NCBI GenBank assembly: GCA_028278605.1
Contig: JANQEB010000140.1
Location: 1-36,074, forward strand
Source: Candidatus Gastranaerophilales bacterium
GTDB taxonomy: Bacteria; Cyanobacteriota; Vampirovibrionia; Gastranaerophilales; UBA9971
Direction of reading: 5' to 3'
DNA: 36,074 bases
Position numbers and translations under genes: made by a program. This document shows, piece after piece, positions 1 through 36,074 of this stretch. How positions within the stretch are numbered: the first letter of the stretch is position 1; every line of letters starts with the position of its first letter. The notes beneath the pieces were generated by a model. That model did no database searches and was not told the origin of the DNA. It saw nothing but the letters and a program-made list of their open reading frames with translations.

Positions 1-153
1 CAAACCCTCGTTTTTACTTCTGCATATATAATGTTCAAACATAAAAAAAATTGCCGTATTTTTTATAAATTATAAACCTACATATTTTCTGTTTTATAAC
101 AAATTTTTTGGTAATGATCAAATAATGACTGGTAGAACTTGTAATTTTCTTCG

Positions 154-291
154 TCATTGCGAGGGCTTTAGCGAAAATGAGTTGCAAAGCAACTCCTGCT
201 TCGCAAGCCCGTGGCAATCTGTGGTCCCCCGTGTCATAGCTTACTACGATGTTGCTCAGATTCCCACGTCGCTTCGCTCCTCGGAATGACA
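154..291. repeat. Dispersed GTCATTGCGAG/CGGAATGAC-type repeat
   Basis: GTCATTGCGAGGGC...CGTCGCTTCGCTCCTCGGAATGAC. Confidence 0.8.
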
Positions 292-412
292 ATACGACGA
301 ATTTTGTCATATTAAGTAGGTAATAAAAAATTTGGCAGTGGTATAAAAATACGTGATTTGTCATTGCGAGCCCGGTACCCGCCATGGGCGGGGCGGGCGA
401 AGAATCTCATTG

Positions 413-510
413 TTTTAGACCTTGAGGTCCTTCGACACAGCTCGCTCTGCGAGCTGGCTCAGGATGACGTAAAATACAAAACAGATGTAAAACTTTTTGT
501 TTGTTCCTTA
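413..510. repeat. Left copy of ~98-bp repeat, inverted relative to 35976-36074
   Basis: TTTTAGACCTTGAGGTCCTTCGACACAGCTCGCTCTGCGAGCTGGCTCAGGATGACGTAAAATACAAAACAGATGTAAAACTTTTTGTTTGTTCCTTA. Confidence 0.95.
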
Positions 511-596
511 ATTTATCCCGGGCAGTGAAATAGTAATATTGTCTCCAAAAAGGAATGCTATTGGGAAAATTAACATTAAAAACAGGTTTAATGACT

Positions 597-1382
597 TTAC
601 AAACGCAGCCCTAAAGCTAATGTTATGAATTTTCTTACTTTATCCCTGGTTTTGCCGCTTTGAATATTTCTAAGCAAATGCAAAATAAAGCGCATAAACC
701 TGTATCCAAATTTACCATAATATTTTTGCGATATTTTATGCACCTGCCGGGAAGTATTTTTGATATTATCCCGGTTTGTGCTGTATCCGCCCATTGCAAA
801 GTTGCAAATTACTACAGGAACATATTTTGCTCTTATCTTATGCTTGATTAATGCTCTGAGGTTAAGCTCATGGTCTGCACATATTGTGTAATTCCGGTCA
901 TAACTGCCGATTTTATCAAAAACTTCTTTTCTATACAGCACTGCCTGGTGGCAAAGGCAATTTGAAACCAGTGTTATTTTGTCTGTATTCCTGAAGGTCT
1001 TGGTCCAGCCGGCCCCGTTTAGTTCAATTACGTTTATGTCTCCGTAAAAAATTCCTGCTTTTGAGTTACCTATAGCCTTAACAGCCTGCTCAAGCGATTC
1101 GGGATAATAAAAGGAATCACCGGCGTTCATAAAAATCAGGAAATCCCCGCTTGCACGGTTTATAGCTTTGTTCATCCCGTCATAAATCCCGTTATCTTTT
1201 TCCGAGAGGAAAATAGCTATTTTTTCTCTATATTTATCAATAATTCCCGGTGTTGAATCAGTTGACCCACCGTCAATTACTATATATTCAATGTTATTAT
1301 ATGTCTGGGACAAGACAGAATTAATCGTTGTCTCAATTTTATCCTGTGCATTAAAACATACTGTAACAACAGATATTTTCAT
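597..1382 (-). CDS. Glycosyltransferase family 2
   Basis: N-terminus MKISVVTVCFNAQDKIETTINSVLSQTYNNIEYIVIDGGSTDST, typical of GT2 (GT-A fold). Confidence 0.9.
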   Translation of the reverse strand: MKISVVTVCFNAQDKIETTINSVLSQTYNNIEYIVIDGGSTDSTPGIIDKYREKIAIFLSEKDNGIYDGMNKAINRASGDFLIFMNAGDSFYYPESLEQAVKAIGNSKAGIFYGDINVIELNGAGWTKTFRNTDKITLVSNCLCHQAVLYRKEVFDKIGSYDRNYTICADHELNLRALIKHKIRAKYVPVVICNFAMGGYSTNRDNIKNTSRQVHKISQKYYGKFGYRFMRFILHLLRNIQSGKTRDKVRKFITLALGLRL

Positions 1383-1393
1383 CAGCTCACCGG

Positions 1394-1813
1394 TTAATCA
1401 CCAAAACTAAACAGCTCTTTTAAGGATTCAAAGAAACTTTTTTTAATCAGCGGCTCATATTCAAAGTCTCCAAACTTTGGAATTAAAACGTCTTCAAAAA
1501 AATACTCGGCAACTTCGCTTTCAAGCATACCTATCAGGACTACATCAGGTTTTTCATTCAGGAATGTATATGAATTATACGTTTTCCAGCCTTCATAACC
1601 TTCCTGTTCTTCACCGTCATTGAACCTTATATCTGCAATTCCTATTATATTTAAACCGCTAAGCCCATAATTCTGTTTGATTATGTTAAAAGCCATACTG
1701 GCTCCATAGATCATAATTTTTTTATCTTTATACTTCTGTACAAGCTTATCTATTCTTTTTTGAAAATTTTTATTCCTTAAATAATCTTCTATTTCGCTGT
1801 AGTTTTTGCCCAT
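1394..1813 (-). CDS. Hypothetical protein, Rossmann-like (nucleotide/sugar-binding type)
   Basis: 139 aa; KKIMIYGASMAFNIIKQ...IIGIADIRF resembles a Gly-rich Rossmann loop; co-directional with the GT2. Confidence 0.5.
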   Translation of the reverse strand: MGKNYSEIEDYLRNKNFQKRIDKLVQKYKDKKIMIYGASMAFNIIKQNYGLSGLNIIGIADIRFNDGEEQEGYEGWKTYNSYTFLNEKPDVVLIGMLESEVAEYFFEDVLIPKFGDFEYEPLIKKSFFESLKELFSFGD

Positions 1814-1851
1814 GCCCCTGCTATTCTCCTAAGTTGCTGTGCTTACGGTCA

Positions 1852-2532
1852 TCAACACAAGACTTCTCTTGATTCAGAAACCATATACGGTTTTGCTTCA
1901 AGTAACCTGCTCAGTCTTGAGAGGCTGAAGCATATTACAAAATACACAAACGCAATAAACACAAGTACTTCAAACTCATGATAAGTTCTCTCATATACAA
2001 TCTCGCCCGCTCTTGTAAGTTCAATAAGCCCGATTGTTGAGGCTAACGAAGTATCCTTTATCAACGCAATAAACTGGCTGACCAGCGCAGGGACCATTCT
2101 CTGTACCGCAAGCGGTAATATAATTAGCTTTAAACGCTGGTTAGTAGTGAAACCCAAACTAACAGCAGCATCTACAACCTCTTTTTCTATAGAACCAAGG
2201 CCGCCCCTTATGATTTCAGCTATATATGCTGAAGTAAACACTATCAAAGCGCTGCACGACGAAACAAAAAAGGAAGACTGGGTCCCCAGGATAAGCGGCA
2301 GTAAACCAAAGTGGAAAAAGCATATAAATATTACTAAAGGAGTGCTTCTTACGATTTCAATATAAACCACGGCAACAAAGCTGAATAAAGGCAGTTTTAA
2401 ATACCTGATAATTCCCAGGAACGTACCAAGAACCAGGCTTCCTGCTATAGATAAAAAAGCCAGCTGAAAAGTTATTGCAAGGCCCTTCATCAGGAACCCA
2501 AAGTTATTTGGTATTACTTCCCAGTCAATCAT
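1852..2532 (-). CDS. Polar amino-acid ABC transporter permease (HisM/GlnP family)
   Basis: Hydrophobic; AYIAEIIRGGLGSIEKEVVDAAVSLGFTTNQRLKLIILPLAVQRMVPAL contains the permease EAA loop. Confidence 0.9.
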   Translation of the reverse strand: MIDWEVIPNNFGFLMKGLAITFQLAFLSIAGSLVLGTFLGIIRYLKLPLFSFVAVVYIEIVRSTPLVIFICFFHFGLLPLILGTQSSFFVSSCSALIVFTSAYIAEIIRGGLGSIEKEVVDAAVSLGFTTNQRLKLIILPLAVQRMVPALVSQFIALIKDTSLASTIGLIELTRAGEIVYERTYHEFEVLVFIAFVYFVICFSLSRLSRLLEAKPYMVSESREVLC

Positions 2533-3203
2533 ATCATTGCTTCCCTTCCATGAACCTTTGTAAACCTCTCTATCAAATTAGAAATAAGGGCTATAAATCC
2601 TGTTATTAGCATATAAATAAACGCACCGAGGATAAAAAACTCAAAAAAGCTGAAATCGTCTACGGCTCTTTTGTATATGACATAGAATAAGTCAGATACC
2701 GAAATAAAACTCACAATGGATGAGTTCTTAATAAGGTTTATAAACTGGCTTCCCAGGGGCGGAATTACGATTCTTATTGCCTGCGGGAATATAACAAGGC
2801 CAAAAGCCTGAATTCTCCCAAATCCCAATCCTCTTGCTGCCTGGTATTGCTCTGAAGTAATAGAATTAACTCCTGAGCGCAGAACTTCCGATATATAAGC
2901 CCCCGTATAAATACTCAGGGCGATTATTCCGCAGGTAACAGGACTCAGGTGTACCCCAAAGCCGGGAAGGGCTTTATAAACAAAATAAAGAAGTATAAGA
3001 AGAGGAATGTTTCTTATGATTTCTACATAAACTGTACCTGCAGCCCTGAGAAACCATGTTCCCATTGTCCTAATAAACACAATAACCAGCCCAATCGCAA
3101 AAGCAAACAGCGAGCTGGTTAAAGAAATAAAAAGAGTGGTCTTTATTCCTTTAATCAGCTGTGGAAGGACATTTATAATAACATTAAAATCAACTTCATA
3201 CAT
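2529..3203 (-). CDS. Polar amino-acid ABC transporter permease (HisM/GlnP family)
   Basis: EAA loop AYISEVLRSGVNSITSEQYQAARGLGFGRIQAFGLVIFPQAIRIVIPPLGSQ; 4-nt overlap with the second permease. Confidence 0.9.
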   Translation of the reverse strand: MYEVDFNVIINVLPQLIKGIKTTLFISLTSSLFAFAIGLVIVFIRTMGTWFLRAAGTVYVEIIRNIPLLILLYFVYKALPGFGVHLSPVTCGIIALSIYTGAYISEVLRSGVNSITSEQYQAARGLGFGRIQAFGLVIFPQAIRIVIPPLGSQFINLIKNSSIVSFISVSDLFYVIYKRAVDDFSFFEFFILGAFIYMLITGFIALISNLIERFTKVHGREAMI

Positions 3204-3215
3204 TTTTATTCCTGA

Positions 3216-4019
3216 TTATTTTTTATTTAAATCACTTGTCCATTTTTCTTCAAGCCCGGTTATAGTCCCATCTTCCATCATTTCTTGCAGTGTAAAGTTA
3301 ATGGTTTCAATAAGAGAGCTTACTTCTTTGCCTTTTTTAAAACCAAGCCCGTAGGATTCTCTTGTAAGCCTTTCATCCAGCATTTTAAACCCTTTATTTT
3401 CAGATATAAAACCGTAAATGATAGTATCATCCGTTGTTAAAGCATCTCCCCTGCCGTTTTTTAAAGCGGAAAAAGCGTCTGTATATGTTCTAAAACCCAG
3501 TACCATTGCTGCCGGAAAAAGTTCTCTTATATTTTTTTCACTGGTTGAACCCAGGACAACTATTATTTTTTTGCCGGAAAGATCGCCAATTGACTGTATA
3601 TTGCTATTTTCAGGAACCATTACTGCCTGTCCCGCAATATAATATGGTATACTGAAATCTATTATTCTTTCACGCTTATTGGTAATTGTCATTGTTGCCG
3701 CCGCAAAATCCACTGTTCCTGATGTTATAGAAAAAATTCTATTAGAAGAAGTTACCTGCTGGAATTCTATAGCGTTTTCATCTCCCAGAATTCTTTTTGC
3801 CAGTTCTTTACAAAGGTCTACATCAAACCCTTTAACTTCTTCTTTTTCATTGATAAATCCAAAAGGCTTGGTGTCATATCTTACGCCGACAATCATCTTC
3901 CCTCTTGATTGAATAGTTTGAAGAAGTTCTGTTTCCTGTTTTTTTGTACACCCGTTAGCCAGGATGGGTATGAACAGTAAACCTGTAAAAATAATTAAGA
4001 ATTTTTTCAGGTTATTCAA
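3216..4019 (-). CDS. Amino-acid ABC transporter substrate-binding lipoprotein (SBP_bac_3 family)
   Basis: Lipobox-like ILANGC near the N-terminus; [34 protein letters not shown] is typical of family 3 SBPs. Confidence 0.92.
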
Positions 4020-4785
4020 TTATTCCACCTCTCTTGTTAGCGCTTGCAAACTGTTTTTGAGCATTAAGAATACTCTGGACAAATTCTTCTGTAGCCGGTT
4101 TTTCAGGATTGTCAAAAATTTGGGAAGGTGTTCCTTCCTCAACAATCCGGCCTCTGGAAATAAATATGATTTTATCTGCCACTTCTCTTGCAAAACCCAT
4201 TTCATGGGTTACTACAGCCATTGTCATGCCGTCTTTAGCCAGGTCTTTAATTGTATCGAGGACTTCCTGTTTCATTTGAGGGTCAAGTGCGCTTGTCGGT
4301 TCATCAAAGAGCATTACTTTCGGCTGCATTGCAAGGCTTCTTGCTATGGCAACCCTTTGTGCCTGGCCGCCTGAGAGCTGGGCCGGGTATTTATCGATTT
4401 TATCCAGCAGCCCTACTTTTTCCAGAAGGTACATTGTCTGGACTTCCGCGTCGTTTTTTGACATTTTTTTAACTTCAATAGGAGCAAGGTTTATGTTTTG
4501 CCTGATTGTTAAATGCGGGAATAAGTTAAATTGCTGAAATACAATTCCGACTTCTGACCTGAGTTTATTTAAATTTGTCTCTTTGGAAGTTACTTCAACT
4601 TCATCAATAAATATTTTTCCGTCGGTAACAGGCACAAGTCCGTTGATGCACTTTAAAAAGGTGCTTTTACCGCAACCGGAAGGGCCAATTAGTGCTATAA
4701 TGCTGCCTTTATCTATAGTTGCGCTTATATCTTTAAGCACGCATAAATTTTTATAGTATTTGCTTACGTTTTTCAGTTTTATCAT
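4012..4785 (-). CDS. Amino-acid ABC transporter ATP-binding protein (GlnQ-like)
   Basis: Walker [10 protein letters not shown], signature LSGGQ, Walker [14 protein letters not shown]. Confidence 0.95.
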
Positions 4786-5033
4786 TTTCTTTCCAGCATG
4801 TACTTTATATTTTTCAATAAGAGTATGAACAACTTATTATTTTACAGATATTCAAAGTTTTCGTCTATCAGTTCTTTAATATATTTTCAAATTTAAAATT
4901 AATATATTGTGTTTTAACCGGGTAAATTCAACTCGTAGTGGCCGAATCATTATATAAGGAAGTAATAAAAAATTCTTACATAAAATTTTTCAAAAACCGG
5001 TAGTGTCCCGATATCGTGTTATACCTCCCGAAG

Positions 5034-5169
5034 TGTCATTACGAGAAAGCCTGCCCCGTGCTTGACACGGGATGGTAATCTGTCTAAATGGGGTGAGAAA
5101 GCACATAATGTTATTTGGCCAGATTGCCACGGGCTCTTAAATTGTCATTGAGCCCTCGCAAGAATGACA
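5034..5169. repeat. Dispersed GTCATTRCGAG-type repeat
   Basis: GTGTCATTACGAGAAAGCCTG...GATTGCCACGGGCTC...CGCAAGAATGAC. Confidence 0.7.
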
Positions 5170-5307
5170 GATGTTTGTTGATTATAAAAATATTTTCCGG
5201 ATAGGCTCTAAGCTATAATTTTTTTTTAGCTAACCCGAAGAAATTTTGAAATATTAACCGGGTTTCAATTAAAATATATATAAATAATACTTAGCTGGAG
5301 AAAAAGT

Positions 5308-5991
5308 ATGAAAACAATAGGCCTTATCGGGGGCATGAGTTTTGCGTCTACCGTAGAGTATTACAGGATGATAAACTGCGAAGTCCAAAAAAGACTTGGG
5401 GGAAATAACTCAGCTAAAATTATACTTTATAGTATGAATTTCCAGGAAATAAAAGAGCTTCAATTCAAGAGCGAATGGGAAAAGTTAGGAGAAATCCTAT
5501 CCGGCGCTGCTATACAACTGGAAAAAGGCGGCGCTGATTTTTTGTTAATTTGCACAAATTTAATGCATAAAGTTGCGCCGCAGGTAGAAAAAAAAGTTTC
5601 TATACCTCTTCTTCACATTGTTGATGCAACCGCGCAGAAAATAAAGTCTCAAAATATAGACAAAGTAGGACTTTTAGGGACTGTATTTACTATGGAAGAG
5701 GAATTTTATACACAAAGACTAAAAAAACACGGTATAGAAGTTGTGATTCCTGAACAACAGGAACGCCAAGAGGTCAGCCGGATTATTTATGACGAGCTGT
5801 GCAGGGGAATTTTCCTTGATGAGGCCAGGAAAAAATACCGCCAGGCCATAAGGCAAATGAAAGAAAACGGCGCCCAGGGAGTTGTGCTGGGCTGTACAGA
5901 AATACCTTTATTGTTGGAAAAAACAGAGATTCCCGCTTTTAACACTACCCAGATTCACGCAATGGCAGCTGTTGAAATGTCTTTTAATTAA
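5308..5991 (+). CDS. Aspartate/glutamate racemase family protein
   Basis: MKTIGLIGGMSFASTVEYYRMIN; catalytic Cys contexts LLICTNLMHK and VVLGCTEIPLLL. Confidence 0.9.
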   Translation: MKTIGLIGGMSFASTVEYYRMINCEVQKRLGGNNSAKIILYSMNFQEIKELQFKSEWEKLGEILSGAAIQLEKGGADFLLICTNLMHKVAPQVEKKVSIPLLHIVDATAQKIKSQNIDKVGLLGTVFTMEEEFYTQRLKKHGIEVVIPEQQERQEVSRIIYDELCRGIFLDEARKKYRQAIRQMKENGAQGVVLGCTEIPLLLEKTEIPAFNTTQIHAMAAVEMSFN

Positions 5992-6000
5992 AGGTTTAAA

Positions 6001-6930
6001 ATGCTTAGAGTAGTAGTTTTAGGATATGGTGAACTTGCCCAGTCTGTTGTTTTGGGGATTTTGCAGACAAAACATAAACTCGCAGGCATTATGAGGTGGC
6101 GTCATTCAAAAACTAACAGGCTGGCATCATTCTTGCAGGATACTTTTGCCCCTGACCACTTACTTTCAATAATCAGGTCTCAGGACTTAAAGGAAATTAA
6201 AGCAGTAAGGGCAAATACCGGTAAGTTTACAGACCAAATGAAAAAGCTCAGGCCCGATGTGATAATTGTTGCTTCCTGGGGTGAAATCCTGAAAAGCGAA
6301 GCTATAGACCTGCCTAAAGTGGCCTGTATCAACTGTCATCCCTCTTTACTCCCAAAACACAGGGGCAGCAATCCGTATGCTTCCGCTATAAGACAGGGTG
6401 AAACCAAAACAGGGGTTACTTTTCATCTTATGAATGAAAAAATAGATGCCGGAGATATTCTATTGCAGTCAGAAGTTGAAATTTCCGAAATTGATACAGG
6501 AGAAACCCTTAAAAGAAAGTGTGCTTTTACGGCAAAGGAAGCTGTAAAAATCCTTCTTGACAGGCTTGAAAGAGCAGAGGCGGTTCCTGTAGCCCAGGAC
6601 GAATCTAAAGCCAGTTATTTTCCCGCTATATCAGCTGATGATGCCTATATTAACTGGGAAAACCCGGCTGAGTCCATACATAATCAGGTCAGGGGGCTGC
6701 ATCCGTGGGTTCAGTGCTATACCCGGTATAAAAACGGCTTTTTATTCGCAAAATCATCTGAAGTCGTAAAGCTTGATAAACCAGCAGGCAAGCACGGGGT
6801 TTTAATAGAAAAGAGTGAAAATGAGCTTGTTATATCAACTGCCAGCCCTGATAAAGCTATCAGGCTTAAAGGTGTTGAACCTTACAGCTTTTTTTATGAA
6901 CTCAGGCGCTGGCTTGGGCTAACAAGGTAA
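6001..6930 (+). CDS. Formyltransferase (methionyl-tRNA formyltransferase-like / formyl_trans_N family)
   Basis: CINCHPSLLPKHRGSNPYASAIRQGETKTGVTFHLMNEKIDAGDILLQ; HxSLLPxxRG and D-A-G-D motifs. Specific substrate not assigned. Confidence 0.8.
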   Translation: MLRVVVLGYGELAQSVVLGILQTKHKLAGIMRWRHSKTNRLASFLQDTFAPDHLLSIIRSQDLKEIKAVRANTGKFTDQMKKLRPDVIIVASWGEILKSEAIDLPKVACINCHPSLLPKHRGSNPYASAIRQGETKTGVTFHLMNEKIDAGDILLQSEVEISEIDTGETLKRKCAFTAKEAVKILLDRLERAEAVPVAQDESKASYFPAISADDAYINWENPAESIHNQVRGLHPWVQCYTRYKNGFLFAKSSEVVKLDKPAGKHGVLIEKSENELVISTASPDKAIRLKGVEPYSFFYELRRWLGLTR

Positions 6931-6931
6931 G

Positions 6932-7723
6932 TTATCCCGCGGTTTTTTCAGGCAAAGACCGGATTAGCAGTATTCGCTCAAGTATTAAAATTACCAGCAA
7001 TGAATAAAGCCCGGCAAGTATAACATCGCTTAAAAAGTGCGCACCGGTTGCTACCCGCATAATTGCAACTGACGCCGCAAAAAGCGTTATCACCCAAAAC
7101 CAAATTTTCCTGTGTTTTCCGGCAAGTAAAGCCAGGGATAAAAAGCAAACGGCAAGTGAAGTTTCCCCGGATACAAATGAGCAATTCCCCCGGCACTGGT
7201 CTGAAATTACACCTGCAGCGGTAAATTGCTTTGTACCGTGGAATTCCATGATATCTCTTGGTCTTGCCCTGCCCCAGTGGCTTTTCAGTATAAAACCCGT
7301 CATAAAACCTGCTGCAATAGCAAAAGAAAGAATAATGAAAAAAAATCTTCTCCTGGTTAAAGTCCAGACGGGTTTTTTGTGAAATTCCCCGACTATATAA
7401 GCTAAACTAATTATAATAAGAGAAAAACCCATCATAAGCACAAGGATTTTATGGTAAAAATAGTTAACAGGCGAACCTGCCATTAAAAACTTCCCGTCTC
7501 CCATGTAGAACAATTTTGTAAATTCTATATCTACATTTGGAAAGAAGTAAAAAAACGCTGTTAACACAACGCAAAGAATACCTGTGATTATGATTGCTGG
7601 TTTGTTAGACAGAAAATCCGTTTTGCCGGGAAGATTTTTTCGGTTTTTCTCTATATCACCCGGCCCATCCAGGAAATTTTTTGCTTTTTCATTAAAAATT
7701 ATATTTTTCATCAAAAACCTCAT
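6932..7723 (-). CDS. PAP2 superfamily phosphatase, membrane-bound
   Basis: KSHWGRARPRD ... CSFVSGETSL ... ATGAHFLSDVILAG match the three PAP2 signature blocks. Confidence 0.85.
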   Translation of the reverse strand: MRFLMKNIIFNEKAKNFLDGPGDIEKNRKNLPGKTDFLSNKPAIIITGILCVVLTAFFYFFPNVDIEFTKLFYMGDGKFLMAGSPVNYFYHKILVLMMGFSLIIISLAYIVGEFHKKPVWTLTRRRFFFIILSFAIAAGFMTGFILKSHWGRARPRDIMEFHGTKQFTAAGVISDQCRGNCSFVSGETSLAVCFLSLALLAGKHRKIWFWVITLFAASVAIMRVATGAHFLSDVILAGLYSLLVILILERILLIRSLPEKTAG

Positions 7724-7914
7724 AATACCTTCTTATCCGGTAAAATAAAATTTTATAGACCTGATATTAGCATAAAAATATCAGGAAAGATGTTAAAGTA
7801 TAATACAAAAACTCAAGGTAACTACTCAGAGTGATCAATTAATGACTGATAAGAATTTTTCCTTGTCGCTTATTGCTTATTACCGGATAGGCTCTTAATA
7901 CTGTTCAATAATCT

Positions 7915-8994
7915 TTATTTTTTAGCAAGCATGTAATCGTAAATCTGTGTTCTCTGGAGCCTGTTTGTTCCTCCTTTAACACGGGCATCTATGCTTCTTT
8001 GCACAAGCGGCGCAAAATCTGAATTTGCCAGGAAACCAACATTTCCAAATATGTTTAATACTTCCATTGTTACGTTGCTTGCGGCTTCACTTGCTTTAAC
8101 TTTTGCCATTGAAGCGATTTTTACATTTGGTTTGGTTTTATCCATACAATCTGCGCTATAGTATGTCAGCATTCTTGCGGATTCCGCCTCGCTAAACAGA
8201 TCCGCAAGCGTAAACTGTAAATTCTGGCTTGTGGAAATGCTTTCTCCTGTAGCAGACTTGGTTTCTTTTACTATTTCAATTCCCTTTACTAACGCGCTAT
8301 GGGCAATACCAATTGAAACAGCAGCAACTAAAGTCCTTGCAACTGCCATTGTGCTTTCTAAATTATCGGATATAACAGCTATACATTGATCTTCTTTAAA
8401 TGAATGATTAATTTGTATCTGGTTATAAGGGATTTTAACTGAAGAAATTGTTTTTGCGCTTTCTTCAATCCTAACTTCATTCTCGTGGACTAAGAATAAA
8501 CGGATCTTATTTTCTTCGTCTTTAGCATAAATTATGAATTTATCAGAATAAAGCTGCTCGTTACTTACCAGCTTGGTTCCTTGCACACTCCAGCCCTCAG
8601 CAGTTTTTGAGGCTTTTGTCCGGATATCGCAAAGTCCTGTATAGCCAGGCTCCATGCACAGCAGGCTAACTGTTTCACCTTTTTCAAGGAGGTTTTCAGC
8701 TTTAATACTTGTGTAAGCTTTTAGTATTTCCCTGAAAACAATTTGGTCAGCAAGAATATATGCGGATAAAGAATCATTTTTTGAAATTTCTTCCAGGGAA
8801 ACTGTCATGCCAAGGTAATCATCATAAATTTCATTTTCTGAGGGTAGTGAACCTAGGGACATAGAAAGATAGCTTGTAATTACCTGCTTGGGGTTTCTAT
8901 CGTCCTGAAGATTTTTTTCAATTCTTGAAATCAACTCTTTTGTTTTTTGGATACACTCAAGGTGCTTGTTGCCCAGTTCAAATTGTCCACTCAT
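7915..8994 (-). CDS. Acyl-CoA dehydrogenase-like protein (divergent)
   Basis: SIDARVKGGTNRLQRTQIYDYML resembles the ACAD C-terminal YGGTNEIQR motif; helical C-terminal domain. Overall divergent. Confidence 0.65.
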   Translation of the reverse strand: MSGQFELGNKHLECIQKTKELISRIEKNLQDDRNPKQVITSYLSMSLGSLPSENEIYDDYLGMTVSLEEISKNDSLSAYILADQIVFREILKAYTSIKAENLLEKGETVSLLCMEPGYTGLCDIRTKASKTAEGWSVQGTKLVSNEQLYSDKFIIYAKDEENKIRLFLVHENEVRIEESAKTISSVKIPYNQIQINHSFKEDQCIAVISDNLESTMAVARTLVAAVSIGIAHSALVKGIEIVKETKSATGESISTSQNLQFTLADLFSEAESARMLTYYSADCMDKTKPNVKIASMAKVKASEAASNVTMEVLNIFGNVGFLANSDFAPLVQRSIDARVKGGTNRLQRTQIYDYMLAKK

Positions 8995-9299
8995 AATTTA
9001 ATCCTCGTCCTTATAATAATAAATTAAACTACCACAAACATTTCATATAAGCTATAAAAGAATTTAAACCGGCTAAGTTTCAATGATAGATTAAATTTTA
9101 GTCTAAAATATTAAAATTTATAAATAAACTTATTAAGTATTGTTAAATTATGACAATTTTTTTAAAAGTATATACTTTATATATATACAAGGCTCAAGAA
9201 ATTTTAAAAAATATCTCATAAAGCACCACATAAATAAAAACCTTACAGAACCCGCTATAAATTTTAAAAAATTACACATAACACTCTAATTTTTAATTT

Positions 9300-9333
9300 A
9301 AAGAGACTATTTTCAAATGGTCTCTTTTTTTTT
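9300..9333 (+). terminator. Rho-independent terminator-like hairpin, no annotated + strand gene upstream
   Basis: AAAGAGAC-N12-GTCTCTTT followed by a T-run; inner TATTT/AAATG extends the stem. Confidence 0.7.
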
Positions 9334-9363
9334 ATAAATTTTGAAAAATTTTGATTTTTACAA

Positions 9364-9430
9364 TTAACCTGAGTCGCCTGCTTAGTGATTTAATCAAAAA
9401 GAAAATCACTAAGCAGGCGACTCAGGTTAA
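9364..9430. repeat. Perfect 28-bp inverted repeat, 11-nt loop, TTAA at both outer ends
   Basis: TTAACCTGAGTCGCCTGCTTAGTGATTT-AATCAAAAAGA-AAATCACTAAGCAGGCGACTCAGGTTAA. Confidence 0.95.
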
Positions 9431-9521
9431 GTTAGAGATTCGGGTTATATAGCAAAGTAATATTTTTTTACTTTTTTGTTTATTAATTGTATCCTTTCTA
9501 TAGGAAGAAAGGAGATTTTTT

Positions 9522-10442
9522 ATGAGTACCCAGTACGTTTTTATGGACGGCAAGTTTGTTCCTGAGCAGGAAGCCAAAATTAGCGTAAAAACTCATGCTT
9601 TTTTGTATGGAACTTCTATTTTTGAGGGAATCCGGGGATACTGGAACCCACAGGAGAAGCAGATATATATATTCAGGATGAAAGAGCATTATGAAAGAAT
9701 GCACAAAAACGCAAAAATAATGCACATGGTCCCTGAATACTCCATTGATGAAATGTGCGGTTTAACTGTTGAACTTATGAAAAAAAACGCTCCTGAGGGA
9801 GATATTTACATAAGACCGACTCTATATAAAAGCGAATGTGAGATTGGCCCAAAACTTACAGGGAAGGACTCTTTTCTGATATTTACCTGTATAATAGGTG
9901 ATTATATAGATATTTCAAAAGGGTTAAGCGTGTGTGTTTCCAGTTGGAACAGGCTTGATGACAACACAATTCCCCCCAGGGGAAAAATTTCAGGGGCTTA
10001 CGTAAATACCGGCCTGGTAAAAACAGATGCTATGAATGCCGGTTTTGATGAAGCGATTGTTCTTAGTAAAGACGGGCTTGTTACAGAGGGCAGCGCAATG
10101 AATGTTTATCTTGTTGAAAACGGCCGGTTAATTACTTCAAGGGCAGTTGACAATATTCTTGTGGGAATTACCCGTAATACCATAAAAGAAATGGCTCAAG
10201 AGGAATTGGGACTTGAAGCGGTCGAAAAAGCAATAAACAGAACAGAGCTTTATATGGCGGATGAAGCGTTCTTCTGCGGGACAGGAGCGCAGGTAAGCCC
10301 GATTACAAGTATAGATCACAGGACTATAGGGGACGGAAAAGTCGGCCCTATAACTAAAAAGCTTCAGGATCTGTACTTTGACATTGTAAAAGGAAAAGTA
10401 GAGAAGTATAAGCACTGGTGCACACCGGTTTATGATAATTGA
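9522..10442 (+). CDS. ilvE: Branched-chain amino-acid aminotransferase
   Basis: YVFMDGKFVPEQEAKISVKTHAFLYGTSIFEGIRGYW; class IV aminotransferase; SD AGAAAGGAG upstream. Confidence 0.93.
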   Translation: MSTQYVFMDGKFVPEQEAKISVKTHAFLYGTSIFEGIRGYWNPQEKQIYIFRMKEHYERMHKNAKIMHMVPEYSIDEMCGLTVELMKKNAPEGDIYIRPTLYKSECEIGPKLTGKDSFLIFTCIIGDYIDISKGLSVCVSSWNRLDDNTIPPRGKISGAYVNTGLVKTDAMNAGFDEAIVLSKDGLVTEGSAMNVYLVENGRLITSRAVDNILVGITRNTIKEMAQEELGLEAVEKAINRTELYMADEAFFCGTGAQVSPITSIDHRTIGDGKVGPITKKLQDLYFDIVKGKVEKYKHWCTPVYDN

Positions 10443-11166
10443 TTTCATTGGTTTTTGCATAATAAACCTGTTTAAGGCAGCTCAAAAGATAGTTAAAGGC
10501 GATATCAGCCTGAAAAACACCATTAACCAGGCTGCTATAATCGGCTATGACTCGCTTCCAATTTCCCTGACAATATCTCTTGTTGCCGGGGCGGTACTTT
10601 CGATGCAAGTGGCCGAGGGTTTCATTATCTCAGGCGCTGATGCCTATATTGGGGGGTTGGTTTCCGTTGCTTTAATAAGGGAAATGGCTCCGATTTTTGC
10701 AAGCCTGGCCATAGGCGCCAGAGCAGGTACTGCTATAACCGCAGAAATCAGTAATATGGTTATTACAGAACAGGTTGATGCGCTTAAAGCCCTGAAAGTA
10801 GACCCTATAGAGTATTTGCTAATTCCAAGGTTAATCGCGGCGGTGATTGTGGTCCCGCTTGTTACTATACTTGCTGAATTGATAGGTATTATTGGGGGGA
10901 TGTTTGTTACAAATATTACGGTTGACTTGCATCCCAGGTTGTATATACAGTCTGTCTGGCTGTATACAGACACTTATGATATCCAGGTAAGCCTTGTTAA
11001 AGCAGCGGTTTTTGGGCTGCTAACCGCGCTTATCTGCACCTGTCATGGCTTAAGGACAAGGGGCGGGGCAAAAGAAATCGGGGTTTCCACCACAAAATCC
11101 GCAATCTGGACAGCTGTTACAATTCTGCTGGCTGACTTGCTTTTGAGCTGGATATTCTTTGCTTAG
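10432..11166 (+). CDS. MlaE/YrbE-family ABC permease (lipid asymmetry type)
   Basis: GAVLSMQVAEGFIISGADAYIGGLVSVALIREMAPIFASLAIGARAGTAITAEISNMVITEQVDALKALKVDPIEYL; overlaps the ilvE end by 11 nt. Confidence 0.9.
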   Translation: MIIDFIGFCIINLFKAAQKIVKGDISLKNTINQAAIIGYDSLPISLTISLVAGAVLSMQVAEGFIISGADAYIGGLVSVALIREMAPIFASLAIGARAGTAITAEISNMVITEQVDALKALKVDPIEYLLIPRLIAAVIVVPLVTILAELIGIIGGMFVTNITVDLHPRLYIQSVWLYTDTYDIQVSLVKAAVFGLLTALICTCHGLRTRGGAKEIGVSTTKSAIWTAVTILLADLLLSWIFFA

Positions 11167-11178
11167 AGGGATTTTATA

Positions 11179-11427
11179 ATGACTAAAGACAGGATTAAAC
11201 TTGAATTTCAACATTTGATTAACAAAAGAAACAATCTTATAGCAATCATTTTGGTTATATCTACAGGTATAGTCGGATTAATTTATACTCTTGATAATCC
11301 TATTAGTTCTGTTTTGTTGATTATAGGCATACCTGTTATAATAATATTTGTAAAAGGACTTTTAAATATAGAAGACCAGATTAAATGCCTTATAAAGGAG
11401 ATAGATAATGCCTCAGATAATTTATGA
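11179..11427 (+). CDS. Small hypothetical membrane protein (two predicted TM segments)
   Basis: 82 aa; NLIAIILVISTGIVGLIYTL and SVLLIIGIPVIIIFVKGLL hydrophobic stretches flanked by charged termini. Confidence 0.6.
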   Translation: MTKDRIKLEFQHLINKRNNLIAIILVISTGIVGLIYTLDNPISSVLLIIGIPVIIIFVKGLLNIEDQIKCLIKEIDNASDNL

Positions 11428-11515
11428 CATTTTAACCGTTGTTGGCACAGTTTTTATTTCCGGTTTTTTTCTTTACTTTGCTTATAAATTTTCCAAGACG
11501 GAAAAAAGTTGTTAA
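11408..11515 (+). CDS. 35-aa single-TM small ORF overlapping the preceding gene
   Basis: ATG at 11408: MPQIIYDILTVVGTVFISGFFLYFAYKFSKTEKSC*; below the ORF-track length cutoff. Confidence 0.5.
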   Translation: MPQIIYDILTVVGTVFISGFFLYFAYKFSKTEKSC

Positions 11516-11521
11516 CCTCTT

Positions 11522-11862
11522 TTATTTGAGCATATTTTTTTCATCAAGGTAATTTAAAACCCATTTTTCAATCATTGGAGTGGGTTTGGTATTGTCTTTT
11601 TCACATGCCTGTTTAAATAATTCCCATAGCTTAGGGTTATACCGATTTCAATAAGCATCCGTTAAATGAAAATAATATTCATAAATCGGTAGGCGAAAAT
11701 GAGCTAAAGCTCCTGCATTCGCAAGCGAAGCAGGAGCGACGTTTTCGGTAAAATCCGGCTTTGCCGGTTTTATCGAAAACTAACTCATTTTAGTATAAAC
11801 ATTAATGTTGTCCTTTTGGTTTTATTGCTGGTCAGTTCAAGAATTATGTCGGTTTTAGACAT
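11522..11862 (-). pseudogene. Small gene apparently split by a hairpin-rich repeat element
   Basis: N-part MSKTDIILELTSNKTKRTTLMFILK* (11862-11785) and C-part ...EYYFHLTDAY*NRYNPKLWELFKQACEKDNTKPTPMIEKWVLNYLDEKNMLK* (ends 11522), same strand, separated by repeat DNA. Confidence 0.55.
11741..11780. repeat. Long hairpin within the inserted repeat element
   Basis: GTTTTCGGTAAAATCCGGC-TTT-GCCGGTTTTATCGAAAAC, 18 bp (two G-T wobbles depending on register) with one bulged T. Confidence 0.75.
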
Positions 11863-11886
11863 TTTTATACCTGTAATAGAATTTAA

Positions 11887-12105
11887 TCAATCAAATTTTA
11901 AAAGTTTATAAGGCTCGATATCCAGGGCTTTTGCAATTTTATATAAAGTTTTCATAGTTAAATCCTGCTTACCAATCTCTGCCATGCTAATTGTTGAAAT
12001 TCCGGTTTTAGCCGCATTAGCCAGGTCAAGCTGGCTTAATTTTTTGCCTTTTCTATATTTTTTTAAATTTGCGCCAAATTTAGTCAATATTTCTTGTTTA
12101 TTCAT
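11887..12105 (-). CDS. XRE-family HTH transcriptional regulator
   Basis: FGANLKKYRKGKKLSQLDLANAAKTGISTISMAEIGKQDLTMKTLYKIAKALDIEPYKLL. Confidence 0.9.
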   Translation of the reverse strand: MNKQEILTKFGANLKKYRKGKKLSQLDLANAAKTGISTISMAEIGKQDLTMKTLYKIAKALDIEPYKLLKFD

Positions 12106-12246
12106 TTTAACACTTAATTTTAATTCATAGCGTTCATAATTCTATGTTTATTTTTAATATTTTTGCCAATTTTTAACAAGCGGTGATGTTGGCAAAATAT
12201 GTTAATAGTAAAGAATAAAGGAAAGTATTATATGCAAGATAAAAAA

Positions 12247-12380
12247 TTGGTAGTGGTATTTTTTGACATGACGTCATTGCGAGGAGTGAAACGACGAAGC
12301 AATCCACTTGAGTTTACTTGATGATGGATTGCTTCGCTTCGCTCGCAATGACAAATCAAGTATTTTTATACCACTACCAA
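12247..12380. repeat. Nested inverted-repeat element (MITE-like), 134 bp
   Basis: Outer TTGGTAGTGGTAT / ATACCACTACCAA; inner GTCATTGCGAG / CTCGCAATGAC and CGAAGCAATCCA / TGGATTGCTTCG. Confidence 0.85.
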
Positions 12381-12394
12381 AAAATATCACTTGT

Positions 12395-12431
12395 CAAAAA
12401 AGGAAAGGACGGGAATTTCTTCCCGCCCTTT
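12395..12431 (-). terminator. Rho-independent terminator of the SLH gene
   Basis: On - strand: AAAGGGCGGGAA-GAAA-TTCCCGTCCTTT followed by CCTTTTTTG; ~20 bp past the stop codon. Confidence 0.8.
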
Positions 12432-12452
12432 ATATTGAGATTTGGTGAGTTA

Positions 12453-14786
12453 TTATTGTTGTGATGCAAATGCAACTGAAAGTATTTCATCAGGGTTAAT
12501 CTGAGCAACTCTTGAGCCGTCAGGCTTAACAACGTAAGCAATTTCATCACCTGATACTTTAAGTATACCAACAGTACCGCTAAGCGCTGTCCTGGCTGTA
12601 TCGAATACTCCAACGAACGGGTCTGTAAGCGCCATTAAGTAGCTTCTTCCTGCTGCCGGGATTTCTCCGTTGAATAATTCGTTTGTACCGTTACCAATGT
12701 TACACAGGAAGTTTTCAACTGTGTTACCGGCGATAATAGCTGCTCCACCAGCGGTTCTGCCTGCAACACCGGCGACTTTACCGGGCCAGCTGAATGGCCA
12801 TGCCAGGAACCTGCCGATGATGTTAGGATTATCTTCCTGAACAACTGTTGCAGAAAGGATTTCTCTAGGAAGGGTAGTTTTGCAGCCGTCGTTTCCCATA
12901 GAAGTAAATTCTACCCTGATAGCTCCGGACTGGCCTATTCCTGGTCTTACGACTTCGGAGACTTTACCTCTTACTACTGTTCCTGCCGGGTAGAAAACGC
13001 CGTCCATATTTACAGGTTCTGTTGTTTTCGCAACAATTCTATCGCCAACTTCACTGGTTCTGGCTGAAACTATATCTTCAAACTGCATTTTAAGAGTTGG
13101 TATAGTTGTTGTTACGACCTGCGGCTGTAACTGGGCTGCCGCGCCTGTTGGTTGCGGGCATGGCGCAAGAGCCAGTACTTCTCTTAATTCATCGACCATT
13201 GAAGCAACTTCTGACCTTGAAGCAATATCATTAGGCCTTATACAATTACCGTCAGGAAGATCACAAAGGATTCCCGCCTTAAGTGATTCTGCCACATGTG
13301 ATGCAGCCCAGGCTGGTATCTGGTTAGAATCAGGGTAACAGCTAAGGATTTGTTGTGCTTCACAGGCTGAAATCTCGCCGGGAATTGCCTTGGCTATGCT
13401 GCTTAATGCTTCAGCTCTTGTTACAGGGTCTTTAGGCCTGAACATACAGTTTGGATAGCCTTCCATTACTCCGCTGTTGTAAGCTTTGTCAATATCAGCA
13501 TTTGCCCAGTGGCTTAAAGGTACATCATTGAATATTTGCTGCTGGAAGTCGGGAGTTCCCTCAAGAGCTGCGCCTGCTACGATTGCGCTTGCAAACTCAT
13601 CTCTGAGAATAGCAAGGTTTGGCTTGTAAGTCCTGTCAGGATAGCCTGCAAGAACTCCTTGAGCTGCGAGTTTATTAATATCGCACCCTGAAATCATCTG
13701 GTTGCTTACGTCAGGGAACTGAGGGCCTACCGGGCAGGCTGCTCCTGTAGATTGAGGAATAATCACAGGAACAAGAGCAGTTCTCTGGATTTGAAGACCG
13801 CTTGATGTCTGGATTGTTCTTGGGCAACCGCTTAATTGTGAACCTATACCTGTTGCGCAAGGATCACATGGGTTACATGGGTTCATTGCCATTGGAACCG
13901 CCGGAGCGCATGGATTACATGGGTTTGCCATAGGCTGGCATGGGTTGCAGGGATCACATGGATTTACCGGGCAAGCCGCGCCTGTCGGGAATGGATAAAT
14001 AGGTGCCGCTGCTCCCATTGGTGAGCATGGGTTACATGGGTCGTATGGATATAATGGAACCGCTGCGCCTGTTGGGCATAACGGAGCGCATGGGTTGCAG
14101 GGATCACATGGGTTTACCGGACAAGCCGCGCCTGTTGGGTACATTGGCATTGCAGCGCCTGTCATACAAGGATCACAATATGCTGATTGCAGAACTCTTG
14201 TTGTTCCGGGGATGCTACACCTTAAAATTTCAAGGCCTTGTGCAACCTGTACCGGGCATACAGGACCGCAAGCCCCGCCTGCCTGTCTTGTAGGCATAAG
14301 TGTAAGGGCCCCGGCCTGTGGAACAGCGGAAATACCTGCGCAGTTCGTTGAATTTACAGCTACAGCTTCTTCGTCTCCGCCAATTTGTACCATCTGGCTG
14401 CCTTTTGGAATAACAACGCTTGAGCTTCCGATATCCGGGAATGCATATGCCTGTCTTTTGATAATTTTTGCGTTAGGAGCACAGTTTGGAATTACTCCTG
14501 TAATAGGTTCGCAAACCGGAGCTGCTCCGCCCGGGCATTGGGGTTGTGATAATAATGGTGAGTACACTTCCTGCGGAAGTCCTGCCTGGGGCAGTAAAAT
14601 TGGGACTGCCGCGCCTGTTGGGCATGGGCATGGTTCTACAGGACATGGCGCAGGACATGGCATTTGTACTCTTGGCGGCGGGCAAACAGGTGCTGCTGCG
14701 CCGACCTGATCAGCACGTGCAATACCGCCTAATGTCATGATTCCTATTGACAATGCGGCTGCTACTGATAATTTTTTCAAGTTCAT
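12453..14786 (-). CDS. Exported Cys/Pro-rich protein with SLH-type repeats (S-layer/envelope)
   Basis: Start set at M7 of the listed ORF ([25 protein letters not shown] signal peptide; TAAGGAGGTT SD at 14791-14800). SLH-like segments, e.g. [43 protein letters not shown]. Confidence 0.9.
13855..14140 (-). repeat. Cys/Pro-rich low-complexity coding repeats
   Basis: [59 protein letters not shown]...; recurring GGATCACATGGGTT-type DNA units on the + strand. Confidence 0.85.
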
Positions 14787-15199
14787 AAAAAACCTCCTTA
14801 ACATCTACAACTAATAAAGAAGTATTAACTTCATGGAATCTAAGTCTTTGCGATTGGATTTTTTCCTATAATTTTCCTCCAATTTCTTGATTAAACAGGT
14901 AACTTTTACATGTGCAAAAAATTTCTCCTCCTTACATAGAATTATTAAACTTTAGTGCTCATATATTCATTACCGGATCTTCTTATTCTTTAAGATAGTT
15001 ATCGGGTAATCTTTTAGCTTTTATTGCTAGTAGTAAAAGACTAGAAATTTTTGCTTTTGTAATTAGTTATAAATTTTTTATAAATTTTAAAAAGTTTTAA
15101 TGTTTTACGTAATTAGCTATCAAGGTTAAATAATTGATCTACCCATGGGTTATCTGATAGTATTAGATAGATTTTGTAGAGTTATTTACAGGAATTGCA

Positions 15200-15493
15200 G
15201 TGTTTGAAATTTTTTTAACTAATTCAGCAAATAAATCCCAGAAAAAACTGGATAAAGCTCTCAGGGTCAAGATTAAAGAATCTATTGAACAAATATCAAA
15301 GGACCCGGAAAATTCCGGGGAAAAGCTTGTTTCTCCGCTTTCTAACGTGTATTCCCGCCATATAAAATACAAAGGCAAGGAAGTGCGGATTGCATACGGA
15401 ATTGACCCTGAGCAAAACACTATTTTTATTTACTTAATTGCTTTTCATGAAAATTTTTATAAAAGGCTTAAAAATATACTGGATGCGGGTTAA
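15200..15493 (+). CDS. RelE/ParE-superfamily toxin-like protein
   Basis: GTG start; LDKALRVKIKESIEQISKDPENSGEKLVSPLSNVYSRHIKYKGKEVRIAYGIDPEQNTIFIYLIAFHENFYKRLKN. Confidence 0.75.
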   Translation: MFEIFLTNSANKSQKKLDKALRVKIKESIEQISKDPENSGEKLVSPLSNVYSRHIKYKGKEVRIAYGIDPEQNTIFIYLIAFHENFYKRLKNILDAG

Positions 15494-15501
15494 ACAACCT
15501 C

Positions 15502-15697
15502 AATGACGGGTTAGTTATTTTTAAAAATTCCTTAAAATTTATAGAAAATAGGCGCGCGGCTCTGCGTTAGCGGGAGCATAGCCTCATTCATGCAGCCGCG
15601 CGCCCTCCTCTGGGGTAGGCTTGGAGGAAATGAGCTAAGCAAGGGCGTTTTAAGGAATTTTTATCAAGCTATAATTGTTTTTAGCTAACCCGTCATT
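15502..15697. repeat. Nested inverted-repeat element, ~196 bp (MITE-like and/or structured RNA)
   Basis: Outermost AATGACGGGTTAG / CTAACCCGTCATT (13 bp perfect), middle AAAAATTCCTTAAAA / TTTTAAGGAATTTTT (15 bp perfect), inner GGCGCGCGGCT / AGCCGCGCGCC (11 bp perfect). Confidence 0.9.
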
Positions 15698-15767
15698 CGA
15701 GTTAAATGGCCATGCTTTTTGTTATAATAAATCTACAATTCAGAGCAGTAAAAAAGATGAGGTTTTT

Positions 15768-17492
15768 GTGCTTGAAACAAAGAAAATACTGGATTTATTC
15801 CGTTCATTTCTCGTAAAAGAAAACCTGGACTTATTCATTATTAATTCTACTGATGAGTATTTAAGCGAATATGTTTGCCCGCAAAATAATGCCCGTTTTT
15901 TATTAACAGGGTTTTCAGGCTCAGCAGGGGATATCCTGGTAACTCATGATAAAGCCATGCTCTTTGTTGACGGGAGGTATCATATCCAGGCGGAAACCGA
16001 GACTGACCCTGAAGTTATAACCCTTATCAAGGTCGACCTGGGTAAATCCCCGCAAAAAGTCCTTTTTGAAAAACTTGCAGAACTGGCAACTAATGGCTCA
16101 ACTATTGGGATTGTTTCTCCTAAAACAAGCTGTGCAGGCTTCAAGGAATTGTTAAAAAACCTGGAAGGCAAGCAGGACATAAAAATTCTTGAATATGAGC
16201 ATGACCCGATAATTCAGGCAAAGCCGTCAACGCCGGAAGAGTCTTTAAGATATATCCCCGAAGAAATCACAGGTACAACACCCGGGCAAAAACTTGAAAT
16301 TATTAATAACTATAAAAAAGAAAACAATATTGACCTGATGTTGATTACTGACCCTGCTGAAATAGCTTACCTGACAAACCTGAGAGGGCGGGAAATCCCT
16401 TATAGTTCCGCATTTAAAGCAAAAGCAATCATTTTCAGGAATAAAGCCTATGTATTCACTGACCTTGCCAGGCTTCATACAAAAACCCCGGATAATTTTG
16501 TTTTTATGCCCGAAAGTGAGTTTAACGCTTTTATAAAAGGACTTTCCAAAGAAAATAACGTCTCCAGTGTGTATTATCACCCCGGTTCTACCACGCTGTC
16601 CGTGTTCAGGAAAATCGAAAACCTTGCTGAAAAAGTCGTTGAAATCAAGGAAAGCTATATTTCTGAGCTAAAATCCATAAAAAATGAGCAGGAACTTCAA
16701 TATTTATCGCAATGTTATCTTAAAACAGATATCGTAGTTAACCGCATAACCTGCTGGCTTAACCAAAACCTTGAAAGAGGCATCAGGGTTAGTGAAAAGG
16801 ACTTTTCCGACAGGGTAAAAAGCCTGTTTGAAGAAGAAGGTTCGGTAGGCCTTAGCTTTGAGCCTATAACCGCAAGCGGTCAAAATACCGCTATTATTCA
16901 TTATTCAAAGCCGTCTGCCGAGAAGTTTATTGAAAAAGGCGGACTGGTACTGCTTGATTGCGGGGCATACTTTGAAGGAGGTTATGCAACTGACCAGACA
17001 AGGACTTTTCTCGCGGGAGAACACGATATCCCTGCGACCTGCCTGCAAAAAAATGTCTATACAGCGGTTTTAAAGGGTCTTCTTGCAGGCATTAACCTTG
17101 AAATCACCGAAGAAACAACAGGCTATGACCTTGATTTTGCGGTAAGAGAAGTTGTAGACGCCAATAAACCGGAGGGGTTTGCGTTTTCCCATGCAACAGG
17201 GCATGGCGTGGGAATCCCGGTACATGAATCCCCGCCAAGAATCGGGCCTTCCGAGTCTTCCGGCACTCCCCTGAAACCCGGCATGGTTTTCACGGTTGAA
17301 CCCGGTCTTTACAGGGAAGGCTGGGGCGGTGTCCGTATAGAAAACACGGTTATGGCCGTTAATGAAGGGGGAAAAGTCAAAATTAAGACCCTGACAAGGG
17401 CTCCTTTTGATGAAAACCTGATAAACCCCAACATGCTTACAGAACAGGAAAAAACCCGGCTTGAAGAATATAACGGGTGTAAAATAGGCTGA
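15768..17492 (+). CDS. M24B family Xaa-Pro aminopeptidase
   Basis: Metal-binding M24 motifs (LLDCGAYFEGGYATDQTRT, FSHATGHGVGIPVHESP, FTVEPGLY). GTG start at 15768 with a GATGAGG SD preferred over the listed 15675 start, which lies inside the repeat element. Confidence 0.88.
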   Translation: MLETKKILDLFRSFLVKENLDLFIINSTDEYLSEYVCPQNNARFLLTGFSGSAGDILVTHDKAMLFVDGRYHIQAETETDPEVITLIKVDLGKSPQKVLFEKLAELATNGSTIGIVSPKTSCAGFKELLKNLEGKQDIKILEYEHDPIIQAKPSTPEESLRYIPEEITGTTPGQKLEIINNYKKENNIDLMLITDPAEIAYLTNLRGREIPYSSAFKAKAIIFRNKAYVFTDLARLHTKTPDNFVFMPESEFNAFIKGLSKENNVSSVYYHPGSTTLSVFRKIENLAEKVVEIKESYISELKSIKNEQELQYLSQCYLKTDIVVNRITCWLNQNLERGIRVSEKDFSDRVKSLFEEEGSVGLSFEPITASGQNTAIIHYSKPSAEKFIEKGGLVLLDCGAYFEGGYATDQTRTFLAGEHDIPATCLQKNVYTAVLKGLLAGINLEITEETTGYDLDFAVREVVDANKPEGFAFSHATGHGVGIPVHESPPRIGPSESSGTPLKPGMVFTVEPGLYREGWGGVRIENTVMAVNEGGKVKIKTLTRAPFDENLINPNMLTEQEKTRLEEYNGCKIG

Positions 17493-17493
17493 T

Positions 17494-18291
17494 ATGCAAA
17501 CTGTTTCCAGTATTCAAAACCCTGTAGTTAAAACTGTTGTTTCGCTTCACCGGAAGAAAAACAGGCAGGAAACCGGCATGTTCATTATTGAGGGCTACAA
17601 GGGCGTTGAAGATGCTATTAATTACGGGGTTAAAATTACTCATATTTTCCTAAGCGAATCAGCAAAGGAAAAAGCCCGAAATTTCTCCGGTGATACCCTC
17701 TACTTAGTAAATGAAAAGGTTTTAAAGAAGATTTCCACCACTGACAGCCCGTGTGAAGTGCTTGCCGTGGCTAAACAGCTAAATTACAGCCTGCATGACT
17801 TAATCCAAAATAAAGCTCCCCTTATTGCGGTTCTGGAAGACATAAAAGACCCCGGCAATCTCGGGACAATAATCAGGACAGCTAAAGCGGCAGGGGTTTC
17901 CGGTATTATCCTTACCGGAGAACCCTCTGATATTTACAATCCCAAGACAGTCAGGTCTTCTGCGGGGAATTTGTGGAAAATACCCGTAATTTATTTTGGA
18001 CAAAAACAGGGGCTAAAGCAGGAACTTCTCAAGTATTGCAAATTTCAGTTTATAAGTACTGCTGTTGCCGGTATAAATGCGAAAAATCATTTTGAAGCTG
18101 ATTATAAACCTGCCACAGTGATATTTTTCGGCTCAGAAGCCGGGGGGTTATCTTGCGAATTAACAGACCAGTCGGATTTCAGCGTAAAAATCCCCATGCA
18201 TAAAGAGGTTGAGTCGCTGAACCTCAGTGTTTCAGCCGGAATTATCCTGTATGAAGCATTTTCTCAGCGGTCTTTTGAAATTTCAACCTGA
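17494..18291 (+). CDS. SpoU/TrmH-family RNA methyltransferase
   Basis: VLEDIKDPGNLGTIIRTAKAAGVSGIILTG ... FFGSEAGGLSCELTDQSDFSVKIPMHKEVESLNLSVSAGIILYEAF. Confidence 0.93.
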   Translation: MQTVSSIQNPVVKTVVSLHRKKNRQETGMFIIEGYKGVEDAINYGVKITHIFLSESAKEKARNFSGDTLYLVNEKVLKKISTTDSPCEVLAVAKQLNYSLHDLIQNKAPLIAVLEDIKDPGNLGTIIRTAKAAGVSGIILTGEPSDIYNPKTVRSSAGNLWKIPVIYFGQKQGLKQELLKYCKFQFISTAVAGINAKNHFEADYKPATVIFFGSEAGGLSCELTDQSDFSVKIPMHKEVESLNLSVSAGIILYEAFSQRSFEIST

Positions 18292-19091
18292 TAGGCATGC
18301 GGTCTTATATCTTCCAGAACAGAAAATTCCTGTCTTGTCCTTCTAAGCATTTCAAGGTCAATTTCCGCCATCATAACCCCTTCTTCCCCGCCGACTGAAG
18401 CCACAACTTCACCCCATGGGTTTATCACCATTGACATGCCAAGGTTCTGGCGTTTTATATTCACTCGCCCGCACTGGTTTACAGTAACCACATAAGCCAG
18501 GTTCTCAATAGCGCGGGCTTTATTAAGGGTTACCCAGTGGTCAAGCTTGGGGTAAGGAAAAGCAGCAACATTAGTGATGATTTCCGCGCCGGCAAAAGTA
18601 AGGGCCCTGTATAATTCCGGAAACCTTACATCAAAACATATGGAAAGCCCGATCTTGCCGATATCAGTTTCCACCAGCACAGCCTTACTTCCTTCTGTTA
18701 CAAATTTTGATTCCTCACTGCCATGGTAGTTAAATAAATGGACTTTCTCGTACCTGGCTATAATTTCGCCCTGCCTGTCTATTACTATTGAAGTATTTTT
18801 ACAGTCCCCGCCGGGTTTTTTTTCAACATAGCTGCCTGCGACTATGTTGGTGTTGAGTTTTTTAGCCAGTTCCATCATCAACCCGGTCGTAGGCCCGTCC
18901 GGAATATGTTCCGCAAGCGCGCAAAGGTCATTATGGTCAACACCGGAATTAAAGACCTCAGGCAGCACCACCAAGTCCGGTTTAAACCATGCGTATTGCT
19001 CAATAAAATTCCGGGCTTTTTCCAGGTTAACCTTTTTATTGCCCGGTTCAGGCCGGATTTGGACCCCTATTACTCTTGGTTTTGTATTCAT
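18264..19091 (-). CDS. Carbon-nitrogen hydrolase (nitrilase/omega-amidase-like)
   Basis: Glu-Lys-Cys triad contexts LPEVFNSG, YEKVHLF, GLSICFDVRFPELYR. Confidence 0.92.
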   Translation of the reverse strand: MNTKPRVIGVQIRPEPGNKKVNLEKARNFIEQYAWFKPDLVVLPEVFNSGVDHNDLCALAEHIPDGPTTGLMMELAKKLNTNIVAGSYVEKKPGGDCKNTSIVIDRQGEIIARYEKVHLFNYHGSEESKFVTEGSKAVLVETDIGKIGLSICFDVRFPELYRALTFAGAEIITNVAAFPYPKLDHWVTLNKARAIENLAYVVTVNQCGRVNIKRQNLGMSMVINPWGEVVASVGGEEGVMMAEIDLEMLRRTRQEFSVLEDIRPHAYQVEISKDR

Positions 19092-19103
19092 ATTTATTAC
19101 CTT

Positions 19104-19583
19104 TTAGATTGACTTAATCATATAGACTGAACACCCGACATAACCGGTATTCCCAACCGGCCTAGAAAGTATTTCAAAGCCGTTTTTTTTATAGAACCTG
19201 ATTGCTGGTTTAAGCCTGGGCATAGTTTCCAGGTATATTTTTTCAAAACCTTCTTTTCCGGCTCCTTGTATTATTTTATCAAGAAGAGCTTTTGCAGCGC
19301 CACATCCTCTTGCCTCAGGAAGCAGGTACATTTTTTGAAGTTCACAAATTTTACTTTCCAGGGGGGCATAACCTGCACAGCCTATGATTTTATTGCTTTC
19401 CCGGTTTTCCACGACCCAAAACCTGATTTCTTCCTGTGTATATTGTGAGTATAAGTCTTTTAATCTTTGCGGGTCAGTTAAGTTCACTGATTCAAAACAT
19501 TTTTGCTCGGTCAATGTTTTCTGAATTACAACTTTAAGTTGCTCATTATCTTCGGGTAATATGTCTCTTACACAGTAATTCAT
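19104..19583 (-). CDS. GNAT-family N-acetyltransferase
   Basis: LQKMYLLPEARGCGAAKALLDKIIQGAGKEGFEKIYLETMPRLKPAIRFYKKNGFE. Confidence 0.9.
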   Translation of the reverse strand: MNYCVRDILPEDNEQLKVVIQKTLTEQKCFESVNLTDPQRLKDLYSQYTQEEIRFWVVENRESNKIIGCAGYAPLESKICELQKMYLLPEARGCGAAKALLDKIIQGAGKEGFEKIYLETMPRLKPAIRFYKKNGFEILSRPVGNTGYVGCSVYMIKSI

Positions 19584-19732
19584 ATTTACTATATTATAAT
19601 AAAATCAATGTTTTAAAAGACAGCTTTAATATGGACCGGCAAGATTTTAAAAAACAAAATGCTTTGAAGAACAGGTTTTGAGAAAAAGACCCTGCTTAAA
19701 ATCTGAGTGGTGCTTTGATATAATAAGTAGGT

Positions 19733-19760
19733 AATAAAAAGCCGGGCGCAAAAACCCGGC
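19733..19760 (-). terminator. Rho-independent terminator after flgL
   Basis: On - strand: GCCGGG-N8-CCCGGC followed by TTTTTATT, ~30 bp past the FlgL stop. Confidence 0.8.
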
Positions 19761-19788
19761 AATATGAGACGGTAGGTAGGATAATTAT

Positions 19789-20751
19789 TTAAATGTAATT
19801 CATTATAGAAGGCTGGATTACTCTTGCGCTGACCGCCAGGGAAGCCTGAAGGACTGTTTCCTGGAAAGTTAAATCAGATATAGCCTCTGCAAGGTCAACA
19901 TCCTGGGCGTCTGATTTTGTTTTTGTAAGGTTAATGAGGTCATCTTCGTGAATTTGCTCTGTAACATCGAGCCTCTCAAGAATTCCTCCCAGGGTTGACT
20001 GGGCCTCAAGGAGTGTTCCCAGGTCAGTATCCAGGTCGGCCAGTTTCTGGTTTATAACATCTTTATCCTGGTTTCCGGCGCGGAGCTCTTCCCTGAGGGT
20101 TACCAGCGTTTGAAGCAAGCCCTGTCCTTCCAGTGTATCAGGAGTTGCGCCATCCTTGTCGTGATCTCCCGTATAGTAATAACCAAAAACATCGTCTCCA
20201 TTGAGGTTTACATCAATAAAGACGCCCTCAGCGATTTCTATTTGTCTTGCACCGCTCCCGTCCTTTGACCCGTTATACTGAATTTCCCCTGTATTTGGCC
20301 CGTCCGTAAACGGTGCTGTACCTGTAACCTGTCCTCCAAAAATGTATTTCTGGCCGTATTTAGTGTTTGCCAGGCTTTTAACCTGTTCAATTAACTGTTC
20401 TACCTGCTCTCCTATGAGGACCATTTCATCCTCCCCGGAAGTCAGGTTTAGTGCCTGAACCGTAAGCTCCCTTGTCTTATGCACCGAGTCAAGAGTGGTT
20501 AACAATGCTTTATCAGCGGTTTCCAGCTCGGATTTTGCATTATTTATATTCGTAAGGTAAGTATTTATTTTGTTCATTGAAGCATTGGTATTTATAACAG
20601 TTGTAGCGGAAAAAACATCCTCGGAAGCCTTGTTAAATTCCTTGCCGGAAGCTATTTTTGTCTGCAAGTCCACTAACAGGTCCCTGTTTATAAAAAGGTT
20701 GTTTAGCACGCTGCTATACATATAACCACTGGTAATCCGCTGAGTATACAT
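19789..20751 (-). CDS. flgL: Flagellar hook-associated protein FlgL
   Basis: RITSGYMYSSVLNNLFINRDLLVDLQTKIASGKEFNKASED; flagellin-like termini; follows flgK. Confidence 0.9.
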   Translation of the reverse strand: MYTQRITSGYMYSSVLNNLFINRDLLVDLQTKIASGKEFNKASEDVFSATTVINTNASMNKINTYLTNINNAKSELETADKALLTTLDSVHKTRELTVQALNLTSGEDEMVLIGEQVEQLIEQVKSLANTKYGQKYIFGGQVTGTAPFTDGPNTGEIQYNGSKDGSGARQIEIAEGVFIDVNLNGDDVFGYYYTGDHDKDGATPDTLEGQGLLQTLVTLREELRAGNQDKDVINQKLADLDTDLGTLLEAQSTLGGILERLDVTEQIHEDDLINLTKTKSDAQDVDLAEAISDLTFQETVLQASLAVSARVIQPSIMNYI

Positions 20752-20796
20752 ATTAAAATCCTCTTATAATGTTAATTGTACTGACTTTATTAATTT

Positions 20797-22389
20797 TTAA
20801 CTGACCATATTAATTATTGTCTTTATATTCTGGTTAACCACATCAAAAATCCTTGCAGCGGCTTCGTATGACTGCTGAAACCTGATTAAGTCGGTTATTT
20901 CCTCGTCAAGGTTAACTCCTGTTATAGATTGTCTTTTCAGATCTACCTGCTGGAAAACACTGCTTTTTATATCAAGGTTGTTTTTTATAGAGCTTGCCTT
21001 ACTTCCGATTTCTCCGGCTATATTAGCTATAAACTGCTCTGTTGTAGAATTTCCAAGTCCTGAAATAAGGATATCCCTTACCTTAGACATAAGCAGCGCG
21101 TTGCTTCCATCTCCTGTTTCGGTAAGGTCAGGAGCATCAGACGGCACAACCGGCGGAGCAGACTCAGGCGGGGAAGAGGCAGCAGCTATTTTATAAGGAT
21201 CATCAATTATATCCTGGCTAATTGTAATATTCCCTGCCGTGATGCCTGTTGTATTACCTGAATCATCCACAAAAAAGCTTGGAGGCTCAGGATCTCCGTT
21301 CGCAAAGTCAGAAAGCCGCCCGTCAATAATATATCTTGGCTCATTATCCGGATTAACGGGAGGAGACGCCGGATCAAATGTCTGTATGGAGTTAAGGGCT
21401 GATGCAAGTTCCTGTGCAATGGTATCCAGGTTATCTATTACTGATTTTACAGTTAATTCATTAGCGTCAGAGCCTCCCATTTTGAGAATAGCGCCTATTT
21501 GCCCGGAATCCAGCAGGGAATAAGCATCTGAGACAGTTGTCCCGCCCGCATCATTTTTAATTTCCACTATTGAAGGGTTATTTATGTCTCCCGCAACAAC
21601 CTCAAACGTCCCGGCCAGCTCTGCCCCGCTTACAAGGTTAATATTGCTTATGGACAGAGTTGCTGAACCGTTTTCATGATAGGTTACTTCAACCGGAATT
21701 AAGCTTGAAATTTCATCAATAAGTATGTCTCTCTGGTCAAGCAGGTAATTAGGAGCATTCCCCTGAGAAGACGATATTACAATAGCATCATTCAGGTCAG
21801 CTACAGAGCTTAGCTTGTTATTAAGGTCTTCTATAGCTGTATTTAGTTTACTGATTTCAATTGAGGAAGGATTGGTATAATCCCCCACGAGACTGACTCT
21901 TAAATCGTTCAGCCTCTCATAAGTGGAATTAAGATTTGTTGTTAATTCCAGCGCTTTTTGCACAACGTTATTTCTGGTAACAATATCTTCAGGGCCCAAC
22001 GCTAACTGGTTTAGCGCATCGTAAAATTCCGCGAGTGACTGGTTAATGCCCACACCGTCCAGTTCACTGGTTATATCTTCAATTAAATCAGAATTCGTAC
22101 TTAATTCTTTATAATAATTAAGCTGGGAATTTTCACTTCTGTACAAGTTGTCAAGGTAAATATCCCTGTTTCTGGAAATATCGCTTATAACCGCACCCAG
22201 CATATCATAAACTTCTTGTTGAGGGTTAGTTGATATATCGCCGCTTGTTAATTGTGATATTTCCAGCCGCTGCTTACTGTAGCCCTTGGTGTTCATATTT
22301 GCTATGTTGCTGTTTATCAGGTCAATTGCAGCCTGGTTTAAAGATAACGACCTTTGTGCACTGTATATACTGGATAGGGTTCCTCCCAT
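20797..22389 (-). CDS. flgK: Flagellar hook-associated protein FlgK
   Basis: LSSIYSAQRSLSLNQAAIDLINSNIANMNTKGYSKQRLE; C-terminal NLDEEITDLIRFQQSYEAAARIFDVVNQNIKTIINM. Confidence 0.95.
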   Translation of the reverse strand: MGGTLSSIYSAQRSLSLNQAAIDLINSNIANMNTKGYSKQRLEISQLTSGDISTNPQQEVYDMLGAVISDISRNRDIYLDNLYRSENSQLNYYKELSTNSDLIEDITSELDGVGINQSLAEFYDALNQLALGPEDIVTRNNVVQKALELTTNLNSTYERLNDLRVSLVGDYTNPSSIEISKLNTAIEDLNNKLSSVADLNDAIVISSSQGNAPNYLLDQRDILIDEISSLIPVEVTYHENGSATLSISNINLVSGAELAGTFEVVAGDINNPSIVEIKNDAGGTTVSDAYSLLDSGQIGAILKMGGSDANELTVKSVIDNLDTIAQELASALNSIQTFDPASPPVNPDNEPRYIIDGRLSDFANGDPEPPSFFVDDSGNTTGITAGNITISQDIIDDPYKIAAASSPPESAPPVVPSDAPDLTETGDGSNALLMSKVRDILISGLGNSTTEQFIANIAGEIGSKASSIKNNLDIKSSVFQQVDLKRQSITGVNLDEEITDLIRFQQSYEAAARIFDVVNQNIKTIINMVS

Positions 22390-22424
22390 TTTTTTCTCCC
22401 CTTATTTAATTAATTAATTTTTAT

Positions 22425-22907
22425 TTAAGCTTCGTGAACAATTGAGCTTATTGTTTGTGCGCTTTCATCTTTTATGACCTTACCCCTGCTGTTATAAGAG
22501 GAATTTTCAGGCACCAGCACGTTTACTATTGACGTAATGGAGCTCTCGATTATTTTCAGGGAATGTTTTATAAGCTCAGCGCTATGATAGTTTTGTTTTT
22601 GAGTGTTTTTAAGGACTTCATTCAGTTTATCCTTTAATTTTTCTATATCCTGAGCCTTTTTTTTCTCTTCAATTGTTTCAATAATCTCGGAAAGGGTTTT
22701 TTTATCAGGATAGAGCTGTAATCTTTTTTCCTCCAGCTCTTCCAGTGCGCAATTGTATTTTTCCAGCTCGCAGTCAACTTTCATGACGCCTTCTATATCC
22801 CCTTTAATAAGGTATTCTTTTTTATGGCCGATATATTGCTCAAGTTTTGAGCAAGCATCTATTTCCTGTTCCAGTATTTTTTCAAGTTCCAGTATTTCTT
22901 TTTGCAT
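22425..22907 (-). CDS. FlgN-like flagellar chaperone
   Basis: 160 aa, helical/coiled-coil, located directly before flgK. Confidence 0.65.
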   Translation of the reverse strand: MQKEILELEKILEQEIDACSKLEQYIGHKKEYLIKGDIEGVMKVDCELEKYNCALEELEEKRLQLYPDKKTLSEIIETIEEKKKAQDIEKLKDKLNEVLKNTQKQNYHSAELIKHSLKIIESSITSIVNVLVPENSSYNSRGKVIKDESAQTISSIVHEA

Positions 22908-22930
22908 TGCCCTTAAAAACCTCCCGTTTT

Positions 22931-23269
22931 TTAAGCTGTATAGTCAGCTAAAAGACTTGTCCCATACTTTAAAGCCTCTTCTATTTCCTGGTCTTCAATA
23001 TCAGTTATGTTATATTTATTTGCAAATTCCCTGATTTCGCTTATGTATGGGTCTTTGCGTTCCTGAACCCGCTTCATGGTTTCATGGGGGTCTGAAACAG
23101 CTTCTTTATTTATATTTTTTAAGGAAATTGAAACTTTTACATCCTCTTGCTGAGGTAGTTTTCCGGTTTTTTGAGATTCCTCAATATTTTTAATAGTCTT
23201 CTGAAAGGCATTTTGAGCCCTTAATACCTGTAAGCTATTCTCCTGAAAACCAATACCACTAATTGCCAT
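22931..23269 (-). CDS. Hypothetical flagellar-cluster protein (flgM position)
   Basis: 112 aa between flgJ and flgN-like; ERKDPYISEIREFANKYNITDIEDQEIEEALKYGTSLLADYTA. Confidence 0.55.
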   Translation of the reverse strand: MAISGIGFQENSLQVLRAQNAFQKTIKNIEESQKTGKLPQQEDVKVSISLKNINKEAVSDPHETMKRVQERKDPYISEIREFANKYNITDIEDQEIEEALKYGTSLLADYTA

Positions 23270-23281
23270 ATTCTTTGACCC

Positions 23282-23605
23282 CTATACCAAATCTTTCATC
23301 TGTTCATAAACCTGTTTTGCAAAACCAAATGAAGTTTCCGGGCTGGAAGCAATGTTTTTTGCGATTTCGTCGTAAAACATTGACCTGAACATTTCTTCGC
23401 CCCTGCCGCCTGAGAACATACCGTCCCTTTCAATAGTCGCGTCCATCGACTTAAAAAACTGGTTAATAAAGACAGCTTCAAACTGGGATGCGGCTTCCAT
23501 CAGCTGTTTGTCGGTTTTATTGCTGAAATTAATGCCTGAGAGCTTGTCAATCCTGTTCTGGGCTGAATTTATATCTATTTGCTGCTGTGCATTTGGTTCT
23601 ATCAT
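23282..23605 (-). CDS. flgJ: Rod-binding protein FlgJ, N-terminal domain only
   Basis: LMEAASQFEAVFINQFFKSMDATIERDGMFSGGRGEEMFRSMFYDEIAKNIA; no muramidase domain. Confidence 0.85.
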   Translation of the reverse strand: MIEPNAQQQIDINSAQNRIDKLSGINFSNKTDKQLMEAASQFEAVFINQFFKSMDATIERDGMFSGGRGEEMFRSMFYDEIAKNIASSPETSFGFAKQVYEQMKDLV

Positions 23606-23712
23606 TTTTGTTTTCCTTTTCCCGTGTCATTCCTGGTTTTTTCGTCATTCCGAGATATTTCACAGAGGCTGTGCCGAGCGAAACAAAGTGCTCAGGATGA
23701 AAACATGTATAG

Positions 23713-24816
23713 TTAAATAATTTCCAGCTGTGCCTGAAGGCTTCCGGCTGCTTTAAGGGCCTGAAGTATTGATATAAGGTCATAAGGTGTTACCCCAATG
23801 GAGTTTAACGCCCTTACCAGCTCGCTTAAGTTAGCGTTTGGAGCAACTTCTACCAGCCTGCCCTCTTCTTCAACCACTTCAATTTCTGAGTTGACTACAG
23901 GTAAAGTTTCTCCAACCGTTGCAAATTCAGTAGGCTGGGAAATCTCGTTGGTAGTCCTTACGGTAACACTGAGGTTTCCGTGTGCAACAGCTGCCGGCAG
24001 GAGTTTTACATTGTTACCTATGACTATAGTGCCTGTTCTTTCATTAATTACAACTTTTGCTATAGAATCAGCACTGCGTAGAGTCAAATTTTCCAGTATT
24101 GATACAAATTTTATCCTGTCATCATTGAATTTTGGCGGTATTACAATTCTGATTGCACTGCCGTCTATTGCTTTTGCCGGCGCAATTTTGTCATTTACAG
24201 TTTCAGCAATTCTTGCTGCCATTGTGAAGTCCGGTCTATGCAGAACCAGCTTAAGCCCTAACTCATCGCCTATGTCTGAAGTTATATCCCTTTCAATGAT
24301 CGCACCGTTAGGAATTCTTCCTGAAGTTACTATGCTTGTCCTTACAGAGCTTCCGCCTGCTGATGCACTTGTCCCGCCTACGCTAATAGGTCCCTGGGCT
24401 ACGGCAACAACTTCTCCATTGGGCGCCATCATATGTGTCTGGATAAGTATACCGCCCTCAAGACTTGAAGCATCAGCCATTGAAGAGACAGTAACATCGA
24501 TTCTGTCGCCGTTACGGGCAAAAGGCGGGGCCATTGCCGTAACTATTACTGCGGCAGTGTTGCCATTCTTGATATCATTAGGAGAATCTATAACAGTACC
24601 AAGGTTTTTCAATAATGAAATATTAGTAATCTGTGTTGATCTACTGTTATCGCCTGTTCTAGGAAGGCCAACAACAACGCCATAGCCGACAAGCTGGTTT
24701 TCGCGGATGCCGTCAATATGTGTAACGTCTTTTATACGTACTTTGTTGGCATAAGCCGGCATATAGCCTGAGTTAAAGACCATTAAAAGTGATAAAATTA
24801 AAATTAGCTTTTTCAT
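23713..24816 (-). CDS. flgI: Flagellar P-ring protein FlgI
   Basis: RIKDVTHIDGIRENQLVGYGVVVGLPRTGDNS; C-terminal LVRALNSIGVTPYDLISILQALKAAGSLQAQLEII. Confidence 0.97.
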   Translation of the reverse strand: MKKLILILSLLMVFNSGYMPAYANKVRIKDVTHIDGIRENQLVGYGVVVGLPRTGDNSRSTQITNISLLKNLGTVIDSPNDIKNGNTAAVIVTAMAPPFARNGDRIDVTVSSMADASSLEGGILIQTHMMAPNGEVVAVAQGPISVGGTSASAGGSSVRTSIVTSGRIPNGAIIERDITSDIGDELGLKLVLHRPDFTMAARIAETVNDKIAPAKAIDGSAIRIVIPPKFNDDRIKFVSILENLTLRSADSIAKVVINERTGTIVIGNNVKLLPAAVAHGNLSVTVRTTNEISQPTEFATVGETLPVVNSEIEVVEEEGRLVEVAPNANLSELVRALNSIGVTPYDLISILQALKAAGSLQAQLEII

Positions 24817-24876
24817 CCTGTATATCCGTCCCCTTTTTTACCTGATTGTCATTAATTTATATCCAAAAGCATCTTT

Positions 24877-25527
24877 CTAGAAAATATATCCAAATATCCT
24901 GTTAATTAAGCCTTCTGAGTCATGCCTTGATACTGTCCCGTTTCCGACGACTGCCAGCTGGAAGTTAGCGATGTTTGTAGACTGTACAGTACCTGCATTG
25001 GTAATAAAGCGGGGGTCAACTATTCCGCTTAGTATTACCTGTGTTTTTTCCCCGGCATTTATAGCAAGCTTCTTGCCCTGTATAACAAGGTTTCCGTTCG
25101 GCAAAACCTGTACAACCTGGGCTGTCATTGTATCTGTAATCTGAATGGTTCTTTCGGCGTTGGCCTGGTTTTGTGTAGTGGAAGCCCCCCCAAAGTCGTC
25201 CATATTGGGGATATCAACCCTTATACCTTCTCTGGCGCTGCTGAAAAGGTCATTTATTATTGTGCTAAAACTATCCTCCAGGCTGGAGTTAGAGTTTACA
25301 TTGAGAGAAAGGTCGTTTGTTATCTGTGCATCCTCGCTTATAACAACGGTTATAACATCCCCGATGGTTTTTGCGCGGACTGTGCTAAAAAGCGATTTTG
25401 GCTGCATTGGGTACACTGCCTGGGAAACTCCTGCTTGAAATAGAGATTCTGCTGATACACCCTGGCTTATTAGTGTTAGTGCTGCTAAGTATATTAATAT
25501 TTGTGATGATTTTTTGCTTTTAATCAT
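24877..25527 (-). CDS. flgH: Flagellar L-ring protein FlgH
   Basis: KTIGDVITVVISEDAQITND ... VLPNGNLVIQGKKLAINAGEKTQVILSGIVDPRFI. Confidence 0.95.
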   Translation of the reverse strand: MIKSKKSSQILIYLAALTLISQGVSAESLFQAGVSQAVYPMQPKSLFSTVRAKTIGDVITVVISEDAQITNDLSLNVNSNSSLEDSFSTIINDLFSSAREGIRVDIPNMDDFGGASTTQNQANAERTIQITDTMTAQVVQVLPNGNLVIQGKKLAINAGEKTQVILSGIVDPRFITNAGTVQSTNIANFQLAVVGNGTVSRHDSEGLINRIFGYIF

Positions 25528-25558
25528 TGTTTATCTCTCCTACCTTTGTCTTTTACCC

Positions 25559-26263
25559 CTAAATGTTTACTAAAACCAGGTTCTTGCCTATGATTTTACC
25601 TGTATAGTTTTTTTTGAACTTTTTACTTTTTACTTTTATAAAATCCCCGGTTTTACCGCTGGTAACTGCTGTACACGGAATTGTAACAGACACTGAGGGT
25701 GTTTTGAATATGACTGAGACCGGGCTGTTCCTGACTATTGTCGGAAGCGCCTGAATATCGTTGAGTTCTATGACTTCTCCGGGCTTAATATTTCTTCTTG
25801 CCATATACTGAGCAGGTTTGAAGTTCCTTCCCGGTAGTTTGGCCGGAGATAGAGTAATCTCCTGTTTTTCCTTTTTAAGGCTAGTCAGGGTTTCACCGCG
25901 TTTTATCCAGTCCCTGGCCACCCAGACACTGTCTTTAATAATTGTTATTTCGGCTCTTACACCAAAAGTTTTAACCTTTTTATTATTTACGTAAATACCT
26001 GCTTTTACGATTGATACTGTACTTAAGCTATTGATATTAGTCTTTATTTCGATTTTACCGTCAGGGATTTCTACTGTTTTATAGGGTATTGATTTGATAT
26101 TAACTTCTATATTGCCTTCATATTTATCTTTCAGGTTTTCAATAATGCTGTTTTTAACCTGTTCAGAGATAAATTGAGAATTCAAAACAGTGCTGTATGC
26201 CCCCGGATTGAATCCAAGAAGCATAATTGTTGAAAAAATGACTATGTTAAATAGTTTTCTCAA
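25559..26263 (-). CDS. flgA: Flagella basal body P-ring formation protein FlgA
   Basis: SAF-like domain: PAQYMARRNIKPGEVIELNDIQALPTIVRNSPVSVIFKTPSVSVTIPCTAVTSGKTGDFIKVKS. Confidence 0.88.
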   Translation of the reverse strand: MRKLFNIVIFSTIMLLGFNPGAYSTVLNSQFISEQVKNSIIENLKDKYEGNIEVNIKSIPYKTVEIPDGKIEIKTNINSLSTVSIVKAGIYVNNKKVKTFGVRAEITIIKDSVWVARDWIKRGETLTSLKKEKQEITLSPAKLPGRNFKPAQYMARRNIKPGEVIELNDIQALPTIVRNSPVSVIFKTPSVSVTIPCTAVTSGKTGDFIKVKSKKFKKNYTGKIIGKNLVLVNI

Positions 26264-26361
26264 TTTGTCTTCTCCTTTTTATCGTCATCCTCAGCAAAGC
26301 GAAGGTTCTCAGAGATTTTTCAGGGATAACCCCCTCAGAATGACCAAAGTGATGTTAGCTA

Positions 26362-27147
26362 TTAACTCATGCGGTTAAGGATCTGGAGCAGGTTGTTTGA
26401 AGAGCTTATCAACTTGGAATTAGACTCAAAAGCACGTTCTGCCTGAATAAGATTAATTAATTCCTCTACCACATGGACATTTGAACCTTCCAGGAACCCC
26501 TGCTGAATTGAACCTAAACCATCCTGGCCCGGTTGGCTCTCAATAGGATTGCCGGAAGCTGAAGTTTCCGTATAAAGGTTTTTACCGATAGAGCTCAGGC
26601 CTGAGGGGTTTGGGAATTTAGTCAGGGTTAGTGCGCCTATTTCTGTCTGGGCTGGCTCGCCTGCTACCAGTACAGAAACTCTTCCGTCAGGTGTTACTGC
26701 TACTTCTGTTGCATCTATAGGAATAGCAACCTGAGGCTGGACTATCAACCCGTCACTGGTCGTTAATTGACCGTTTGAGTCAACTTTAAAGCTGCCGTCG
26801 CGTGTATATGCCGTTGAACCGTCATCGAGCAATACCTGGAAAAATCCGTCGCCTTCAATAGCAAGGTCAAAAGTTCCGCCTGTAGTCTTTAACACGCCTT
26901 CGCTAAACTCTTTCATTGTAGCTGATGGTTTTGTGCCGAGGCCTATCTGGATTCCCACGGGCTGTGTTGTACCCTGGAAAATCTGCGCGCCTGCCGGTTT
27001 TATTGTCTGCGACAATAAGTCCTGAAACTCGGCCCTTACTTTTTTATAACCTGATGTATTTACGTTGGCCAGGTTGTTTGATATTACGTCAATGTTTAGC
27101 TGTTGGGCTAACATCCCTGTTGCTGCTGTACTTAAAGACCTTAACAT
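26362..27147 (-). CDS. flgG: Flagellar distal rod protein FlgG
   Basis: MLRSLSTAATGMLAQQLNIDVISNNLANVNTSGYKKVRAEFQDLLSQTIK. Confidence 0.95.
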   Translation of the reverse strand: MLRSLSTAATGMLAQQLNIDVISNNLANVNTSGYKKVRAEFQDLLSQTIKPAGAQIFQGTTQPVGIQIGLGTKPSATMKEFSEGVLKTTGGTFDLAIEGDGFFQVLLDDGSTAYTRDGSFKVDSNGQLTTSDGLIVQPQVAIPIDATEVAVTPDGRVSVLVAGEPAQTEIGALTLTKFPNPSGLSSIGKNLYTETSASGNPIESQPGQDGLGSIQQGFLEGSNVHVVEELINLIQAERAFESNSKLISSSNNLLQILNRMS

Positions 27148-27187
27148 AAATTTCCTCCGCGTCTATCCTATTAATAAGCCTGATTTA

Positions 27188-27952
27188 TTACGTTGAAACC
27201 GTTCCCACTTCTGTAACTGTTTTTCTAAGTGTTCCATCACTGTCTCTTATTACTTTTGAAAGCACTTCATAAGTTCTTGAGCCTGTTATTGAGTCAATCA
27301 TGCTTTTTACAACGTTTGCATTTGAGGACTCAAGGTATCCCTGGGCGACATTGGGCCTTTCCATTTCTTCAGGTTTTGAACCCGGGTCGGTATTTTTAAA
27401 AAGACTGTGCCCGAAAGCTTTTAGCTTTGAAGCATCCTCAAAGTTGACTATTTTCAACTTTCCGATCTCTTCATTTCCGTACATTAGCCTGCCGTCTTCT
27501 GCTATGCACAGTTTAGACAGGTTTTGCTCAATGCTGATATTGATTTCACCCCCACTTTCTGATAGGACCTTATCCCCGGTTTTTGTTACTAAATCACCGT
27601 CTTCATTCAGGGTAAAATTGCCGTTTCTGGTATAAAATTCTCCGAGGCTGTTTTCTACAACGAAAAAGCCTTCGCCATTTATTGCAACATCAAGTGTTCT
27701 ATTTGTTTTTTTAAGGGAACCCTGACTAAAATCAAGGCTGGTAGTATCTATCATACTTCCAAGACTTAAGCTGCCTTTTGGAGCTATGTTTTGCCCTTGT
27801 GCGGGAATTTCCGCTTCCTCTATATTCCTGAAAGTAGGTATTAACTGTTTAAATGCAATAGTATTAACATTTGCCAGATTATTGGCAATGATATCGTTCT
27901 GGTCAATTATGCTTGCCATTCCTATTGCTGCTGTATCAATACCCTGAAGCAT
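27188..27952 (-). CDS. flgF: Flagellar basal-body rod protein, FlgF/FlgG family
   Basis: MLQGIDTAAIGMASIIDQNDIIANNLANVNTIAFKQL; second FlgG-like paralogue immediately upstream of flgG. Confidence 0.82.
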   Translation of the reverse strand: MLQGIDTAAIGMASIIDQNDIIANNLANVNTIAFKQLIPTFRNIEEAEIPAQGQNIAPKGSLSLGSMIDTTSLDFSQGSLKKTNRTLDVAINGEGFFVVENSLGEFYTRNGNFTLNEDGDLVTKTGDKVLSESGGEINISIEQNLSKLCIAEDGRLMYGNEEIGKLKIVNFEDASKLKAFGHSLFKNTDPGSKPEEMERPNVAQGYLESSNANVVKSMIDSITGSRTYEVLSKVIRDSDGTLRKTVTEVGTVST

Positions 27953-27976
27953 TTTTACCTCCTGATTTGCCGGATA

Positions 27977-28537
27977 TTAAAGATTTTCCCTTAATTTCAG
28001 CACTTTTTTTACATAGTCCTGTGTTTCGCTAAACGGCGGGATTCCCCCGTACTTATTTACATTCTCAGGACCTGCGTTATAAGCTGCCAGGCCCAGTTCA
28101 ACCGAGCCGTATTGACTTATCAATTTTTTAAGATATTTTGTACCCCCTGATATGTTTTGTTCCGGGTCAAACCGGTTTTCTATCCCCAGGCTTGCTGCGG
28201 TTTTTGGCATTAACTGCATTAAACCGCCGGCTCCTGCCGGGGAAACAGCATTTTTGTCAAACGCTGATTCTGCCTGGATTACCGCATTTACAAGACCGGC
28301 ATCAAGGCCGTTTTCCTTTGAGTATTTGTTGATAAGCTGTTTAATGTCTTTTCTGTCAATATTTTCCGGCAGGCCTGGCTTTGTTTCCTCGAGTTTTTCG
28401 TGGAGAACTTTATCAAAAGCCTTTACCTGAGTGTCATTATCAGGATTTAACCGGTCAATTTTTTGCCGGATAATACTGATACGGCTTTCGACTTCCCTAA
28501 TACGGGCCAGAGTTATGTCCAGGCTTTCTATGCTCAT
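27977..28537 (-). CDS. Lytic transglycosylase (SLT domain), no obvious signal peptide
   Basis: VNAVIQAESAFDKNAVSPAGAGGLMQLMPKTAASLGIENRFDPEQNISGGTKYLKKLISQYGSVELGLAAYNAGPENVNKYGGIPPFSETQDYVKKV. Confidence 0.92.
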   Translation of the reverse strand: MSIESLDITLARIREVESRISIIRQKIDRLNPDNDTQVKAFDKVLHEKLEETKPGLPENIDRKDIKQLINKYSKENGLDAGLVNAVIQAESAFDKNAVSPAGAGGLMQLMPKTAASLGIENRFDPEQNISGGTKYLKKLISQYGSVELGLAAYNAGPENVNKYGGIPPFSETQDYVKKVLKLRENL

Positions 28538-28996
28538 CCTACCCCAATTTTAGTTATAATTACCCACACGTTACTATTTAAGGTACAACATCAGATGTAT
28601 CTTATCATCCATCGCCAGGTGTATATAGAAATTTTGCACTAAATCTGAAGGTTAATTTTAGGGTAAAAAGTATTATAAGTTTAAATTTGGCGTTAAGAAA
28701 AAATGGTTATATCAAAAATGAGTTAGCTTATTTTAGTTTGCGAATGCAAAAGTGTTAGAGGGTGTCTGAAAAGTATGTTACAATATCAAGCTATCATTTT
28801 AAGCAACGCCGCATCCGTCATTGCGAGGCATTATAGCCTTGCTGTTAAGCCGGAAAATCAACATCCGAAGCGAAGCAGGCGGGCTCTGCCGGGAATGAAC
28901 ATTTTTTCCCGCTGGCATATTGTCCGTATTTTAGCAGGTAAAGTCTTGCCAGCACACAAAAGGTTGATGGGTAGAAAATAACAAAATTTTTGTTAC

Positions 28997-29422
28997 CTAC
29001 TCCTGAACAGTAATACCCATGCTGCGTGCGGAGCCTTTTACCATTTCCATTGCAGCTTCAATTGTAGTTGCGTTAAGATCAGGCATTTTTGTTTTTGCAA
29101 TTTCTTCTATCTGGATTAAAGTTATGCTTCCGACCTTGTCTTTATTAGGTACAGAAGAACCTTTTTCCACACCGGCAGCTTTCTGGATAAGCTGTGAAAC
29201 CGGCGGGGTTTTTGTAATAAACGAAAATGACCTGTCTTCATAAACTTCGATCACAACAGGAATGATGCTGCCTGCCATGTCCTGTGTCTGGGCATTATAC
29301 TGCTTGCAGAAGTCCATAATATTTACACCGTGTTGACCTAAAGCAGGGCCGATCGGCGGTGAGGGATTTGCTTTGCCCGCCGGAATCTGAAGTTTTATAA
29401 GCGCCATTACTTTTTTTGCCAT
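28997..29422 (-). CDS. rplK: 50S ribosomal protein L11
   Basis: [38 protein letters not shown]. Confidence 0.98.
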
Positions 29423-29536
29423 TTTTATTACCTTTCTTTGTATTTTTTTAGATCGTCATTCTGAGCTTTTTACACGTCATTCTGAGCGAAGCGAAGAATC
29501 TCAATCCTTTTATCAATAGGCCCTTCAGGGTAACGA

Positions 29537-30079
29537 TCAGTCTTGTTTTTGAATTTGATTATATTCCAGCTCCACGGGAGTGTCGCGCCCGAAAATTGAT
29601 ACCATAGCGCGAAGCTTTTCTTTATCAGGGTAAACTTCCATAACATCGCCGACAAAATCAGCAAACGGGCCGGTGATGATATTAACCTTGTCCCCAACCT
29701 TGATATCAAGTTCAACTTTTGTAGGAAGGGCCTGGGTTTTACGCAGGATTTTATTAATCTCAGCGTCCCTGGCAGGGATTGGTTTTCTTTCCGCGCCTAC
29801 AAATTTGGTAACTCCCGGAGTATGTCTTACTACGTACCAGCTATCGTCGTCCATTATCATTTCAACAAGCACATAGCCCGGGAAAATCTTTTCTTCCTTA
29901 TCCTGGCGTTTTCCGTCTTTTACTTTTGTTACCGATTTTTGAGGAACCTCTACCTTAAAGATCTTGTGTCCAAGGTTCATATACTCAACACGTTTTTCAA
30001 GGTTAACTTTAACTTTGTTTTCATGTCCTGAGTAGGTGTGAACTATATACCATCTCTTCTTTTTTTCCTGTTGATTCAT
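29537..30079 (-). CDS. nusG: Transcription termination/antitermination protein NusG
   Basis: KRWYIVHTYSGHENKVKVNLEKR ... FPGYVLVEMIMDDDSWYVVRHTPGVTKFVG; KOW motif GDKVNIITGPFADFVGDV. Confidence 0.98.
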   Translation of the reverse strand: MNQQEKKKRWYIVHTYSGHENKVKVNLEKRVEYMNLGHKIFKVEVPQKSVTKVKDGKRQDKEEKIFPGYVLVEMIMDDDSWYVVRHTPGVTKFVGAERKPIPARDAEINKILRKTQALPTKVELDIKVGDKVNIITGPFADFVGDVMEVYPDKEKLRAMVSIFGRDTPVELEYNQIQKQD

Positions 30080-30084
30080 AAGCT

Positions 30085-30303
30085 TTATCCACCCGGTATT
30101 AATCCAAACACAAATTCAAAAAGCACATCATAAACGTAGACCAGCAGCGTAAAGAAGAATACAACAACAAGCACAATAATTGTTTCGACTCCGACCTGCT
30201 TTTTTTCGGGCCATGTAATTTTATCCCATTCAGCTCGTACACCTTTAAGATAAGTAGTTACATTTTCTTTAACTGTAAGTTCTTCTTTTTTGGTATCGCT
30301 CAT
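30085..30303 (-). CDS. secE: Preprotein translocase subunit SecE
   Basis: YLKGVRAEWDKITWPEKKQVGVETIIVLVVVFFFTLLVYVYDVLFEFVFGLI. Confidence 0.95.
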   Translation of the reverse strand: MSDTKKEELTVKENVTTYLKGVRAEWDKITWPEKKQVGVETIIVLVVVFFFTLLVYVYDVLFEFVFGLIPGG

Positions 30304-30374
30304 TTTTGTCCCTTTTTTTTATATTCAAACTTCTATGAGAGAGTTATTCCCCCTGAAGTAATTTGTTTAAAAAA

Positions 30375-30447
30375 CGCGTCCTGTAGGACTTGAACCCACG
30401 ACATCCGGTTTTGGAGACCGACGTTCTACCAACTGAACTAAGGACGC
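30375..30447 (-). tRNA. tRNA-Trp (CCA anticodon)
   Basis: Cloverleaf GCGTCCT TA GTTC..GAAC G TCGGT CTCCAAA ACCGG ATGTC GTGGG TTCAAGT CCTAC AGGACGC G; 73 nt, no encoded 3' CCA. Confidence 0.95.
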
Positions 30448-30539
30448 CTGTTTTTAGATGCATCCTGAGAAACCATTGCCTTGTTCAGAAGATTCTTTGT
30501 CCACTCCTCTGGTCAGGGTGGTCTCAGAATGACGTGCTT

Positions 30540-30710
30540 CTATTTTGTTTCTTTATGGAGCGTGTGTTTTTTGCAGAAAGGGCAGTATTTTTTAAGTTCA
30601 ATCCTTCCGGCCGTATTTTTTTTGTTTTTCCTGGTTGTGTAGTTACGGCGTTTACAATCACTTTCGCCGCAAGCCATAATTGTAAGTCTGTCGTTTTTTT
30701 TCAGTCCCAT
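30540..30710 (-). CDS. rpmG: 50S ribosomal protein L33
   Basis: [56 protein letters not shown]; start at the internal Met at 30710 rather than 30755. Confidence 0.92.
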
Positions 30711-30826
30711 AATTTTCAACCTTGTAATTTTTATGCACACCTGAAAATCAGGCATTTTAAAACAGGGGTATTATCCCTGTTGATTTTATTTTATACCAAA
30801 AACAGTTTTTAAATACAAGTTTTTTC

Positions 30827-30968
30827 GTAACTACTCAGGTACCTGTACTGCAAAAATTTTTCAAAATCGCCCGCCACGCCCTCCCTGATTGAGGTTAAAG
30901 GACTTCGCCCTTTAACAATTCTATATAGATTTTGAAAAATTTTTAATTTCATAGGCCTGAGCAGTTAC
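30827..30968. repeat. Nested inverted-repeat element (MITE-like), 142 bp
   Basis: Arms 30827-30868 and 30928-30968 (GTAACTACTCAGG..AAAAATTTTTCAAAATC / GATTTTGAAAAATTTTT..CCTGAGCAGTTAC); inner GTTAAAGG / CCTTTAAC hairpin. Confidence 0.85.
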
Positions 30969-31093
30969 ATTTTTTCTTTAAGCAGGGTAGGAAAAAGAAA
31001 ATTGCGGCAGTGGTGTTTTTTGTCCTGATATCATTGTGAGAAGTGAAACGAGAGGGAAAACCATTTGATATTGGGGTGTCCGTGTCAAATAAT

Positions 31094-32332
31094 TCAATAC
31101 ATTTTTTTCATCAAATTAAAATATTTATCGTAATAAACTTCCTGGTTATAGACCTCTTCAACTTTTTTTCTGCCGCTTTTTCCCATATTAATTGCCATTT
31201 CCCGGTCGTTAACAAGGTTAATCATTGCCTGGCTTAGTTGTTGAACATTTTTAGGCTCAAATAAAATGCCATTAACATTATGATCCACAATCTCAGGTAT
31301 AGCAGCAATATTAGTTGCAATTACCGCCTTTCCATATAGGAATGACTCAAGAATCGTTCTTCCAAACGCCTCAAACCAGTTACAGGGAAGAATTACAGCG
31401 TTGCATCCCCTGTAAGCCTCATCAAGGGCCTGCCCGCTCAGGTAGCCTCTAAAAATAACGTTATTCAGCCTCAGCTCAGCAACCAGCTCCTTTAGCCGTT
31501 GCATGTCATAACCGGTTCCTACAATTTGCAGTTTGATATCCTCGGGAATGTTTTGCATGGCTTCTATGAGGGTATTTATGTCTTTTTCACGGTCAACTCT
31601 GCCCACGTAGAGAAAATATCCTGAATTTTCATAACCGGCCTTGATATTAAACTTATCCCTGTCTATAAAATGGCTAATAACGCTGGTTTTTTCCTCAGGT
31701 GCGCCTGCTCTGACTGCCAGGTCTCGTATCGCCCTGCTCGGGCAAATAATTGAGCTGACTTTATCAAAAATTTTTAACTTTCGGTTAAAGAGAAGATTTA
31801 ACGAGGCTAAAACACTTGCTTTCAGGCTGTTTTCCTTGCATTTTCTGGTTATACATGGTATTGGGCTGCCTTTAATGCAGGGTTCATCGTGGCAGTAGTT
31901 TTCTCCGTATGACAAAGTCGCACCCGGACAGAACAGTCTGGGATCGTGAATATATAAAACTGTTGGTATATTTAGCTCTTTACAGGCATCGAGTACTGAA
32001 TAAGTAAGGTGGAACTGAACATTATGAACACTAACAACATCAGGTTTTATGTCTTTTAAGTATTCAATAAGGTTGTTTTTGGCTTTATGGTTATAAAACG
32101 TACTCATAATACCTGTTAAGTCCTTTATAGAAAGACTTCTTTTGTGGAAAAATTCCGGAAAGTACTTTGCATATTGATAATCTTGCTCAAAATAGGATTC
32201 TTTGTCAGTTGAGTAGTAAAAAACCTCGTGGCCTTTTTCCCTCATAAGCAAGCTTATGAGTTGTATGGAGTTCTCGGCCCCGCCGTATGCGGTGAAAAAA
32301 TTATTTACGTACAGTATTTTCAACTTGCTCAT
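31094..32332 (-). CDS. Glycosyltransferase family 4
   Basis: LYVNNFFTAYGGAENSIQLISLLMREKGHEV ... YFLYVGRVDREKDINTLIEAM ... PCNWFEAFGRTILESFLYGKAVIATNIAAIPEIV. Confidence 0.93.
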   Translation of the reverse strand: MSKLKILYVNNFFTAYGGAENSIQLISLLMREKGHEVFYYSTDKESYFEQDYQYAKYFPEFFHKRSLSIKDLTGIMSTFYNHKAKNNLIEYLKDIKPDVVSVHNVQFHLTYSVLDACKELNIPTVLYIHDPRLFCPGATLSYGENYCHDEPCIKGSPIPCITRKCKENSLKASVLASLNLLFNRKLKIFDKVSSIICPSRAIRDLAVRAGAPEEKTSVISHFIDRDKFNIKAGYENSGYFLYVGRVDREKDINTLIEAMQNIPEDIKLQIVGTGYDMQRLKELVAELRLNNVIFRGYLSGQALDEAYRGCNAVILPCNWFEAFGRTILESFLYGKAVIATNIAAIPEIVDHNVNGILFEPKNVQQLSQAMINLVNDREMAINMGKSGRKKVEEVYNQEVYYDKYFNLMKKMY

Positions 32333-33551
32333 AGACCTTTATAAGTTTTTTATAGTGTGCTTCCGGGCTGAATAAGTTTTTTACTTTTTCCTGACCCTGT
32401 TTTCCCATTTGGACAGCTAATTCCCGGTCATTATCCAGTTTTAAAATTGCCTGTGCAATTTGATTAGAGTTAGCTGGTTCAGTCAGGATTCCATTGACAT
32501 CATGCTCGATTATCTCCGGTATTCCTCCGACATTGCTTGCTATTACAGGTTTTGCATAAGCAAAAGCCTCTGCTATGGTAAGTCCAAACGCTTCAAACCA
32601 GTTACAAGGCAGCACTGAAGCTATACAGTTTTTGTATTCATCTTCAAGATCCTTGCCTGTCAGGAATCCCTTGAATTGTATATTGTCATAACCCCTTGCA
32701 AGAAGTCTTAATTCCGCTTCCTGAGCCCCTTTGCCAACTATATGAAGCTCAATGTCCTGCGGTAAAGTTTTCATCGCTTCTATAAGGTAATGTACGCCCT
32801 TTTCTTCGTCTAACCTGCCGATATACAGGAAGTAATCCCCATTTTTAGCTGAACTATTGAGCAAGTTTTCAGGAGGCAGTTCAACCATATTATAAACGGT
32901 TTCCAGCATTTCAGGAGCGACTCCTGCTTCTAATGCAATGTTTTTAATGGCATTACTCGGGCAAATAAATTTTGAAATGTACTTTTCATAACCTAGAACT
33001 CTTCTATTCAGCGTGTAAAAAACTAAATACGGTAGCTGGACGTGCAATCTTCTTTTTGAGCAGTTATGAATCAGGCTTTTAAGGTAATTTCCTTTTAAGC
33101 ATTCGGTTTCATCGCAGATATACTGCTTTTTTTTCATAAACGTACCTGCCGGGCAGAAGAACCCGGGGCCATGTATTGTTGTTACAACTGGAATATCGTT
33201 GTCATGGCAGGCTTTTAGCACAGTATCAGACAGGTGTGGGCCGGTGCCGTGGACATGGACAACATCAGGTTCGACTTTTTTCAGCATTAAGTCAAGTTTT
33301 TGCATTGATTCTTTGTTATATAGCGGCCTTATAGCCTTTGCCAGAAGCACAGGAAGGCTGACTGATTTATAATCAATGTGCCTGGAAAAATATTTTTTGT
33401 ATTTATAGTCCTCATCATAATAAGGGCTTTTATTTGTGGTAAAAAAGAAAACTTCATGGCCGTTTTGCCTGAGCAATTCAGCTTCTGAAAACATCAGCTT
33501 GCCGGAACCTGTCTTAATATGAAAATACGGATGTATAAAAAGGATTTTCAT
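32301..33551 (-). CDS. Glycosyltransferase family 4
   Basis: YFLYIGRLDEEKGVHYLIEAM ... PCNWFEAFGLTIAEAFAYAKPVIASNVGGIPEII; paralogue of its neighbours. Confidence 0.93.
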   Translation of the reverse strand: MKILFIHPYFHIKTGSGKLMFSEAELLRQNGHEVFFFTTNKSPYYDEDYKYKKYFSRHIDYKSVSLPVLLAKAIRPLYNKESMQKLDLMLKKVEPDVVHVHGTGPHLSDTVLKACHDNDIPVVTTIHGPGFFCPAGTFMKKKQYICDETECLKGNYLKSLIHNCSKRRLHVQLPYLVFYTLNRRVLGYEKYISKFICPSNAIKNIALEAGVAPEMLETVYNMVELPPENLLNSSAKNGDYFLYIGRLDEEKGVHYLIEAMKTLPQDIELHIVGKGAQEAELRLLARGYDNIQFKGFLTGKDLEDEYKNCIASVLPCNWFEAFGLTIAEAFAYAKPVIASNVGGIPEIIEHDVNGILTEPANSNQIAQAILKLDNDRELAVQMGKQGQEKVKNLFSPEAHYKKLIKVYEQVENTVRK

Positions 33552-33745
33552 GATTTATGCCTCCAGAAACCTTGCCAGATACCGTTAGTATTATAAATTG
33601 CTCTCATAAACAGTTTTTTATCAAGGGTAATTATGCTTTTAAGAGTTTTAACTGTAGGCGCTGAGATCATTTTTAGTGATTCAAACAGGCGTTTAACTTT
33701 TTTATCTCTATTGAAAGTGATTACTAAAAGGGAAAATTTTGTCAT
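33548..33745 (-). pseudogene. GT2-like remnant (65 aa, N-terminal strand plus unrelated C-terminal tail)
   Basis: MTKFSLLVITFNRDKKVKRLFESL resembles a GT2 N-terminus, but no DxD region is present; start/stop overlaps with both neighbours retained. Confidence 0.55.
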
Positions 33746-34983
33746 TTTACATATTTCCTGTATATCTCAATGAGCTTTTCATAGTGTATATCAGGGTGAT
33801 AGTTTTCTTCAGCTTTTTTACGCGCGTTTTTACCCATTTCTATAGCTTTTTGCTTGTCATTATATAAGGTTTCAACTGCTCTGGCTATATCTTCAGGGTT
33901 GGCCGGCTCAGTTAGAAGCCCGGTTACTCCAGGTTCAACCATTTCAGGGATGCCGCCGATGTTGCTCCCTATAGCGGGTTTGCCGTTGACAAAGGTTTCA
34001 AGTATTGTTGTCGGGAAATTTTCAAACCAGTAGCAGGTAAGGATACTTGCTATACAGCCTTTATAGATATCATAAAGCTCTTTTCCGGATTTAAAACCAA
34101 GGAACCTAACATTATCAAGACCGTATTCCTTTGCCATTAATTTAAAGTCTTCTTCCTGCGGGCCGGTTCCTACAAGATGAAGCTCAATTTCTTTTGGAAG
34201 CATTGAAAATGCTTTTATCAAGTACTGGACACCTTTGTCATGGGCTAATCTTCCAACATACAGGAAGTAGTTTTGGTTATTATACCGGGGTTCTACGTTA
34301 AAATGATGTCTTTCAAGCAGGTTATTTACCACGCTTATCCTGTTTTCCACAAACCCTGATTTCATTGCTAAATCAGCAAGTGCCCGGCTTGGGGATATAA
34401 AATGGTCAATTTGCTCAACCAGCTTATGTACTTTCCTTGCCGCGAATTCCGCTGCGTAAATTGCACTGTGCTTAAAGTTGCCTTCAAAGCAGTTATTTAC
34501 TATGCAGTGAAGGGAATTACCCTTAGCGCAGTAAACTTCATCACATAAAGATTTACCCTTTAGCATTACTTTTCCTGTTGGGCAGACAAGTCGCGCAGTA
34601 TGAAGAGTCATTATAACAGGGGTATTGTTTTGTTTGCAGGCTTTAATTATTGATGGAGTAAGGTTATAGAAGAACTCATGCATATGGACAATATCAGGCT
34701 TAAACTCTTTGAGGAAGCAATCCAGCTTTTTCTGGGTATCTACGTCATAAACCAGTTTTGGAATGTTCATTACTGCCTGTGCTGCGGGTAATTTAGAATA
34801 CGGTGTGTATTTTGAGAAGTATGAGGCGTACTGGTAATCTTCTATAAAGTAAGGCTGGCGATCACTTGCAAAGAAATAAACCTCATGACCCCTTTCCTGC
34901 AACAACTGCGCCTCGTGGAGCATTATTTTTTCAGCTCCGCCAACAGCACAGAAAAATTTGTTTATATGCGCTATTTTCATCAT
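33742..34983 (-). CDS. Glycosyltransferase family 4
   Basis: IAHINKFFCAVGGAEKIMLHEAQLLQERGHEV ... YFLYVGRLAHDKGVQYLIKAF ... CYWFENFPTTILETFVNGKPAIGSNIGGIPEMV. Confidence 0.93.
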   Translation of the reverse strand: MMKIAHINKFFCAVGGAEKIMLHEAQLLQERGHEVYFFASDRQPYFIEDYQYASYFSKYTPYSKLPAAQAVMNIPKLVYDVDTQKKLDCFLKEFKPDIVHMHEFFYNLTPSIIKACKQNNTPVIMTLHTARLVCPTGKVMLKGKSLCDEVYCAKGNSLHCIVNNCFEGNFKHSAIYAAEFAARKVHKLVEQIDHFISPSRALADLAMKSGFVENRISVVNNLLERHHFNVEPRYNNQNYFLYVGRLAHDKGVQYLIKAFSMLPKEIELHLVGTGPQEEDFKLMAKEYGLDNVRFLGFKSGKELYDIYKGCIASILTCYWFENFPTTILETFVNGKPAIGSNIGGIPEMVEPGVTGLLTEPANPEDIARAVETLYNDKQKAIEMGKNARKKAEENYHPDIHYEKLIEIYRKYVK

Positions 34984-35666
34984 AAACCTCTTTGTTTCAG
35001 GGGGAGCCTGTATGTCCTGTATAGTTCTTTTCCAAGGATCATATAAAGCTTATGGAACAGTCTTTTTTCCTTAAAATATCTTTCTGCTCTGCCTTTAATT
35101 GTAGAATATGAGACCAGAATGTCATTTAGTGCTTTTTCACTATAATAATGTGCTTCCCTGTTAGCTTTTATTATTTTTTCAAACCAGTTATTTAGCAAAT
35201 CGTAGCTTCCGGGGACCGGTTTAAATGAATGGTCCGCAAGTGCGTCATGAAGCTGCATTTCTTTATCTGTCGGGTTAATCCCGATTTTGCCAAGTTGCAT
35301 ACGCCGAATTTTGGAAGGAATTCTCCGGGTTTCGGCTTTTTTTGAGGTAGCTTGCTCCGGATGGACGCGCCTGAGTATAAGCGGTTTGGTTAAATTATGG
35401 GAATTGGCGCATTCAGCATCCAGCCCCTTGTTCAGGGTTGCCGGAAGCCTCAGGTTTACTTCATTTTGAATAAATACGATTCTGCTGTCGTCAAAGGATT
35501 TTATAATATCAGCAGAGTTATCACTTGAAACGTCATCAATTATGATAAACTCAAAATCCCTAAACGTCTGGTTTAAAATGCTTTCTATAGCTTCTTTTAA
35601 GTATGCCTCACCATTGTAGTTCAGCATTAAAACACTTACCCTGGGGTTGCTCTGGGTTTTTGTCAT
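34980..35666 (-). pseudogene. Family 2 glycosyltransferase with apparent internal deletion of the catalytic core
   Basis: N-part VSVLMLNYNGEAYLKEAIESILNQTFRDFEFIIIDDVSSDNS...LPATLNKGLDAE joins C-part ..RRVHPEQATSKKAETRRIPSKIRRMQLGKIGINPTDKEMQLHDALADHS without a GKYIARMDADD-type DxD segment. Confidence 0.6.
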
Positions 35667-35834
35667 TTATGACTCCGGCTTTTAAGTTTTATTAATAGTG
35701 TAAATTCCGGCCAACCGCTTATTTTATAGTATTTATCCGGCTATATGCACATATTTTTTGCTTTTAGCACTTTAAGTGTAAACTGATTTATAATATATTT
35801 TTTACAACAAATACGCTAAAAATGGAAAGAATAT

Positions 35835-36028
35835 ATGAGGATCGAATATTTTAGTCTTGCAGAAACCATTAAAAATATCTGCCTAATAATCCCATATACT
35901 ATATTGCAAACCCCGGAAACTGGGGAGATGCTCTTATTAGAGCAGGAACAGTTACCAGACATTTTGATGAAATAATAAGGAACAAACAAAAAGTTTTTAC
36001 ATCTGTTTTGTATTTTACGTCATCCTGA
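35835..36028 (+). pseudogene. Frameshifted and truncated polysaccharide pyruvyl transferase-like remnant
   Basis: Frame from ATG 35835: MRIEYFSLAETIKNI; then in another frame KYLPNNPIYYIANPGNWGDALIRAGTVTRHFDEIIRN, running into the terminal repeat. Confidence 0.5.
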
Positions 36029-36074
36029 GCCAGCTCGCAGAGCGAGCTGTGTCGAAGGATCTCAAGGTCTAAAA
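35976..36074. repeat. Right copy of ~98-bp repeat (reverse complement of 413-510)
   Basis: Differs from the left copy by one substitution and one A-run indel; the window ends inside it. Confidence 0.95.

Follow-up and report, generated by a model that had tools for sequence, protein, structure and literature searches.

Insertion sequences of the IS982 family characteristically have ends that begin with AC and direct repeats that vary in length (PMC7335449), and an IS982-derived MITE, MITECca01/ISCca4, is known from Cardinium, where it is ascribed to a parental element of this family (PMC9769881). Among other short palindromic repeats, those of Streptococcus pneumoniae (RUP, BOX and SPRITE) have been reported to insert into each other (PMC10969869, PMC2229807), and inversion has been reported for the Correia (NEMIS) elements of Neisseria (PMC10969869). 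Searches of the literature brought up no account of elements of this kind from Gastranaerophilales or Melainabacteria. The element described here lies in a stretch of 36,074 nucleotides from a Candidatus Gastranaerophilales bacterium, referred to below as the window. We interpret it as a copy of a genus-specific, nested palindromic MITE, most likely of the IS982 type, and put the probability of this reading at about 0.8.

A palindromic family restricted to one genus

The window copy is a non-coding element of 206 bp (15497-15702), placed between a gene for a ParE-like toxin (PF15781) and a gene for an M24 aminopeptidase (PF00557), in agreement with the toxin and aminopeptidase neighbours named in the original prediction (Table 1). 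All the repeats which that prediction described, three concentric inverted repeats and a CCTCC/GGAGG pair, are present where it had put them. The outer 13-bp pair (15502-15514/15685-15697) is perfect and the inner pair (15551-15561/15594-15604) has 11 bp; the middle pair, reported as 15 bp, belongs to a longer perfect 16-bp pair (15522-15537/15648-15663). The extent was also set too short, at 15502-15697, the true termini being 5 nt beyond each of these positions. The element is short (<300 bp), non-coding and carries TIRs, as MITEs do. The toxin reading frame ends at 15493, and the left target site includes the TAA stop codon of the toxin (15491-15493). Upstream of the toxin and divergent from it in direction, positions 12453-14804 encode a 783-aa S-layer-homology protein whose repeats are rich in Pro and Cys (NPCDPCNPC).

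Table 1. Features of the window copy and of a second element in the same window
Feature	Positions	Strand	Basis
Left target-site sequence TAAACA, decayed TANNTA copy	15491-15496	.	Register set by 22 complete copies
Left outer arm (short arm), starts with TIR ACCTCAATGACGGGTTAG	15497-15523	+	TIR consensus ACCCCAATGACGGGTTAGC at both ends; arm homology
Inner palindromic module M1, bounded by AAAATTCCTTAAAA / TTTTAAGGAATTTT	15524-15661	+	Inverted with respect to the arms relative to 21/24 sampled junctions
GC-rich hairpin 1, stem GGCGCGCGGCT / AGCCGCGCGCC	15551-15604	+	
Loop module X (CTGCGTTAGCGGGAGCATAGCCTCATTCATGC)	15562-15593	+	Missing or inverted in some other copies (such as L028 and L014); elsewhere positioned in M2 copies
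Hairpin 2, CCTCC / GGAGG (15604-15608/15623-15627)	15604-15627	+	
Right outer arm (long arm), ends with TIR CTAACCCGTCATTCGAGT	15662-15702	+	Arm homology; TIR consensus
Right target-site sequence TAAATG, 4/6 match to the left one	15703-15708	.	Register from complete copies
Second element, M2-type inner palindrome (30853-30943) in other outer ends GTAACTACTCAGG / CCTGAGCAGTTAC	30827-30960	-	

BLAST of the element against its own 2.6-Mb genome returned 89 matches at no fewer than about 40 places, a lower bound, since scoring covered 40 of the 255 candidates. For the outer end AATGACGGGTTAG there are 70 exact matches in this genome; two congeners have 46 and 42, and 27 further genomes of the order have one between them. 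With one mismatch or less the same end gives 116 matches versus 1 for the reversed control. All these copy numbers are minimum values. The material consists of draft MAG assemblies with contigs that often end in copies. When 84,980 species were scanned for the exact core pattern, matches came from two MAGs only, PL23a_bin.35 and PL24a_bin.9, both Candidatus Gastranaerophilales. Outside the genus there is one clear diverged relative (L051 in genome G004, from another genus of the same family) and, elsewhere in the order, a few short AT-rich matches, of which L052 and L193 were dismissed as chance matches. Two scans of viral_contigs gave 0 and 1 match; the single one (L194) looks like a chance match that lies in other sequence and has no visible inverted partner.

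Arm ends fall within reading frames of at least 100 aa in 2 of 82 cases, while such frames make up 55% of the same loci. The copies are dispersed and mainly intergenic, as is typical of MITEs. The family is thus a high-copy, genus-restricted (three species), intergenic palindromic element. A lack of other copies in related genomes, combined with a lack of a transcript and of covarying pairs, had been named as something that would speak against the original prediction; many copies with conserved termini exist in the same genome and in relatives, so the MITE proposal survives this test. The family is probably one of the causes of assembly fragmentation, because many contigs end within a copy.

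Ends, target site and candidate transposase

Alignment of the 22 complete copies, i.e. those with both ends and flanks, on AATGACGGG gives the terminus consensus ACCCCAATGACGGGTTAGC, flanked in a fixed register by a 6-bp TANNTA duplication. TANNTA is identical on both sides in 11 of these copies (4.2 expected, p about 1e-4), and the central NN of TTANNTAA in 14 (5.4 expected). Position by position, the central bases alone are clearly correlated beyond base composition, and the correlation drops at the predicted ends. Since the last A and the first T are assigned to the element, its true end is ACCCCAATGACGGGTTAGC, which sets the extent of the window copy given above. The ends start with AC: A takes position 1 in 22/22 and 21/22, and C takes position 2 in 20/22 and 21/22. 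TA of the RUP or Correia kind does not stand at the outer termini, where the duplication is TANNTA.

The identical duplications are unevenly spread between the inner modules described below, being found in 1 of 9 copies with M1 and in 9 of 12 with M2. It was correctly noted in the original prediction that the window copy shows no clear target-site duplication: TAAACA faces TAAATG, the decayed remnant of a duplication that the family does have. A clean empty site for the window copy was not found, and the congeners G001 and G002 have a different gene order upstream of the peptidase. The window copy looks old because its target duplication has decayed and it has no coding capacity.

A candidate for the mobilising enzyme comes from a related genus (G003), which encodes a full-length DDE_Tnp_1 protein of 260 aa. 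Its best NCBIfam match is IS982 (NF033520, E 9e-31), at a score of 107 bits that is below the curated cut-off of 130. The IS is bounded by ACTCGAATTGC... and ...GCAATTCGAGT (that is, A followed by CTCGAATTGCTAAATAG... and ...CTAGCAATTCGAG followed by T), and TAGTTA stands immediately outside either end. The termini of IS982-like elements of related genera start with ACTYGAATTGC and have the same 6-bp TANNTA duplication. A second IS copy, in G006 (L172 1466-2360, G006:C33), has the halves of its transposase in opposite orientation, intact ends and TAAATA on both sides. The genome of the window itself holds IS982-like fragments and partial reading frames only, and one such fragment directly adjoins a MITE with ATCTGAATCACG ends. 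At another locus (L191, G000:C189, near 6849-6932) the end of an IS982-like gene (GCAGTTCAGG) is fused to a type A element that is missing its first bases, which is either a chimeric junction or a mis-assembly.

Some copies of the M1 core (L038, L050, L051) have outer ends that are the same, or almost the same, as those of the G003-type IS, which ties the window family to an IS982-type system. Terminal identity between the window family and IS982-like IS is limited to about ACYYGAAT, plus the duplication, and no autonomous IS was found whose ends are exactly AATGACGGG. Other transposases were considered as movers and rejected. The flanks of IS630/Tc1 (PF13358) copies in the genus are without these ends, matching ends are absent for ISL3 (PF01610), IS1595 (PF12762) gave a single chance end-like match that was wrongly placed, and IS256 (PF00872) was found in none of five genomes.

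Inner modules and their orientation

The modules M1 (AAAATTCCTTAAAA...), M2 (AATTTTTCAAAAATC...) and M3 can be aligned, with linker, hairpin 1 and hairpin 2 in one common order. Outer ends of at least four kinds, represented by AATGACGGG, ACTCGAATTGC, CTGAATCACG and GTAACTACTCAGG, enclose homologous M modules in either orientation. Copies differ in the 32-base loop module X, which some have and others lack, and which can also be duplicated or inverted.

The two outer arms are unequal in length, so the orientation of M can be read. At the long arm (24 junctions) we found the TTTATA side of M1 in 21 cases, the C-rich side in 2 (the window copy and L060) and neither in 1. At the short arm (13 junctions) it is the C-rich side in 12 cases, and TTTATA in the window copy only. 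M2 is less uniform, with its short-arm junctions split 11 versus 4. Both window junctions are opposite to the majority, and M1 of the window copy is therefore inverted between the inverted repeats of its own element. In one outer element that has no M (L111/L092), the left arm is joined to the right arm by TA and nothing else; this join fits an insertion of M1 at TA, but with a single case a deletion is also possible.

Several related arrangements were seen in passing. An M-free relative of the second window element adjoins an A-type element in L090 (about 527-585). In L034, L053, L059, L084, L097 and L110 the loop modules start with (AT)GAATGAG and end with CTCCCGCTTCGC, with variable hairpins between and differing hairpin positions; they are possibly a separate small mobile unit. 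High-copy palindromic repeats of another type, CGTCATCCTGAGC...GGATCTCA, are inserted in family copies L098, L106, L116, L120, L122 and L126-L128, and part of a repeat sequence of this type is also present in the window (29445-29487).

From the sequence comparisons we infer that the element has been mobile. An IS982-family transposase would recognise the AC-started ends of the unit, which would be excised or copied and then inserted at a TANNTA site with duplication of six bases; insertion of the window copy would have put the toxin TAA stop codon within the target site. The ends enclose an interchangeable palindromic module, here M1 with its two GC-rich hairpins, and M1 has been inverted between the flanking 16-bp inverted repeats, most likely via a hairpin/cruciform or a template-switch event.

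Alternative explanations and comparison with known systems

The inverted-repeat structure is far beyond chance. Folded as RNA, the element reaches -87.8 kcal/mol versus -55.1 +/- 4.6 for dinucleotide shuffles (z -7.1, 0/200); folded as DNA it has a z of -6.7, and the minus strand one of -5.4. A fold this stable, in an element that begins at the toxin stop codon, could belong to a functional structured RNA or mRNA 3' element under selection, whose hairpins stabilise, terminate or attenuate the toxin transcript, and stems compared across subfamilies are indeed 92% paired versus 84% in shuffles. But both strands fold, copies adjoin many unrelated genes, and a terminator scan gave no terminator-like site within the element. 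Rfam, run on the whole window at the gathering threshold, reported a tRNA only and nothing at the element; the original prediction had seen no signature motifs of RNase P, tmRNA, SRP or 6S. As for the covarying pairs which that prediction suggested looking for, within the M1 subfamily 0 base pairs have a change on both sides, and the differences between M1 and M2 come from few independent events and may be single events. Pairs were counted here in hand-set columns instead of the combined RNAalifold alignment of M1, M2 and M3, which was gap-dominated with almost no structure. As double changes within M1 are absent, conservation of a functional RNA is not established, and a palindromic MITE would look alike. 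Of the two options initially offered, MITE or structured RNA, the first is borne out by copies, termini, target-site duplication and an IS of matching end type, and the second has no independent support; we consider it quite improbable, although a MITE can secondarily acquire an effect on a transcript. High copy number, intergenic hairpin palindromes and small module X hairpins at variable positions are also reminiscent of REP/BIME-like palindromes that owe their spread to a Y1 (IS200/IS605-type) transposase working on single-stranded hairpins. This origin is barely credible for the window family: REP/BIME elements lack a target-site duplication, while a 6-bp duplication and defined TIRs are present here, a combination expected from DDE transposition and not from Y1 elements.

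As for the layering, independent nested insertions, with a TA-targeting M entering an IS982-type MITE and X inserted in the M loop, can be proposed tentatively in place of a single element of conserved inner design, and the variety of outer-end types that contain M, together with the L111/L092 sequence, speaks for them. The common internal order of M1, M2 and M3, on the other hand, speaks against such insertions, as does the fact that M is rarely found without outer arms; the lone M-free copy may be a deletion, and the M-free type D copy (L090) does not fit TA excision. A more far-reaching reading, which we regard as rather unlikely, makes M1, M2 and M3 independent or exchangeable mobile or invertible cassettes, able to settle in the middle of other elements with inverted repeats. 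If true, it would mean a multi-level system of mobile palindromes, and flipping at each level would be a genome-wide orientation switch. Repeats longer than the assembler k-mer might also be mis-joined and so produce apparent flips and mosaics. Many copies do lie at contig ends, contigs of the named relatives carry a k99 label, and the mismatched duplications of M1 copies point the same way. We consider such an artefact very unlikely: the family, its ends and its target-site duplication recur in three genomes and in copies deep inside contigs, and the duplications match across M2 copies of 149-223 bp, so joining was correct there. A contribution of mis-assembly to the observed patterns is possible.

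Taken as an IS982-type MITE, the family adds this class of element to Gastranaerophilales/Melainabacteria, and flippable inner palindromes common to several outer elements offer a natural data set on the gain, inversion and loss of palindromes in bacteria. With the IS982 family in general it shares AC-started ends, direct repeats and, in relatives, the NF033520 match; unlike a member of that family, the window element has no transposase. MITECca01 is a close counterpart, being likewise small and non-coding with IS982-type ends. It has an intact parent with near-identical ends, whereas for the window family only a related IS with other subterminal bases was found; a further difference is the interchangeable nested palindrome that forms the interior of the window family. 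RUP, BOX and SPRITE resemble the family as short intergenic palindromic repeats, RUP being mobilised by an IS. However, RUP inserts at TA (IS630) and the window family duplicates 6-bp TANNTA, and in contrast to all three its homologous inner palindromes recur in several outer-end types. Correia elements are also short palindromic MITEs that adjoin genes; they differ in their TA-type termini, and we know of no nested exchangeable core in them.
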